From Burkholderia sp. TSV86 (GTDB lineage: Bacteria; Pseudomonadota; Gammaproteobacteria; Burkholderiales; Burkholderiaceae): 64,000 nt of DNA. The stretch spans positions 1 to 64,000 of the forward strand of contig NZ_LOWB01000021.1 in the NCBI RefSeq assembly GCF_001522865.1. The letters run 5' to 3'. How positions within the stretch are numbered: the first letter of the stretch is position 1; the number at the start of each line of letters is the position of its first letter. The notes below the pieces were generated by a model. The model searched no databases. It worked only from the letters and a program-made list of their open reading frames with translations, and had not been told where the DNA came from. Position numbers and translations under genes: made by a program. Shown here in pieces: positions 1 to 64,000 of the stretch.

Positions 1-659
1 CATCCGTCAACAACTTTTTATCGCCGTCGCGCACTCGGGACTCACTTCCTACCTCAACCCGCCGATCACTTCCCGCTCATCTCGATCGGCCGGCCAAGCT
101 TCCTTCCCTCCTTCACGCCTCGTTTCCGTTTCCGTGAAAGAGGCGTGATTCTAGTCAGCCCGCGCCCTTCGCGCAACCCCATATCGAAAAAAAGTTTGCA
201 TGCCTTCAATCGCATCCTGGTCGAGATAAAAATCCGATATTGGTTTTTTTGTTCTTCCCGCCAGTTTTTGTCGATCCCATCCGGGCATCACTGCAAATTG
301 CATTCGGCGTAAAGATACAGGCACAGCATGCGCCAGTTGTAGCGCGACTACATAGGACGCGCGCCCACAAAAACGCCACCCCGCATTCGAAGATCAGGCG
401 TGAATATAACGCGCCGCTCAAAGCTCCAATAAAGGCGACGTCGGCAAGCGAGCACATCAACACGGCTGCCGTACCCGCTGGGCGGCTTATTCAGAACCGC
501 CCAGTCCGCCCCAAGCCATCCTCTCTTTTCCACCTCGCCCGTTTGTCTGAATTTTTCCTACACCTTTCAGCTAGGCCGACACTTCGTAAGTATTTTGTCA
601 TCATGGTGCAGGCGACACTCACCGTTTTCTCGATCAATCGGACAATCGGAGGCATACAC
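1..659. other. Left-edge intergenic region without a gene
   Basis: I find no convincing gene here. Open frames on both strands have poor composition and no Shine-Dalgarno site. The region carries a minus-strand promoter candidate (148-176) and a 9-bp perfect inverted repeat: TCACGCCTC at 113-121 with GAGGCGTGA at 140-148, separated by 18 bases. A second minus-strand TTGACG (5-10) follows an A-rich stretch and lies at the window edge, so its -10 box would be outside. The right half is the untranslated region before the LuxR-type regulator. Confidence 0.5.
148..176 (-). promoter_or_regulatory. Sigma-70 promoter candidate firing leftwards
   Basis: On the minus strand a TTGCGC -35 box (171-176) and a TAGAAT -10 box (148-153) are separated by exactly 17 bases. 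Transcription would start near 141 and run immediately into the 113-148 inverted repeat and then out of the window. The -10 matches the consensus at 5 of 6 positions and the -35 at 3 of 6. What it drives is not visible. Confidence 0.45.
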
Positions 660-1499
660 ATGAGGTTTCTGGTGCTCAATTCGGACGCGGAACGGCGCGA
701 CGGCTTGAAAACCCTGCTGCGGCAAATCGACCGGCACGCCGGCTATAACGATGCAAAAGATTGGCGACAGGCACAGCGGCTGATCAAGCAACAAAGTTTC
801 GACCTGATCGCAATCGATTGGCGGGACATCGAGCGGCTCGGCGATCTGCATGCGCTTTGCAAAGCGTGCTCGCCGACGCCAGTCGCCGCGCTGACGGACG
901 ACGCGTCGCCTGAGCAGGCTCAAGCGCTTTTTGATGCCGGCGTGCTTGGCGTCATCCCGCGCTCGACGCGCCCGCACCTGATCATGCGCGCATTGGAGAT
1001 CGTGCTGCTCGGCAGCTACTACGTGCCGCCGAGCGCATTCAATCTCGCAGAGCCATCCACACGCGTAAGCGACAGCCGCGCCGATTCGCTGGCCGGTCAA
1101 CTTCCGGCCAGGAAGCGTTCACCGTGCAATTTGCTGTCGCCGCGCCAAGCGCAGATCATGCGATTTGTTCACATGGGCAGCACCAACAAGATGATTGCGC
1201 GCACGCTCGGCATCAGCGAAGGCACGGTCAAGATTCATTTGGCCAGCATCTTCCAGCAATTGGGCGCGAACAATCGCGCGTCGGCCGTCGCCATTTACAA
1301 CGGCTGGCTACCGCCGCACCTCGAAGTGTTGCTGGCCGCGAACGAAGGCTCGCCAAGGCCGGTGCATGGCGCGCCCGGCCCCGTACCGCTGCGCGCCGTG
1401 AAAACGCGACACAAATACCCGCTCTCCGCCGAAAACGAATCAACCAGCGAACCTCTCATCGCGGCCGAACCGCCTGCTCCGTACAAAACGGATGAATAG
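660..1499 (+). CDS. LuxR-family response-regulator-like transcription factor
   Basis: A 279-residue protein with a receiver-like N-terminal half (about 1-125) and a LuxR/FixJ-type helix-turn-helix near the C terminus (about 158-216, core LSPRQAQIMRFVHMGSTNKM). The receiver keeps an Asp at the end of beta-3 (D53, in LIAIDW) and an acidic residue near D9, but the usual beta-5 lysine is arginine (R101, in GVIPRST). Phosphorylation control may therefore be altered or lost. A 60-residue low-complexity tail follows the HTH. The ATG at 660 has CGGAGG seven bases upstream. The frame is open upstream, but that part does not look coding. No histidine kinase is adjacent, so its signal and targets are unknown. 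Confidence 0.8.
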   Translation: MRFLVLNSDAERRDGLKTLLRQIDRHAGYNDAKDWRQAQRLIKQQSFDLIAIDWRDIERLGDLHALCKACSPTPVAALTDDASPEQAQALFDAGVLGVIPRSTRPHLIMRALEIVLLGSYYVPPSAFNLAEPSTRVSDSRADSLAGQLPARKRSPCNLLSPRQAQIMRFVHMGSTNKMIARTLGISEGTVKIHLASIFQQLGANNRASAVAIYNGWLPPHLEVLLAANEGSPRPVHGAPGPVPLRAVKTRHKYPLSAENESTSEPLIAAEPPAPYKTDE

Positions 1500-1574
1500 C
1501 CCGTAAACCCGGCGCTTCCCGGCGGTTGCGCGAATCCATTCCCATCTTTTGTATTCAACGAGTAATATAAAAAC

Positions 1575-2249
1575 ATGGGTTTTCTCTATACGCCGCTTCC
1601 GTTCTGGGTTGCCGTGGGTGGCTGGATCGCCGCCGTGGGATTGCTCGTCCTCGCGTCATGGAGACGCCCGTTCGGCCGCCTGCAGGATCCGACTCTGCAG
1701 CACGTATGGCTTGCGCTCATCACGTCGATCACCGTGCTTTGGGCATCCAACGCATGGCTCGACGATGGCCTCGTCATGCATCTGCTCGGCGCCACGTTGC
1801 TCGTCACGCTGTTCGATTGGGCTCTATCTCTCATCGCCATGGCCGTCGTCATCGGTATCGCGGCGTTCGCATTCGACGCGACCTGGCAAGGCGTCGGACT
1901 CACCTATTTGATCTACGGCGCGCTACCTGTCGCGGCATCGGCACTGCTGCAGCGCACGGTACTCACGCGGCTGCCGCATAACCTGACCGCCCTCATCGCC
2001 GGTCAGGGCATCGTATCGCCCGCGGTCGCGTCGGGCGTGGTGTCGATCGCGGCAGCAGGCGTGCAGATCGCGCTCGCCAACGGCGCGTTCGTCGTCATAC
2101 CGTCCGGCTATGTGCTCAGCGCGCTGCTGCTCACACTCGGCGAGGCGTGGTTCACCGGCGTCGCGACCGCATTGATCGCCGTCTACCGCCCCGCCTGGGT
2201 CACGACCTCCGACGTGCGCCGCTACCGTCTCGGCGGCCCCCGCCTGTAG
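1575..2249 (+). CDS. CbiM-like energy-coupling-factor membrane protein
   Basis: A 224-residue integral membrane protein with about six hydrophobic segments. The HLLGATLLV stretch (about residues 69-77) resembles the conserved H-L-L-G region of CbiM/NikM-type substrate-binding subunits of cobalt and nickel ECF transporters. No ATPase (CbiO), CbiQ-type subunit or cobalamin gene lies beside it, so it is an orphan here. Substrate and function are therefore inferred only at family level. The start is the ATG right after an A-rich stretch; the Shine-Dalgarno sequence is weak. Confidence 0.6.
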   Translation: MGFLYTPLPFWVAVGGWIAAVGLLVLASWRRPFGRLQDPTLQHVWLALITSITVLWASNAWLDDGLVMHLLGATLLVTLFDWALSLIAMAVVIGIAAFAFDATWQGVGLTYLIYGALPVAASALLQRTVLTRLPHNLTALIAGQGIVSPAVASGVVSIAAAGVQIALANGAFVVIPSGYVLSALLLTLGEAWFTGVATALIAVYRPAWVTTSDVRRYRLGGPRL

Positions 2250-2365
2250 CGCGCCGCCGCGAGTTGCACATCTGCGCGCGGGGCCAAAGATATCTGCCGA
2301 GCGCGCTACTGCGGCACTCAAAAATTACGCTAAGATGGAACCCTGCTCTTCATCGGGCATCTGAC

Positions 2366-3013
2366 ATGCCTGGTGTCTCGATCTCCGTTATCTCTACCCA
2401 GATGGACAGCTTCCCCGCCCCGCAACGCCTCCTTGGCGCGCTCGGCACGTTGACGGCCTGCATTGCCGGCCTGACGCTCGCCTTCGCCGCGCCCGCATTC
2501 GCCGATCTCCTTGACCAACGCGCGGAGCTCGTCAACAAATACATCAACGACATGCACGCCGATCCGCTCGTCGCGGATTGCGCGGCACACGGCAACTTCA
2601 TTGCAAGCACGTCGAACAGTTTCGATCATGTCGAATTCCCGCCGAGCGCATTCGAAAGCGACAGCGCAACAATCGTCCCTTGGAACGATTCGTTCGACGA
2701 AGGCAAGCAACGCGTGAAAGTCGACAACGTCGTAACGGTCGAGGGGCTCGGCATGCGTAACGACGGCGGCGAGCCCGCGCATCTGAAATTCCGCTGCGGG
2801 TACGTCGGCACGCAGATGCTCGCGTTCAGCTGGAACGATCCATCGCCGCCAGTGAAACCGCGCGCCGCGCGGCCGGCAGCATCGAAGGCGAAGTTTCACA
2901 AGCACGCAGGCAAAGGCAAGGGAAAGGGTAAAGCAAAGGCATCGGGCAAAAGCGGCAAACGATCGTCGACGGTGAAGGCCGTGAAGAAACATTCGGCCCG
3001 CAAGGCACGATGA
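2366..3013 (+). CDS. Secreted protein with strongly basic C-terminal tail
   Basis: A 215-residue protein of unknown function. A Sec signal peptide is clear: a hydrophobic core followed by an AFA cleavage site before DLLDQR, around residue 47 from this start. The central part (about 50-170) has at least two cysteines (DCAAHG and FRCGYV), which could form a disulphide in the periplasm. The last 45 or so residues are almost only Lys, Ala, Gly, Ser and Arg (K-G-K-G-K-G-K-A-K repeats), a tail that could bind nucleic acid, LPS or peptidoglycan. The start could instead be the ATG at 2402, which gives a more normal signal peptide. A terminator follows. Confidence 0.6.
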   Translation: MPGVSISVISTQMDSFPAPQRLLGALGTLTACIAGLTLAFAAPAFADLLDQRAELVNKYINDMHADPLVADCAAHGNFIASTSNSFDHVEFPPSAFESDSATIVPWNDSFDEGKQRVKVDNVVTVEGLGMRNDGGEPAHLKFRCGYVGTQMLAFSWNDPSPPVKPRAARPAASKAKFHKHAGKGKGKGKAKASGKSGKRSSTVKAVKKHSARKAR

Positions 3014-3075
3014 TCGGCTGCCGCGGCCTGACCGGCCGATAAAACCGAATGAGACGCGCCGGTCGCCATTCACGA

Positions 3076-3113
3076 AAAAAAGCCGGAGCGCGGCAAGCTC
3101 ACTCCGGCTTTTT
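3076..3113. terminator. Bidirectional intrinsic terminator
   Basis: AGCCGGAG (3081-3088) pairs with CTCCGGCT (3102-3109). The stem is flanked by an A-run on the left and a T-run on the right, so it can stop transcription from both the plus-strand secreted-protein gene and the minus-strand carboxypeptidase gene. Confidence 0.8.
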
Positions 3114-3172
3114 CATGCGTCGGCGCATGGCATTCTTCCGCCGACGCGTGTCGATCGCGTCCGGGCAAGCGC

Positions 3173-4327
3173 TCAGGCGAACGTGCGCACGTGCTCGAGA
3201 ATCGCAGTCAACATCGCCGCACCGAGCGCCGCACTACGCGCACCGCTCCAGCCGGCATGCCCGTCGGGCAGGTTCGCGTTGTCCTTGAACGGCATCTCGA
3301 GCGTCAACGACAGACAGCCGAACCGATTGCCGATGTACTTCGACGCGAGCTTGAGCGCCTCCTCGTTGTACTTGCTGGCCGCATAGCCATGCTCGTCCTG
3401 GAAGTCGGGGCTCGCGCGCTTGAATGCGTCGATGAATGCGCGCTGCTCGACGCGCTGACGTTCGGTGAAGCCCGGCAACATCTCCGAGCCGGCCACAAAC
3501 ACGTATGGCAGCGCCTCGTCGCCGTGGATGTCAAAAAAGAGATCGCAACCTGCGGCTTCGATCGCATCGCGCACGACGAGCACCTCGGGGCTGCGCTCGG
3601 CATCGGGCGCCATCCATTCGCGATTCAGGTTCGCGCCCACCGCATTCGTGCGCAGATTGCCGCGCACGCTGCCGTCGGGATTCATGTTCGGCACGATATA
3701 GAACGTCGCGTGATCGTAAAGCTTGCGGGCCACTGGATCGCCCGACCAGTCGCCCCAGCCGACGAGCCGCTTGACCAGCCCCTCGACGAACCACTCCGCC
3801 ATCGATTCGCCCGGATGCTGGCGCGCGATGATCCAGACTTTCTTTTTCGCGACGCCATCCTCTTGCGGCGTGCCGAGCACGATAAGCGACAACGGCCGCC
3901 CGTCATGCGTGCGGCCCAGCTCGACGACGTTCGCCTGCGGCATCTGCTGAACGGCCCCCAGAAACTCCGAATGGCGTTCCTCGCTGTACGGCTCGAAATA
4001 CGCGTAATAGATGCTGTCGAATTCGGGCGTGTGGTCGATCGTCAGAGTTTGGCCGTCATACGCCGTCGGCACGCGGAACCAGTTGACCCGGTCGTAGCTC
4101 GCGACCGCGCGATAGTCGCGCCAGCCGTCGGGGTATGCGCAGTCGTTCGCATTCTCGAACGTCATCACGCAGCGTTCGCCGCGCGCGCCCGCGACGCGGA
4201 AATAAAACCATTGCGCGAACTCGGAATGATTGTCGCCGCGCACGCGCAGCCGGATCGCGTCCGCCCGCTCGCACGACAGGACGTCGATCGCGCCCGCATC
4301 GAAATTGCTCGTGATCGAGAGAGTCAT
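3173..4327 (-). CDS. M14 metallocarboxypeptidase, cytosolic (CCP-like) type
   Basis: A 384-residue zinc carboxypeptidase. The N-terminal 125 residues form the beta-sandwich domain typical of cytosolic carboxypeptidases. The catalytic domain has the zinc ligands H171 and E174 (HPGES) and H268 (FDIHGDE), substrate-binding residues in NPDGSVRGN and GANLNREW, and the catalytic glutamate E344 (LTLEMPF). No signal peptide is present, so it acts in the cytoplasm. Eukaryotic relatives trim tubulin tails; the bacterial substrate is unknown. A crystal structure exists for a Burkholderia cenocepacia homologue, as I recall. It lies 55 bases after yaaA on the same strand and may be co-transcribed with it. 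Confidence 0.88.
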   Translation of the reverse strand: MTLSITSNFDAGAIDVLSCERADAIRLRVRGDNHSEFAQWFYFRVAGARGERCVMTFENANDCAYPDGWRDYRAVASYDRVNWFRVPTAYDGQTLTIDHTPEFDSIYYAYFEPYSEERHSEFLGAVQQMPQANVVELGRTHDGRPLSLIVLGTPQEDGVAKKKVWIIARQHPGESMAEWFVEGLVKRLVGWGDWSGDPVARKLYDHATFYIVPNMNPDGSVRGNLRTNAVGANLNREWMAPDAERSPEVLVVRDAIEAAGCDLFFDIHGDEALPYVFVAGSEMLPGFTERQRVEQRAFIDAFKRASPDFQDEHGYAASKYNEEALKLASKYIGNRFGCLSLTLEMPFKDNANLPDGHAGWSGARSAALGAAMLTAILEHVRTFA

Positions 4328-4382
4328 TGCTGCGTCTCCTGGTGACGGCGGCCGCGCACGGCCGCCCGGATTTCATACGGTT

Positions 4383-5165
4383 TCACGCGCCGGCTCGGCG
4401 GCGGAATACATAAGTGTCGTCGTTCGACGCGGCTTCGTCGAACGCATAGCCCTCCGACGAAAAGCGCGTCAGCGCGTCGGGCGACGCGAGCCGCCCTTCG
4501 ACGACATAGCGCGCCATCAATCCGCGCGCGCGTTTCGCGTAGAAGCTGATGATCTTGTAGCGGCCGTCTTTCCAGTCTTCGAACACCGGCGTGACGACGC
4601 GCGCGCCGAGCAGCTTCGGCTTTACCGCCTTGAAATATTCGGCCGATGCGCAATTGACCAGCACGCGCGATGCGGCGTCGCGCTTGTCGAGTTCGGCGTT
4701 CAGCGCGCGCGTGATCCGCTCGCCCCAGAATGCGTACAGATCCTTGCCGCGCGCGTTGGCAAAGCGCGTGCCCATTTCGAGCCGGTACGGCTGCAACAGA
4801 TCGAGCGGCCGCAGCAACCCGTACAGCCCGGACAGCACGCGCACATGCCGTTGCGCGTAATCGAGATCGGCCGCCGACAGCGAACGGGCGTCGAAACCTT
4901 CGTAGACATCGCCGTTGAACGCAAGCAGCGCCTGTTTGGCGTTCGCCGGCGTCGACGCGCGCGACCAGTCCGCGTAGCGTTGGAAATTGAGCCGCGCGAG
5001 CGGGTCGGAAATATTCATCAGCGTCGAGATCTGCTGCGGCGACAGCCGGCGCAGGGCGCCGATCAGTTCGGCCGCGTCGTCGATAAACTGCGGCAGCGTG
5101 TGGTCGGCGACGTGCGGCGGCGTTTCGTAATCGAGCGATTTCGCGGGAGACAGAACGATTATCAT
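4383..5165 (-). CDS. yaaA: Peroxide stress protein YaaA (DUF328)
   Basis: A 260-residue protein close to the 258 residues of E. coli YaaA, beginning with the hallmark [13 protein letters not shown] and containing [21 protein letters not shown]. YaaA limits intracellular free iron during hydrogen peroxide stress, and the family has a DNA-binding fold. An upstream in-frame start would add 13 residues, but family length favours the ATG at 5165. It is divergent from the PIN gene; the 62-base gap between them must hold both promoters. I could not identify an OxyR site by eye. Confidence 0.93.
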
Positions 5166-5227
5166 AGAGGTTTGCTGGCATGCCGTGCGATGCCGGGCAA
5201 TCAAACGAAAACCCTCAATTGTAACGA

Positions 5228-5812
5228 ATGCCTAGCCCCGACGCTTTATGCGACGGCCGCCGCGTGGTGCTCGATTCGAACGTGTGGATCGATATCCTCG
5301 TGTTCGACGACCCCGCCGCCCGTCCGATCCGCGCGGCCCTCGAAACCGGCGCCGTCACCGCGCTCATCGACGCCCGCTGCCTCGGCGAGCTCGAGCGCGT
5401 GCTCGATTACCCTCAGTTCAAAGCGCGCGCGGTCGACAAGGCCGCCGCGCTCGCGACGGTCGCGCGCTTGACGCAGCATGTCGCGGGGCCACGCGACGGC
5501 GGCGGCTCGTGCGCAGCGGCAACCGCCGGCACCGCAGCGAGCGGCCCGAATTCGGCCGCATCGGCCGCCGATACGCAGCAGCCTCCGCCGCCGGACGACG
5601 CGCCGCCGCGGCCGCTGCCCAAATGCAAGGATCGCGACGACCAGAAATTCCTCGAACTCGCTTACGCGGCGCGCGCTGGCTGGCTCGTGTCGAAAGATCG
5701 CGCGCTGCTGAAACTCGCGCGCCGCACCGAACGCGATTTCGGTTTCCGGATCGCGCCGCCCGAATCGTTCGCCGCGCGAGCGCTTTCGGCCGGCGCGCCG
5801 GAGCCGGCGTAA
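5228..5812 (+). CDS. PIN-domain protein, putative toxin family (COG1569-like)
   Basis: A 194-residue PIN nuclease-type protein. Acidic residues that could bind metal are D16 (VVLDSN), E54 (LGELERV), D135-D138 ([10 protein letters not shown]) and D157 (SKDRAL). Relatives are annotated as toxin components, but no antitoxin gene lies next to it: upstream is divergent yaaA, downstream an aminotransferase. The normal fold is interrupted by an insertion of roughly 40 residues (about 88-130) made of Gly, Ala, Ser, Asp and Pro, including a run of five prolines. This insertion lies between the E54 and D135 metal sites and is probably a disordered loop. The role may be RNA processing instead of a toxin. 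Confidence 0.7.
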
Positions 5813-5846
5813 GCGCCCTTTCCGCCCGGTCTTGCACGCACGAGCC

Positions 5847-7022
5847 ATGATGAACGCATCGCACGATATGCCCAACACACCTGCCTTCCCGTCCCGCCTA
5901 CCCCATGTCGGCACGACGATCTTCACTGTAATGAGCGCACTCGCCGCGGAAAAAGGCGCGGTGAATCTCGGCCAGGGCTTTCCGGATTTCGACTGCGATC
6001 CGGCGATCGTCGATGCGGTTGCGCGCGCGATGCGCGGCGCCCATAACCAGTATCCGCCGATGGCGGGCGTCGCGCCGCTGCGCGAAGCGATCGCGGACAA
6101 GACCGAACAGCTCTACGGCCGCCGCTACGACGCGGCAACCGAAATCACGGTAACGGCCGGCGCAACGCAGGCACTCCTCACGGCGATCCTGTGCGCGGTG
6201 CATCCGGGCGACGAAGTGATCGTGATCGAGCCGACCTACGACAGCTATCTGCCGTCGATCGCGCTCGCCGGCGGCACGCCGGTCTTCGTCACGCTCGAGG
6301 CGCCCGATTACACGATTCCGTTCGACAAACTCGCCGCGGCGATCACGCCCAAAACGCGCGCGATCATCATCAACACGCCGCACAATCCGACCGGCACGAT
6401 TTGGCGTGAAGCCGACATGCGCGCGCTCGAGGACATCGTGCGCGGCACCGACATCCTGATCGTGTCGGACGAAGTCTACGAGCACATGGTCTATGACGGC
6501 GCACGGCACGAGAGCGTCATTCGCTATCCGGAGCTTGCGGCGCGCAGCTTCGTCGTGTCGAGCTTCGGCAAAACCTTTCACGTGACGGGCTGGAAGGTCG
6601 GCTACGTGGCCGCGCCCGCCGCGCTGACGGCGGAGTTCCGCAAGGTGCATCAGTTCAACGTGTTCACGGTCAACACGCCGATGCAATACGGTCTGGCCGA
6701 TTATCTGCGCCACCCCGCCCCTTATCTGACCTTACCCGCGTTCTATCAAAACAAGCGCGACTTCTTCCGCGCCGGACTCGCGAACACCCGTTTCAAGCTG
6801 CTGCCGTGCGCGGGCACGTACTTCCAATGCGTCGATTATTCGGCGATCAGCGATCTGCCCGAGGCCCAGTTCGCAAAATGGCTGACGGCGGAGATCGGCG
6901 TTGCCGCGATTCCTGTATCCGCGTTCTATCATGAGCCGCATGAATCGGGCGTCGTGCGTTTCTGCTTCGCGAAGCGGGAAGAAACGCTCGCCCTCGCGCT
7001 CGAGCGGCTAGGTCGTTTATAG
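5847..7022 (+). CDS. PLP-dependent class I/II aminotransferase (YbdL/methionine-aminotransferase-like)
   Basis: A 391-residue fold-type I aminotransferase. Visible landmarks are NLGQGFPDFDCDP near the start, the cofactor-phosphate region TAGATQAL (about 103-110), NTPHNPTG (about 176-183), SDEVYEH (about 207-213) and the PLP lysine K242 in SSFGKTFHVTGWKVGY. This pattern fits the kynurenine/methionine aminotransferase group represented by YbdL, which transfers the amino group of methionine and some other amino acids to a 2-oxo acid. The exact substrate cannot be read. The start is uncertain within the ATGATG at 5847; a TTG 15 bases upstream and an ATG at 5868 are alternatives. Confidence 0.85.
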   Translation: MMNASHDMPNTPAFPSRLPHVGTTIFTVMSALAAEKGAVNLGQGFPDFDCDPAIVDAVARAMRGAHNQYPPMAGVAPLREAIADKTEQLYGRRYDAATEITVTAGATQALLTAILCAVHPGDEVIVIEPTYDSYLPSIALAGGTPVFVTLEAPDYTIPFDKLAAAITPKTRAIIINTPHNPTGTIWREADMRALEDIVRGTDILIVSDEVYEHMVYDGARHESVIRYPELAARSFVVSSFGKTFHVTGWKVGYVAAPAALTAEFRKVHQFNVFTVNTPMQYGLADYLRHPAPYLTLPAFYQNKRDFFRAGLANTRFKLLPCAGTYFQCVDYSAISDLPEAQFAKWLTAEIGVAAIPVSAFYHEPHESGVVRFCFAKREETLALALERLGRL

Positions 7023-7136
7023 CCGTCAAGCGGCGCATCCGGCGGGCGGGTTTGATCCGGCGGCGCGCCGCGTGCAAGCGCGCCGATCCCGCGCGCGGCG
7101 CTCGTGCCGCCCATGCCCCATTCGGCACTCAAGCAA

Positions 7137-7793
7137 TCAAGCCGGCTTCGCGAGGCCCGCGACATAAGCCTTGCGATCCGCACTCACGCGCCGCGCGGCC
7201 GGATGCTGCGCCTCGATGCACTTGACATACGCTTTCCAATCGATTCCCGCTTCGATGACCAGATCGCGGCCATAGATCGGTTTGGTCGCAAGCGCGACGA
7301 TCGGCAAATGGATGAACGCGGCAATATCGGCAACGCTGAACGTGTCGCCCAGCAAGTACGGCGAGAACGACGCGAGCCGCTTGAAGCCGTCAAGCGCATG
7401 CGGCAGGCGCTTTTCGACACGCGCCTTCGTGCCGTCGCTGATCTTGACGCCGAAAAACGCCTCCGGGAACAGATCGCGGGCACACCATTCGATATATAGC
7501 TCAAGCACGATCGTGATCTCGCGCGCCTTCGCCGCCGCATACGCATCGGCCGGGTAAATCCGCTTTTCCGGATAGCGCATCGCCAAATAATCGACGATCG
7601 CCTGCGACTCGCTGATTGGGCCGTGTTCCGTCTGCAGATACGGTACCTTGCCAAGCGGCGTGTCGGCCCGCTTCGCGGCGCCGTCGATCGGCGTCGTGAC
7701 GAGCATCTCGTCGAACGGAATACCGTATTCGAGCAGCGCGAACTTGGCCTTGTTGTAATAGTTGGACAACGGAAAACCACAGAGCCTGAGCAT
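7137..7793 (-). CDS. Glutathione S-transferase family protein
   Basis: A 218-residue soluble GST. The N-terminal thioredoxin-like domain (about 1-80) has the glutathione-binding stretches GKVPYLQTEHG and SESQAIVDYL. The C-terminal domain is all-helical (about 90-210) with the N-capping motif LLGDTFSVADIA. The start at 7793 is fixed by an AAGGAG placed 6 bases upstream; an ATG six codons earlier lacks a good ribosome site. It is convergent with the aminotransferase gene, and the 114-base gap between them is GC-rich without a T-tract terminator. Substrate unknown. Confidence 0.85.
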   Translation of the reverse strand: MLRLCGFPLSNYYNKAKFALLEYGIPFDEMLVTTPIDGAAKRADTPLGKVPYLQTEHGPISESQAIVDYLAMRYPEKRIYPADAYAAAKAREITIVLELYIEWCARDLFPEAFFGVKISDGTKARVEKRLPHALDGFKRLASFSPYLLGDTFSVADIAAFIHLPIVALATKPIYGRDLVIEAGIDWKAYVKCIEAQHPAARRVSADRKAYVAGLAKPA

Positions 7794-8008
7794 CGATGAC
7801 TCCTTGTTCATGGGAAAACCGCGCGCGATATGCTTCGCGCGTCGGGATCGGCCACCGCCGAAAAAGCACGTCCGTGTTATTCTAAAACGCTCGAATCGGA
7901 CCGCGTCATCGCAACCGCTTCGAACCGCCACCATAAGCGCCGGCTAAACCGGCCGGCGCGTGAGTCGCGCGCCAGCCGGATGCCCGCCGCATCCCAGGAG
8001 ACTGCCGC

Positions 8009-8800
8009 ATGAGCGCAGAACTGCTCGCATCGCGCCCGACCGAAAGCGAATCGACGCTCGTCCTCACCCTTTCCAATCCCGGCGCGCGCAACGCGCTGCA
8101 TCCGGACATGTACGCCGCCGGCCTCGAAGCGCTCAATACGGCCGAACGCGATCCGACGATCCGCGCGGTGGTCCTGACAGGCGCGGACCGCTTCTTTTGC
8201 GCAGGCGGTAATCTGAACCGGCTGCTCGACAATCGCGCGAAAGACCCGTCCGTGCAGGCAGCGAGCATCGATCTGCTCGGCGAATGGATCACCGCGCTCA
8301 CCACCGTGACGAAACCGGTGATCGCCGCGGTCGAAGGCGCAGCGGCGGGCGCGGGCTTCTCGCTCGCGCTCGCGTGCGATCTGCTCGTTGCTGCCGACGA
8401 TGCAAAGTTCGTGATGTCATATGCACGCGTCGGCCTGACGCCCGACGGTGGCGGTTCGTGGTTTCTCGCTCGTGCGCTGCCGCGCGCGCTCGCCGCCGAA
8501 CTGATGTTCGAAGGCAAGCCGGCCGCCGCCGCCCGGCTGCACGCGCTCGGCGTCGTAAACCGCCTGAGCCGGCCGGGCGCCGCGCGCGACGAAGCGATCG
8601 CATGGGCCGACGAATTGGGCAGGATGTCGCCGAACGCGCTCGCGCGGATCAAATCGCTGATCGCCGACGCGCACGCGCAGCCGCTGGACGCGCATCTGAT
8701 CGCCGAGCGGAATCATTTCGTCGAATCGCTGCGTCACGCAGATGCGCTCGAAGGCATCACCGCATTCCTCGACAAGCGCCCCCCCGTCTACAAACGCTAA
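8009..8800 (+). CDS. Enoyl-CoA hydratase/isomerase family (oxepin-CoA-hydrolase-like)
   Basis: A 263-residue crotonase. The oxyanion-hole segments are FCAGGNLNRL (about 63-72) and GAAAGAGFSLALACDLLVAA (about 108-127). At the catalytic position the protein reads GLTPDGGGSW, with Asp as in PaaG-type enzymes instead of the Glu of classical hydratases. It may therefore be an isomerase or a ring-opening hydrolase. CCAGGAG lies just upstream of the ATG. It opens a plus-strand run of four genes (hydratase, histidine phosphatase, kinase, GST), with 15 bases to the next gene. It probably acts on a CoA ester in the same pathway as the facing dehydrogenase/MaoC genes. Confidence 0.82.
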   Translation: MSAELLASRPTESESTLVLTLSNPGARNALHPDMYAAGLEALNTAERDPTIRAVVLTGADRFFCAGGNLNRLLDNRAKDPSVQAASIDLLGEWITALTTVTKPVIAAVEGAAAGAGFSLALACDLLVAADDAKFVMSYARVGLTPDGGGSWFLARALPRALAAELMFEGKPAAAARLHALGVVNRLSRPGAARDEAIAWADELGRMSPNALARIKSLIADAHAQPLDAHLIAERNHFVESLRHADALEGITAFLDKRPPVYKR

Positions 8801-8815
8801 AGCGAGCATCCTGAC

Positions 8816-9529
8816 ATGCCTTTTCAATTACCCAAGCGTCGCCGTATTTACCTGATGCGTCACGGCGACGTCACCTATTTCGACGAACGCGGCCGGCCAT
8901 TCGATTCGGACAGCGTGCCGCTCAACGCACGCGGCCAGGCGCAGGCATCCGCCGCGGGGCGCGTGTTCGCCGAGCAGCGCGTGCAATTCGACCGCGTGAT
9001 CGCGAGCGGCCTGCCGCGCACGATGGAAACCGCGCGGCGCGTGCTCGCCGAAACCGGTCAGTCGATCGACATCGGCATCGAGCCTGCGTGGCGCGAAATC
9101 CGCGGCGGCCACCTCGCCGACATTGCCCCCGACGAGCAGGAAGCCGCGTTCCTCAGCGCACTCGACGGGATCGTCGCGGAGCACACCCGATTTCTCGGTG
9201 GAGAGACGATCGGTGAGTTGATCGACCGCGCGCTGCCACCGCTCGCCGCGCTGCGGGCGGACCCGTCGTGGAGCACCGCGCTGCTCGTGCTGCACGGCGG
9301 CGTGAATTGCGCGCTGCTGTCGCATGCCATCGTGCCCGGACACCGCTTCTTCCTCGGCACGTTGTCGCAGGACACCGGCTGCATCAATGCGCTGGACGTC
9401 GGCGAGCGCAAGCATGATTGGGTCGTGCGGCTCGTCAACTATTCGCCGCCCGACGCACTGCACCGCGACAGCCGCAACACGACGATGGAAGTGCTTTATC
9501 ACCAATTCGTACACGGCACGCGCGCGTAA
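8816..9529 (+). CDS. Histidine phosphatase superfamily protein
   Basis: A 237-residue phosphoglycerate-mutase-like phosphatase. The phosphohistidine motif is R15-H16-G17 (YLMRHGDV), and a second histidine is in LLVLHGGVN. SGLPRTMETAR supplies the usual arginine. The family hydrolyses phosphomonoesters through a phosphohistidine. It sits 52 bases before an APH-like kinase and next to acyl-CoA genes. Similar histidine-phosphatase plus kinase pairs accompany acyl-CoA dehydrogenases in other bacteria, as far as I recall, so a phosphorylated acyl-CoA intermediate is a possible substrate. Cofactor-type mutase activity is less likely. Confidence 0.8.
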   Translation: MPFQLPKRRRIYLMRHGDVTYFDERGRPFDSDSVPLNARGQAQASAAGRVFAEQRVQFDRVIASGLPRTMETARRVLAETGQSIDIGIEPAWREIRGGHLADIAPDEQEAAFLSALDGIVAEHTRFLGGETIGELIDRALPPLAALRADPSWSTALLVLHGGVNCALLSHAIVPGHRFFLGTLSQDTGCINALDVGERKHDWVVRLVNYSPPDALHRDSRNTTMEVLYHQFVHGTRA

Positions 9530-9581
9530 GCGCATCGGTTCGCCCTCATATTCACACCCGGATTTCGCCACGGAGACAACG

Positions 9582-10685
9582 ATGGCTTCGAACGAACAAA
9601 CTTCTGCTCAAAACGTTTATGCCGCCTTCGAAGGCACCCGCCCGGTCGACGGCGCGCAGCGCTTCGACGTGAATGCGCTGAGCGCGTGGCTCGCCGAGCA
9701 TATCGACGGCTTCGCCGGGCCGCTTTCCATCGAGCAATTCAAGGGCGGTCAGTCGAATCCGACGTTCAAGCTCGTCACACCGCAACGCAGCTACGTGCTG
9801 CGCGCGAAGCCCGCGCCGGCGGCAAAGCTCTTGCCGTCCGCACACGCGATCGAACGCGAATACCGCGTGATGGCCGCACTCGCCGCGACCGGCGTGCCCG
9901 TTGCACCGATGCTCGCGCTCTGCGACGACGAAAGCGTGATTGGCCGCGCGTTCTATGTGATGGCGTTTGTCGAAGGCCGCGTGCTGTGGGACCCGTCGCT
10001 GCCGAATCTGACGCCCGCCGAGCGCGCCCGCCATTACGACGAGATGAACCGGGTCATCGCCGCGCTGCACTCGATCGATCCGCATGCGATCGGCCTCGCT
10101 GATTACGGCAAGGCCGGCAACTATTTCGAGCGGCAGATCGCGCGCTGGAGCAAGCAATATCTCGCGTCGGAAACCGAGCCGATCGATGCGATGCGCAAGC
10201 TGATCGACTGGCTGCCGCAGCATCTGCCGCCCGAAACCGGGCATGGCGCGCGCGTGTCGATCGTGCACGGCGACTACCGGCTCGACAATCTGATCTTCGA
10301 GCCGCGCGAGCCGCGCGTGCTTGCGGTGCTCGACTGGGAACTGTCGACGCTCGGCGATCCGCTCGCCGATTTCGCGTATCACTGCATCGCGTGGCACGTT
10401 GAGCCGGGGCATTTCCGTGGAATCGCGGGGCTCGATCTGCCGTCGCTCGGCATTCCGGACGAAGCGCACTACGTCGCCCGCTACTGTGAGCGCACCGGCC
10501 TGAAGGTTCCGGACAACTGGAATTTCTATCTCGCGTACAACCTGTTCCGGATCGCGGCGATCCTGCAAGGCGTGATGAAACGCGCGGTAGACGGCACCGC
10601 ATCGAGCGCGCAGGCGCTCGATGCGGGCCGGCGCGCACGGCCGCTCGCCGAGATCGCATGGCGCTACGCGCAACAGGCGCATTGA
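9582..10685 (+). CDS. APH-like phosphotransferase (LvaA/ACAD10-11 kinase-domain family)
   Basis: A 367-residue kinase of the aminoglycoside-phosphotransferase fold. The glycine-rich loop is FKGGQSNPTFKL (about 53-64), the ATP lysine probably K76 (LRAKPAP), the catalytic loop IVHGDYRLDNLIF (H229-G-D231, N236) and the magnesium aspartate D251 (VLDWELSTLGDP). This is the long form that in vertebrates is fused to acyl-CoA dehydrogenases (ACAD10/11) and in Pseudomonas putida works as LvaA, phosphorylating 4-hydroxyacyl-CoA. Antibiotic resistance is unlikely. The ATG at 9582 has CGGAGAC upstream; the longer frame overlaps the phosphatase gene and is rejected. Two acyl-CoA dehydrogenases lie within 5 kb. 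Confidence 0.8.
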   Translation: MASNEQTSAQNVYAAFEGTRPVDGAQRFDVNALSAWLAEHIDGFAGPLSIEQFKGGQSNPTFKLVTPQRSYVLRAKPAPAAKLLPSAHAIEREYRVMAALAATGVPVAPMLALCDDESVIGRAFYVMAFVEGRVLWDPSLPNLTPAERARHYDEMNRVIAALHSIDPHAIGLADYGKAGNYFERQIARWSKQYLASETEPIDAMRKLIDWLPQHLPPETGHGARVSIVHGDYRLDNLIFEPREPRVLAVLDWELSTLGDPLADFAYHCIAWHVEPGHFRGIAGLDLPSLGIPDEAHYVARYCERTGLKVPDNWNFYLAYNLFRIAAILQGVMKRAVDGTASSAQALDAGRRARPLAEIAWRYAQQAH

Positions 10686-10839
10686 CGGCACGGCGGCAAG
10701 GCGCGCCAGCGGCGCGCGGGCGCGTTGCCGAACGCGTGCGCGCCGTCTGCGGCGCGCGTCGATCTATGCTCTAATTTCCTCGTCCGTGCCGCGGCGCTCC
10801 GCCAAGCCGCGACGACCGAACCGCAAACGAGGAGCGACG

Positions 10840-11535
10840 ATGATCGACGTTTATAGCTGGGCCACGCCGAACGGTCACAAAATCCACATCATGCTTGAGG
10901 AAACCGGGCTTGAATATCGCGCGCACCCGATCGATATCGGCGCGGGCGACCAGTTCAAGCCGGCGTTCCTGAACATCAGCCCGAACAATAAAATCCCCGC
11001 GATCGTCGATCATGACGGCCCCGGCGGCAAGCCGGTCTCGCTGTTCGAATCGGGCGCGATCCTGATCTACCTCGCCGAGAAGACCGGCAAGTTCCTGCCG
11101 TCCGAGCCCGTCGCGCGCTATGCAACGCTGCAATGGCTCATGTTTCAGATGGGCGGCATCGGCCCGATGCTCGGCCAAGCCCACCATTTCCGCCTCTACG
11201 CGCCCGAGCGGATCGACTACGCGGTCAACCGTTATACGAATGAAGCGAAGCGCCTGTATGGCGTGATGGACAAGCAGCTCGGCCAGTCCGCGTACCTCGC
11301 GGGCGACGGCTACACGATCGCCGACATCGCCGCCTACCCATGGACGCGTTCATGGCAAAACCAGGGCATCGCGCTCGAGGATTTTCCGAACGTGAAGCGC
11401 TGGCAGGACGCAATCGCCGCTCGCGGCGCGGTGCAGCGCGGCGTCGAAGTGCTGACGTCCGAACGCAAGCCGCTGCAGGACGACGCCCGCGCACGCGAAA
11501 TATTGTTTGGCGCGACGCAATACACGCGCCGCTGA
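10840..11535 (+). CDS. Glutathione S-transferase, YfcG/Ure2p-like
   Basis: A 231-residue GST of the YfcG/Ure2p-like nu class. The N-terminal domain starts IDVYSWATPNGHKIHIMLEE and includes NISPNNKIPAIVD and the SLFESGAILIYLAEKTG glutathione-binding segment. The C-terminal helical domain carries GDGYTIADIAAYPW. E. coli relatives act as disulphide-bond reductases with two bound glutathiones. GAGGAGCGACG precedes the ATG. It is the last gene of the plus-strand run and is convergent with the MaoC gene 75 bases away. The link to the acyl-CoA pathway is by position only. Confidence 0.87.
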   Translation: MIDVYSWATPNGHKIHIMLEETGLEYRAHPIDIGAGDQFKPAFLNISPNNKIPAIVDHDGPGGKPVSLFESGAILIYLAEKTGKFLPSEPVARYATLQWLMFQMGGIGPMLGQAHHFRLYAPERIDYAVNRYTNEAKRLYGVMDKQLGQSAYLAGDGYTIADIAAYPWTRSWQNQGIALEDFPNVKRWQDAIAARGAVQRGVEVLTSERKPLQDDARAREILFGATQYTRR

Positions 11536-11610
11536 GCACGCTGCCGGCGCTCTCCAGCGCCGTTCCGGCCGGCGAGATGCGAGCCGCCGCTGCAGCGCAG
11601 CCTTCGGCGA

Positions 11611-12108
11611 TCAGAAGAAGTGCAGCGTGACGAATTCCATCGCGCATGCCAGCTCCTGTTTCTCCGGATGCTCGATTTCGACCGATATCGACCATGTCAC
11701 GCGCACGCTGCCCTGCGTGCCGTCGGTCGTATCCTTCACCCCGAAGCGCGCCCGCACGCGCGAGCCGACCGGCACCGGCCGCACGAAGCGCACGCGATTG
11801 AGTCCGTAGTTCACGCTCATGCGCTCGGCGAAACGGATCGTGCGGGACATCAGCGCCGGAATCAGCGACAGCGTCAAGAAACCATGCGCGACCGGGCCGC
11901 CGAACGGCGACTCGCGCCGCGCACGCTCAGGATCGATGTGAATCCATTGGCGATCGTCGGTCGCCTCGGCAAAGCCATCGACGCGCGGCTGGTCAACAAC
12001 ACACCAATCACTGACGAACGGCGCCGCGCCGACGAGATCGCGCAGCGCCTGCGCCGACGCAATCGTCGGCAGCGCCGCTTGCTCTTCTTGCGTCACATCG
12101 GCCATCAT
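11611..12108 (-). CDS. MaoC-family (R)-hydratase, NodN-like
   Basis: A 165-residue single hot-dog MaoC protein. The hydratase signature is visible as ATDDRQWIHIDPERARRESPFGGPVAHGFLTLSL (about residues 48-81): the D-x4-H-D pair and the G-x2-AHG loop, both needed for hydration of 2-enoyl-CoA. The start overlaps the stop of the upstream MaoC gene (ATGATGG overlap), so the two are translationally coupled and may form a heteromer. Length fits the NodN-type MaoC group. It should act on the enoyl-CoA made by the upstream dehydrogenases. Confidence 0.83.
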   Translation of the reverse strand: MMADVTQEEQAALPTIASAQALRDLVGAAPFVSDWCVVDQPRVDGFAEATDDRQWIHIDPERARRESPFGGPVAHGFLTLSLIPALMSRTIRFAERMSVNYGLNRVRFVRPVPVGSRVRARFGVKDTTDGTQGSVRVTWSISVEIEHPEKQELACAMEFVTLHFF

Positions 12109-12563
12109 GCTTGCCCCTTCGGTTCGCGCAACCCGAACAGCACCTTCGAGCGCACCGTGATCACCGTCTCGCCGCGCTCGTTGACGCCTTCCCATTCGGT
12201 CGACACGATCCCGCGATCCGGGCGGCTCGCCGACACCCGCTTATCCAATATCTTGTTGTACATCGTGATCGTGTCGCCGACGCGCACCGGCTTTAGCCAG
12301 CGGATTTCGTCGATGCCGGGCGAGCCCATGCTCGTCGAGCCTTGCAGCACGTTGCGCACGAGCATTCCCATGAACACCGAGCAGGTGTGCCAGCCGCTCG
12401 CGACCAATCCGCCGAACATCGACGCCTTTGCCGCCGCCTCGTCGAGATGAAAAGGCTGCGGATCGTAGGCCTGCGCGAACGTCACGATCTCGTCGGCGGT
12501 AAACGTGTGCTTGCCGACTTCGGTCGCGCTGCCCACTATCAGATCTTCATAGCTGATGCCCAT
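12105..12563 (-). CDS. MaoC-family dehydratase
   Basis: A 152-residue hot-dog protein with TADEIVTFAQAYDPQPFHLDEAAA and GGLVASGWHT, the MaoC pattern. The catalytic Asp (D36-x4-H) is present, but the second motif reads GLVASGWHT instead of GPxAHG. It may therefore be a weak or structural subunit beside the downstream MaoC protein. The ATG at 12563 has GGAGACG upstream; a TTG one codon earlier is possible. It lies 37 bases after an acyl-CoA dehydrogenase and overlaps the next MaoC gene by four bases. Confidence 0.82.
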   Translation of the reverse strand: MGISYEDLIVGSATEVGKHTFTADEIVTFAQAYDPQPFHLDEAAAKASMFGGLVASGWHTCSVFMGMLVRNVLQGSTSMGSPGIDEIRWLKPVRVGDTITMYNKILDKRVSASRPDRGIVSTEWEGVNERGETVITVRSKVLFGLREPKGQA

Positions 12564-12600
12564 CAAACGTCTCCGTCAAAGTGAGTGATCCGCGCCGCGC

Positions 12601-13734
12601 TCAAGCAGCGTGCGGCGCCGTAAAATCCGGCAGCGAAGCAAAGCGTGCAACGTGATGATCGACGTCGCCGAGGGTCGTTTCGATGATTGACAGCCGCTTG
12701 AACCAATGCGCGGCCGCGACTTCATCAGTGACGCCCATGCCGCCGTGCAACTGCACGGCCTGCTGGCCGATGAAACGCGCCGCCTGCCCGAGCCGCGCCT
12801 TTGCCGCCGACACCGCGCGGCGGCGCTCGTTCGCGTCGCGGCTCGCATAGCGCACGGCGGCCAGGTAGGTGAGCGAGCGAGCCTGCTCGGCATGGATCAG
12901 CATGTCGACCATCCGATGCTGGAGCGCTTGAAAGCGCGCAATCGGTCCACCAAATTGTTCTCGCGTCTTCGTGTAATCGAGCGTCGCGTGATTGAGCGCA
13001 TCGAGCGCGCCGAGCGCCTCGGCGCATAGCAGCACAGTGCCGTAATCGGCAATCTGCTCCCATGCGGCCTCGCTGGGCGTGCCGCCCGCGAGCGCACGGG
13101 CCGGCGCGCTCGACAAACGGATCGTCGCCGCGCGCTGGCCGTCGATCGTCCGGTAATCGGTCACGTCGACGCCCGCCGCGCCGCGCTCGATCGCGAACAG
13201 GCCGAGCGCGCCGTCAGGCAGCCGCGCTGGCACGATCAGCACGTCCGCTTGCGCGCCGTGCGTCACCACGGATTTCACGCCGCTCAACGCGAACGCATCG
13301 CCGTGCGGCCGCGCGCTCGTTTCGATCGCGAACAGGTCGTAGCGCGCACGCGGTTCGTGAAATGCGACCGCGAGCTTCGCGTCGCCTTGCGCAACCCGTT
13401 CGAGCAGCGCGGCGTCCGCCGCGCCACCCGAGCCCGCGATGCGCAACGCCTCGATGCCGACCGCCGTCGCCCAATACGGCTCGACGACGAGCGCGCGCCC
13501 CAATTCCCGCATCGCGACCAGCATATAAACGGCATCGCCGCCGAAGCCGCCGTGCGCTTGCGGCACCGGCAGCGCGGTCAAGCCGAGTTCGGCGAGCGCA
13601 CGCCACTGGCCGGCGGATACGCCGGCCTCCGAGTGAATGATCGCGCGCCGTGCGTCGAAATCGTAGCGCTCGGTAAGATAACGGCGCAGTGCGTCGCCGA
13701 ATTGCTGCTGCTCTTCGCTGAAAGTGAAATTCAT
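12601..13734 (-). CDS. Acyl-CoA dehydrogenase (smaller, divergent subunit)
   Basis: A 377-residue acyl-CoA dehydrogenase fold: N-terminal helical domain (MNFTFSEEQQQFGDALRRYL), a shortened beta-domain and a C-terminal helical domain with REQFGGPIARFQALQHRMVDM and QAVQLHGGMGVTDE. The GGSxEIQ signature is absent; the equivalent reads IIETTLGDVDHH, with a Glu that could align with the MCAD catalytic base. FAD-binding residues in the middle domain look degraded. Such divergent members often pair with a canonical subunit as a heterotetramer, and here the canonical one is directly upstream. GGAGACAAGTG precedes the ATG at 13734. The longer frame is rejected. Confidence 0.82.
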   Translation of the reverse strand: MNFTFSEEQQQFGDALRRYLTERYDFDARRAIIHSEAGVSAGQWRALAELGLTALPVPQAHGGFGGDAVYMLVAMRELGRALVVEPYWATAVGIEALRIAGSGGAADAALLERVAQGDAKLAVAFHEPRARYDLFAIETSARPHGDAFALSGVKSVVTHGAQADVLIVPARLPDGALGLFAIERGAAGVDVTDYRTIDGQRAATIRLSSAPARALAGGTPSEAAWEQIADYGTVLLCAEALGALDALNHATLDYTKTREQFGGPIARFQALQHRMVDMLIHAEQARSLTYLAAVRYASRDANERRRAVSAAKARLGQAARFIGQQAVQLHGGMGVTDEVAAAHWFKRLSIIETTLGDVDHHVARFASLPDFTAPHAA

Positions 13735-13899
13735 CACTTGTCTCCTATGTCGGCCGGCATCAGCGCCTCTAGCACCTGGTCCCGCCGCATGCAACGCAGC
13801 CGACCGGATATTGGTCCGGCGCTGGCGCGTTCGCACCCGGTCTGGCCCGACGATGCAACGCCGCAGGCGTTCAGCGCCGGCGCCGCCCTCATCCCATGC

Positions 13900-15096
13900 T
13901 CACAATCCAAGCATCATCTGCGCGATGATGTTTTTCTGGATCTCGTTCGAGCCGCCGTAAATCGACGTCTTGCGATAGTTGAAGTAATACGCGGCGAGCG
14001 GCGCCGCGGCAGCGTCGTCGACGACGCTGCGCTCGCGCTCTCCGTCAAGAAACGGCACGTCGAACGGCGCGGCAAGCGGGCCGATCGCATCGACCATCAA
14101 CTCGGTCAGCCCCTGCTGGATCTCGGTGCCCTTGATCTTCAGCATCGACGCCTCCTGCCCCGGCCCGCGCCCGCTCGCTTCGCTGCTGACCACACGCAGC
14201 ACCGTCACCTCGAGCGCCATCAGTTCGATTTCGAGCGCGGCAATTCTTGCGGCAAACACCGGATCGTCGATCAACGGCCGGCCGTTCTTGCGCTCGCGTG
14301 ACGCGAGCTGCTTCAGGAATGCGAGTTCGCGTTTGGACGCGCCGACGCGCGCGATCCCGGTGCGCTCGTGCCCGAGCAGATACTTCGCGTAGGTCCAGCC
14401 GCGATTCTCGTCGCCGACGAGATTATCGAGTGGCACCTTCACGTCCTCGAAAAACACTTCATTGACCTCGTGATCCTCGTCGAGCGTGATGATCGGCCGC
14501 ACGGTGATGCCAGGCGTCTTCATGTCGATCAGCAGAAACGAGATCCCTTCCTGTTTCTTCGCGGCGGGATCGGTGCGCACGAGGCAGAACATCATATCCG
14601 CGTACTGGCCGAGCGTTGTCCAGGTTTTCTGGCCGTTGACGATGTAGTGATCGCCGTGACGCTCGGCGCGCGTGCGCAGCGACGCGAGATCCGAGCCCGA
14701 GCCGGGCTCCGAATAGCCCTGGCACCACCAATCGGTGCCGTCGAGGATGCGCGGCAGATAATGACGCTTCTGCGCTTCGCTGCCGTACTTCATCAGCACC
14801 GGCGCGACCATCGACACGCCGAACGGCAGCACGGGCGGCGCGCCGATCCGCGCGCACTCCTCTTCCCAGATATGACGCTCGATCGCATTCCAGCCCGGGC
14901 CGCCATATTCGACCGGCCACGCAGGCGCGGACCAGCCGCGCGCGCCGAGCAGCCGGTGCCAATTCGCGTAGTCTTCGCGATTCAAACGCTTGTGATCAAG
15001 AACTTTCGCTCGCAGCTCGCGAGGCAGATTCGCCTCGAGCCATGCGCGGATGTCGGCGCGGAACGCGTCGTCGGCGGGGGAATAATCGAAATCCAT
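13900..15096 (-). CDS. Acyl-CoA dehydrogenase (canonical subunit)
   Basis: A 398-residue FAD flavoenzyme that makes the 2,3-double bond of acyl-CoA. Landmarks are GYSEPGSGSDLASLRT (FAD/substrate loop, about 129-144), TWTTLGQYAD, LLGHERTGIARVG and the C-terminal YGGSNEIQKNIIA. The glutamate in GHERTG lies where isovaleryl- and long-chain-type enzymes keep their catalytic base. GGAGACACCGGC precedes the ATG at 15096. It heads the minus-strand dehydrogenase-MaoC run, 165 bases before the second dehydrogenase. Chain length and branching of the substrate cannot be read; long, branched or hydroxylated acyl-CoA are options. Confidence 0.87.
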   Translation of the reverse strand: MDFDYSPADDAFRADIRAWLEANLPRELRAKVLDHKRLNREDYANWHRLLGARGWSAPAWPVEYGGPGWNAIERHIWEEECARIGAPPVLPFGVSMVAPVLMKYGSEAQKRHYLPRILDGTDWWCQGYSEPGSGSDLASLRTRAERHGDHYIVNGQKTWTTLGQYADMMFCLVRTDPAAKKQEGISFLLIDMKTPGITVRPIITLDEDHEVNEVFFEDVKVPLDNLVGDENRGWTYAKYLLGHERTGIARVGASKRELAFLKQLASRERKNGRPLIDDPVFAARIAALEIELMALEVTVLRVVSSEASGRGPGQEASMLKIKGTEIQQGLTELMVDAIGPLAAPFDVPFLDGERERSVVDDAAAAPLAAYYFNYRKTSIYGGSNEIQKNIIAQMMLGL

Positions 15097-15163
15097 GCCG
15101 GTGTCTCCTCCAGGGCCTGGACCGCACCAGCGGCCGCCGAGGCCGCCCGGCAATCATGAACGA

Positions 15164-15586
15164 TTACTGGAGAGGTTCCTTCAGCGCGGCCGGAACCGGC
15201 AGCGGCAGCACATCGATGCCTTCTTCAACCAAGGCTTGCGCGTCCTCAGGCGTCGTCACGCCACGAATGCTGCGCGCGGGCGCTTCGTTGTAATGAATAC
15301 GCCGCGCTTCCTCGGCGAAGCGCTCGCCCACGTTCTCGGTCTTCGCCAGCACCTCCCGTAGCGCGCGCATCACCTGCGCCTGCAGCACGCGCGGATCAAC
15401 CGGCTGCTCGCGCGTCGCGCCTGACAAATTCAGGCGAGGCGCGGACGGCATGCGGCTGACCTCAGTCGCCCCGCAAACCGGACATTCGACCAGCTTGCGA
15501 GACAACTGCGCGTCGAACTCGTCGGCTGACGCAAACCAGCCTTCGAATCGATGGCCATGGGGGCACTGTAAGTCGAGAACCTTCAT
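15164..15586 (-). CDS. DUF1178 family protein (zinc-ribbon-like)
   Basis: A 140-residue conserved hypothetical of the DUF1178 family. The N terminus has a two-part metal-binding pattern, LQCPHGHRFEGWF and VECPVCGATEVSRMPSAP, with three cysteines and two histidines that could hold zinc. The rest is helical with an acidic C-terminal half. The function is unknown. A good promoter lies just upstream (15608-15635). It is downstream of the NUDIX gene but probably transcribed on its own. Confidence 0.85.
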   Translation of the reverse strand: MKVLDLQCPHGHRFEGWFASADEFDAQLSRKLVECPVCGATEVSRMPSAPRLNLSGATREQPVDPRVLQAQVMRALREVLAKTENVGERFAEEARRIHYNEAPARSIRGVTTPEDAQALVEEGIDVLPLPVPAALKEPLQ

Positions 15587-15607
15587 GCTGAATCAGGGCG
15601 TGGTGCC

Positions 15608-15635
15608 AGTGTAGCGCAAAAAGAAATTTTGTGAA
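15608..15635 (-). promoter_or_regulatory. Sigma-70 promoter for the DUF1178 gene
   Basis: On the minus strand TTCACA (15630-15635, 5 of 6 to TTGACA) and TACACT (15608-15613, 5 of 6 to TATAAT) are separated by 16 bases. The start of transcription would be about 15 bases upstream of the ATG at 15586. Confidence 0.6.
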
Positions 15636-15744
15636 CGATCGTGCTAAATTAGTTTGGTGAATGAGCGGCTCTCGCTATCACCACACTCACACCGATTGTA
15701 TCGTGGTCCAAAATCTCCCGCTTGGCCCGCCCGCGAGCACGGGC

Positions 15745-16335
15745 TTACGGCCGCACGACCTCGCCGAGCGGCCACGCGCCCGACAGCGCCTTTTCGAGCC
15801 ACATCGTCCCGATGATCGTCTTCACGTCGCTGATCCGTCCGGTGCGCACCCATTCGAGCAGATCCGGCAGCGTCGCCGTGAATGTCTCGAGGAATTCGCC
15901 GTCGTCGAGCTTGCGCTCGCCCGGCGTGAGGCCGCGCGCGAGATAAATGTCGATGAATTCGGTCGAATACGAAATGATCGGGTGGATACGCGTCAGAAAC
16001 ACGTATTCGCGCGCGGTGTAACCGGTTTCCTCGCGCAGTTCGCGGATCGCGCAGGCGAGCGCACCCTCGTTCGGATCGAGCTTGCCGGCCGGAAATTCGG
16101 TCATCACCTTGCCGATCGGATAACGATATTGGTTCTCCATCAGCACCCGGCCGTCGTCGAAGACCGGAATGACCATCACCGCACCGGGATGGGTCACGTA
16201 TTCGCGCGTCGCATGCTTGCCGTCGGGCAGACGCACCGTATCGCGCTTCACTTTCAGGAACGTACCGTCGTAGGCGGCTTGGCTCTCGATACAGGTTTCG
16301 AAGAGCGTGGCGTCGTGATTCGGCAAATCGGCCAT
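15745..16335 (-). CDS. NUDIX hydrolase, ADP-ribose-pyrophosphatase-like
   Basis: A 196-residue NUDIX enzyme. The Nudix box is complete: GKLDPNEGALACAIRELREETGYTA (about residues 92-116), giving G-x5-E-x7-R-E-x2-E-E-x-G. The upstream segment PGAVMVIPVFDDGRVLMENQYRY is typical of the ADP-ribose pyrophosphatase (NudF) group, which splits ADP-ribose into AMP and ribose-5-phosphate. The ATG at 16335 is chosen because the longer frame runs into the DUF2818 gene. It follows the DUF2818 gene by 35 bases and may be the last gene of the nuo transcript. Confidence 0.87.
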   Translation of the reverse strand: MADLPNHDATLFETCIESQAAYDGTFLKVKRDTVRLPDGKHATREYVTHPGAVMVIPVFDDGRVLMENQYRYPIGKVMTEFPAGKLDPNEGALACAIRELREETGYTAREYVFLTRIHPIISYSTEFIDIYLARGLTPGERKLDDGEFLETFTATLPDLLEWVRTGRISDVKTIIGTMWLEKALSGAWPLGEVVRP

Positions 16336-16370
16336 CGGCGGCTCCGGTTGGGGACGCGACGGCCAGTCCG

Positions 16371-16676
16371 TCAGCGCCGCTTGACTAGATATTGGAACGT
16401 GAAGCCGGGAAACGCGAACACGACAAAAAGACTGAACGTAATCGCATAGAACTGCCAGCCCTGTTCGAAACGGTTGCCGGCGCGCGATTCGAGCCAGAAG
16501 CCCAGCGCGCCGACCACGAAATACAGCACGATCAATTCGCCGATCCGGAGCCACGCGCTCTTTTTCGCCGCTGCCCCGCCATTGAGCGGCACGACGGCGA
16601 ACAGGCGTTGATTCAGGAACGGCAGGTTGGCGCCCGCGAGCGCCAACAACACGATGAACCAGCCCGCAGCCGACAT
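16371..16676 (-). CDS. DUF2818 family small membrane protein
   Basis: A 101-residue inner-membrane protein with about three transmembrane segments (GWFIVLLALAGANLPFL, IGELIVLYFVVGALGFWL, FYAITFSLFVVFAFPGF). Its start codon overlaps the nuoN stop (TAATG), so it is translationally coupled to complex I. In betaproteobacteria this family is commonly found at this position after nuoN. A role as an accessory or assembly factor of complex I is an inference from position only. Confidence 0.85.
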   Translation of the reverse strand: MSAAGWFIVLLALAGANLPFLNQRLFAVVPLNGGAAAKKSAWLRIGELIVLYFVVGALGFWLESRAGNRFEQGWQFYAITFSLFVVFAFPGFTFQYLVKRR

Positions 16677-18148
16677 TACAACGGCAGCGTATGGCTGATT
16701 GCCTGCAGGCAGATCGTCATCAGCGGGCCCGGCAGAATGCCGAGCAGCACGACGGCGACGCCGTTCAGCACGAGCACCGTGCGCTTGCATGCGTCACCTG
16801 CGATCGGCGTCGTGTCTTGCGGTGCATCGAAATACATCAGCTTGACGATGCGCAGATAGTAGAACGCACCAATCAGCGACGTGATGACGGCCAGCACCGC
16901 GAGCCACGTGAGGCCGGCGTTGACCGTCGCCTCGAGCACCGCAAGCTTCGCGTAGAAACCAACCGTCGGCGGAATGCCCGCGAGCGAGAACATCATCGCC
17001 ATCATCACGAACGCGAACACCGGGCTGCGCTTGTTGAGCCCCTTGAAGTCGTCGAGTGTTTCCGCCTCGAAATCTCGGCGCGCGAGCAGCATCACGACAC
17101 CGAACGCGCCCATCGTCGTCACGAGATAGATGATCGAATAAAACATCGCCGAGCTGTACGCGCTCGCAGCCGATGACGGATTGCCGCCGATGACGCCCGC
17201 GAGCAGCCCGAGCAGCACGAAGCCCATGTTCGAAATCGCGGAGTACGCGAGCATGCGCTTGACGTTGCGCTGGACAATACCGGTCACGTTGCCCACGATC
17301 AGCGACAGCGCCGCCAGGATCACGAGCATCTGCTGCCAGTCGGCCGCGAGCGGCAACAGCCCCATCACGAGAAAGCGCAGCCCCCACGCGAATGCCGCCA
17401 CCTTCGGGCCGCCGCCGACGAACAGCGTCATCGCGGTCGGCGCGCCCTGATAGACGTCCGGCACCCACATGTGGAACGGCACGGCGCCCAGCTTGAACGC
17501 GACGCCGGCGACGACGAAAATCACGCCGAACAGCAGCACCGCATCGTTGATGTGGCCCGACGCAACCGCCTTCAGCACTTCGTTCAATTCGAGCGAACCC
17601 GTCGCGCCGTACAGCATCGAAATCCCATACAGCACGAAGCCCGAAGCCAGCGCGCCGAGCACGTAGTACTTCATCGCCGCCTCGCTCGACTGCGCGGCAT
17701 CGCGGCGCAGCGCGATCGTCGCGTACAGCGACAACGACATCAGTTCGAGGCCGAGGTACAGCGTCAGGAAGTTGTTGCCCGAGATCATCACGATCTGACC
17801 GAGCAGCGAGAACATTCCGAGCAGGAACACGTCGCCGCGGAACAGGTCGCGATCCTCAAGGTACTTACGCGAATAGACGAGCGACACGGCAAAGCCGAAC
17901 GACACGACCGCCTTCATCACGCTCGCGAACGAATCGACGACGACCATCCGCGAGAAAAAATAGTACTGTTGCGGATCGAGCGCTTGCAGCGCGAACCAAA
18001 CGCCCGCCGCGATCGACGAGACGACCGCGATCAGATACGTGACGCGTCGGCCGGCCGCGCCGGAAATGGTGTCGTTCAGCCAGGCGACGACGATGGCGGC
18101 CATCACCAGCGCATCAGGCAACAGAACATTCATAGGTGCGTTTTGCAT
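16676..18148 (-). CDS. nuoN: NADH-quinone oxidoreductase subunit N
   Basis: A 490-residue antiporter-like membrane subunit of complex I with about 14 transmembrane helices. It pumps protons in the membrane arm. The proton-path lysine segments LGAVPFHMWVPDVYQGAPT and VKRMLAYSAISNMGFVLLG are conserved. GGAGG eleven bases before the ATG at 18148 supports this start; an in-frame ATG five codons on is possible. It is the last nuo gene, 24 bases after nuoM, and its stop overlaps the DUF2818 start. Confidence 0.97.
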   Translation of the reverse strand: MQNAPMNVLLPDALVMAAIVVAWLNDTISGAAGRRVTYLIAVVSSIAAGVWFALQALDPQQYYFFSRMVVVDSFASVMKAVVSFGFAVSLVYSRKYLEDRDLFRGDVFLLGMFSLLGQIVMISGNNFLTLYLGLELMSLSLYATIALRRDAAQSSEAAMKYYVLGALASGFVLYGISMLYGATGSLELNEVLKAVASGHINDAVLLFGVIFVVAGVAFKLGAVPFHMWVPDVYQGAPTAMTLFVGGGPKVAAFAWGLRFLVMGLLPLAADWQQMLVILAALSLIVGNVTGIVQRNVKRMLAYSAISNMGFVLLGLLAGVIGGNPSSAASAYSSAMFYSIIYLVTTMGAFGVVMLLARRDFEAETLDDFKGLNKRSPVFAFVMMAMMFSLAGIPPTVGFYAKLAVLEATVNAGLTWLAVLAVITSLIGAFYYLRIVKLMYFDAPQDTTPIAGDACKRTVLVLNGVAVVLLGILPGPLMTICLQAISHTLPL

Positions 18149-18172
18149 GATCTTGATTTCCTCCGCTCGCGC

Positions 18173-19663
18173 TTACTGGGCCAGCGGCAGTTTCGACTGC
18201 GCGACATGGGAGAGGAGGTTTTCCACGGAAACGTGCATCACGTCGGTGAACGGCTTCGGATAGAGGCCCATCAGCAACGTGAACGCGGCAAGCACGGCGA
18301 GCATCGAGAATTCGCGGCGGCCGATGTCCGAGAGCTTCGCGACCTTGTCGCTCTTTACCGCGCCGAAGTACACGCGCTTGTACATCCAAAGCGTGTAGGC
18401 CGCGCCGAGAATCAGCGTGAACGCCGCCCCGAACGCAATCCAGAAATTGAACTGGACCGCCGCAAGAATCACCATGAATTCGCCGACGAAACCGGACGTG
18501 CCGGGCAAGCCGCAGTTGGCCATCGAGAACAACATCGCGAACGCGGCGAACTTCGGCATCACGTTGACGACGCCGCCGTAATCTGCGATCTGACGCGAAT
18601 GCAAGCGGTCGTACAGCACCCCGATGCAAAGGAACATCGCCCCCGATACGAAGCCGTGCGAGATCATCTGAACGATCGCGCCTTCCACACCCAACTGATT
18701 GAAGATGAAAAAGCCGAGCGTGACGAAACCCATGTGCGCGATCGACGAATACGCGACGAGCTTCTTCATGTCCGCCTGCACCATCGCGACGAGGCCGATG
18801 TAGATCACCGCGACGAGCGACAGCGTGATCACGACCGGCGCGAAGAAGTGGCTCGCATCCGGCGTGATCGGCAGCGAGAAGCGCAGGAAACCGTATGCGC
18901 CGAGCTTCAGCATGATCGCGGCCAGCACGACCGAACCGCCTGTGGGCGCTTCGACGTGCGCGTCCGGCAACCACGTATGAACCGGCCACATCGGCACCTT
19001 CACCGCGAAGGCGAGGAAGAATGCGATGAACAGCAGAACCTGCGGCGTCATCTCGAGTTTCGCGTTCTGCCAGGTCGCGAGATCGAACGAATGCGTATGC
19101 GTATACAGATAGATCAGCGCGACCAGCATCAGCAGCGAGCCGGCAAGTGTGTACAGGAAGAACTTGAACGCCGCATACACGCGGTTCGGACCGCCCCACA
19201 CGCCGATGATGATGTACATCGGGATCAGCGTGGCCTCGAAGAACACATAGAACAGCAGGCCGTCGGCCGCCGAGAACACGCCGATCATGATCCCCGACAG
19301 GATCAGGAACGCAGCGAGATACTGCGAGACATTCTCGGTGATGACTTCCCACGCGGCGATCACGACGATCACGGTGATCAGCGCGGTCAGCACGACAAAC
19401 CACATCGAGATGCCGTCTACGCCAAGGTGATACGAGATGTTGAAGCGTTCGATCCACGTCGACTGCTCGACGAACTGCAACGCCGCGGTGCTCGAATCGA
19501 AGCCCGTGACGAGCGGAACCGTCACGGCCAGGCCGAGCAGCGAGCCGATCAGCGCGACCCCGCGCGCGACGCCCGGATTTTTATCGGAGCCGACCGCGAG
19601 CACGATGAGGCCGAAGACGATCGGCAGCCAGATCGCGGTACTGAGAATCGGAAAAGAGTGCAT
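18173..19663 (-). CDS. nuoM: NADH-quinone oxidoreductase subunit M
   Basis: A 496-residue antiporter-like proton-pumping subunit of the complex I membrane arm with about 14 helices. Conserved parts include VKVPMWPVHTWLPDAHVEAPT, the proton-channel lysine region KLGAYGFLRFSLP and DMKKLVAYSSIAHMGFV. Length agrees with E. coli NuoM (509). It lies 16 bases after nuoL and 24 bases before nuoN in the fully collinear operon. Confidence 0.97.
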   Translation of the reverse strand: MHSFPILSTAIWLPIVFGLIVLAVGSDKNPGVARGVALIGSLLGLAVTVPLVTGFDSSTAALQFVEQSTWIERFNISYHLGVDGISMWFVVLTALITVIVVIAAWEVITENVSQYLAAFLILSGIMIGVFSAADGLLFYVFFEATLIPMYIIIGVWGGPNRVYAAFKFFLYTLAGSLLMLVALIYLYTHTHSFDLATWQNAKLEMTPQVLLFIAFFLAFAVKVPMWPVHTWLPDAHVEAPTGGSVVLAAIMLKLGAYGFLRFSLPITPDASHFFAPVVITLSLVAVIYIGLVAMVQADMKKLVAYSSIAHMGFVTLGFFIFNQLGVEGAIVQMISHGFVSGAMFLCIGVLYDRLHSRQIADYGGVVNVMPKFAAFAMLFSMANCGLPGTSGFVGEFMVILAAVQFNFWIAFGAAFTLILGAAYTLWMYKRVYFGAVKSDKVAKLSDIGRREFSMLAVLAAFTLLMGLYPKPFTDVMHVSVENLLSHVAQSKLPLAQ

Positions 19664-19679
19664 TAGTATCGTCTCCGCC

Positions 19680-21719
<2,040 letters not shown>

Positions 21720-21736
21720 AACAGCCTTGCCTGAAA

Positions 21737-22042
21737 TTAACCTTTGAGCTGATCGAGATCCTCGACATTGATCGTGTCGAGCTTGCGGAACAGCGTCACG
21801 AGAATCGCGAGGCCGATCGCGGCTTCCGCCGCCGCGACCGTCAGCACGAAGAACACGAAGATCTGGCCGTGCACGTCGCCCAGGTAGTGCGAGAACGCGA
21901 CGAAATTGGTATTCACCGCGAGCAGCATCAGTTCGATCGCCATCAGGATCACGATAATGTTGCGGCGGTTCAGGAAGATTCCGACGATGCTGATCGCGAA
22001 CAGGATCGCGCCGAGCACGAGGTAATGCGCCAAGGTCAACAT
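21737..22042 (-). CDS. nuoK: NADH-quinone oxidoreductase subunit K
   Basis: A 101-residue, three-helix membrane subunit of complex I. The glutamates in [11 protein letters not shown] and [11 protein letters not shown] are the two conserved membrane-buried acids of the proton pathway. The ATG at 22042 has CGGAGG upstream; a longer frame reading into nuoJ is rejected. It is 17 bases from nuoJ. Confidence 0.96.
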
Positions 22043-22059
22043 AGTTTCTTTTCCTCCGC

Positions 22060-22716
22060 TTAGCCGTTGCCGCCGGCGGCGCCTGCTGCGCGCTCGGCCG
22101 TTTCCGGCTGCGGCTTGTCCGCTGCCATCTTCACGAGGCGCACGCGGTCCTGGCGGCGCACCTTCACCTGGTCGGACACACGCTGGCGCTTGCTGTCCTT
22201 GCCCTTCTGCGCAGTCAGCCCGACCGCCGCGATGATCGCGACGAGCAGCACCAGGCCCGCGATTTCGAACGCGAAGATGTAATCGGTATAGATCACCTTG
22301 CCGATCAACTTCGTATTCGACATGCCGGCCGCTGCGCCCGCGGCGATGTCGCGCACGGGCGACGACGTCGCACCATAGCCGCGCCAAAGAATCAGCGCCG
22401 TCTCGACGACGATGATCGCGCCCACCGCGGTCGCCATCGGCACGAAGCGCCGGAAGTCGCGGCGCAGCACGTCGATGTTGATGTCGAGCATCATCACGAC
22501 GAACAGGAACAGCACCATCACCGCGCCCACGTAGACGAGCACCAGCAGGATCGCGAGGAATTCGGCCTCGAGCAGCATCCAGATCGCGGCTGCGTTGAAG
22601 AACGCGAGCACGAGGAAAAGCGCAGACGCCACCGGGTTGCGCGAAGTGATCACCTTCAGCCCCGATACCACGAGGAGCAGCGAGAAGATGTAGAAGAGTA
22701 CGGTCGTGAAGTCCAT
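22060..22716 (-). CDS. nuoJ: NADH-quinone oxidoreductase subunit J
   Basis: A 218-residue membrane subunit of complex I with five helices (about 1-170). The third helix has the conserved [20 protein letters not shown] with the pi-bulge tyrosine and glycine that couple quinone chemistry to pumping. The charged C-terminal 45 residues, rich in Lys, Arg, Gln and Ala, extend into the cytoplasm and exceed the E. coli protein. It is separated from nuoI by 121 bases, the second-widest gap in the operon after that between nuoE and nuoD. Confidence 0.96.
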
Positions 22717-22837
22717 GATTACCGGTTCATCATTAGGCCATTGTCAGGCGCGGTTGGCTGTCACCGCCGGGCGAGCCGCGGCGTCGCCGCGGTTTGGCCG
22801 ACCCGCTCGCCGGGGCGGCCGTCGGTTCCCCGAAGGA

Positions 22838-23326
22838 TCACCGATACCGCGCATCGGCGGCCTTCGCAGCCGCGATCTCCTTCTCGTAGCGATCGCCGAC
22901 CGCGAGCAGCATTTCCTTCGTGAAATACAGATCGCCGCGCTTTTCGCCGTGGTACTCGAGAATCTGCGTTTCGACGATCGAATCGACCGGGCAGCTTTCT
23001 TCGCAGAAACCGCAGAAGATGCACTTCGTCAGATCGATGTCATAGCGCGTCGTGCGGCGCGTATTATCCGCGCGCGTTTCCGATTCGATCGTAATCGCCA
23101 TTGCCGGGCACACCGCTTCGCACAACTTGCATGCGATGCAGCGCTCCTCGCCGTTCTCATAGCGGCGCAGCGCATGCAGACCGCGAAAGCGCGGCGAGAT
23201 CGGCGTTTTCTCCTCGGGGAACTGCACGGTGAACTTGCGCTTGAACGTGTACCGCCCCGTCAGCGCGAGCCCCTTCAGCAGCTCGGTCAGAAAGAAGGTT
23301 TTAAAGAACTGTTGGATTGCCGTCAT
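22838..23326 (-). CDS. nuoI: NADH-quinone oxidoreductase subunit I
   Basis: A 162-residue ferredoxin-like subunit that holds clusters N6a and N6b. The two 4Fe-4S motifs are [12 protein letters not shown] and [12 protein letters not shown]. An amphipathic N-terminal helix ([17 protein letters not shown]) attaches it to the membrane arm. It passes electrons towards cluster N2 on NuoB. It is 16 bases from nuoH. The 121-base gap downstream holds no gene. Confidence 0.97.
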
Positions 23327-23341
23327 GATTTCGTCCGCCCC

Positions 23342-24406
23342 TTATTTCCAGATATTCAGCGGCGACATCATCCAGAAACCGACCACGACCACCCAAATCA
23401 CGCATACCGGCAGGAATACCTTCCAGCCGAGGCGCATGATCTGGTCGTAGCGGAAACGCGGGAACGTCGCACGGGCCCAAATGAACACCGACAGCAGCGC
23501 GAAAACCTTCAGCACCAGCCAGAAGATGCCCGGAATGAACGACAGGAATTCGAACGGCGCGTCCCAGCCGCCGAGGAACATCGTCGCCGCCAGCGCCGAG
23601 ATCACGATCATGTTGATGTACTCGGCCAGGAAAAACAGCGCGAAGGCCATCCCCGAGTAATCGATCATGTGGCCCGCGACGATTTCCGACTCCCCTTCCA
23701 CCACGTCGAACGGATGGCGGTTCGTTTCCGCGATGCCCGAAATGAAGTAGACGACGAACACCGGCAGCAGCGGCAGCCAGTTCCACGACAGGAAATTGAT
23801 ACCGTGGTTCGCGAAGAAGCCTTGCTGCTGCGAGTTGACGATCTCCGACAGGTTCAGGCTGCCGGCCGTCATTAGTACGAGCACGAGCGCGAAGCCCATC
23901 GAGATCTCATACGACACCATCTGCGCGGCCGCGCGCATCGCACCGAGAAACGCGTACTTCGAGTTCGACGCCCAGCCGGCGAGAATCACCGCGTAGACGC
24001 CGACCGACGAGATCGCCATCGCGTACAAGAGGCCCGCATTCACGTTTGCGAGCACGGCGCCCGCTTGGAACGGGATCACGGCCCACACCGCGAACGCCGG
24101 CACGACCGTCATCACCGGCGCGATCAGATACAGCCAGCGGCTTGCCGCCGTCGGGTGGATCACTTCTTTGAGCAGCAGCTTCAGCACGTCGGCGATCGGC
24201 TGCAACAGGCCCGCGGGGCCGACACGGTTCGGACCGAGACGCACGTGCATCCAGCCGATCAGCTTACGCTCCCACAGAATCAGATATGCGACGGACAACA
24301 GGATCACGACGGCGACAACGAGAATGCGCACCAGCGCCCATACCGTCGGCCACGCCGCACCGAGAAGCTCGGCCCCGCCCGAGTTGATCGTATCGAACAA
24401 GCTCAT
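23342..24406 (-). CDS. nuoH: NADH-quinone oxidoreductase subunit H
   Basis: A 354-residue membrane subunit of complex I with eight helices that forms the quinone entry channel. The conserved [20 protein letters not shown] (residues about 46-65) and the acidic loop [16 protein letters not shown] (about 238-253) are intact. The ATG is immediately next to the nuoG stop codon with no spacing, so the two are translationally coupled. Confidence 0.97.
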
Positions 24407-26734
24407 TTACGCCTTCTCCACCACCAGTTCACCGGACAGGCTGCCGAGCGCCGCGCCGGCAGGCGTTGCCGCCGACACGCGAACGACATTTGCCGCAAGA
24501 TTCTCGTCGCGCACGGCCGGCAATTGCACCGCACGATCACCTTGGCGCACGCGCACCGCGTCGCCGTCCTTCAAGCCGAGCTGGTCGAACAATGCGGCGG
24601 GCAAGCCGGCGTGGGACGCGACTTTCGCGGCGGCCGTCAGATGCAGCGCGCCAGCGCGACGCACGAGCGCGTCGGCGTGATAAATCGGCACGTCGGCAAG
24701 GCGTTCGAGCGCGCCGTTCGCCTTCGCCGCCGCACGCTCGACTGCGAGCTTCGTCCGGTTCGACAAACGCGGCACGATCTCGCCATCGCCAAGTGCGGCA
24801 ATGCGCACCTCGTCGGACGTCTCGTATTCGAAATTCGGCAGGCCGAGCAAGTTGCCGAGCACACGCAGCACCTTCCACGCCGGACGCGTGTCGCCGAGCG
24901 GGCGCACGACGCCGTTGAACGACTGCACGCGGCCTTCCGCGTTGACGTAAGTGCCCGCCGTCTCGGTAAACGGCGCGATCGGCAACAGCACGTCCGCATA
25001 ATCGAGACCGTATTTGAACGGCGACAGCACGACGACCGTTTCCGCCTGTTGAAGCGCGGCGAGCGCTTGCGCGGGACCGGCCGTATCGAATTCGGGTTCG
25101 ACGTTGAGCAGCACATAGCCCTTGCGCGGCTGTGCAAACACGTCGCGTGCGTTCAAGCCGCCTTCACCCGGCAACGCGCCGACGAGATGCGCGCCGACCG
25201 TGTTCGCGGCTTCGGTCAGAAAACCGAGCGTCGCCCCGGTATTGTCGGCGATCCATTGCGCGAGCGCGTGGATCTGCGCGAACTGCGGATGCTGAACCGC
25301 GCCGTTGCCGAGCAGTACGACTCGGCGCTCGCCGCTTGCGAGCGATTGCGCGACGGCCTGCGCGGCGGCGGATGCTTCAACGCCCGCGAGCGCCTGCGGC
25401 AGCGCGACGCCGCGCGCTTGCGCGACCGCTGCCGCGATGCCCGTGAGTTCGTCGAGCCATGCCGACGGCGCGGCGACGATGCGCTTCGCGCTCGGAATCA
25501 GCGAATCGTCGCCGGTCGCATGCAGGAAGTGCAACTGCGCGCCGCCCTTCGCGGCCTGACGCAGACGCGCGGCGAGCAGCGGATGATCGCGGCGCAGCAG
25601 CGAACCGATCACGAGCGCGCCGCTGACGCCGGACAGCGCCGCGATCGGCATGCCGAGCCACGGTGCGCCTTCGGTCGCGGAAGAAAAATCGGACTGGCGC
25701 AAACGGATATCGATGTTCGGCGTCTTCAGGCCATGCGCGAGCGACTTCAGCAGGAACAATTCCTCGACCGTGCTGTGCGCGCTCGCCAGCGTCGCGAGCG
25801 CCGACGCGCCGTGGTCGGCCACGACGCCCTTCAACCCGCGCGCGACGTATTCGAGCGCGCTCTGCCAATCGACTTCACGCCATTGACCGCCTTGCTTGAT
25901 CATCGGCTTGGTCAAGCGCTCGTCGCTATTGAGGCCTTCATACGAGAAGCGGTCCTTGTCCGAGATCCAGCACTCGTTGACGGCCTCGTTCTCGAACGGC
26001 AACACACGCATCACGCGATTGTTCTTCACCTGGACGACCAGATTCGCGCCGACCGAATCATGCGGGCTCACCGATTTGCGGCGCGACAGCTCCCACGTGC
26101 GGGCGCTGTAGCGGAACGGCTTGCTCGTCAGTGCGCCAACCGGGCACAGATCGATCATGTTGCCCGACAGCTCGGAGTCGACCGTCTTGCCGACGAACGT
26201 CGTGATTTCCGAATGCTCGCCGCGGCCCAGCATGCCAAGCTCCATCACGCCGGCGATTTCCTGGCCGAAGCGCACGCAACGCGTGCAGTGGATGCAGCGC
26301 GACATCTCTTCCATCGAGATCAGCGGGCCCACGTTCTTGTGGAACACGACGCGCTTCTCTTCGCTGTAGCGCGACGACGACTTGCCGTAGCCAACCGCGA
26401 GATCCTGCAACTGGCATTCGCCGCCTTGATCGCAGATCGGGCAATCGAGCGGATGGTTGATCAATAGGAATTCCATCACCGACTGCTGCGCCTTCGTGGC
26501 CTTTTCAGAGTTGGTGTGGACGATCATGCCGGCCGATACCGGCGTCGCGCACGCGGGCACGGCCTTCGGCATCTTCTCGACTTCGACGAGGCACATCCGG
26601 CAATTCGCCGCGACCGACAGCTTCTTGTGATAGCAGAAGTGAGGAATATACGTATCCGCCTTGTGCGCAGCCTGGATCACCATGCTGCCTTCAGGCACCT
26701 CGACCTTCTTGCCGTCTATTTCAAGTTCAACCAT
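24407..26734 (-). CDS. nuoG: NADH-quinone oxidoreductase subunit G
   Basis: A 775-residue peripheral-arm subunit. The N-terminal ferredoxin domain has the 2Fe-2S cysteines C34, C45, C48 and C62. It is followed by the His-ligated cluster region HPLDCPICDQGGECQLQ and the 4Fe-4S motif CIHCTRCVRFG, then a degenerate molybdopterin-oxidoreductase-like domain with no cofactor role. It passes electrons from NuoE/F to NuoI. The 83-base gap to nuoF contains no gene. Confidence 0.97.
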   Translation of the reverse strand: MVELEIDGKKVEVPEGSMVIQAAHKADTYIPHFCYHKKLSVAANCRMCLVEVEKMPKAVPACATPVSAGMIVHTNSEKATKAQQSVMEFLLINHPLDCPICDQGGECQLQDLAVGYGKSSSRYSEEKRVVFHKNVGPLISMEEMSRCIHCTRCVRFGQEIAGVMELGMLGRGEHSEITTFVGKTVDSELSGNMIDLCPVGALTSKPFRYSARTWELSRRKSVSPHDSVGANLVVQVKNNRVMRVLPFENEAVNECWISDKDRFSYEGLNSDERLTKPMIKQGGQWREVDWQSALEYVARGLKGVVADHGASALATLASAHSTVEELFLLKSLAHGLKTPNIDIRLRQSDFSSATEGAPWLGMPIAALSGVSGALVIGSLLRRDHPLLAARLRQAAKGGAQLHFLHATGDDSLIPSAKRIVAAPSAWLDELTGIAAAVAQARGVALPQALAGVEASAAAQAVAQSLASGERRVVLLGNGAVQHPQFAQIHALAQWIADNTGATLGFLTEAANTVGAHLVGALPGEGGLNARDVFAQPRKGYVLLNVEPEFDTAGPAQALAALQQAETVVVLSPFKYGLDYADVLLPIAPFTETAGTYVNAEGRVQSFNGVVRPLGDTRPAWKVLRVLGNLLGLPNFEYETSDEVRIAALGDGEIVPRLSNRTKLAVERAAAKANGALERLADVPIYHADALVRRAGALHLTAAAKVASHAGLPAALFDQLGLKDGDAVRVRQGDRAVQLPAVRDENLAANVVRVSAATPAGAALGSLSGELVVEKA

Positions 26735-26817
26735 GATGGTGAATGGTCCTTAACCTATTACCGCTCGCCCGCTAACGCTCGTCCGGGCGCTCGAATTCCG
26801 CAATCGGATTGCGCGCT

Positions 26818-28128
26818 TTAGGCCGCGGCCGCGTGCGCGTGGCCGCCGACCATGCAACGCTTGTGCTCGACGTGGTACGCGAATTCGTCCCAGTAATGCT
26901 TGAGCATCCCGCGCACCGGCATCGCCGCGGCATCGCCGAGCGCACAGATCGTGCGGCCCATGATGTTCTCCGCGACCGAGTTCAGCAGATCCAGATCCTC
27001 CTGGCGGCCCTGGCCGTGCTCTATCCGATTGACGACGCGCCACAGCCAGCCCGTGCCCTCGCGGCACGGCGTGCACTGGCCACACGATTCCTCGTGATAG
27101 AAATACGACAGACGCAACAGCGAGCGCACCATGCAGCGCGTCTCGTCCATCACGATCACCGCGCCGGAACCCAGCATCGAGCCCGCCTTCGCGATCGAGT
27201 CGTAATCCAGATCAGTCTGCATCATGATGTCGCCGGGAATCACCGGCGCCGACGAGCCGCCCGGAATCACCGCCTTGATCTTCTTGCCGCCGCGCATCCC
27301 GCCTGCCAGCTCCATCAGCGTCGCGAACGGCGTGCCGAGCGGAACCTCGTAATTGCCCGGACGCTCGACATCGCCCGACACGGAGAAGATCTTCGTGCCG
27401 CCGTTGTTCGGCTTGCCCATCTCGAGATAATTCTGCGGACCGACCGCCAGCAGGAACGGCACCGCGGCAAAGGTTTCCGTGTTGTTGATCGTCGTCGGCT
27501 TGCCGTACACGCCAAAGCTCGCCGGGAACGGCGGCTTGAAGCGCGGCTGGCCCTTCTTGCCTTCAAGCGATTCGAGCAGCGCCGTTTCCTCGCCGCAGAT
27601 ATACGCGCCATAGCCATGATGCGCATGCAGCTCGAACGAGAAATCGGTACCCAGGATGTTCTTGCCGAGGAAGCCCGCTTCGCGCGCCTCTTCGAGCGCC
27701 GCCTCGAAACGGCGATAGACTTCGAAAATCTCGCCGTGAATGTAGTTGTAGCCGGCCGTGATGCCCATCGCATACGCGCCGATCGCCATCCCTTCAATCA
27801 GCGCGTGCGGATTCCAGCGCAGGATGTCGCGATCCTTGAACGTGCCCGGCTCGCCTTCATCCGAATTGCACACGAGGTACTTCTGCCCGGGAAACTGCCG
27901 CGGCATGAAGCTCCACTTCAGGCCAGTCGGAAAACCCGCACCGCCCCGGCCGCGCAGCCCCGACGCCTTCACATCGGCAATCACCTGCTCGGGCGGAATC
28001 TTTTCCTCGAGAATGCGGCGCAATTGCCTGTAGCCGCCGCGCGCGACGTAGTCGGCAAGACGCCAGTTCTCGCCGTTCAGGCCGGCGAGAATCAGCGGTT
28101 TGATGTGACGATCGTGGAGGGACGTCAT
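26818..28128 (-). CDS. nuoF: NADH-quinone oxidoreductase subunit F
   Basis: A 436-residue subunit that binds NADH and FMN. The glycine-rich nucleotide loop is [13 protein letters not shown] (about 58-70), the FMN/NADH region [14 protein letters not shown] is intact, and cluster N3 is bound by [12 protein letters not shown] plus a later cysteine in GDAAAMPV. The ATG overlaps the nuoE stop by four bases (ATGA). Confidence 0.97.
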
Positions 28129-28610
28129 TTCGAGAGCTCCTCAAGCAGCTGGTCGATCTTCTCGCGGCTCATGAAGCTGCACATTTTGTGGTTGTTGAGC
28201 AGCAGCACCGGCGCATCGCCGCACGCGCCGAAGCATTCGCCTTCCTTCAGCGTGAACTTGCCATCCGGTGTCGTTTCGCCAAAACCGATGCCGAGCTTGT
28301 GCTTCAGATATTCGGCCGTCGCTTGCGCGCCGCCGTGAGGCCCGAGCTGACACGGCAGATTCGTGCAGAGCGTGATCTTGTGGCGGCCGACAGGCGCAAG
28401 CTCATACATCGTGTAGAACGTCGCGACCTCCTGGACCGCGATCGCCGGCATGTCGAGATAGTCCGCGACGAACTGCATCAGTTCGGACGACAGCCAGCCA
28501 TGCTCCTCTTGGGCGACGGCCAACGCGCTCATCACGGCGGACTGTTTCTGATCGGCGGGATACTTCGCGATCGCTCGATCGATTTCTTTCAGGCCTTCAG
28601 CTGAGATCAT
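28125..28610 (-). CDS. nuoE: NADH-quinone oxidoreductase subunit E
   Basis: A 161-residue thioredoxin-like 2Fe-2S subunit holding cluster N1a. The cluster cysteines are in [10 protein letters not shown] and [15 protein letters not shown] start seven codons upstream is possible; the ATG at 28610 fits the family better. It overlaps nuoF by four bases. The 176-base gap to nuoD is the largest in the operon and has no gene. Confidence 0.95.
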
Positions 28611-28786
28611 TTTCAGACACGACTCTTTCAATTCCTACCGCACGAACAACCTGCCGCATGGCCAATGCCGCGGCAGACCTGGCGTTCACTGTTGACAGCT
28701 TGCTGCGGCGGCGCGCCGGTCAGCCGCGCCGCGTGAGACTCGCCGCCCGTGCCCAATCCAGCCGGGCCGCAAGCGGTGCCCGACCG

Positions 28787-30040
28787 TCAGCGGTCGATTT
28801 CGCCGAACACGATGTCCTGCGTCCCGATGATCGTGACAGCGTCGGCAATCATGTGCCCGCGCGCCATTTCGTCGAGTGCGGACAGATGCGCATAGCCCGG
28901 CGCGCGGATCTTCAGGCGATACGGCTTGTTCGCCCCGTCCGACACGAGATAAATGCCGAACTCGCCCTTCGGATGCTCGACGGCCGCATACGCCTCGCCT
29001 TCGGGCACGTGAAAGCCTTCGGTGAAGAGCTTGAAATGGTGGATCAGATCCTCCATGTTCGATTTCATGCCAACACGCGACGGCGGTGCAACCTTGTGAT
29101 TGTCGATGATGACGGGACCGGGATTCTTACGCAGCCACTCAATACATTGTTTCGCGATGCGGATGGACTGACGCATTTCCTCGACGCGCACCAAATAACG
29201 ATCGTAGCAATCGCCGTTCACGCCGACGGGAATGTCGAAGTCGAGGCGATCGTACACTTCATACGGCTGCTTCTTGCGCAAATCCCATGCGATGCCCGAG
29301 CCGCGAATCATCGGCCCTGTCAGACCGAGCTGCAGCGCACGCTCCGGGCTCACGACACCGATGCCGACGAGACGCTGCTTCCAGATCCGGTTGTCGGTCA
29401 ACAGCGTTTCGTATTCATCGACACACTTCGGAAAGCGCGTGAAGAAATCGTCGATGAAGTCGAGCACCGAGCCGCTGCGCGCCTCGTTCATCTTCGCGAG
29501 CGCCTTCTCGTTGCGAATCTTGGACGCCTTGTATTGCGGCATTGCGTCAGGCAGATCGCGATAGACGCCGCCTGGGCGATAGTACGCCGCATGCATGCGC
29601 GCGCCCGACACCGCCTCGTACACGTCCATCAGATCCTCGCGCTCGCGGAACGCGTACAGGAACACCGCCATCGCGCCGACGTCGAGCGCGTGCGCGCCGA
29701 TCCACATCAAATGGTTCAGCACGCGCGTGATTTCGTCGAACAGCACGCGAATGTACTGCGCGCGCTCCGGCACCTCGATGCCGAGCAGTTTCTCGATCGC
29801 GAGCACGTAGCCGTGTTCGTTGACCATCATCGACACATAGTCGAGACGGTCCATGTACGGCACCGATTGAATGAACGTCTTGTTTTCGGCGAGTTTTTCG
29901 GTCGCGCGATGCAGCAGGCCGATGTGCGGATCGGCGCGCTGGATCACTTCGCCGTCGAGCTCGAGCACAAGGCGCAGCACACCGTGCGCGGCCGGGTGCT
30001 GCGGCCCGAAATTGAGCGTGTAATTCTTGATTTCAGCCAT
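28787..30040 (-). CDS. nuoD: NADH-quinone oxidoreductase subunit D
   Basis: A 417-residue subunit that, with NuoB, forms the quinone-reduction site. The N-terminal [14 protein letters not shown] loop carries the quinone-binding histidine, and the conserved tyrosine is in [14 protein letters not shown]. It is homologous to the hydrogenase large subunit but without nickel ligands. nuoC and nuoD are separate genes here, unlike the fused E. coli nuoCD. It starts 9 bases after nuoC. Confidence 0.97.
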
Positions 30041-30049
30041 GACGTCCCC

Positions 30050-30652
30050 TTAATGTTTCAGACCGCCATAGCGATCCTCGCGGATCACGCGCGGCGTGAT
30101 TTCGCGCGGCTCGATCGTCACCGGCTGATAGACGACGCGCTTTTCTTGCGGGTCGTAGCGCATTTCGACATAGCCGGAAACCGGGAAATCCTTACGGAAC
30201 GGATGACCGATGAAACCGTAATCGGTCAGGATACGACGCAGGTCCGGGTGTCCCTCGAACACGATGCCGTAAAGATCAAATGCCTCGCGCTCATACCAGT
30301 TCGCCGAATTCCAAATGTCGACGACGGACGCGACGATCGGCAGATCGTCATCAGGCGCGAACACGCGCACGCGCAGACGCCAATTATTCGCGACCGACAG
30401 CAGATGCAGTACGGCGGCAAAGCGCGGGCCGTCGTAGGCGCCGTCGCCGTAGGTTTGATAGTCGACGCCGCACAGGTCGATGAGCTGCTCGAAGCCGAGC
30501 GTGCGATCGTCGCGCAACTGCTTCGCGACTTCGAGATAATCGCTTGCCTTCACGACGAGCGTAAGCTCGCCGACCGCTTCTACGAGGCTTACCACGCGCG
30601 CGCCGATGGCGGCCTCGAGGTTCGCCTTCAGGGTCTCGATTTTGCTTGCCAT
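30050..30652 (-). CDS. nuoC: NADH-quinone oxidoreductase subunit C
   Basis: A 200-residue peripheral-arm subunit, the 30-kDa protein of complex I. The signature [29 protein letters not shown] is present (about 118-146), followed by [16 protein letters not shown]. It has no cofactor and stabilises the NuoD interface. It lies 21 bases after nuoB and 9 bases before nuoD. Confidence 0.96.
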
Positions 30653-30673
30653 GTTATGTGGGGATTCGATGCT

Positions 30674-31153
30674 TTATTGACGGGCGATGGTGCTCGTGCG
30701 GCGGATCTTCGCTTGCAGCTGGATCACGCCATAAACGAGCGCCTCGGCGGTCGGCGGACAACCCGGCACGTAGACATCGACGGGAACGATCCGATCGCAG
30801 CCGCGCACCACCGAATACGAGTAGTGGTAATAGCCGCCGCCGTTCGCGCACGAGCCCATCGAGATCACCCAGCGCGGCTCGGCCATCTGGTCGTAGACCC
30901 GGCGCAGCGCGGGCGCCATCTTGTTGCAGAGCGTGCCCGCGACGATCATCACATCGGACTGACGCGGACTCGGGCGAAACACAACCCCGAACCGGTCGAG
31001 GTCGTAACGCGCGGCGCCCGCATGCATCATTTCCACTGCACAGCACGCGAGACCGAACGTCATGGGCCACAGCGAGCCGGTACGCGTCCAGTTGATCAGC
31101 TTGTCGGCCGTAGTGGTGACAAACCCTTCCTTCAAGACCCCTTCGATACTCAT
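30674..31153 (-). CDS. nuoB: NADH-quinone oxidoreductase subunit B
   Basis: A 159-residue subunit holding cluster N2, the last iron-sulphur cluster before quinone. The unusual tandem cysteines are in [13 protein letters not shown], with the other ligands in MGSCANGGG and [11 protein letters not shown]. It begins with a Shine-Dalgarno-poor ATG 61 bases after nuoA. Confidence 0.96.
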
Positions 31154-31214
31154 TTGCTATCCACTCCAGATAGGCGGCGACGCGTGGCCGCCCATGCAAA
31201 CCGGCGATTGACCG

Positions 31215-31574
31215 TCACTCCCAGTCCAGGCCGCCCTTTCTCCAGATGTAGGCGAAACCAAGCAGGAATTCGAGCAGGAAAATCATCATTGCGATGAAAC
31301 CGGGCCAGCCGATTTCGCGCAGGGCAACCCCCCACGGGAACAGGAACGCGGTTTCGAGATCGAAGATGATGAACAGAATCGCGACGAGGTAATAGCGCAC
31401 ATCGAACTTCATGCGCGCATCCTCGAATGCTTCGAAGCCGCATTCGTACGGCGAATTCTTATCGCTGTCGGGCTTGTTGGGACCGAGGATCTTGCCGATG
31501 CTGACCAGCGCTATACCTAAACCAGTGCCTACGAGGAGAAACAACAAGACGGGGTAATAGGCTGCGAGGTTCAA
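31215..31574 (-). CDS. nuoA: NADH-quinone oxidoreductase subunit A
   Basis: A 119-residue, three-helix membrane subunit. The conserved loop [24 protein letters not shown] (residues about 40-63) includes the quinone-site cysteine that becomes exposed in the deactive state in some enzymes. The only plausible start is a TTG at 31574, preceded by GAGGATAGCC; no in-frame ATG fits the N terminus [15 protein letters not shown]. It is the first gene of the operon. Confidence 0.95.
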
Positions 31575-31620
31575 GGCTATCCTCTATTGGTTGGATCCGA
31601 GCGTTCCGGAGAATAACACT

Positions 31621-31637
31621 GATCCGGAAATCGGATC
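31621..31637. promoter_or_regulatory. Palindrome upstream of nuoA
   Basis: GATCCG and CGGATC form a perfect 6-bp inverted repeat with a 5-base centre, 47-63 bases upstream of the nuoA start. A TATTCT lies downstream on the minus strand (31610-31615) as a possible weak -10. It could be an operator or a small hairpin in the nuo leader; I do not recognise the regulator. Confidence 0.3.
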
Positions 31638-31685
31638 ATTTCGGACTCCCGGCTAATCCAAGACAACCGCAAGGATACGCCGGAA

Positions 31686-31722
31686 ATAAAAAATGCCAGC
31701 CCCACGAAGCGGCTGGCATTGA
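31686..31722 (-). terminator. Intrinsic terminator after tRNA-Leu
   Basis: On the minus strand AATGCCAGCC pairs with GGCTGGCATT around a 9-base loop and is followed by TTTTATTT. It closes the tpiA-secG-tRNA-Leu transcript before nuoA. Confidence 0.85.
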
Positions 31723-31729
31723 GCAACTT

Positions 31730-31814
31730 TGGTGCCGACGGCGAGACTCGAACTCGCACAGCTTTCGCCACTACCCCCTCAAGATAGCGTGTCTACCAAT
31801 TTCACCACGTCGGC
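31730..31814 (-). tRNA. leuU: tRNA-Leu (anticodon GAG)
   Basis: An 85-nt class II tRNA with encoded CCA. The acceptor stem is GCCGACG/CGTCGGC, the D arm GTGAAATTGGTAGACAC, the anticodon stem CTATC/GGTAG with loop TTGAGGG (anticodon GAG), a long variable arm, and the T arm GCGAG-TTCGAGT-CTCGC. It reads CUC and CUU codons. Its position between secG and nuoA is typical of betaproteobacteria. The gene symbol follows E. coli use for the GAG isoacceptor. Confidence 0.95.
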
Positions 31815-31923
31815 ACTGCATGCAACTCGGGAAAAATCACATAACCCGCGAATCGCTTCAAGAATCAAATTCTAACCCGGTTCCTAGATTTGTTCAACGC
31901 ACAAACCTGCATTTCTCGAAAAT

Positions 31924-32301
31924 TTATTTCGGTACATCCTGGCCGGACGCGGATGCCGCCGATACTGCCGCGGGCACGGATGCGGCAGGCGCCTGCGATG
32001 CAGCAACCGCCGACGCGGGCGCCGTCGCCACCGTACCCAGCACGCCGACCGACGGCGCCGATTTGTACGAACCCAGGTAAGTCAGCGCGAGGGTCGCGAT
32101 GAAGAAGATCGTTGCGAGCACGGCCGTCGTGCGCGACAGGAAATTCGCCGAGCCCGTCGCACCGAACAAACTGCCCGACGCGCCGCTGCCGAACGCCGCC
32201 CCCATGTCGGCTCCCTTGCCATGCTGCAGCAGCACGAGGCCAATCACGCCCAACGCGGACAGCAACTGAACCACAATAATCAAAACTTTCAAAAACGGCA
32301 T
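31924..32301 (-). CDS. secG: Preprotein translocase subunit SecG
   Basis: A 125-residue membrane protein that assists SecYEG-mediated export. Two transmembrane helices (about 5-24 and 55-74) flank the conserved cytoplasmic loop GLVLLQHGKGADMGAAFGSGASGSLFGATGSANFL. The C-terminal 45 residues are an Ala/Ser/Val/Pro-rich extension not present in E. coli SecG but common in betaproteobacteria. It lies 73 bases after tpiA and 109 bases before tRNA-Leu. Confidence 0.95.
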   Translation of the reverse strand: MPFLKVLIIVVQLLSALGVIGLVLLQHGKGADMGAAFGSGASGSLFGATGSANFLSRTTAVLATIFFIATLALTYLGSYKSAPSVGVLGTVATAPASAVAASQAPAASVPAAVSAASASGQDVPK

Positions 32302-32374
32302 ACACCCTCACCTATTGGTTGATACAGCCGGCGTCTCCACCCGCTGCCCGACATCCCCGCAACTTCGCGAGCAC

Positions 32375-33130
32375 TTACTGCGCGGCCCGGCAAATTGCCA
32401 GAAAATCTTCACTCTTCAACGACGCGCCGCCGATCAAACCGCCATCAATATCCGGCTGACCGAACAGCTCGACCGCGTTATCGGGTTTCACGCTGCCGCC
32501 ATACAGCAGCGACACCTGCGGCGCCCCCTTCTGCTCGAGCCGCGAGCGCAAAAACGCGTGCACCTGCTGCGCCTGCGCGGACGTCGCGCTCTTGCCCGTG
32601 CCGATAGCCCACACCGGCTCATATGCGACGACGATACGCGCCGCATCTTGCGCCGACAGCACGGCGAGCACCGCATCGAGCTGAGTGCCGACGACCTGCT
32701 CGGTAGTCCCTGCCTCACGCTCGGCAAGCGTCTCACCGACGCAAACGACGGGCGTCAGCCCCGCGGTGAGCGCGCGCTGCGCCTTGGCCGCCGCCGCCTC
32801 GTTCGTTTCGCCGTGATACGCGCGACGCTCCGAATGCCCGACGATCGCATAGGCCGCGCCGAACTCCGCGACCATCGCCGCCGCCACTTCGCCCGTGTAT
32901 GCACCCTGTTCGTGCGCCGACACGTCCTGAGCGCCCCACGCAACACGCCCGCCCATCAGCAACGACTGTGCCTGCGCAAGATAAGGAAACGGCACGCACA
33001 CACCGACTTCGACGCCCTCGCGCACAGCCTGCGCCCCTTGAGCGACCTCGTTCAGCAATGCTTGGTTGCCGCTCAGGCGGCCGTGCATCTTCCAGTTGCC
33101 GATCACTCGCTGAATTCTTTGTTTCGACAT
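32375..33130 (-). CDS. tpiA: Triosephosphate isomerase
   Basis: A 251-residue glycolytic enzyme that interconverts dihydroxyacetone phosphate and glyceraldehyde-3-phosphate. Catalytic residues are visible: the lysine in GNWKMHG, the histidine in VGHSERR and the glutamate in [16 protein letters not shown], with the phosphate loop [10 protein letters not shown]. The ATG at 33130 gives the standard length; a GTG seven codons upstream is possible. It starts the tpiA-secG-tRNA-Leu transcript. Confidence 0.97.
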
Positions 33131-33261
33131 GGTTTGTCTCGTCGTGGACACCCTGGAAAGGGCGTCGTGTTCATCTGGCGAAGCGAACCCGCAATTTTAC
33201 TTCGGCGCTCAAGAACAGGTCAAACTGCCGATGTCAAGCATCGACGATCAGATATCGCCGG

Positions 33262-34281
33262 TTACGGATTCGCACCCCAAGCGAGCACGATCTTGCCGAC
33301 GTGCTCGCTACTTTCCATCAACGCATGCGCATCGGCCACCTGCTCGGCCGGCAGCACGCGATAGATCACGGGCTTCACGCGGCCGTCGGCAACGAGCGGC
33401 CACACGCGCTCCTTCAATTGCGCGGCGATCCGCGCCTTGAACTCGACGGGACGCGGCCGCAGCGTCGAGCCCGTGACCGTCAGCCGGCGCCGCATGATCT
33501 CGGCGAGATTCATCTCCGCCTTCGCTCCGCCGATATGCGCGATCACCACCAGCCGTCCGCCGTCAGCGAGCGCCGTCAGCTCGCGCGGCGCATAGGCGCC
33601 CGCGACCATGTCGAGAATCACGTCGACGCCCCGATCGTGCGTCAGCGATTTCACGACGCCGACGAAATCCTCGGTCTTGTAATTGATCGCCCGCTCAGCG
33701 CCGAGCTGCTCGCACGCGCGGCATTTGTCGTCGGTGCCCGCGGTGGCGAATACGCGAAAACCGAGCGCATGCGCGATTTGAATTGCCGCGACGCCAATGC
33801 CGCTCGAACCACCCTGCACGAGCAGCGACTCCTGCGCGCCGCCCTCGCCCGCGCCAAGCTGGGCGCGGTCGAACACGTTGCTCCATACCGTAAAAAACGT
33901 CTCGGGCAGCGAGGCGGCCTCGACCTCGCTCAAGCCATCCGGCACCGGCAGACATTGCAGCAGCGGCACGGCCGCGTATTGCGCGTAGCCGCCGCCCGAG
34001 AGCAACGCGCAAACGCGGTCGCCGAGCTTCAGGCCGAACGGGTTCGACGCGCGGTCGGAAAGATCGCCGCCGACGATCTCCCCCGCAACCTCGAGCCCCG
34101 GCAGATCCGATGCGCCGGGCGGCGGCGCATACAAGCCCTTGCGCTGAAGCACGTCGGGACGATTGACTCCCGATGCGGCAACCTTGATCAGCACCTCACC
34201 ACGCTTGGGCTCCGGCTTCGGACGCTCGGCCAGCCTCAGCACGTCGGGAGCGCCGAACTCGGCGATTTCAATGGCTCTCAT
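33262..34281 (-). CDS. NAD(P)H quinone oxidoreductase, PIG3/zeta-crystallin-like
   Basis: A 339-residue medium-chain dehydrogenase/reductase without zinc ligands. The N-terminal catalytic domain has GVNRPDVLQRKGLYAPPPGASD, and the Rossmann domain has the nucleotide motif VQGGSSGIGVAAIQIAHALG (about 158-177). The group reduces quinones with NADPH. The ATG at 34281 has GGAG upstream; a longer frame is rejected. It lies downstream of the pnp terminator and is probably transcribed separately. Confidence 0.9.
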   Translation of the reverse strand: MRAIEIAEFGAPDVLRLAERPKPEPKRGEVLIKVAASGVNRPDVLQRKGLYAPPPGASDLPGLEVAGEIVGGDLSDRASNPFGLKLGDRVCALLSGGGYAQYAAVPLLQCLPVPDGLSEVEAASLPETFFTVWSNVFDRAQLGAGEGGAQESLLVQGGSSGIGVAAIQIAHALGFRVFATAGTDDKCRACEQLGAERAINYKTEDFVGVVKSLTHDRGVDVILDMVAGAYAPRELTALADGGRLVVIAHIGGAKAEMNLAEIMRRRLTVTGSTLRPRPVEFKARIAAQLKERVWPLVADGRVKPVIYRVLPAEQVADAHALMESSEHVGKIVLAWGANP

Positions 34282-34365
34282 CTGTATGGCTCCAGGATCG
34301 AAATGAGTGGGAAACGCCGACAACAGGAGATGCCGGGGCGGCGTCAATCGCGGCCCGATCCTACA

Positions 34366-34402
34366 GAAAAAACGGCCGGCGCGCTTCGCGCTGCCGGCCG
34401 TT
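34366..34402 (-). terminator. Intrinsic terminator after pnp
   Basis: On the minus strand AACGGCCGGC pairs with GCCGGCCGTT around a 12-base loop and is followed by TTTTTTC. It lies 13 bases beyond the pnp stop codon. Confidence 0.9.
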
Positions 34403-34414
34403 GGTGCCGCCTAC

Positions 34415-36559
34415 TTACTGCTGCGGAGGCACATCGGTTTGCTGTGCGGCCGCCTCATTCAGCAGCGCCTTCGCCGACAGCCGCACACGGCCCTTCTCGT
34501 CCGTCTGGATCACCTTGACCTTCACCTGCTGGCCTTCCTTCAGGTAGTCGTTGATGTCCTTCACCCGCTCGTTGACGATTTCAGAGATATGCAGCAGGCC
34601 GTCCTTGCCCGGCAGCAGGTTCACGATCGCGCCAAAATCGAGCAGCTTGAGCACCGAGCCCTCGTACACCTGGCCGACTTCGATCTCCGCCGTGATGTTC
34701 TCGATGCGCTTCTTCGCCTCGGCCATCCCTTCGCTGCTCGTGCTCGCGATCGTCACGACGCCGTCGTCCGAAATGTCGATCGTCGTACCGGTTTCTTCCG
34801 TCAGCGCACGGATCACCGAGCCGCCCTTGCCGATCACGTCGCGGATCTTCTCCGGGTTGATCTTGATCGTGATCATGCGCGGCGCGAATTCGGACAGCTG
34901 CGTGTTCGCCCCCGAGACCGATGCCTTCATCTTGCCGAGGATGTGCAGACGGCCTTCCTTCGCCTGCGCGAGCGCGACCTGCATGATTTCCTTCGTGATC
35001 CCCTGGATCTTGATGTCCATCTGCAGCGCCGTCACGCCGTCGGCCGTGCCAGCCACCTTGAAGTCCATGTCGCCGAGATGATCCTCGTCACCGAGAATAT
35101 CGGTCAGCACCGCGAACTTGTTGCCTTCGAGGATCAGACCCATCGCGATGCCCGCGACGTGCGCCTTCATCGGCACGCCGGCGTCCATCAGCGCGAGGCA
35201 GCCGCCGCACACCGACGCCATCGACGACGAACCGTTCGACTCGGTGATTTCCGACACGACACGAATCGAATAGCCGAATTCGTCGGCGCTCGGCAGGCAT
35301 GCGACGAGCGCGCGCTTGGCAAGGCGCCCGTGGCCGATTTCGCGGCGCTTGGGCGAACCGACGCGCCCAGTTTCGCCGGTCGCGAACGGCGGCATGTTGT
35401 AGTGAAGCATGAAGCGGTCACGGTACTCGCCTTCGAGCGCGTCGATGATCTGCTCGTCACCCTTCGTGCCGAGCGTCGCGACGACGAGCGCCTGCGTCTC
35501 GCCGCGCGTGAAAAGCGCCGAGCCGTGCGTGCGCGGCAGCACGCCCGTGCGGATCTCGATCGGGCGCACGGTGCGCGTGTCGCGGCCGTCGATGCGCGGC
35601 TCGCCATTCAGGATCTGCGAGCGGACAATCTTCGCCTCGAGATCGAACAGGATGTTGCCGACCGTCGCCGCATCGGCTGCTTCGGCGTTCGACGCCACCG
35701 CTTCCTCGGCCAGCTTCGCGGTCGTGGCCGCGTAGATTTCCTTCAGCTTCGCCGAGCGCGCCTGCTTTTCGCGGGTCTGGTACGCCGCTTGCAGATCAGC
35801 TTGCGCGAGTTCGGTCACGCGCGCGATCAGCGCTTCGTTCTTCGCGGCCGGCTGCCAATCCCACTCGGGCTTGCCGCCCTCGCGCACCAGTTCGTGGATC
35901 GCATCGATCGCCATCTGCATCTGCTCGTGACCGAACACGACCGCGCCGAGCATCACATCTTCCGGCAGTTGATCGGCTTCGGATTCGACCATCAGCACCG
36001 CGCGCTCGGTGCCGGCGACGACGAGGTCCAGGCGCGACGATTTCAGTTGTTCGCGCGTCGGGTTCAGCACGTACTGGTTATCGATGTACGCGACGCGCGC
36101 CGCGCCGACCGGGCCGTTGAACGGCAGGCCCGACACCGCGAGCGCGGCCGACGCGCCGATCAGCGCGGGAATATCGGCCGGAACCTCCGGGTTCACGGAC
36201 AACACATGAACCACGACCTGCACTTCGTTGTAGAAGCCTTCCGGGAACAGCGGACGCAGCGGCCGGTCGATCAGGCGCGACGTCAGCGTCTCGTGCTCGG
36301 ACGGACGGCCTTCGCGACGGAAGAAGCCGCCCGGAATCTTGCCGGCCGAATAGGTCTTTTCGAGGTAATCGACGGTCAGCGGGAAGAAATCCTGGCCCGG
36401 CTTCGCCGACTTCGCGCCGACGACGGTCGCGAGCACGACGGTATCCTCGACGTCGACGAGCACCGCACCGCTCGCCTGGCGCGCGATCTCGCCGGTTTCG
36501 AGGCGAACCTTGTGCTGGCCCCACTGGAATTCTTTCACCACCTTGTTGAACAGAGACAT
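34415..36559 (-). CDS. pnp: Polyribonucleotide nucleotidyltransferase
   Basis: A 714-residue phosphorolytic 3'-5' exoribonuclease, the degradosome enzyme that also adds tails. Two RNase PH domains are separated by a helical domain; phosphate-site residues are in [27 protein letters not shown] and in the second core ([13 protein letters not shown]). A KH domain ([15 protein letters not shown], about 564-578) and a C-terminal S1 domain ([34 protein letters not shown]) follow. GGAGCGACC precedes the ATG. The 5' leader has a long stem-loop (36658-36723) suited to RNase III-dependent autoregulation. Confidence 0.97.
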
Positions 36560-36657
36560 GGTCGCTCCTTTCGTTCGTTATCAGATGCCGCGCGCGGACG
36601 AAGCCGGCACGGCAGCGGCGCGACCGGGCCACATGGGAAGAGGTGTGTTTTTTATGC

Positions 36658-36723
36658 CATTCCAGCGCAGTGTTCGCCGCGTGCCGCCGCCGTCGAGCGA
36701 AGCGCGAACAGCGCGCTGGAATG
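36658..36723 (-). promoter_or_regulatory. Long stem-loop in the pnp leader
   Basis: CATTCCAGCGC (36658-36668) and GCGCTGGAATG (36713-36723) pair over 11 bases. After a 2x2 internal mismatch, TGTTCGC (36671-36677) pairs with GCGAACA (36704-36710), leaving a 26-base loop. In the minus-strand RNA the stem ends 98 bases before the pnp ATG and is followed by an A-rich single strand, not a U-tract, so it is not a terminator. E. coli pnp has a comparable leader duplex cut by RNase III for autocontrol. Confidence 0.65.
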
Positions 36724-36798
36724 ACACAAAGCTCAACCCGTGTGTGCCTGGCCGGTTGTGGGCTTCGATAGCCCGGCGGCACGCGCGATGCGCGCCGC

Positions 36799-36841
36799 GA
36801 AAAAACAAAATGCCTGCATCAGAGCAACTGACACAGGCATC
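36799..36841 (-). terminator. Intrinsic terminator/attenuator after rpsO
   Basis: On the minus strand ATGCCTGT and GCAGGCAT form a stem around a loop of about 15 bases, followed by TTTGTTTTTTC. It lies 24 bases after the rpsO stop, between rpsO and pnp, as in E. coli where read-through feeds pnp. Confidence 0.8.
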
Positions 36842-36865
36842 TTGCGAAGGCGAAAAGCGCCCCGT

Positions 36866-37135
36866 TTACTTACGTAGACCCAGCTTCTCGATCAGCGCGC
36901 GATAACGGTCGGCATCCTTGCCCTTGAGGTAGTCGAGCAGCTTGCGGCGGCGGCTCACCATGCGCAGCAAACCGCGGCGGCTATGGTGATCCTTCGCGTG
37001 GGTTTTGAAGTGCCCCGTCAGTTCCGTGATGCGCGCCGTCAGGAGTGCGACCTGAACTTCGGGCGAGCCCGTATCGTTTGCGCCACGGGCGAACTGAGCA
37101 ACAACTTCCGACTTCTTGATATCAGCAACAGACAT
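36866..37135 (-). CDS. rpsO: 30S ribosomal protein S15
   Basis: An 89-residue ribosomal protein that binds 16S rRNA in the platform. The sequence [35 protein letters not shown] is diagnostic, and the length equals E. coli S15. AAGGAAATCAA precedes the ATG at 37135. It lies upstream of pnp, separated by a terminator, the usual bacterial order. Confidence 0.97.
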
Positions 37136-37586
37136 TTGATTTCCTTTTCGACTAAACAGGCGGACACGGAAGAAAGGCCGTGCCGTGATTACAACGGCGC
37201 GCATTGTAACACAAGTCACTCAGCCGGCGAATTCCACCCGGCGAACGCGTTTCATACGGCAGGCGCGGCGGTGACGCCGGTATCGATGCCGCGCGGATCG
37301 CCTCTTGCGCACCGCTTTTGCTGCCTTTGCCGCTTTCGCCTCCTTTACCCCGCCCTCCTGCGTGTTCGCCGCCCTTGCCGCGTTACGCCACGCCCGTCCA
37401 CGCCGGCTGCGACCCGTCTCTTGTCGCGCGGCCCTCCCGGGCGCCGCCTCTGACAGCACATCGCGCGCCGAAACGCGGCGCGCGAAGGCCGCCCAGCCGC
37501 CACGCAAACTTCTCCCCGTCCCCATTGCGCGGCCAGGCAGCCGGCGTGATAAAACGTCCCCATCCGAGACTCATGGAGGAAAACCT
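37136..37586. other. Divergent intergenic region rpsO / lipoprotein gene
   Basis: This 451-base region separates two divergent genes. On the rpsO side a minus-strand TACAAT (-10 candidate, 37203-37208) lies about 70 bases upstream of the ATG; no good -35 is visible. The remaining GC-rich part contains an open frame that runs into the lipoprotein, but its composition is poor and the lipoprotein has its own Shine-Dalgarno site. I see no gene. Confidence 0.5.
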
Positions 37587-38087
37587 ATGTCAGCCCGTCT
37601 CCCGCTATTGTTCGTGTGCGCGGCGGCGCTTTTGGCCGGCTGCGCGCAGCCGTGGCAGCGCTTTCACGCGGGACAGGATTCGTCCGCGATCGTCGCGAGC
37701 CTCGGTCCACCGCGCGAAATCTACGATCTGCCGAACGGCGGCAAGCGCCTGATGTGGCCGACGCAACCGATGGGCGAAGTCACCGTGGCCGCGGACATCG
37801 ATGCCGCGAGCCGGATCGTCAACGTGCGGCAGGTGCTGCAGCCGCTCGAGTTCTACCGCGCCGAAATCGGCACTTGGACCAAGACCGACGTGCTCGTGAA
37901 TTTCGGCCGGCCGGTCGAAACCGCGTACTTTCCGCTGATGAAACGCGAAGTCTGGACGTACCGTTATCTCGAAGACAACGTCTGGTACATGCTCTACAAC
38001 TTTTATTTCGACGACGCGGGCATCCTGCGCCTCACGCAGAAAACGCCCGACCCGCTGCACGATCCGGATCGCCGCACGCTGTTCTAA
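37587..38087 (+). CDS. Putative lipoprotein, BamE/SmpA-like fold
   Basis: A 166-residue predicted lipoprotein. The signal peptide ends in the lipobox LAGC (cysteine at residue 19), so the mature protein is lipid-anchored, probably in the outer membrane since Ala-Gln follow the cysteine. Two repeats with the pattern S-x2-G-P-P-R-E-x-Y-x-L-P-N-G and N-F-G-R-P-V-E-T resemble the small BamE/SmpA-type fold. The gene has a clear ATGGAGGAAAACCT before the ATG. Function unknown. Confidence 0.75.
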   Translation: MSARLPLLFVCAAALLAGCAQPWQRFHAGQDSSAIVASLGPPREIYDLPNGGKRLMWPTQPMGEVTVAADIDAASRIVNVRQVLQPLEFYRAEIGTWTKTDVLVNFGRPVETAYFPLMKREVWTYRYLEDNVWYMLYNFYFDDAGILRLTQKTPDPLHDPDRRTLF

Positions 38088-38992
38088 TTCCGGTCCGGAT
38101 GGAAAAAACGCCGGCTGCGAAGAAACCGTCGCGGCCGGCGCCGCCTTGCCGGCTCGGTCAGCATCGTATCGGCCGGGCTATCTGCCCGCTCAAGGCTCAA
38201 GGCGGCTTCGGGGCCGCACCCGCTCAACTCGAATTCGGCCCGCAATGCGCCAATCTCGAAATGACGACTCGAGCCGCATGCCAGCCTCGCGGCGCGACTG
38301 AGCCCGCTTCGCTTACGCGTGAGCGGATATACGGACGCAACCACATCCGCAACCGCCGCCTACACGCCATGCCTGCTCGGCGGCTGCGTGCGGCAGCGTC
38401 CACGCTTCGCCCCCAAATTCATCAAGCCGACGCGTCGAGCATTGGGCAGCTACGGCCGCGCCAAGCGCATGACCCGCAGCAGCGACTCCAGCTCGCGTCG
38501 GTGCGCTCCCGCTCCCTGAACGCACGGAGCATCGCCTCGCACAGTGATACACCGCACCGATTGAATCACCCTGCGCTCAATATGACGCTTTTTTCATGAA
38601 ATTTCTGTTCACCACGCTTCGTGCCAATAAATCCTTTACCACTCGTTTCTTATATTTTTGTCATCTTTTTCCAAATGACAAATACCCCGACCAACGAGTC
38701 AATTAAAACAAAAAGAATGAAACTGCCGTCTCTAAGCCAGACCACACGAGCTTGAGCGGCGATGTCCATTTTAGTGCAGCATGCACCCGCTCCCGTCATT
38801 CTCGATGTACCGGTGGTGCAGCGGCGTCATTCACAAAAATAAATTGCAACAGAATATTTCAAACCGAACTTCTGATTCGGGCCTTCACCTAATATCGCAG
38901 TCACCAAGCTTTCAATTTAGAAAGACAGGCGTACCACGTCGAATGCAAGTTTGCGTCGCCGGACCACTCGTTCATGTATCCAGGAGTCCTCA
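38088..38992. other. Gene-free region with AT-rich island
   Basis: No gene could be supported in these 905 bases. The first 490 are normal GC-rich sequence. From about 38580 to 38940 the composition drops sharply, with many A/T runs. The island contains nested inverted repeats (38641-38699). The last part should contain the carbonic anhydrase promoter. An open frame in the GC-rich part overlaps the lipoprotein gene and has no recognisable protein features. Confidence 0.5.
38641..38699. repeat. Nested inverted repeats in AT-rich island
   Basis: An inner perfect repeat TTTGTCAT (38657-38664) / ATGACAAA (38675-38682) with a 10-base loop sits within an outer perfect repeat ACTCGTT (38641-38647) / AACGAGT (38693-38699). 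The two inner gaps are 9 and 10 bases. It could be a structured RNA, a cruciform or a protein-binding site; no U-tract marks it as a simple terminator. Confidence 0.5.
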
Positions 38993-39631
38993 ATGAATCG
39001 CCCCAAAAGCATGCTCGTCGCCAATATCGCCTGGGCCCGCGAGACCGCCGAGCGTTCGCCCGCCTTCTTCGACTCGCTGTCGCGCGGCCAGAACCCCCGC
39101 GTGCTGTGGATCGGCTGCTCGGATAGCCGCGTGCCGGCGGAGACGATCACGCACAGCGTGCCGGGCGAGCTGTTCGTACATCGAAACATCGCGAACCTGT
39201 TCCACCCCGACGATGACAACAGCGCGAGCGTGCTCGAGTACGCGGTGCGTGTGCTCAAGGTCGATCACGTGATCGTCTGCGGGCATTATGGCTGCGGCGG
39301 CGTGCGCGCCTCGCTGCTGCCGCCGTCGCCGGGGCTGCCGCACGTCAACCGCCGGATCGCGCCGCTTTGTGCGCTCGCCCGCCGTCATCACGTCGAACTC
39401 GACGGCGTGCCGCCCGACGAAGCCGCCGATCGGCTCGCCGAGCTCAATGTAATCGAGCAGGTCCGTTTGTTGTCGAGCTCGCCGATCATTCGAGACGCCG
39501 ATCCCGCGCCGCTCGTGCACGGCTGGATCTTCTCGCTCGCCGACGGTCGGCTCAAGGAACTCACGTCCGGTTACTCGCCGGCGGCCGAAGTCGGCCCGCC
39601 GGCCGAGCGCGCCGAAACCGCGGCCGCCTGA
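38993..39631 (+). CDS. can: Beta-class carbonic anhydrase
   Basis: A 212-residue zinc enzyme that interconverts carbon dioxide and bicarbonate. The zinc ligands are C42, H98 and C101, with the D44-R46 dyad (GCSDSRVPAE; VCGHYGCGGV). The start at 38993 has CAGGAGTCCTCA upstream. It is followed after 74 bases by a SulP transporter on the same strand, suggesting bicarbonate supply and transport in one unit. The C-terminal tail is Ala/Glu/Pro-rich and short. Confidence 0.93.
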   Translation: MNRPKSMLVANIAWARETAERSPAFFDSLSRGQNPRVLWIGCSDSRVPAETITHSVPGELFVHRNIANLFHPDDDNSASVLEYAVRVLKVDHVIVCGHYGCGGVRASLLPPSPGLPHVNRRIAPLCALARRHHVELDGVPPDEAADRLAELNVIEQVRLLSSSPIIRDADPAPLVHGWIFSLADGRLKELTSGYSPAAEVGPPAERAETAAA

Positions 39632-39705
39632 GCGAGCGCAAGCGCTGAAACCCGCGGCTGTCCGTGCCGCATCGCCCCTTGGCCCAATTACGTTTCCCGT
39701 TCACC

Positions 39706-41241
39706 ATGAAGAATCTGAGTGCTTCGTTCTCTACATTTCCGCGCGACCTTGTCGCCGGCGTCGTCGTCTTCCTTGTCGCATTGCCGCTCTGCCTCGGGAT
39801 CGCCAACGCGTCCGGCGCCGCACCGTTCGCCGGGCTCGTGTCCGGCATCATCGCCGGCCTCATCGTTGCGATCCTGAGCGGCTCGCAGTTGTCCGTCAGC
39901 GGCCCGGCAGCCGGTCTCGTCGTGATCGTCGTCGAAGGGATCGCGCGGCTCGGCAACTTCGAGGCGTTCCTGCTCGCCGTGCTGCTGTCGGGCGTTCTGC
40001 AAATCGTCTTCGGACTGCTGAAAGCAGGCCGCTTCGCCGCTTACGTGCCGTCGCCCGTCATCAAAGGGATGCTCGCCGCCATCGGGCTGCTGCTGATCAT
40101 CAAGCAAGCGCCGTTCGCGCTCGGGCTGACCGGTGACGGCAATGCGCCCGGCCATGCGGTGCTCACCTCGAGCGCGATCGCGATCGTGTCGCTCGCGCTG
40201 CTTGCCGCATGGGACACGCGCGCGATGCGCCGCTTCAAGTTTGTACGCGTCGTGCCCGCGCCGCTCATTGTCGTGCTGATCGGCATCGGCGTGACCGCCC
40301 TGCTCGGCTTCGTCGCACCGAATGCCGTGCCACCCGTCGAGCATCGCGTTGCGCTGCCTGAACTCACGTCGTTCGCCGCGCTCAGCTCGGTGCTGCAAAC
40401 CGCCGACTTCGGGCCGAATTTCGCGCAACTGCTGAATCCGGACGTCTGGCGCGTCGCGATCACGCTCGCGGTGGTCGGGAGCCTCGAGACACTGCTGAGC
40501 CTCGAAGCGGTCGAGCAAATCGATCCGCAGCGCCGCCCGTCGCAACCGAACCGCGAACTCAAGGCGCAGGGCGTCGGCAACTTCCTCGCCGGCATGGTGG
40601 GCGGCCTGCCGATCACGGCGGTCATCGTGCGCAGCTCGGTGAACGTGAATGCAGGCGGACAAAGCCGGATGTCGGCAATCGTGCATGGCGTGCTGCTGCT
40701 CGTCAGCGTGTTCGCGCTCACCGGCCTGCTGAATCTGATCCCGCTCGCCAGCCTCGCGGCGATCTTGATTCACACCGGCTTCAAGCTCGCGAAGCCTGCG
40801 CTCTTCGCATCCGTCGCCAAGCAAGGGCGCGGCGCATTTGTGCCGTTCGCCGTGACGATTGCCGGCGTGCTCGCAATCGACTTGCTCGCCGGCATCGCGC
40901 TCGGCATCGCGTGCTGCGTGCTCGCGGTCGCGATCGCAAACCTGCGCAGCCCGGCGACGCTCGCGCAGCACGACGATCATTACCTGCTGACGTTCCGCAA
41001 GGACGTGTCGTTTCTCGGCAAGGTACGGATCAAGCAGTATCTCGCGCAAATTCCGGATCGCGCGGTCGTCATCATCGACGCAACCCGGGTCGATTACATC
41101 GATCATGACGTGCGCGAGATGATCGACGCGTTCGTCGAAGACGCGCCGCGGCGCGCCATTACGGTCGACTATCGGCGCCAGGTCGAGCACGCTCGCGAAA
41201 GCGGCATGCGCTGGTTCTTCCGCAGCCCGACGATGCAGTAA
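39706..41241 (+). CDS. SulP-family anion transporter with STAS domain
   Basis: A 511-residue inner-membrane transporter of the SLC26/SulP family with about 12-14 helices (residues 1-410). The first segment ALPLCLGIANASGAAPFAGLVSGI and the S-x-S-x3-A-A-G-L region fit the substrate site. The C-terminal part (about 425-500) is a shortened STAS domain with VVIIDATRVDYIDHDVREMI. Members transport sulphate, bicarbonate or carboxylates; the preceding carbonic anhydrase makes bicarbonate most likely. The ATG at 39706 has no strong Shine-Dalgarno. A terminator follows 20 bases after the stop. Confidence 0.88.
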   Translation: MKNLSASFSTFPRDLVAGVVVFLVALPLCLGIANASGAAPFAGLVSGIIAGLIVAILSGSQLSVSGPAAGLVVIVVEGIARLGNFEAFLLAVLLSGVLQIVFGLLKAGRFAAYVPSPVIKGMLAAIGLLLIIKQAPFALGLTGDGNAPGHAVLTSSAIAIVSLALLAAWDTRAMRRFKFVRVVPAPLIVVLIGIGVTALLGFVAPNAVPPVEHRVALPELTSFAALSSVLQTADFGPNFAQLLNPDVWRVAITLAVVGSLETLLSLEAVEQIDPQRRPSQPNRELKAQGVGNFLAGMVGGLPITAVIVRSSVNVNAGGQSRMSAIVHGVLLLVSVFALTGLLNLIPLASLAAILIHTGFKLAKPALFASVAKQGRGAFVPFAVTIAGVLAIDLLAGIALGIACCVLAVAIANLRSPATLAQHDDHYLLTFRKDVSFLGKVRIKQYLAQIPDRAVVIIDATRVDYIDHDVREMIDAFVEDAPRRAITVDYRRQVEHARESGMRWFFRSPTMQ

Positions 41242-41261
41242 GCGCTGCGTCCTGAACGACG

Positions 41262-41299
41262 ACGCCCCGCACGGCCTGGCTGGCCGGCGGGGCGTTTTT
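41262..41299 (+). terminator. Intrinsic terminator after the SulP gene
   Basis: ACGCCCCGC (41262-41270) pairs with GCGGGGCGT (41287-41295) and is followed by TTTTT. There is no T-run for the minus strand, so it serves the plus-strand carbonic anhydrase-SulP unit. Confidence 0.9.
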
Positions 41300-41369
41300 C
41301 GTCCGGCATGCGGGCGGCGCAACCGGGCAGACGCGCCGCCATGCGCGCCGAATGCGTATCAAACTCGCA

Positions 41370-42914
41370 TCACGCGCGCTGCGGATTGAGCTTGTCGTTC
41401 GAATGCAGCTTGTTCAGCGCCGCGATATACGCCTTCGCCGATGCCGCGACGATATCCGGATCGGTGCCGACGCCATTGACGATGCGCCCGCTCCTCGACA
41501 GCCGCACCGTCACCTCGCCTTGCGCCTGCGTGCCGGTCGTAATCGCGTTGACCGAATACAGCAGCAGTTCCGCGCCGCTGCCCACCTCGCTCTCGATCGC
41601 ATTGAACGTCGCGTCGACGGGCCCGTTGCCGTTGGCCTCGCCCTCCACTTGCACGCCGCCCGCCGAGAATACGACCGTCGCCTGCGGCCGCTCGCCCGTC
41701 TGCGAGCGTTGCGACAGCGACACGAACCGGTAATGCTCGTGCTCGTGCGCCAGCGCCGATTCCTCCTCGGTGACGATCGCGATGATGTCTTCATCGAAGA
41801 TTTCGGCCTTGCGATCGGCGAGATCCTTGAAGCGCGCGAACGCTGCGTTCAATTCGGCTTCGCTGTCGAGCGACACGCCAAGCTCCTGCAAACGCTGCTT
41901 GAACGCGTTGCGGCCCGACAGCTTGCCCAGCACGATCTTGTTCGCGGTCCAGCCGACGTCTTCCGCCCGCATGATCTCGTAGGTGTCGCGCGCCTTCAGC
42001 ACGCCGTCCTGATGGATGCCCGACGCATGCGCGAATGCGTTCGCACCGACCACCGCCTTGTTCGGCTGCACGACAAAGCCCGTGATCTGCGATACGAGCT
42101 TAGACGCCGGCACGATCTGCGTCGTATCGATGCCCAGGTCAAGCCCGAAGTAGTCCTTGCGGGTTCTCACCGCCATCACGATCTCCTCGAGCGATGTATT
42201 GCCCGCGCGCTCGCCGAGACCGTTGATCGTGCACTCGACCTGCCGCGCGCCGCCGATCTTCACGCCCGCAAGCGAGTTCGCGACCGCCATTCCCAGATCG
42301 TTATGACAATGCACCGAGAAAACCGCCTTGTCCGAGTTCGGAATGCGCTCGCGCAGCGTCTTCACGAGGTTGCCGTACAGTTCCGGCACGCCGTAGCCGA
42401 CCGTATCGGCAATATTGATCGTCGTCGCGCCCTCGTCGATCACCGCCTCCAGCACGCGGCAGAGGAAATCCATGTCCGAGCGGCTGCCGTCCTCGGGCGA
42501 AAATTCGATGTTGTCGGTGAACTTGCGCGCGAAACGCACGGCCAGACGCGCCTGTTCGAACACCTGATCGGGCGTCATCCGCAGCTTCTTCTCCATGTGC
42601 AGCGGCGACGTCGCGATGAACGTATGGATCCGGAAGCTGTTGGCGGGCTTGAGCGCATCGGCCGCGCGCTGAATGTCCTTGTCGTTTGCGCGCGCGAGCG
42701 AGCAGATCGTGCTGTCTTTGACCTGCTGCGCGATCGTGTGGATCGCGTCGAAATCGCCATTCGAGCTGGCGGCGAAGCCGGCCTCGATCACGTCGACCTT
42801 CATTCGCTCGAGTTGCTTCGCGATGCGGATTTTCTCTTCCTTCGTCATCGACGCGCCGGGCGACTGCTCGCCGTCACGCAACGTCGTGTCGAAAATGATC
42901 AGCTTGTCTGTCAT
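41370..42914 (-). CDS. leuA: 2-isopropylmalate synthase
   Basis: A 514-residue enzyme that condenses acetyl-CoA with 2-oxoisovalerate, the committed step to leucine. The N-terminal TIM barrel has [13 protein letters not shown] (residues 8-20) and the metal histidines H202 and H204 (SVHCHNDLG). The C-terminal LeuA allosteric domain (about 390-505), where leucine binds for feedback control, is complete. GGAGTCCCCC precedes the ATG at 42914. Upstream lies a 185-base leader with a leucine-rich small reading frame, which suggests control by leucine-dependent translation. Confidence 0.96.
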
Positions 42915-43018
42915 GGGGGACTCCAGGTTTCGAATGGGGCAATACACGTGATGAAGCTCGCGCCACCGCAGGCGACACTGGAACAGCAGACGAAGCTCGA
43001 CGGAGGGCGAAAACGGGG

Positions 43019-43099
43019 TCAGCGCGACAGGCGCGCTAGAGCTAGCGCGCGTAGCGGCGCACCGGCTAGAAGAAGAGAAAGGCGGGAGGATGCGGTCAT
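43019..43099 (-). CDS. Putative leucine leader peptide of leuA
   Basis: A 26-codon reading frame ending in TGA, 104 bases upstream of leuA. Eight of its 26 residues are leucine: a run of three (L9-L11), four more at L7, L16, L19 and L21, and L24. The leucine codons are three CTT, four CTA and one CTG, whereas neighbouring genes use almost only CTG and CTC. No Shine-Dalgarno is visible, but the ATG sits 7 bases after a TATAGT box, so the message would be nearly or fully leaderless. The codons L16-L21 lie in or next to a perfect hairpin, GCGCGCTA-N4-TAGCGCGC (43031-43050). This is the layout expected of a leu attenuator or translational switch. The product itself need not have a function. Confidence 0.7.
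43031..43050 (-). promoter_or_regulatory. Perfect hairpin inside the leucine leader frame
   Basis: GCGCGCTA and TAGCGCGC pair over 8 bases with a 4-base loop. The stem carries two of the CTA leucine codons, so a ribosome waiting at leucine codons would decide whether it forms. AGCTC and GCGC of this region can also pair, with a two-base bulge, with GCGCGAGCT about 75 bases further down the leader (around 42952-42961), giving an alternative fold. There is no U-tract. Confidence 0.5.
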
Positions 43100-43106
43100 G
43101 CTGGCG

Positions 43107-43135
43107 ACTATAGCGGCATTCCGAGTGGCGCGCAA
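43107..43135 (-). promoter_or_regulatory. Sigma-70 promoter of the leuA leader
   Basis: On the minus strand TTGCGC (43130-43135) and TATAGT (43107-43112, 5 of 6 to consensus) are separated by exactly 17 bases. The expected first transcribed base is at or next to the A of the leader-peptide ATG (43099), which explains the missing Shine-Dalgarno site. Confidence 0.65.
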
Positions 43136-43336
43136 TCGGAGGCTTCCCCAAGCAAGCGCTGCGCGCCGCGGCGCGGTTTTGCCCTGGACGAGCATCGGCG
43201 CAAAGCCGGGAACGGCATGCGCCGCAGGTGCGGCGCGCAGGAAAAACAACCGTCGCGGCTTGCCAAGGAAAACGGCGGCCAAGCCGGCCGCCGTCCCCGC
43301 TACATCGCGCTGCCGCGCATCAAGCGCGGCGGGCCG

Positions 43337-44218
43337 TCAATGCTCGCGCTGCGACGAGCGCGCCGGATTCGCCCGTCCACGCACCGCCATATACGCCCAA
43401 AACACATAGCCGGACAGCCCGTACAGCACGAACAGGCCGAACAGCATCAGCGGAGGATCGGACGAAACGAGCACGAACGCGACGACCACGAGCAGGATCG
43501 CCGCAAACGGCACCCGGTGGCGGACGTCGAGCGCCTTGCCGCTATAAAAGGGCGCATTCGACACCATCGTCACGCCCGCGTAAACCGTCAGCGCGAACGC
43601 GACCCACGGCAGCCAGCCGAGCTTCACCGGCACGCGATTGTCGACGGTGAGCCACACGAAGCCCGCGATCAGCGCGGCGGCGGCCGGACTCGGCAGCCCC
43701 TGGAAGAAGCGCTTGTCGACAACGCCGATATTCGTGTTGAAACGCGCGAGACGCAGCGCCGCGCCCGAGCAGTAGACGAATGCGGCAAGCCACCCCCAGC
43801 GGCCAAGATCCTTCAGCACCCATTCGTACATCACGAGCGCCGGCGCGACGCCGAACGACACCATGTCCGACAGGCTGTCGAACTGCTCGCCGAATGCGCT
43901 TTGCGTATGCGTGAGCCGCGCGACGCGGCCGTCCATTCCGTCGAGCACCATCGCTGCGAAGATCGCGATCGCCGCGGTCTCGAAACGGACGTTCATCGCC
44001 TGCACGACAGCAAAGAAACCGCAAAAAAGCGCGGCCGTGGTAAACGCGTTCGGCAGCAGATAAATGCCGCGCGTTCTCAGGAATTGCTGCCGGCGCGCGG
44101 CACGGCGTCCTTCGACGGGCGCCAGATCCGGCGCGGCGGCGACGGATTTGTTGCGGCGAAACGACCGCGGCCACGGGGCTTTGCCATTGCGCGGGCGGCG
44201 CGGTTTGAATGCAGCCAT
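43337..44218 (-). CDS. pssA: CDP-diacylglycerol-serine O-phosphatidyltransferase
   Basis: A 293-residue membrane enzyme that makes phosphatidylserine from CDP-diacylglycerol and serine. The CDP-alcohol phosphotransferase signature D-G-x2-A-R-x8-G-x3-D-x3-D is seen in LDGMDGRVARLTHTQSAFGEQFDSLSD (about 93-119). About seven to eight helices follow a 45-residue basic N-terminal extension. This is the integral-membrane (type II) PssA, not the E. coli peripheral type. It follows psd by 16 bases; together they make phosphatidylethanolamine. Confidence 0.95.
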   Translation of the reverse strand: MAAFKPRRPRNGKAPWPRSFRRNKSVAAAPDLAPVEGRRAARRQQFLRTRGIYLLPNAFTTAALFCGFFAVVQAMNVRFETAAIAIFAAMVLDGMDGRVARLTHTQSAFGEQFDSLSDMVSFGVAPALVMYEWVLKDLGRWGWLAAFVYCSGAALRLARFNTNIGVVDKRFFQGLPSPAAAALIAGFVWLTVDNRVPVKLGWLPWVAFALTVYAGVTMVSNAPFYSGKALDVRHRVPFAAILLVVVAFVLVSSDPPLMLFGLFVLYGLSGYVFWAYMAVRGRANPARSSQREH

Positions 44219-44234
44219 CGATACGTATTCCCGC

Positions 44235-44885
44235 TTACTGTTGCTCTGGCAGCTCGGCGAGGATCGTCGACGACGCGGACACCTTTTCGCCGATCGTCAC
44301 GCGCGCGCGGCTGCCCTTCGGCAGATACACGTCAACGCGCGAGCCGAAGCGGATGAAGCCGTAGCGCTGGCCGCGCGTAACGGGTTCGCCCGCACGCACG
44401 TAGCAAAGAATCCGGCGCGCGACGAGACCCGCGATCTGCACGGCCGTCACCGTCTGGCCGTCCGTCGTCTGAATCACGACCGCGTTGCGCTCGTTCTCGG
44501 CCGACGCCTTGTCGAGCGCCGCATTCAGGAACGCGCCCGGAAAATACTCGACCTTCTGCACCGCGCCGTCGACGGGCGAGCGCTGCGAATGGACATTGAA
44601 CACATTCATGAACACGCTGATCTTCAACGCTTCGCGCTGCGCATACGGGTCCTGCGTGATCTCGACCGCCACGACCCGGCCGTCGGCCGGGCAAAGCACC
44701 GCGTTCGGCTGGGTCGGAATCGGCCGCGGCGGATCGCGGAAGAACTGAACCACGAAGACAAGCAGCAGCCAGAACGGCCATGCGAGGCCGAACCCGCCGA
44801 TGGCGTGGATCAGCAGCGTGACGACGGCCGCGATCGCGATAAACGGCCAGCCTTCGCGCGCAATGATCGGATGAGGATAATTCAT
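44235..44885 (-). CDS. psd: Phosphatidylserine decarboxylase proenzyme
   Basis: A 216-residue PSD of the short, archaeal-type (PSD-A) group. Self-cleavage should occur at G181-S182 ([12 protein letters not shown]), leaving a pyruvoyl group on the alpha chain. The N-terminal part has one or two membrane segments (about 15-48), then CPADGRVV and [16 protein letters not shown]. It converts phosphatidylserine to phosphatidylethanolamine. The ATG at 44885 follows the ilvC terminator, so it may have its own promoter in the short gap. Confidence 0.94.
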
Positions 44886-44924
44886 GGTTCGTTCTTCGTT
44901 GAATGGCAAAGCCCGTAGGATAGC

Positions 44925-44962
44925 AAAAGCCGCCCGCGGCACTGACGCCTTCGGGCGGCTTT
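44925..44962 (-). terminator. Intrinsic terminator after ilvC
   Basis: On the minus strand AAAGCCGCCCG pairs with CGGGCGGCTTT around a 15-base loop, and the stem is followed by TGCTATCC. The short T-run (TTTT) is partly inside the stem. It divides ilvBNC from psd-pssA. Confidence 0.75.
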
Positions 44963-45002
44963 CGAGCCCGGCCCCGATCCGGGGCCGGATGAAGCGCGCG
45001 AC

Positions 45003-46037
<1,035 letters not shown>

Positions 46038-46062
46038 TCAGTAATTCAATGAGATTCGTGGT

Positions 46063-46554
46063 TCAGACTTTCAGCACGCGCTCGCCGCGACCGATACCCG
46101 AGCTGCCGGTGCGCACCGTCTCGAGAATCGAGCCCGCGTCCAGCGCTTGGATAAATGCGTCGAGCTTGTCGCTCGCGCCCGTCAATTCGATCGTGTAAGT
46201 CTTTTCGGTCACGTCGATGATGCGGCCGCGGAAGATATCCGCCATCCGCTTCATTTCTTCGCGCTCCTTGCCGACCGCGCGCACCTTGATCAGCATCAGC
46301 TCCCGTTCGATGTGCGCACCGTCGGTCAGGTCCACCACTTTCACCACCTCGATCAGGCGGTTCAAATGCTTCGTGATCTGTTCGATCACGTCGTCAGAGC
46401 CAATGGAGACAATGGTCAGACGCGACAGCGAGTGGTCCTCGGTCGGCGCCACCGTCAAGGTTTCGATGTTGTAGCCGCGCGCCGAGAACAGGCCGACGAC
46501 GCGCGACAGCGCGCCCGGTTCGTTTTCGAGCAGCACGGAAATGATGTGTCTCAT
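46063..46554 (-). CDS. ilvN: Acetolactate synthase small (regulatory) subunit
   Basis: A 163-residue regulatory subunit with an N-terminal ACT domain (ISVLLENEPGALSRVVGLFSARGYNIETLTVAPT) that binds valine, and a C-terminal domain that activates the catalytic subunit. Length equals E. coli IlvH, so the symbol ilvH would be equally valid. It follows ilvB after 121 bases and precedes ilvC. Confidence 0.96.
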   Translation of the reverse strand: MRHIISVLLENEPGALSRVVGLFSARGYNIETLTVAPTEDHSLSRLTIVSIGSDDVIEQITKHLNRLIEVVKVVDLTDGAHIERELMLIKVRAVGKEREEMKRMADIFRGRIIDVTEKTYTIELTGASDKLDAFIQALDAGSILETVRTGSSGIGRGERVLKV

Positions 46555-46675
46555 GTTCGCTTCTTCCAGTGTGTTCCGTATCGATTCGCCTGCGCCGCAC
46601 GCCGCCCGCGCGCCGCGCCGCCCTTCATGGAGGCGGCCGCCCGCGAATCCGAGCGCGCGTCGCGCCGTTACAGAG

Positions 46676-48439
46676 TTACAGATCTTCGGATCCGAGCAGC
46701 ATCTCGGTGATGCCCTTGCCGGCCTGAACCATCGGCCAGACGTTCTCGGTCGGATCGGTCTGGAAATCGAGGAACACGGTGCGGTCTTTCAAGCGCAGCG
46801 CTTCTTTCAGCGCCGGCTCGACGTCCGCGGTTTTCTCGATGCGCATCCCGACGTGGCCGTATGCTTCGGCGAGCTTCACGAAATCCGGCAGCGCATCCAT
46901 GTACGAATGCGAATAGCGCTTGCTGTATTCGATCTGCTGCCACTGCCGGACCATGCCGAGATAGCGGTTGTTCAGCGAAATGATCTTGACGGGCGTGTCG
47001 TACTGCTTGCAGGTCGACAGTTCCTGGATGCACATCTGGATCGAGCCTTCGCCGGTGATGCACAGCACGTCGTCGTCCGGATGCGCCATCTTGACGCCCA
47101 TCGCCGCCGGCAGGCCGAAGCCCATCGTGCCGAGGCCGCCCGAATTGATCCAGCGGCGCGGTTTGTTGAAGCGGTAGAACTGCGCGGCCCACATTTGGTG
47201 CTGGCCGACGTCGGAACACACGAACGCGTTGCCGCCCGTCAGTTCCCACGCCTTCTCGACCACGTACTGCGGCTTGATGATCTCGCTTTCGCGGTCGAAC
47301 TTCAGGCAGTCCTTCGCGCGCCAGCCCTCGATGTCCTTCCACCATTGCGCGAGCGCGTCGGCATCAGGGCCGTGCTCGGCCGTCTGCAACTGCTCGATCA
47401 GCTCCTTGAGCACTTCCTTCACGTCGCCGACGATCGGAATGTCGACCTTCACGCGCTTGCTGATCGACGACGGATCGATGTCGATATGGATGATCTTGCG
47501 CGGCCGCGACGCAAAGTGCTCGGGATCGCCGATCACGCGGTCGTCAAAGCGCGCGCCGATCGCGATCAGCACGTCGCAGTGCTGCATCGCCATGTTCGCT
47601 TCATACGTGCCGTGCATGCCGAGCATGCCGAGAAATTTCTTGTCCGACGCGCGATAGCCGCCCAGGCCCATCAGCGTGTTCGTGACCGGATAGCCGAGCA
47701 GATCGGCGAACTGATTCAGCTCGCGCGACGCCTCGGCAAGCACGATGCCGCCGCCGGTATAGATATACGGACGCTTCGCGGCCAGCAGCAGCGAGACCGC
47801 CTTGCGGATCTGGCCCGAATGACCTTTGGTGACCGGGTTGTACGAGCGCAACGCCACGCTCTTGAGCGGCTCGTACTCGCACGGCGTCTTCGAAACGTCC
47901 TTCGGGATGTCGATGAGGACCGGACCGGGACGCCCGGTGCGCGCAATGTAGAAAGCCTTCTTAACGGTCGCCGCCAGCTCGCGCACGTCCTTCACGAGGA
48001 AGTTGTGCTTCACGCACGGGCGCGTGATGCCAACGGTGTCGCACTCCTGGAACGCGTCCTGGCCGATCGCCGCGGTCGGCACCTGGCCGCTGATCACGAC
48101 GAGGGGGATCGAATCCATGTAGGCGGTCGCGATACCCGTGACCGCGTTCGTGACGCCCGGCCCGGACGTGACGAGGCAGACGCCGACTTTGCCCGTCGAG
48201 CGCGAATACGCGTCGGCGGCATGCACGGCGGCCTGTTCATGGCGCACCAGGATGTGCTGGATCTTGTCCTGCTTGTACAGCTCGTCGTAAATATAGAGAA
48301 CCGAGCCGCCAGGGTAGCCCCAGACGAATTCGACATCCTCGTCGGCCAGTGCCTTCATGAGCACGGTGGCGCCGATGGAGCCGGTTTTCTGAGGAGAAAG
48401 GGATTCCGACGTGGAAAATTCCGCGCTGGGCATATTCAT
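46676..48439 (-). CDS. ilvB: Acetolactate synthase large (catalytic) subunit
   Basis: A 587-residue ThDP enzyme, the first common step to valine, leucine and isoleucine. The catalytic glutamate is E68 (VRHEQAAVHAADAYSR) and the ThDP/magnesium motif is in GEGSIQMCIQELSTCKQY, with Glu where many enzymes have Asp. FAD-binding and quinone-like residues are intact. It is closest to IlvI, whose symbol is an alternative. The ATG at 48439 overlaps the stop of a small upstream frame (ATGA). A promoter lies about 150 bases upstream. The RNA leader has no clear terminator. Confidence 0.95.
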   Translation of the reverse strand: MNMPSAEFSTSESLSPQKTGSIGATVLMKALADEDVEFVWGYPGGSVLYIYDELYKQDKIQHILVRHEQAAVHAADAYSRSTGKVGVCLVTSGPGVTNAVTGIATAYMDSIPLVVISGQVPTAAIGQDAFQECDTVGITRPCVKHNFLVKDVRELAATVKKAFYIARTGRPGPVLIDIPKDVSKTPCEYEPLKSVALRSYNPVTKGHSGQIRKAVSLLLAAKRPYIYTGGGIVLAEASRELNQFADLLGYPVTNTLMGLGGYRASDKKFLGMLGMHGTYEANMAMQHCDVLIAIGARFDDRVIGDPEHFASRPRKIIHIDIDPSSISKRVKVDIPIVGDVKEVLKELIEQLQTAEHGPDADALAQWWKDIEGWRAKDCLKFDRESEIIKPQYVVEKAWELTGGNAFVCSDVGQHQMWAAQFYRFNKPRRWINSGGLGTMGFGLPAAMGVKMAHPDDDVLCITGEGSIQMCIQELSTCKQYDTPVKIISLNNRYLGMVRQWQQIEYSKRYSHSYMDALPDFVKLAEAYGHVGMRIEKTADVEPALKEALRLKDRTVFLDFQTDPTENVWPMVQAGKGITEMLLGSEDL

Positions 48440-48522
48440 CGTAGACCTTTCGAATTTTCGGCAAAAAATTGATCGGGTGCTCTCTGCCGGGCTTGTGGCT
48501 CGGGTTCAAGCGGCGCGTCCAT
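48436..48522 (-). CDS. Possible upstream small ORF coupled to ilvB
   Basis: A 28-codon frame in the ilvB leader whose TGA overlaps the ilvB ATG (ATGA), an arrangement that gives translational coupling. Its residues are mainly Pro, Glu, Gln, Ala and Arg, without the Ile/Val/Leu runs of a classical ilv leader, and no Shine-Dalgarno is seen. The same frame extends upstream to a GTG at 48567. It may be a chance frame; conservation would decide. Confidence 0.3.
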   Translation of the reverse strand: MDAPLEPEPQARQRAPDQFFAENSKGLR

Positions 48523-48586
48523 TTTGAAAGGCGGGCTTCTTGGGCCGGCCTCAATTGAGACTGTCACTTTATGTTGCGAACTGTCG

Positions 48587-48615
48587 ACGATAGCGTCTCC
48601 CCGGCAAGCGGTCAA
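48587..48615 (-). promoter_or_regulatory. Sigma-70 promoter of ilvBNC
   Basis: On the minus strand TTGACC (48610-48615, 5 of 6) and TATCGT (48587-48592, 4 of 6) are spaced by exactly 17 bases. The transcript would start near 48580 and have a leader of about 140 bases before the ilvB ATG. Confidence 0.65.
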
Positions 48616-49085
48616 GTAGAAAATCCCGCAATGCATCAAACCCTGTTTCGGCACGCCGCGCGTCCAATATTCGCGCTCGAGGCGCCGCGCGGACGCGCCC
48701 GCTGCCCGAACGCGCGCGGCCCGCTTTTGCGGCGTCGCATTTGACCGATCCGGATGCCGGTGTTCGAATCCGCGCTTGATCGCGCGGTTGCGGCATCTGC
48801 GCCCGCTATTCGATTCGAGGTCCGCCGGATCGGCCCCTGCGCCCGATATCCGGCTGACCGGCTCGCCGCCGTGCGCCGCCCGTGTGACGCCCGTGTGACG
48901 CCTCCCGCCGCGGCCTCACGGCCCGCACCGCCGCAATGTGGCGCAAACCGCCGCACGCGCCGGCTCATGCGGCCGGAAGGCCCAAACAAGGTGCCCTCTC
49001 GCGCGAAAATTTGTTAGCATCCGCGGGTTTTACGAATTTTTTCCGACTTTTTACGCGACGAGAACGCAGCGCGGACCTTCACGGC
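48616..49085. other. Divergent intergenic region ilvB / sigma-factor gene
   Basis: No gene is supported in this 470-base region. It contains a perfect tandem 11-base repeat CCCGTGTGACG (48879-48889 and 48890-48900), about 190 bases upstream of the sigma-factor ATG. An AT-richer stretch (49002-49060) before the sigma gene is the likely promoter area, but no clear -35/-10 pair stands out. Confidence 0.5.
48879..48900. repeat. Tandem 11-bp direct repeat
   Basis: CCCGTGTGACG occurs twice without spacer. A period of 11 bases, one turn of the helix, is usual for binding sites of OmpR/PhoB-type regulators, but it may equally be a simple duplication. Confidence 0.4.
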
Positions 49086-49646
49086 ATGGCATCAGAAAAG
49101 GAACTCGCCGATTTTCTGGCGGGCGTCGAGAGGCGCGCGTTCAAGCAGGCCGCTTATGCGGTGCGCGACGACGATGCGTCCCTCGACATCGTGCAGGACG
49201 CAATGATCCGGCTCGCGGAGAAATACGGCGACCGCCCGGCTGCCGAGTTGCCGCTCCTCTTTCAGCGCATCCTGCAGAACGCGATCCACGATCATTTCCG
49301 CAGACAAAAGGTGCGCAATACGTGGGTCAGCCTGTTTTCATCGCTGAACAGCACCGACGACGACGAATTCGACCCGCTCGAGACGCTAGAATCGGCGGAC
49401 GGCGACGGTATCGAAAGCAGCGAAACCCGGCTCGAACGCGAACAGGTGCTCACGCTGATCGACGAGGAAATCCAGAAGCTTCCGGCACGTCAACGGGAAG
49501 CCTTCCTGATGCGTTATTGGGAAGATATGGATGTCGCCGAGACAGCCGCCGCCATGGGGTGCTCCGAAGGCAGCGTCAAGACGCACTGCTCGCGGGCCAC
49601 TCACGCATTGGCGCTGGCGCTCAAGGCCAAAGGAATCACGCTATGA
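49086..49646 (+). CDS. ECF-type RNA polymerase sigma factor
   Basis: A 186-residue sigma-70 family factor with only regions 2 and 4. Region 2 spans about 10-85 (DDDASLDIVQDAMIRLAEKYGDRPAAELPLLFQRILQNAIHDHFRRQ). An acidic linker (SSLNSTDDDEFDPLETLESADGDG) follows. Region 4 spans about 125-180 (LPARQREAFLMRYWEDMDVAETAAAMGCSEGSVKTHCSRATHAL). The ATG at 49086 is chosen because region 2 follows directly; no strong Shine-Dalgarno is present. Its stop overlaps the start of a small membrane protein (ATGA) that may act as the anti-sigma factor. Confidence 0.9.
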   Translation: MASEKELADFLAGVERRAFKQAAYAVRDDDASLDIVQDAMIRLAEKYGDRPAAELPLLFQRILQNAIHDHFRRQKVRNTWVSLFSSLNSTDDDEFDPLETLESADGDGIESSETRLEREQVLTLIDEEIQKLPARQREAFLMRYWEDMDVAETAAAMGCSEGSVKTHCSRATHALALALKAKGITL

Positions 49647-50071
49647 GCTCCGCTCCCGCCACGAAGGAAGAACTCGAACTTGCGTTCAAGATCCGGCGCG
49701 CCCTTGACGAGCGTGCGGCCGCGCTGCCCGCGTCGACGGTGCAGCGCCTGGCCGCTGCTCGCCGCGCGGCGCTCGCCCGCAAGAAACCCGATGCGTCGAT
49801 CGTGCTCGTGCCCGCGCTCGCGGGCGGCACCGGCGCGCTCGAATTGCGCATGCCGGACAGCACGCCGCACCGCAAATCGCTCGGCCGCCGGCTGATCGGC
49901 GCGTGGCCGCTCGTGCTGCTGCTCGCCGGGCTCATCGGCATTGCGTACTGGGAGGACATGCAGCGCACCGCGGAGCTGGCCGACATCGACGCGGCCATGC
50001 TGAGCGACAACCTGCCCCTCGATGCGTATCTCGATCACGGGTTCAACGCCTATCTTTCGCACGCCCACTAA
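49643..50071 (+). CDS. DUF3619 family protein, possible anti-sigma factor
   Basis: A 142-residue protein with a cytoplasmic N-terminal helical part (ATKEELELAFKIRRALDERAAALPASTVQRLAAARRAAL), a single transmembrane segment (about 88-105, WPLVLLLAGLIGIAYW) and a short periplasmic tail. Topology and the four-base overlap with the sigma gene fit an anti-sigma partner, though no zinc-binding H-x3-C-x2-C motif is present. DUF3619 proteins commonly follow such sigma genes in betaproteobacteria; the anti-sigma role is inference. Confidence 0.75.
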   Translation: MSSAPATKEELELAFKIRRALDERAAALPASTVQRLAAARRAALARKKPDASIVLVPALAGGTGALELRMPDSTPHRKSLGRRLIGAWPLVLLLAGLIGIAYWEDMQRTAELADIDAAMLSDNLPLDAYLDHGFNAYLSHAH

Positions 50072-50098
50072 CGCATAAGCAATAAGGGGAACGCACGG

Positions 50099-50860
50099 GT
50101 GAGTCAAAAACGGGGACTGGCTGTTTTTTTTGGCTGCGCGATCGCGCTTGCCGTCGCGTATGTCGCCACCTACCCGCGCTTTCATCCTCAGCCGGCGGCC
50201 GCGATAGCGGTCGCGAACGCGCCTGCGCTCGCGTCGGCGGCGCTTGCGTTGACGGGCGAGTTGCCTGCGCTGCCGGCGTCGGGGCCGCTGTCGTGGGCAC
50301 GCCTCACGCCGCAACAGCGCGTCGCGCTCGCGCCGTTCGAGAATCAGTGGGATTCGTTCAGCGACGCGCGCAAGCGCAAATGGCTCAAAATCGCCGCCCG
50401 TTTTCCGAAGATGACGCCGGAGGCGCAAAAACGGCTGCAGGAACGAATGGCCGAATGGGTTCGAATGACGCCCGAGGAGCGCCGCGTCGCGCGCGAAAAC
50501 TACCAAGTGTCGAAGGATCTGCCCGAGCAGGCGCGCGAAAAAGCATGGAAGGCGTACCAGCAGTTGTCGCCGGAGCAGAAGGAAAAGCTCGCGGCAGCCG
50601 AGCGCCGGCGCCGGCCCACTGTCGTCAGCGCGCCGCCTACCGGCAAGAGCGACCGTGACATCAGCCGGCTCGTGAATGCCCACGACCGGCATCCGGCGAG
50701 CGCGCCCGCCGCGGCGAATGCCGCGCCGCCCGCGGTGCCCGCGAGTGTGCCCACCGCCCCCGCGCCAGCCTCCACGCTGGTCATACCCGGCATCATCGCG
50801 CCCGTCACGCCGACCCCTGTCTCGCCGTCCGAGGCTCCGTCGATCTTCAACGGCTCGTAA
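50099..50860 (+). CDS. DUF3106 domain protein
   Basis: A 253-residue protein with an N-terminal membrane anchor or uncleaved signal (about 7-25). The central DUF3106-like domain (about 65-170) consists of repeated W-x-x-L-x-P-x-Q-R and P-E-A-Q-K-R-L-Q-E-R-M helical units, similar in pattern to periplasmic stress sensors such as CpxP/Spy. A low-complexity Ala/Pro/Val tail follows (about 200-245). The GTG start is preceded by AAGGGG. It is the third gene of the sigma operon and may be an envelope-stress sensor or chaperone. This is inference. Confidence 0.7.
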   Translation: MSQKRGLAVFFGCAIALAVAYVATYPRFHPQPAAAIAVANAPALASAALALTGELPALPASGPLSWARLTPQQRVALAPFENQWDSFSDARKRKWLKIAARFPKMTPEAQKRLQERMAEWVRMTPEERRVARENYQVSKDLPEQAREKAWKAYQQLSPEQKEKLAAAERRRRPTVVSAPPTGKSDRDISRLVNAHDRHPASAPAAANAAPPAVPASVPTAPAPASTLVIPGIIAPVTPTPVSPSEAPSIFNGS

Positions 50861-50867
50861 GCGGACC

Positions 50868-51395
50868 ATGCGCGCCGTGACGACGCCGCCCACCGCAGCC
50901 GACGCGCCGCCGAGCTTACGCCGCCGGCTCGCCGCGCTCGTCTACGAAAGCCTGCTGCTGTTCGGCGTCGTGTTTGTCGCCGCGCTTGCTTTCGGCATCG
51001 TATTTCAGCAGCACAACGGCCTCGATCACCGGCGGCTGCTCGCCGCGTGGATCGCGCTCGTCGCCGGCGCATACTTCGTCTGGTTTTGGACGCACGGCGG
51101 CCAGACGCTGCCGATGAAAACCTGGCGGCTGCGCGTCGAGACCGCCGGCGGCGCGCCGCTGCCGGTCGGTCGCGCGATCATGCGCTATGCGCTCGGCTGG
51201 CTATGGTTCCTGCCCCCGCTCGCGCTGCACCCGCTCGCGGACTTCCCGTTACCGCGCACGCTGGCGGCCGCAGCCGTCTGGTTTGCACTCTGGGTGCTCG
51301 CCGCGCGCGTGCATCCGAGCCGCCAATTCCCGCACGACCGCCTCGCCGGCACCCGCATCGTCGGCGTCCCGCGCGCGGGTAAAGTTGCAGCATAA
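50868..51395 (+). CDS. RDD family membrane protein
   Basis: A 175-residue inner-membrane protein with three to four helices. The RDD pattern appears as SLRRRLAALVYESLLLFGVVF at the start, GGQTLPMKTWRLRVET in the loop and HDRLAGTRIV at the end, although the first motif reads Y-E instead of the usual D. It begins 7 bases after the DUF3106 stop and ends the sigma-factor operon. Role unknown; some RDD proteins are linked to ion or toxin transport. Confidence 0.8.
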   Translation: MRAVTTPPTAADAPPSLRRRLAALVYESLLLFGVVFVAALAFGIVFQQHNGLDHRRLLAAWIALVAGAYFVWFWTHGGQTLPMKTWRLRVETAGGAPLPVGRAIMRYALGWLWFLPPLALHPLADFPLPRTLAAAAVWFALWVLAARVHPSRQFPHDRLAGTRIVGVPRAGKVAA

Positions 51396-51404
51396 GAACA
51401 TTTC

Positions 51405-51426
51405 GTGACTGTCACGGCACAGTCAC
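51405..51426. promoter_or_regulatory. Palindrome / PhoB-box-like repeat before the lipid operon
   Basis: GTGACTGT (51405-51412) and ACAGTCAC (51419-51426) form a perfect 8-bp inverted repeat with a 6-base spacer. Read another way, CTGTCAC (51409-51415) and CAGTCAC (51420-51426) are direct heptamers spaced by four bases, as in a PhoB box (CTGTCAT-N4-CTGTCAT). It lies 47-68 bases upstream of the phosphoesterase ATG and just after the RDD stop. No T-run follows, so it is not a terminator. Confidence 0.55.
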
Positions 51427-51472
51427 GCCCGCATGGCGCAATGCCGATAACGTCAATTGGCGCGAGTCATGC

Positions 51473-52408
51473 ATGGGCAAAAGAACGTCCGCGGCTTCCT
51501 TATTTCGTCACCCCGGCGGCCTCGATACCGCCAGCGCATTTCTGTCAGGCTCGGCGGCAAGCGATATGCTCGCGCCGCCGCCTGCGCCTGCCGCCCCGGC
51601 CGCGCGGCATGAAGATTCGGAACCTGCGCCGCACCGCTATCGGACGATCTGGCTGTCGGATATCCACCTCGGCACGAGCGGCTGCCAGGCGGACTATCTG
51701 CTCGATTTTCTCAAGCACAACGAATCGGAATACCTGTATCTCGTCGGCGACATCATCGACGGCTGGCAACTGAGGAAAGGCTGGTACTGGCCGCAGACGC
51801 ACAACGACGTCGTCCAGAAGATTCTGCGCAAGGCGAGAAAAGGCACGCAGGTCGTCTACATTCCCGGCAACCACGACGAGGCCGCGCGCCAATTCTGCGA
51901 CCTCGCGTTCGGCGAGATCCAGGTGCGCGGCGAAGCGTTTCATACGACGCTGTACGGCAAACGTTTGTGGGTAGTGCACGGCGACCTGTTCGACGGCGTG
52001 ATCCAGCATGCGAAGTGGCTCGCGTATCTCGGCGACACGCTCTATACGCTGATTCTGGTGCTGAACCGCTGGTTCAACCGGATCAGGAGCCGCTTCGGGT
52101 TCCAATACTGGTCGCTGTCGCAATACCTGAAGCATCAGGTGAAGAACGCGGTGAACTTCATCTCGTCGTTCGAGGCGGTGATGACCGACGAGGCGCGCCG
52201 CCGCGGCTGCGACGGCGTCGTCTGCGGCCACATCCATAAGGCCGAGATCCGCGAGATCGACGGCGTGCTGTACTGCAACGACGGCGACTGGGTCGAAAGC
52301 CTGTCCGCGCTCGTCGAGACGACGGAAGGCGAGCTGAAAGTCGTCCACTGGACCATCATCCGCTCGCCCGGCGCCGCGCAAGCGCGCAAGACGAAAGCCC
52401 CCGCATGA
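51473..52408 (+). CDS. Metallophosphoesterase, PlcP/LpxH-like (COG2908)
   Basis: A 311-residue calcineurin-like phosphoesterase. Metal motifs are SDIHLG (D63, H65), VGDIID (D93), IPGNHDE (N133-H134-D135), VVHGD and CGHIHK. It is annotated in this family as UDP-2,3-diacylglucosamine hydrolase (LpxH), but the extension of about 55 residues at the N terminus and the next two genes fit better with PlcP, the phospholipase that strips head groups from phosphatidylethanolamine under phosphate limitation. No signal peptide; the protein should act at the inner face of the membrane. The start may be the ATG at 51566. It overlaps the glycosyltransferase by four bases. Confidence 0.82.
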   Translation: MGKRTSAASLFRHPGGLDTASAFLSGSAASDMLAPPPAPAAPAARHEDSEPAPHRYRTIWLSDIHLGTSGCQADYLLDFLKHNESEYLYLVGDIIDGWQLRKGWYWPQTHNDVVQKILRKARKGTQVVYIPGNHDEAARQFCDLAFGEIQVRGEAFHTTLYGKRLWVVHGDLFDGVIQHAKWLAYLGDTLYTLILVLNRWFNRIRSRFGFQYWSLSQYLKHQVKNAVNFISSFEAVMTDEARRRGCDGVVCGHIHKAEIREIDGVLYCNDGDWVESLSALVETTEGELKVVHWTIIRSPGAAQARKTKAPA

Positions 52409-53463
52409 GCCTCGAAGGACTGCCTGCGATGAAAATCATGATCATCACCGATGCGTGGGAGCCGCAAGTCAACGGCGTCGTGCGCACACTGAAAAGCACC
52501 GCGCGCGAGCTGACCGCGCTCGGCCATCGCGTCGAGCTATTGACGCCGCTGGAGTTCCGCACCGTGCCATGCCCGACCTACCCCGAGATCCGGCTGTCGA
52601 TTCTGCCGTACCGGCGCCTGCGCGAACGGCTCAACGCGTTCGCGCCCGACGCGCTGCACATCGCGACGGAAGGGCCTCTCGGGCTAGCCGCGCGCCGCTA
52701 TGCGCGCGCGCGCAAGCTGCCGTTTACCACCGCCTATCACACGCGCTTTCCCGAATACGTGCACGCACGCTTCGGCATCCCGCTCACGACCACCTACCGC
52801 TTCTTGCGCTGGTTCCACGGCGCCTCGCTCGCGGTGATGGCGCCAACGCCCGTCGTCAAGGACGATCTCGAGCAACATGGCTTTCGTAACGTCGTGCTGT
52901 GGACGCGCGGCGTCGATCTCGACATCTTCCGCCCGATGGAGTCGAAAGTGCTGAACACGGCGCGACCGATCTTTCTGTATGTCGGGCGAGTGGCCATCGA
53001 GAAAAACGTCGAGGCGTTCCTGAAGCTCGATCTGCCCGGCTCGAAATGGGTCGCGGGCGAAGGCCCCGCACTCGCCGAACTCAAATCGCGCTACCCCGAG
53101 GCAAATTACCTCGGCGTGCTGTCCCAGGCGGAGCTTGCCAAGGTCTATGCGGCCGCCGACGTGTTCGTGTTTCCGAGCCGCACCGACACCTTCGGCCTCG
53201 TGCTGCTCGAAGCGCTCGCATGCGGCACGCCGGTTGCCGCATATCCGGTGACGGGGCCCGTCGACGTGCTCGGCAACGGCGGCGCGGGCTCGATGAGCGA
53301 CGATCTGCGCGAAGCATGCCTCGAGGCGCTGAAGATCGAGCGGCATCATGCGCGGGCGTGGGCCGAGCGATTCTCCTGGCGTGCGGCGTCCGAGCAATTC
53401 GCCTCGCATCTGAAGCCGCTCGCGAAAACCGCCTGCTCCCGCCCTGAAGGCGCAGCCGTTTGA
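52405..53463 (+). CDS. GT4-family glycosyltransferase, diacylglycerol-type
   Basis: A 352-residue GT-B glycosyltransferase. The N-terminal acceptor domain has TDAWEPQVNGVVRTLKSTARELTALGHRVELLTP. The donor domain has VGRVAIEKNVEAFL and FPSRTDTFGLVLLEALACGTPVAAYPVTGP, where the first acid of the E-x7-E motif is Asp. The pattern is that of Agt/SQDX-like enzymes that add a sugar from a UDP-sugar to diacylglycerol. The overlap with the phosphoesterase and the following diacylglycerol kinase support a lipid acceptor. An LPS or polysaccharide role cannot be excluded. Confidence 0.82.
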   Translation: MSLEGLPAMKIMIITDAWEPQVNGVVRTLKSTARELTALGHRVELLTPLEFRTVPCPTYPEIRLSILPYRRLRERLNAFAPDALHIATEGPLGLAARRYARARKLPFTTAYHTRFPEYVHARFGIPLTTTYRFLRWFHGASLAVMAPTPVVKDDLEQHGFRNVVLWTRGVDLDIFRPMESKVLNTARPIFLYVGRVAIEKNVEAFLKLDLPGSKWVAGEGPALAELKSRYPEANYLGVLSQAELAKVYAAADVFVFPSRTDTFGLVLLEALACGTPVAAYPVTGPVDVLGNGGAGSMSDDLREACLEALKIERHHARAWAERFSWRAASEQFASHLKPLAKTACSRPEGAAV

Positions 53464-53471
53464 AACCGGTC

Positions 53472-53999
53472 ATGCGCGCGAAAGCGCCCCACCCCAGCCC
53501 GCCGTCACGCCGGCCCGCCGCGCGCCCGACGCGCATGCCGGGCCCGCCGTCTGAAACGTTCGATGCGCACGAGCCGCTCGGACCAGACGATCCGCTCGCG
53601 CCGCTGCCGCACAATCCGTACAAGGGCAATCGCGGCGTCGTGCGCGCGTGGTACGCGCTCAAGCATTCGGTGAACGGCTTTCGCGTGGCGATCCGGGAGG
53701 AAAGCGCGTTCCGTCAAGAACTCACGTTCGCCGTGCTCCTGCTGCCGATCGGCGCGTTCGCGCCCGTCGAGCCGGCCTCGCGCGCACTGCTCATCGGTTC
53801 GGTGCTGCTCGTGCTGATCGTCGAGTTGCTGAATTCGAGCGTCGAAGCAGCCATCGACCGGATCTCGCTCGAGCGCCATGAGTTGTCCAAGCGCGCGAAG
53901 GATCTCGGCAGCGCGGCGGTGACGGTTGCACTCGGTGTGTGCGTGCTGACCTGGGCCCTCATCCTCGGGCCGCTCGTCTGGCACCGGCTTGCCGGCTGA
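53472..53999 (+). CDS. dgkA: Diacylglycerol kinase
   Basis: A DgkA-type enzyme of 175 residues, longer than E. coli (122) because of about 50 Pro/Arg-rich N-terminal residues. The core is clear: REESAFRQELTFAVLL, ELLNSSVEAAIDRISLERHELSKRAKDLGSAAV, three membrane helices. It phosphorylates diacylglycerol to phosphatidic acid. A TTG at 53460 overlapping the previous stop, or an ATG at 53535, are other possible starts. In this operon it would recycle diacylglycerol from the phosphoesterase reaction. Confidence 0.9.
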   Translation: MRAKAPHPSPPSRRPAARPTRMPGPPSETFDAHEPLGPDDPLAPLPHNPYKGNRGVVRAWYALKHSVNGFRVAIREESAFRQELTFAVLLLPIGAFAPVEPASRALLIGSVLLVLIVELLNSSVEAAIDRISLERHELSKRAKDLGSAAVTVALGVCVLTWALILGPLVWHRLAG

Positions 54000-54201
54000 G
54001 CGCGGCCAGCCGGACGTGCAACCCGGTGCACCTGTGTGCATCGCAACACAACCGGGTATGTCCGAATCACGAAATACCGCCGGACGCGCAACTGAGCGGT
54101 TTATAATCGGTCAATAGTTATAGAACAGCAACCGCACCGGACGATATAAGCAGCAAACATGGCAACGCCCGCCAAGTCCGGCGAACACTGGGCCGGACGA
54201 C

Positions 54202-54927
54202 ATGGAAGCGAAACCTCCCCGCCGGACGCGCGAACGGATTCTCGAGTTGTCGTTGAAGCTCTTCAACGAGATCGGAGAGCCGAACGTGACGACGACGACG
54301 ATCGCCGAGGAAATGGAAATCAGTCCAGGCAACCTGTACTACCATTTCCGCAACAAGGACGACATCATCAACAGCATCTTCGCGCAGTTCGAGCAGCAGA
54401 TCGAACGGCGCCTGCGCTTTCCTGATGATCACCGGCCAACGATCGACGAAACCTGGTCGTATCTGCAGTACATGGCCGACTTCATGTGGACCTATCGTTT
54501 CCTCTATCGCGATCTGAACGATTTGCTCGCACGCAATCGCACGCTCGAGACGCACTTCAAGCAAATCATCAGCCACAAGGTCCGCTTCGCGCGCGAGATG
54601 TGCGAGCTGCTCGCAGCCGACAACGAACTCGTCGCGGCGCCCGCCGAAATCGAAGTGATCGCGACCAACATGGCCGTCATCGCCACTTATTGGCTGTCGT
54701 ATCAGTATGTGATGCACCCTCGCAAATACAATGATCAGGACGCGATCCGCGAGGAACTGCATCAGGTCAGCATGCACGTGATCTCGGTGATGGCGCCGTA
54801 TCTGCGGGGCCGCTCGCGGCAGATCTTCGACGACATCGTGTCCGGCAAGCTGCCCAAGCGCGAGTTCCACGACTACCTGCCCCCGCGCGACGGTTCGCCG
54901 CGCAAGGATAAGGACGCGAAGCAATGA
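54202..54927 (+). CDS. TetR/AcrR-family transcriptional regulator
   Basis: A 241-residue repressor-type protein. The N-terminal helix-turn-helix (about 10-55) reads TRERILELSLKLFNEIGEPNVTTTTIAEEMEISPGNLYYHFRNKDDI. The ligand domain is all-helical with several tryptophans and tyrosines, and a basic, lysine-rich tail ends the protein. A TATAAT at 54102-54107 about 100 bases upstream may be the -10 box. The stop overlaps the LOG gene by four bases. Ligand and targets unknown. Confidence 0.87.
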   Translation: MEAKPPRRTRERILELSLKLFNEIGEPNVTTTTIAEEMEISPGNLYYHFRNKDDIINSIFAQFEQQIERRLRFPDDHRPTIDETWSYLQYMADFMWTYRFLYRDLNDLLARNRTLETHFKQIISHKVRFAREMCELLAADNELVAAPAEIEVIATNMAVIATYWLSYQYVMHPRKYNDQDAIREELHQVSMHVISVMAPYLRGRSRQIFDDIVSGKLPKREFHDYLPPRDGSPRKDKDAKQ

Positions 54928-55511
54928 AGACGGTCTGTGTATATTGCGGCTCCGCGCACGGCGCCAAGCCCGCATATACGGATGCCGCGCGCGCGTTCGG
55001 CCGCGCGCTCGCCCAAGCGGGCTTGACGCTCGTGTACGGCGGCGGACGCGTCGGCTTGATGGGCGTGATCGCCGATGAGGTGCTCGCCTCGGGCGGCCGC
55101 GCGATCGGCGTGATCACCGAGTTGCTCGTCGACAAAGAGGTCGGCCACGCCGGCCTGACCGAGCTCCACGTCGTGCCCGACATGCATCACCGCAAGAAGA
55201 TGATGGCCGATCTCGCCGATGCGTTCGTCGCGATGCCAGGCGGCGCCGGCACGCTCGAAGAGTTCTTCGAGGTCTACACGTGGGCGCAGCTTGGCTATCA
55301 CCGCAAGCCGATCGCGCTCTACAACATCGATGCGTTCTACGAGCCGCTGCTTGCGCTGCTCAAGCACACGGTCGACGAAGGTTTCATGCAGCGCGTCTAT
55401 TTCGACGCGCTGTGCGTCGACGCCGCGCCCGACGCGCTGATCGAGCAGATCGTCCGCTATCGGCCGCCGGCGCGCGACAAGTGGGAATATTTGTCCGAAC
55501 AGGAAGCCTGA
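54924..55511 (+). CDS. LOG-family nucleotide phosphoribohydrolase (TIGR00730)
   Basis: A 195-residue Rossmann-fold protein with the LOG signature PGGAGTLEEFFEV (about 107-119) and GGGRVGLMG. Members cut nucleoside 5'-monophosphates to base and ribose-5-phosphate; plant-associated ones release cytokinins. It is translationally coupled to the TetR gene, so the regulator may sense a related nucleotide or base. The biological substrate here is not known. Confidence 0.9.
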   Translation: MKTVCVYCGSAHGAKPAYTDAARAFGRALAQAGLTLVYGGGRVGLMGVIADEVLASGGRAIGVITELLVDKEVGHAGLTELHVVPDMHHRKKMMADLADAFVAMPGGAGTLEEFFEVYTWAQLGYHRKPIALYNIDAFYEPLLALLKHTVDEGFMQRVYFDALCVDAAPDALIEQIVRYRPPARDKWEYLSEQEA

Positions 55512-55530
55512 GTGCCGCCGGCGCTTCGCG

Positions 55531-55584
55531 CGCCGTTGCGTTGGCGCCGTTGCGTTGGCGCCGTGCGTTGGCGCCGTGCGTTGG
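55531..55584. repeat. Degenerate tandem repeat, 13/14-bp units
   Basis: Two copies of CGCCGTTGCGTTGG (55531-55558) are followed by two of CGCCGTGCGTTGG (55559-55584), the second type lacking one T. It lies between the LOG and SDR genes and is probably a slippage-prone array. No coding role is seen. Confidence 0.75.
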
Positions 55585-55641
55585 CGGCGCTTCGCCCGCC
55601 TTCCCTGCCGACCATTCCATTAAGTGCCAAAAATCCAAGCC

Positions 55642-56400
55642 ATGACGAATCCGTTATCCCAAGTCGTCCTCATCACTGGCGCAAGCCGCGGCATCGGCCG
55701 CGCGAGCGCGCTTGCCGCCGGCGCGCGCGGCTGGTCGGTTGGCGTCAACTACGCGCGCGACGCCGCGTCGGCTGAAGCGACCGCCGACGCCGTGCGCGCG
55801 GCGGGCGGCAACGCCTGCGTCGTGCGCGGCGACGTCACGCGCGAAGCCGACGTGATCGGGATGTTCGATGCGGTGCAGGCGGCATTCGGCCGGCTCGATG
55901 CACTCGTCAACAATGCGGGGATCGTCGCGCCGTCGCTGCCGCTCGCCGACATGGATCTCGCGCGCCTCTCGCGCGTGTTCGATACCAACATACTCGGCGC
56001 GTACCTGTGCGCGCGCGAAGCGGCGCGGCGGCTGCCGACCAACCGCGGCGGCGCGGGCGGCGCGATCGTCAACGTTTCGTCGATCGCCGCTCGCCTGGGC
56101 TCGCCGAACGAATATGTCGACTATGCGGGCTCGAAAGGCGCGATCGATACGCTGACGATCGGCCTATCGAAGGAACTCGGCCCGCATGGCGTGCGCGTGA
56201 ATGCGGTACGCCCCGGCCTGATTGAAACCGAGATCCACGCAAGCGGCGGCCAGCCCGGCCGCGCCGCGCGGCTTGGTTCGCTCGCGCCGCTGGGGCGCGC
56301 CGGCGAGGCAGAGGAAGTCGCCGAGGCGATCGTCTGGTTGATCAGCGACGCGGCGTCATATGTGAACGGCGCGCTGCTCGACGTCGGCGGAGGACGCTAG
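55642..56400 (+). CDS. Short-chain dehydrogenase/reductase
   Basis: A 252-residue classical SDR. The cofactor motif is TGASRGIGRA (about 12-21), the N-N-A-G motif VNNAGIVAPS, and the catalytic tetrad S-Y-K in NVSSIAARLGSPNEYVDYAGSKGA. NADPH preference is suggested by the basic/neutral residues NYARDA after beta-2. The ATG at 55642 lacks a good Shine-Dalgarno. Two repeat arrays flank the gene. Substrate unknown; relatives include 3-oxoacyl-ACP reductase-like and sugar oxidoreductases. Confidence 0.88.
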   Translation: MTNPLSQVVLITGASRGIGRASALAAGARGWSVGVNYARDAASAEATADAVRAAGGNACVVRGDVTREADVIGMFDAVQAAFGRLDALVNNAGIVAPSLPLADMDLARLSRVFDTNILGAYLCAREAARRLPTNRGGAGGAIVNVSSIAARLGSPNEYVDYAGSKGAIDTLTIGLSKELGPHGVRVNAVRPGLIETEIHASGGQPGRAARLGSLAPLGRAGEAEEVAEAIVWLISDAASYVNGALLDVGGGR

Positions 56401-56409
56401 CAGGTCAGC

Positions 56410-56465
56410 GCTTAGCCGCTTAGCCGCTTAGCCGCTTAGCCGCTTAGCCGCTTAGCCGCTTAGCC
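56410..56465. repeat. Octamer tandem repeat (7 x GCTTAGCC)
   Basis: Seven perfect copies of GCTTAGCC start ten bases after the SDR stop codon. Such pure octamer arrays are hypervariable in the B. pseudomallei group and serve as VNTR loci. Being outside a coding frame, changes in copy number would alter only the 3' region or the spacing to the next promoter. Confidence 0.95.
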
Positions 56466-56597
56466 CGCAGCATACGTCACACGGCGGCATCCGGCACACG
56501 AAACCGGCCACGCATCGCGCACCATGCCGCCACACATGCTCACCACCGTTGCCGCCAAGCGGCCCCCGATGGTTGAGGTGCTCGAATACAAAACTCT

Positions 56598-56651
56598 ACA
56601 TTCCCTCTCACTTCGCTGCATTCCCTCACAATTTTCGTAAACATTCGTAAC
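56598..56651. promoter_or_regulatory. Direct repeats upstream of the GT39 gene, CpxR-box-like
   Basis: CATTCCCTC occurs at 56599-56607 and 56619-56627, a 20-base period. Next, TTCGTAA occurs at 56634-56640 and 56644-56650, a 10-base period. The latter contains GTAAA-N5-GTAAC, close to the CpxR box GTAAA-N5-GTAAA. It lies about 135 bases upstream of the glycosyltransferase ATG in a locally AT-richer stretch. Confidence 0.4.
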
Positions 56652-56783
56652 AACCCCGTGGTCTACTAACGTCCGGCGCGGGCTGGACTGCTGCATCCGC
56701 CTTTTCGGCGTCAGCGCCGCTGCGCGACCTCACAACCGGCTTGGTCTATCCAGCCAGCCGCGCATCCATCAAGAGATCACCAG

Positions 56784-58745
56784 ATGCAGGGAAGCACATC
56801 CGGCGGCGGGCACTCGCGTGCGCCCGTCGTGACTCAACACGTCCATCGATCGCCAACGGGCGCGCGTGCCGCAACGGGCGCCGCGCTGACGGCCGTCGCA
56901 CCGGCCACGGCGGGCCAGCGTGGCCGCGCCGCCGATGCGCGCGTCCCGCGTGCGCAAGCCGGCCGCACGACGTTCGCCGGGCTGCGCGTATGGCTCGCTG
57001 CGGCGGCCATGCTATGCGCGTACCTGCTGCCGGGCATCCTGGGTCATGACCCGTGGAAGCAGGACGAAACCTATACGTTCGGCATCATTCAGCACATGCT
57101 CGAAAGCGGCGACCTCGTCGTACCGACCAACGCCGGTCAGCCGTTCCTCGAAAAACCGCCGCTCTTCGATTGGGTCGCGACGGGCCTCGCGTGGCTGTTC
57201 GAACGCTATCTGCCATTGCACGACGCGGCGCGGCTCGCGAGCGCGCTGTTCGCCGCCCTCGCATTCGGCTTCGCCGCGCGCGCCGCCCGTGTCGCGACGG
57301 GCGAGCCACGCTGGCTTTCGCTGCCGGTCATCGGCGCCGTCGCGCTCGCCGCGGGCTCGCTCGTTGTCGTCAAACACTCGCACGATTTGATGACCGACGT
57401 CGCGCTGATGGCAGGCGCCGCGATCGGCTTTTGCGGGTTGCTCGAACTCGTGCACCGGCACGCAGGCGGCGCGGACGGTGCGCAAGACGGCCCGCGCCTG
57501 TCGAGCCAGCCGGGCCGCTCGAACGGCTTCGCGGCGGTGCTGTTCGGCGCGGGCGTCGGCATCTCGCTGATGTCGAAGGGATTATTCGTGCCGCTCGTGT
57601 TCGGCGCGACGACGGTCGCCATGCTCGCGCTGTACCCCGGTTGCCGCAGCCGTTCGTTCGCCCGCTCGCTCGGCATTGCCGCGCTCGCGTGCGCGCCGTT
57701 CGCGCTGATCTGGCCGATCGCGTTGTGGCTACGCTCCGAGTCGCTGTTCATGACTTGGTTTTGGGACAACAACGTCGGGCGCTTCTTCGGTTTTTCGGTG
57801 CCGACGCTCGGCGCCGAAAACGACAAGCCGCTGTTCATCTGGCGGGCGCTGCTGACAGTCGGCTTTCCGGCCGGCCCGCTCGCGCTCGCCGCGCTCGCGC
57901 TCGGCCTGTGGCGCGAATGGCGCGCTCCGCGCGTCGCGCTGCCGCTCATGTTCGCTGGCATCGGTCTCGTCGTGCTGCATCTGTCTGCCACCGCCCGGCA
58001 ACTGTATATCCTGCCTTTCATCGCGCCGCTCGCGCTGGTCGCCGCGCAGGCGGTCGGGCGCCTGCCGCAGCGGCTTGCCACCGCGTGGGACTACGCGAGC
58101 CGGCTGCTGTTCGGCAGCGCGGCGGCGGCGGTGTGGATCGTTTGGTCGTTGATGTCCAGTCGCGACGCCTCGCATGCGGCCATCGCTTGGCTCGGGCGCT
58201 GGCTGCCACTGGACTGGACGATGCCGTTCGAGCCTGCGCTCGTACTGCCGGCGCTCGCGCTCACGATCGGCTGGCTCGCGCTGCTGCCGACGCTGCGGCT
58301 CGCGGGCAAGTGGCGCGGCGCGCTGTCATGGACGCTGGGCGTGATCGTCGGATGGGGGCTCGTGTTTACGTTGCTGCTGCCGTGGCTCGACGTCGCGAAG
58401 AGCTACCGGTCGGTATTCGACGATTTGAGCCAGCGGCTCGCGCTCGAATGGAACGACGGCGACTGCATGGCGAGCGTCGGCCTGGGCGAATCGGAAGCGC
58501 CGATGCTCTACTACTTCTCGGGCATCCTGCATCAGCCGGCCGATCAGCCCGACGCGAGCGCATGTACGTGGCTCATCGTGCAAGGCGCACGCGATCATCC
58601 GCCCAAACTCGACGACACCTGGCAGCCGTTCTGGTCGGGCGCGCGGCCGGCCGACACGCAGGAGATGTTGCGCGTGTACGTGCGCACGCCGCTTTTCGCG
58701 AAAACGGCAGCTGCGCAATCCGCGGCAGGCAACGGCCGGCCGTAG
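56784..58745 (+). CDS. GT39-family membrane glycosyltransferase (ArnT-like)
   Basis: A 653-residue integral-membrane transferase that should take sugars from a polyprenyl-phosphate donor. After a 70-residue disordered N terminus it has about 12 helices. The first periplasmic loop has GHDPWKQDETYTFGIIQHML, with the catalytic D-E pair of the ArnT/PMT family, then FLEKPPLFDWVATGLAWLF. ArnT itself adds aminoarabinose to lipid A and confers polymyxin resistance; no arn genes are next to it, so the donor sugar is open. The start could lie further in. A CpxR-like repeat is found upstream. Confidence 0.82.
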   Translation: MQGSTSGGGHSRAPVVTQHVHRSPTGARAATGAALTAVAPATAGQRGRAADARVPRAQAGRTTFAGLRVWLAAAAMLCAYLLPGILGHDPWKQDETYTFGIIQHMLESGDLVVPTNAGQPFLEKPPLFDWVATGLAWLFERYLPLHDAARLASALFAALAFGFAARAARVATGEPRWLSLPVIGAVALAAGSLVVVKHSHDLMTDVALMAGAAIGFCGLLELVHRHAGGADGAQDGPRLSSQPGRSNGFAAVLFGAGVGISLMSKGLFVPLVFGATTVAMLALYPGCRSRSFARSLGIAALACAPFALIWPIALWLRSESLFMTWFWDNNVGRFFGFSVPTLGAENDKPLFIWRALLTVGFPAGPLALAALALGLWREWRAPRVALPLMFAGIGLVVLHLSATARQLYILPFIAPLALVAAQAVGRLPQRLATAWDYASRLLFGSAAAAVWIVWSLMSSRDASHAAIAWLGRWLPLDWTMPFEPALVLPALALTIGWLALLPTLRLAGKWRGALSWTLGVIVGWGLVFTLLLPWLDVAKSYRSVFDDLSQRLALEWNDGDCMASVGLGESEAPMLYYFSGILHQPADQPDASACTWLIVQGARDHPPKLDDTWQPFWSGARPADTQEMLRVYVRTPLFAKTAAAQSAAGNGRP

Positions 58746-59202
58746 GCAGCGGCGGCGCTTCGGGCGCTTCGCAGCGGGCAACGAAGCGCCTGGGCATGTG
58801 CCAGCGGCGAATGGCGTATCCGCGCTGATTCAGCGCACGGCGCGGCGCGCCACGCGTGCCGCCCAGGCCTCGATCGAAGGCCGGAACGCTCGATTGCCCG
58901 CTTCAGTTCAACACCCGCGCCTCATCGCGCGAGCGCCCTGCCTGTCGGCTGCCATGATCGCGATGGCCGCGCCGCGACGGGCGCGGCATCGTCTCGATGA
59001 ATGCCCGCCCGGCTCTGCCGGAAACACTGTTCGGTTTCTTCAGGCCCCGCCGCCGTTCACCGTTCGCCAGCCTGCCGAAATCCCTGTCGATCACGACACC
59101 GCCCGCCGTGCGAATACATCGCTTCAAAGCCTCACGGCGCAACCGGCGGTTGCCGGAAACGGCCTGCACCATCGCGCCCAGAGCCATCGATGGTTGAACC
59201 GC
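58746..59202. other. Intergenic region with no recognisable gene
   Basis: Short frames exist on both strands (for example 58903-59187 minus), but none has a ribosome site, a domain or a normal amino-acid composition. No terminator hairpin with a T-run was seen between the convergent GT39 and DUF924 genes. Confidence 0.5.
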
Positions 59203-59928
59203 TCAGAATGACGAGTCCGGCGTCTTGAGAAACGAGATTTCGCCGTCGGTCGACGTGCGCCCGAGAATCGCGTTCCGATGCGGAAATCGCCCGAAGCGCT
59301 CGACCACGGCCGCGTGGCGCAGCGCATGGTCGTAATAGCTGCTGCATCCGGCCTCACGCCGGATCTGCGCGCACAGGCGCACCGCTTCGCGCTGACTGTC
59401 GAGCGATTCGTCGTGTTCGAACGGCAAATAGGCAAACGCGCGATGATGACCGGTCGGCAACGCGCGGTCGGCACCCGATGCGACAAGCACCTTCGCATGC
59501 GCAAGCGCGTGCCGGTCGGATGCGTATGCAAGCGGCGTGCCGCGATGGATGTTGCGCGAGAACTGATCGAGCACCAAGATCACCGCGAGCGCGCCGAGCG
59601 GACGTTGCGCCCAGGCATCGAGCGCGCCCGCCGTCGCGGCGCCGACCAGCGCGCCGTAGCGCTCGCGTATTTGCGCATCGAACGCCTCACCGCCGTTGAA
59701 CCACTGTTTGCGCGCATGGCCGAATGCCGGATCGCCGGGGGCGCCGAACCAGAAATCGAGCACGTCGCGTGCGCGGGAATCGAGCGCCGCGTAATCATCC
59801 GGAGCGTCCGGCACGGCTTTGCCTGCGCGGCCGGGTATGCTGGCCTGCGCCGGCACGCCGCGCGCCGTGCATGCTTCGTCCGGCGAGTCTGGGCCGGGCG
59901 CTTCGAGATTGTCGGGTGATTGGGACAT
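59203..59928 (-). CDS. DUF924 family protein
   Basis: A 241-residue conserved hypothetical. The family core begins at DVLDFWFGAPGDPAFGHARKQWFNGG (about 55-80) and includes LGALAVILVLDQFSRNIHRGTPLAYASD and YLPFEHDESLDSQ. The fold is helical and tetratricopeptide-like according to family knowledge; the function is unknown. The first 45 residues are unstructured and may reflect a too-early start. It stands alone, 130 bases from alaX. Confidence 0.87.
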   Translation of the reverse strand: MSQSPDNLEAPGPDSPDEACTARGVPAQASIPGRAGKAVPDAPDDYAALDSRARDVLDFWFGAPGDPAFGHARKQWFNGGEAFDAQIRERYGALVGAATAGALDAWAQRPLGALAVILVLDQFSRNIHRGTPLAYASDRHALAHAKVLVASGADRALPTGHHRAFAYLPFEHDESLDSQREAVRLCAQIRREAGCSSYYDHALRHAAVVERFGRFPHRNAILGRTSTDGEISFLKTPDSSF

Positions 59929-60058
59929 GGCGGCGTTCCGGGCTTGGGCGCGTCGAAATACTCGGCGCTTCAGACACTAAAGACCGATCGAACGCGTCAA
60001 ACGTTCCATGCGCGCCGCACGCCCCGCGTATCCCACGCCCCCGGCACGGCGCGCCGCG

Positions 60059-60790
60059 TCATCCCAATTCCAGCACGAGACGGCGCGTGCGCGCGCTCTT
60101 CTTCTCGAGCTTCGCGACGCGCAACACGCCGATTTCCGCGGTATTGCGCACATGCGTGCCGCCGCACGGTTGCAGATCGACGCCTTCGATCCGCAGCAGC
60201 CGCACGCGTCCAAGCCCCATCGGCGGCTTCACGCTCATCGTGCGCACGAGTTCGGGGCGCGCGGCCAGTTCGTCGTCGGTGATCCATTCGGTGGACACCG
60301 CATGCGCACCGGCAACCAGCTCGGCCAAGCGCGCGTCGACCCATTCGCGCTCGATCGGCTCGGTCGTCGCGAAATCGATCCGCGCGTAATCGGCGCTCAC
60401 GCTGCAACCGTCGACCGGATAAGGCAGCACCGCGCACAACAGATGGCTTGCGGTATGCAGCCTCATGCGCCGATGCCGCGGCGCCCAATCGATCGCGGCG
60501 ACGATCCTGTCGCCCGGCTTCAGCGTCGCGGCGAGCGCGTGCTGCCCCGGCGCGGGCACATGCACGGCATCGTCGGGCGTCGCGCCGTCGAACTTGGCCT
60601 TGCGCGTGTCGGCGATCGCGAGCGTCGCGCCGCCCGGCAGCGTCAGCGTGCCGCTGTCGCCCGCCTGGCCGCCACCGAGCGGATAGAACACGGTCCGGTC
60701 GAGATGGATGCCGGCTTCATCGACGGCCGTCACGGTTGCGTCGCAATGGGTCAAATAGGCGTCTTCGCGAAACAAAGCATGGGTGGGCAT
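60059..60790 (-). CDS. alaX: Alanyl-tRNA editing protein AlaX
   Basis: A 243-residue free-standing editing domain related to the second part of AlaRS. It hydrolyses mischarged Ser-tRNA(Ala) or Gly-tRNA(Ala). Zinc ligands are H112 and H116 (RLHTASHLL), C209 and H213 (QPCGGTHV). A beta-barrel N-terminal part (FYPLGGGQAGDSGTL) makes it an AlaX-II-like form. The ATG at 60790 is chosen; the 29-residue longer frame has no homologous look. Confidence 0.9.
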   Translation of the reverse strand: MPTHALFREDAYLTHCDATVTAVDEAGIHLDRTVFYPLGGGQAGDSGTLTLPGGATLAIADTRKAKFDGATPDDAVHVPAPGQHALAATLKPGDRIVAAIDWAPRHRRMRLHTASHLLCAVLPYPVDGCSVSADYARIDFATTEPIEREWVDARLAELVAGAHAVSTEWITDDELAARPELVRTMSVKPPMGLGRVRLLRIEGVDLQPCGGTHVRNTAEIGVLRVAKLEKKSARTRRLVLELG

Positions 60791-60902
60791 CGGAAAACTC
60801 GGCTGGCGTATCGATGATGATCGGAGCGGGCAGTATGCAGCGCCGCGCATGCCGTTCGACAGAGGCGGTTGCGCCACGCGCGTGCTGCGGCGTACCGGCG
60901 TT

Positions 60903-61313
60903 TCAACCAGGACGGTTGCGCATCCAGTCGGCCGTATCGTAGAACGAATGCATCAACCGCTCGCGCAGCGGCTCGTCGATGCCGACGTCCTCCATCGCCC
61001 ATGCGATGCAGCGCAGCCACTGGTCGCGCTCCGACGAGCCGATCGGAAACGGCAGATGCCGCGCGCGCAGCCGCGGATGGCCGAAGCGCTCGATGTAATG
61101 ATCGGGCCCGCCCAGCCAGCCGCACAGAAACCAGAACAGCTTGTCGCGCGAGCCGTCGAGCGATGGCGGATGCAGTGCGCGAATCCCGGCGAACTCGGGC
61201 TCGAGATCCATCAGGTCGTAGAAGCGGTCGACAAGCTCGCGCACGCGCGCCTCGCCGCCCACCCGTTCGAACGCCGTCGGCTGCGACGGCGCATCATCGG
61301 TCACATCGGTCAT
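60903..61313 (-). CDS. Truncated haemoglobin, group II
   Basis: A 136-residue globin of the 2-on-2 type. The proximal histidine is H86 (FGHPRLRARHLPFPI), the group II tryptophan at G8 is W99 (RDQWLRCIAWAM), and the YDLM and KLFWFLCGWLGGPDHYIERFG segments match the family. It binds oxygen or nitric oxide and may help in redox stress. The ATG at 61313 is chosen because the longer frame has no Shine-Dalgarno. It is 78 bases from the ABC permease. Confidence 0.9.
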   Translation of the reverse strand: MTDVTDDAPSQPTAFERVGGEARVRELVDRFYDLMDLEPEFAGIRALHPPSLDGSRDKLFWFLCGWLGGPDHYIERFGHPRLRARHLPFPIGSSERDQWLRCIAWAMEDVGIDEPLRERLMHSFYDTADWMRNRPG

Positions 61314-61391
61314 GCAAACATCGATCCAGTCAAATGAAGGAAGAAAACCGGCCACCCATGGCCGGCCGAACGGCCCAGCGCGGCGTGCGGC

Positions 61392-63974
61392 TCAGCCGTC
61401 GCGCAACGATTGCAGCGCAGGCCGCCGCAGCACGCTGCGCAAACCGAGCCAGCCGGCCGCGCCCGCGCAGACAACGCCCGCCGCGATGCCGGCCGGCGCG
61501 AGCCACGGATTGAGCGCAAGCTGAAAATCGAACACGCGCGAGGCCAGCGCCGAGCCGATGCCCAGCGCGCCGCATGCCGCCATCGCGCCCGCCAACGCGC
61601 CGACGACAATGAACTCCGCGCGCTGCATCGCGGCGATCTGCGCACGGGAGGCACCGAGCGCACGCATCAGCGCCGCCTCGCGCATGCGTTCGTCGCGCGA
61701 GGCTGCCAGCGCCGTATACAGCACGAGCACGCCCGCGGCCAGCGTGAACGCGAACAGGAACTGCACCGCGCCGACCACTTGCAGCAGCACGCGCTCGAGC
61801 TGCGCGAGAATCGGCGCGACGTCGATCGCGGTCAGGTTCGGATAGCGGGCGATCAGCCCGTCGAGCACGCGCTGCCGGGCGGCCGGCAGGTGAAAGCTCG
61901 TGATGTAGGTCGCCGGAAAATCCGCGAGCGCGGCGCGCGGCATCAGCACGAAGAAGTTCACGCGGAACGTGCCCCAGTCGAGCTTGCGCACGCTCGTCAC
62001 CGGCGCGTCGATCGTCAGGCCCGTCACGTCAAAGCGCAGCGTGTCGCCGGGCTTCACGCCGATGAGCTTCGCAAGCCCCGCCTCGATCGAGATCTGCGAC
62101 GCGCTCGACGCGCCGTACCAGTCGCCCGCGACAATCCGGTTGTCATCGGGCAAGCGCGCCGTGTACGACAAGTTGAACTCGCGGTCGACGAGGCGGCGTG
62201 CGTCGTCGCTCTTGTAGTCGTCCGGATTCACCGGCTTGCCGTTCACCGCGATCAACCGGGCGCGCACCATCGGCGCCAGCGCCGGGTCCGCGATGCCGTT
62301 GGCCGCCAGATAGCGGATCACACCATCGCGCTGGTCGGGCTGAATATCGATCAGAAATTGGTTCGGCGCATCGGGCGGCGTCGATTGCCGCCAGCCGGCG
62401 ACGAGATCATTGCGCGTGATCGCGATCAACAGCAGGCACATCAGGCCAAGCGCGAGCGCGGTGAGCTGAAGCGCGCTGGCCATGCCGCGCCGGTCGAGCG
62501 ACGCGAGCGCATAGCGCCAGCCCAACCCTGCCGCGACGCGGCCGTCGCGCACGAGCCGCGCGGCCGCGAACAACACGAGCCGCGCGACGAGCGCAAACAG
62601 CACGAGGCTGCCCGCGAAGCCGCCCGCGACGATCGCGCCCAGCTTCAGCTCGCCAGCCGCGGCGACGATCAACGCCGCGAACAGCGCGATGCCCAACGCA
62701 TAGCCGATCCATGCGACGCGCCCCGCGTCGCCCCAATCACGGCGCAGCACACGCACCGGCGGCACGCGCGTCAGCGGCGCGAGCGGCGGCAGCGCGAAGC
62801 CCAGCAGCAGCACGAGGCCGGTCGCGACGCCGATCGCCGCCGGCCATGCGGAAGGCGGCGGCAACGCCACGTCGATCAGGCTGCCGAGCGTGGCGAGCAG
62901 TGCCAGATGGCCGCCATAGCCGAGCACCGCGCCCGCGACGCCGCCCACCACGCCAACGAGCACGAACTCGATCGCGAACAGCGCGGACAGCGTGCGATGG
63001 CTCGCGCCGAGGCAGCGCATCGCCGCGCAGCCGTCGAGATGGCGCCGCATGTAACGCTGCGCGGCCATCGCGATCGCCACGGCCGCGAGCAGCGCGCTCA
63101 ACAGCGCGACGAGGGTGAGGAAGTGGCGCGCGCGGTCGAGTGTCTGGCGCACCTGCGGCTGCCCCTGCTCGAGCGATTCGAGCGCGACGCCGCGCAGCTT
63201 GCCGCCGTCGACGCGCGTATGCGCGTAGCGCGCGAAGCGCGCTACAGCGGCAGCCTCGCCAGCGACGAGCAGCCGATACGTCACGCGGCTGCCGTAGCCG
63301 GTGAGGCCGGTCGATTCGAGTTCGTCGGCGCGCATCATCACGCGAGGCGAGAAGTTGACGAACGAAAAGCCGCGATCGAGTTCGCGCGTGATGACGGCGG
63401 CGATCGTGAACGTGCGGGTGCCGACGCGCAGCGTATCGCCGGTTTGCAGATGCAACGCGCCGAGCAGCGCCGGATCGGCCCAGACGGTGCCGGGGACCGG
63501 AATCGAACCGGCACGCTGGCCGGCCTCGTTCGCGCTGCGCGCGATCTGCACCGCGCCACGCAGCGGATAGCCGGCGGACACGGCCTTGAGCGCCGCGAGC
63601 CGCGACGCGGCCACGCTTGGCGTACCGGCCGGCGCGGCCGAAGCGCCCGCCGAGCTGGCAGCGGCGGCCGAACCGGCCGCCGCGCGACCTTGCCCCGCCA
63701 CACCGACCATGCTCGGAAAAATCGCCGTCGTCGCGGTTTTCAGCCCGAGCGCCCGCGCCTCGTTGGCGAACGACGGATCGACCGGATGATCCGCCCTGAC
63801 GACGAAATCCGCACCGAGCATCTGGCGGGCATCACGCTCGAGGCCCTGGCGCAGCCGGTCGGCAAGAAAGCCGACGCTCGTGAGCGCGGCCACGGCCAGC
63901 ACGAGCGCGAGCGCGACGAGCGTCAGCTCGCCCGAGCGCCAATCGCGCAGCGTCATCCGCCCGGCCAGCCGCAT
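61392..63974 (-). CDS. FtsX-type ABC transporter permease, YbbP-like (5' end uncertain)
   Basis: An 860-residue permease with an N-terminal helix, a long extracytoplasmic MacB-like domain, two FtsX core domains each with three to four helices, and about ten helices in total (for example VLLSALLAAVAIAMAAQRYMRRH and LLQVVGAVQFLFAFTLAAGVLVLYTALAASRDERMREAALMRALGAS). The YbbAP system pairs such a permease with an ATPase; that partner and esterase TesA are not in the window. The frame stays open to the right edge, reading RRFGAGDL before the ATG at 63974, so the true start may be outside. A glycine/alanine/serine-rich insertion lies near residues 95-120. Confidence 0.85.
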   Translation of the reverse strand: MRLAGRMTLRDWRSGELTLVALALVLAVAALTSVGFLADRLRQGLERDARQMLGADFVVRADHPVDPSFANEARALGLKTATTAIFPSMVGVAGQGRAAAGSAAAASSAGASAAPAGTPSVAASRLAALKAVSAGYPLRGAVQIARSANEAGQRAGSIPVPGTVWADPALLGALHLQTGDTLRVGTRTFTIAAVITRELDRGFSFVNFSPRVMMRADELESTGLTGYGSRVTYRLLVAGEAAAVARFARYAHTRVDGGKLRGVALESLEQGQPQVRQTLDRARHFLTLVALLSALLAAVAIAMAAQRYMRRHLDGCAAMRCLGASHRTLSALFAIEFVLVGVVGGVAGAVLGYGGHLALLATLGSLIDVALPPPSAWPAAIGVATGLVLLLGFALPPLAPLTRVPPVRVLRRDWGDAGRVAWIGYALGIALFAALIVAAAGELKLGAIVAGGFAGSLVLFALVARLVLFAAARLVRDGRVAAGLGWRYALASLDRRGMASALQLTALALGLMCLLLIAITRNDLVAGWRQSTPPDAPNQFLIDIQPDQRDGVIRYLAANGIADPALAPMVRARLIAVNGKPVNPDDYKSDDARRLVDREFNLSYTARLPDDNRIVAGDWYGASSASQISIEAGLAKLIGVKPGDTLRFDVTGLTIDAPVTSVRKLDWGTFRVNFFVLMPRAALADFPATYITSFHLPAARQRVLDGLIARYPNLTAIDVAPILAQLERVLLQVVGAVQFLFAFTLAAGVLVLYTALAASRDERMREAALMRALGASRAQIAAMQRAEFIVVGALAGAMAACGALGIGSALASRVFDFQLALNPWLAPAGIAAGVVCAGAAGWLGLRSVLRRPALQSLRDG

Positions 63975-64000
63975 GAGATCGCCGGCGCCGAAGCGGCGGC

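Follow-up and report, generated by a model that had tools for sequence, protein, structure and literature searches.

In enteric bacteria, leuA is preceded by the leuL attenuator, a short leucine-rich leader with rare CUA codons on which the position of the ribosome does the sensing. The leader upstream of leuA in Burkholderia sp. TSV86, analyzed here in a stretch of 64,000 nucleotides (the window) from a genome of 5.8 Mb in 135 contigs, is likewise a short leucine-rich frame with rare CUA codons for which ribosome-position sensing is proposed, but it differs from leuL in having no U-tract terminator and no Shine-Dalgarno (SD) sequence and in being apparently leaderless. In Sinorhizobium, the trpL RNA (rnTrpL) is reported to begin with the leader ATG (PMC7298713), and it resembles the present case as an amino-acid-sensing leader with an RNA start at the ATG, as proposed for the window from promoter position, but it senses tryptophan instead of leucine and has a terminator. 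The LEU element of Actinobacteria is also a leader frame with a leucine run upstream of leuA whose mode of regulation is given as unknown, but it holds a pseudoknot and a stem between the leucine run and the leuA SD, of which the window offers only a 4-bp possibility (PMC1262725). Cysteine-rich upstream frames of mycobacteria share the proposal of amino-acid-directed attenuation by small upstream frames and differ in the amino acid and the phylum (PMC4633059). The leuA leaders of Cupriavidus/Ralstonia, Polynucleobacter, and Comamonadaceae-like bacteria have an apparently leaderless leucine-rich frame at the same place, but unlike the window they mostly carry a terminator-like U-tract hairpin (47/51) and rarely a stretch after the stop codon that ranks in the top 5% for C-richness (2/48).

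A literature search restricted to open-licence papers found no leuA leader described for Burkholderia or its order, and the available text of a genome-wide attenuator survey does not mention leucine (PMC2965389). Leaderless transcripts exist in B. cenocepacia (PMC4603805) and also in Cupriavidus metallidurans (PMC7563307); the main text of neither paper, nor that of a second B. cenocepacia paper (PMC5688073), names leuA in the parts available.

The leader frame and its promoter

The leader lies on the minus strand between two genes that we take, from their sequences, to be pssA (end 43337) and leuA (start 42914; Table 1). Eight of its 26 codons encode leucine (CTT three times, CTA four times, CTG once), just as the first-pass annotation had it, with seven of the eight as CTA or CTT. 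The reading frame is open further upstream to 43282 (43019-43282, minus strand; 87 codons from a TTG), but conservation stops at the promoter, upstream of which the sequence diverges between species with insertions and deletions. In an alignment of 30 loci from the genus, the conserved block begins at the promoter, the ATG and stop are in frame in all 30 (one with a 6-nt insertion), and the sequence farther upstream diverges with insertions and deletions except for a GC hairpin with a short T run 3' of pssA (ACGGCGGCC..GGCCGCCGTTTT, 43268-43294, minus strand), noticed by eye in the window. The stock scan has no entry at 43268-43294; this hairpin may be the end of the pssA unit, which would make leuA its own unit. 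A same-genus genome holds a second match to the leuA 5' coding DNA (G019:C4:91970-92179, 73%), perhaps a paralogue. For six leader peptides, Pfam returned no match and NCBIfam one with an E-value of 0.88, far below the cut-off, and Rfam 15 over 42700-43500 returned two matches with E-values up to 5, both far below the gathering score.

Table 1. Coordinates of the elements of the leuA leader region in the window.
Feature	Positions	Strand	Sequence or remark
-35-like hexamer	43130..43135	minus	TTGCGC; TTGCGC or TTGCAC kept in genus alignment; 3/6 vs consensus
-10 hexamer	43107..43112	minus	TATAGT; 17-nt spacer; last T 7 nt before ATG
Leucine-rich leader frame	43019..43099	minus	26 codons + TGA; probable transcript start at its A
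Hairpin A:B inside frame	43031..43050	minus	GCGCGCTA-GCTC-TAGCGCGC; 8 bp, 4-nt loop
Competing hairpin B:C, frame end	43019..43038	minus	TAGCGCG/CGCGCTG; includes part of stop codon; RNAalifold prediction for the clade
C-rich, G-poor stretch directly after stop	42999..43018	minus	resembles a rut site; contains X, a potential partner of Z
Hairpin P2 (Y:Z)	42960..42978	minus	GTGTCGCC-TGC-GGTGGCGC; no U-tract behind
Segment Z	42958..42967	minus	GGTGGCGCGA; about 30 nt before leuA SD; possible partners X, Y, C, or further GC segments upstream
leuA SD region	42921..42926	minus	CTGGAG
leuA	41370..42914	minus	from translation and relatives' leuA; presumably 2-isopropylmalate synthase

The promoter layout claimed earlier, TTGCGC-17-TATAGT, is present, with a weak -35 element that agrees with TTGACA at only three of six positions, and the stock promoter scan reported no promoter at the leader site. 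Of 185 distinct leaders (the "other" class of leaders, defined below, excluded), 175 have the end of their best -10 box (within 36 nt) 6-7 nt 5' of the ATG, and one has an SD-like 4-mer; because these leaders had been preselected for a -10 box 5-9 nt from the ATG, the evidence for leaderless translation lies in the narrow 6-7 nt peak and the lack of an SD. The leuA leader is very probably leaderless on this evidence, and we infer from the promoter geometry a transcription start on, or immediately beside, the A of its ATG. In a Rubrivivax metagenome-assembled genome (L267), a possible leaderless leader upstream of leuA would start with GTG after TACATT and is followed by a GC hairpin and a T run; it escapes the ATG-only detector described in the next section.

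Recurrence, codon choice, and loss of the leader

Regions upstream of leuA were scored with a detector requiring an ATG 3-10 nt after a -10-like box (at least 4/6 match) and a frame of 8-60 codons with at least three leucine codons. The positives comprised 113 of 132 family loci and 61 of 98 order loci, against 108 of 2290 dinucleotide shuffles and 3 of 229 reverse complements; 56 of the 230 loci were missed, and by the shuffle rate the chance share of the positives is about 5%. Identical sequences were left uncollapsed in the detector counts for both locus sets and in the terminator scans, L114 was dropped (no LeuA motif), L218 was scored as a miss with only 98 bases, and two genomes count double (L054/L079, both misses, and L057/L072, both positives). 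By genus, with g1 denoting Burkholderia, the genus of the window, and the names of the others inferred from resemblance to named loci, the detector was positive in g1 40/40, g27 7/7, g29 1/1, g31 1/1, g32 1/8, g34 20/21, g35 5/7, g36 3/3, g37 3/3, g40 0/1, g41 0/2, g44 16/22, g48 5/5, and g49 11/11. Chance or decay probably accounts for some of the positive frames in this set and the next, such as those of L056, L171, L237, L244, and L253. A second set of loci with organism names gave 44 positives of 80, including Burkholderia, Cupriavidus, Polynucleobacter, Limnohabitans, Acidovorax, Hydrogenophaga, and Noviherbaspirillum, and its misses include Collimonas, Janthinobacterium, Massilia, Variovorax, and Pararobbsia. 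The first-pass annotation had staked its reading on conservation of the frame and its leucine codons in relatives, and leaders do recur across the order; those of the Burkholderia type (91 leaders) are 26-30 codons long.

The observation is far from chance. Ten short frames in the window begin 5-8 nt after a -10-like box, and the leader is the only leucine-rich one among them. The whole genome has 24 strict TATAnT-N7-ATG sites, 22 of them readable, and only the leuA site opens a leucine-rich short frame before an amino-acid gene; at another locus (L338), a 26-codon frame at a TATAnT-N7-ATG site has four leucine codons and no amino-acid gene in the frames printed. A pattern drawn from the leaders of other families, TATATT-N7-ATG-N40-70-CTGCTGCTGCGC, was found in 14 of 250 order genomes, with 13 leuA leaders among the 14 sites, and none of the 250 has it in reversed form. 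In a phylum sample of 299 genomes, one carries the pattern; this genome is itself a member of the order, and its site is not a leuA leader.

Among 124 leucine codons of five neighboring genes, CTA is absent and CTT occurs 11 times (binomial P for seven rare codons of eight, 3e-7), and leuA in same-genus loci (L002-L031) has no CTA in 1085 leucine codons. The earlier claim of rare leucine codons thus holds for the window and is specific to its lineage, since LLLR-type leaders of other families are 60% CTG and 6% CTA, while Burkholderia-type leaders are 53% CTA. Rare-codon sensing as a general rule was rejected on account of these CTG-rich leaders. In the window's leader, CTA overlaps the CTAG hairpin, so codon choice and structure are entangled. 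With identical sequences collapsed, as for codon use, the synonymous tests, C-rich ranking, folding, and SD openness, Burkholderia-type leaders average 7.3 leucine codons in frame 0, whereas the two remaining frames average 1.5 and 1.4 and shuffles 3.9; the frame-0 excess extends to the other types (six classes), and selection for at least three leucine codons inflates frame 0 somewhat. In the test for synonymous drift suggested earlier, synonymous codons make up 18 of 38 alternatives at consensus-leucine codons versus 33 of 123 elsewhere (P 0.027), but the signal is weak over the whole peptide, being non-significant within single genera (g1 P 0.09, g34 0.37, g44 0.11, g49 0.14, g27 0.64, g48 1.0) and by type (LLLR P 0.61, Comamonadaceae P 0.09), with only the pooled 26-codon Burkholderia group reaching P 0.048. 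Protein-level selection on the whole leader peptide was rejected because these tests are mostly non-significant. The leader appears to be read as protein, with its leucines as the main thing that matters.

Several loci keep the promoter with an altered ATG position (L054/L079 from one genome, L059, L122, L125, L253, and L254, the last two named Paraburkholderia), and L060 has the ATG with no leucine-rich frame behind it. The leader seems to decay once untranslated. L253 is a detector positive through a -10 box 10 nt from another ATG, and its frame is taken as chance. In L113 (g34), related leader sequence and promoter are present, but an intact leucine-rich frame was not found upstream of leuA. 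The P2 hairpin is still present in L059, L125, L253, and L254, which lack the leader frame, and it may therefore have a role independent of the leader. In L077 (g40), L078 (g41), and L255 (Pararobbsia), leuA appears by eye to lie directly behind the upstream gene with no such leader.

RNA structures and terminator types

Hairpin A:B inside the frame has the 8 bp claimed earlier and spans Leu19 and Leu21, but the last leucine codon, Leu24, lies outside it. Some relatives keep it by G-U pairs and in some it is broken by a mismatch; as a key element it was rejected, with a mismatch in g34 and Leu21 replaced in L017, L019, and L021. The competing hairpin B:C is the counterpart of the frame-end hairpin of other families. 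The C-rich stretch at 42999-43018 is in the top 0.46% for C minus G among all 20-nt windows of the 64 kb on both strands, with weak local folding (z +0.40 for 40 nt). P2 in the window is modest (-13.6 kcal/mol, z -0.70) and is a variant of GTCGCCANCGGTGGCGC, the P2 motif of relatives, which is found in 48 of 200 family genomes. In agreement with the first-pass annotation, the stretch from the frame to leuA in the window yielded no U-tract terminator.

The long-range pairing proposed there stands in part, in that the segment 42967-42958 can pair upstream, but long-range GC pairings covary little. In a covariation scan of 87 aligned sequences (eight loci having been excluded from the clade alignment, seven without a leader of at least five leucines and one with a long frame), helices of up to 7 bp had double changes mostly in 0-2 cells, with cells counting sequences and not events. 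The exceptions were a pairing between the middle and end of the frame (10 cells) and a 4-bp pairing of CUCU in the leader frame with GGAG in the leuA SD region (12 cells), which has seven extra pair types and the most double changes of the helices listed. Covariation of the GC helices is weak in this alignment. When a ribosome was masked at the stop codon in folding predictions for Burkholderia-type leaders (mean of 86 sequences; L084 and L115 omitted for want of a P2 motif), P2 pairing rose from 0.08 to 0.48 and X:Z pairing fell from 0.59 to 0.10; a mask on the leucine codons changed little compared with none. In g1, a ribosome on an earlier leucine codon raised C:Z pairing from 0.14 to 0.45. 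The predicted switch is absent in the window's own sequence, where X:Z goes from 0.76 to 0.70 with the ribosome at the stop. As a positive control, the terminator types did not show the expected switch, and the ribosome-mask switch is therefore used only as a suggestion.

Terminator-like U-tract hairpins were sought between frame and leuA, and by type, with labels given by genus and peptide pattern after the scan, they were present in 13/13 Cupriavidus/Ralstonia, 7/7 Polynucleobacter, and 27/31 Comamonadaceae-like leaders versus 2/91 of the Burkholderia type (a g34 pair) and 1/48 of the LLLR type (L216), the last two together 3/139. The "other" class, 17 leaders outside the type contrasts, had 3/17 and includes Cupriavidus necator L323, which properly belongs to the Cupriavidus type. 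By genus, the count was 16/16 in g27, g29, g36, and g48 combined, 0/70 in g1, g37, g44, and g49, 0/7 in g31, g32, and g35, and 2/20 in g34, both matches there being the frame-end hairpin followed by a mixed tail; it was 31/43 for named leaders and 5/58 for order leaders. The frame tail paired with the 5' arm of the terminator better than shuffled tails in 6/9 Cupriavidus/Ralstonia, 5/6 Polynucleobacter, and 1/30 Comamonadaceae leaders. In leaders without a terminator, the last codons form a hairpin, and five stem patterns account for 44 of the 48 LLLR loci, the fifth pair of the stem being C-G in eight and G-C in nine. In L180, L207, and L259, the stop codon falls in the hairpin loop and the 3' arm outside the frame, which points to a constraint on the RNA. 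Mean folding z at the frame end is -0.88 for LLLR and -1.08 for Burkholderia versus +1.21 for Cupriavidus/Ralstonia, +0.54 for Comamonadaceae, and -0.50 for Polynucleobacter among the terminator types.

The Rho factor loads on C-rich, G-poor sequence. The 20 nt after the stop rank in the top 5% of their surroundings for such composition in 37/48 LLLR and 17/35 Burkholderia leaders (together 54/83), and in 0/10 Cupriavidus/Ralstonia, 2/31 Comamonadaceae, and 0/7 Polynucleobacter leaders; this contrast between terminator and C-rich types is a correlation across related lineages. That the C-rich stretch is exclusive to one type was rejected, as Comamonadaceae leaders also have a G-poor run of 10 nt, though few reach the top 5%. 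In the Burkholderia type, the 35 nt behind the stop are less well folded than their shuffles (z +0.92), but over this interval LLLR (z +0.30) is no different from Comamonadaceae (+0.36). A CCCC(A)CAATTCG-like motif recurs about 20 nt after the leader stop in many LLLR loci.

Proposed mechanism and alternative readings

Similar frames at the same place in many relatives make a leucine sensor the most likely function, and we hold with high confidence that the leader senses leucine and would turn leuA down when leucine is plentiful. In the proposed mechanism, the ribosome would initiate directly at the exposed 5' end, on the leader ATG. With ample charged tRNA-Leu, it would pass the leucine codons, reach the stop, and depart, the C-rich stretch would then be open and P2 would form, and transcription would stop before leuA, possibly through Rho. 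With leucine scarce, the ribosome would pause at the leucine codons, the C-rich stretch would pair with Z, and polymerase would continue into leuA. End-product codons are enriched as in classical attenuators, a U-tract intrinsic terminator is absent, and a C-rich, G-poor stretch lies downstream of the frame as in Rho-dependent attenuators, judged by composition. The element thus works like an attenuator but lacks the U-tract terminator that defines the classical kind. A leucine attenuator with a leaderless leader peptide is, as a whole explanation, probable; that its output lies at transcription and not translation is a shade firmer and quite likely; and Rho may be the specific terminator, a proposal put forward tentatively from indirect evidence. 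Leucine-dependent ribosome progress, as inferred earlier, remains the natural reading, and of the two outputs then offered the Rho-dependent one is favored and the translational one is not.

Under that translational alternative, leader translation would remodel the RNA and open or close the leuA ribosome-binding site according to leucine. It could draw on the missing U-tract in the window's lineage, on the double changes in the CUCU:GGAG pairing, and on the Actinobacterial LEU element, for which a base stem of this kind is described (PMC1262725). A 4-bp C/U-rich match to an SD arises easily, however, and the frame lies a median of 111 nt (Burkholderia type) or 101.5 nt (LLLR type) from leuA, which argues against simple coupling. 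Predicted openness of the SD and start is 0.51/0.51/0.51 in three ribosome states for 88 Burkholderia-type sequences and 0.40/0.41/0.42 for 48 LLLR-type sequences by the same unvalidated folding method, and this independence of ribosome position speaks against translational control, which we consider unlikely. Similarly improbable is an otherwise classical attenuation with unusual intrinsic termination at P2 without a U-tract, even though P2, a compact GC hairpin, competes with X:Z and terminator-like hairpins occupy the same place in close relatives; no U run follows P2 in the window, none of the 70 leaders of g1, g37, g44, and g49 has a U-tract terminator, the g34 matches are frame-end hairpins with mixed tails, and P2 itself is modest.

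Two further readings would detach the leader from leuA. The leader might be translated but act in trans as peptide or leader RNA, with control of leuA secondary, in the manner of peTrpL/rnTrpL, since a leaderless leader peptide of Sinorhizobium and its RNA are reported to have trans roles (PMC7298713); the non-leucine residues vary with little sign of selection, however, and the frame tails differ between types together with the RNA segments they encode, so that this is very unlikely. A chance short frame in a constitutive leuA 5' region has in its favor that short frames are common, that this one is open further upstream, and that many loci miss a leader, but the recurrence relative to shuffles, the frame-specific leucine richness, and the narrow -10 distance leave it scarcely credible.

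The leucine attenuator may, in a broader and more doubtful proposal, be one order-wide leaderless sensor that has retained its sensing half and had its output half exchanged between lineages, with an intrinsic U-tract terminator in some and a frame-end hairpin plus C-rich Rho-loading stretch in others, and with some Paraburkholderia having lost the sensor and kept promoter and P2. If true, many bacteria of a large order would control leucine synthesis by an element that Rfam does not match and whose translation starts with no 5' leader. One could then compare how a single sensor is coupled to different termination machineries, using orthologous leaders that either have or lack an intrinsic terminator; loci that have lost the ATG would be natural knock-outs, and the order would offer a natural case in which, at orthologous positions, one attenuation machinery has replaced another.
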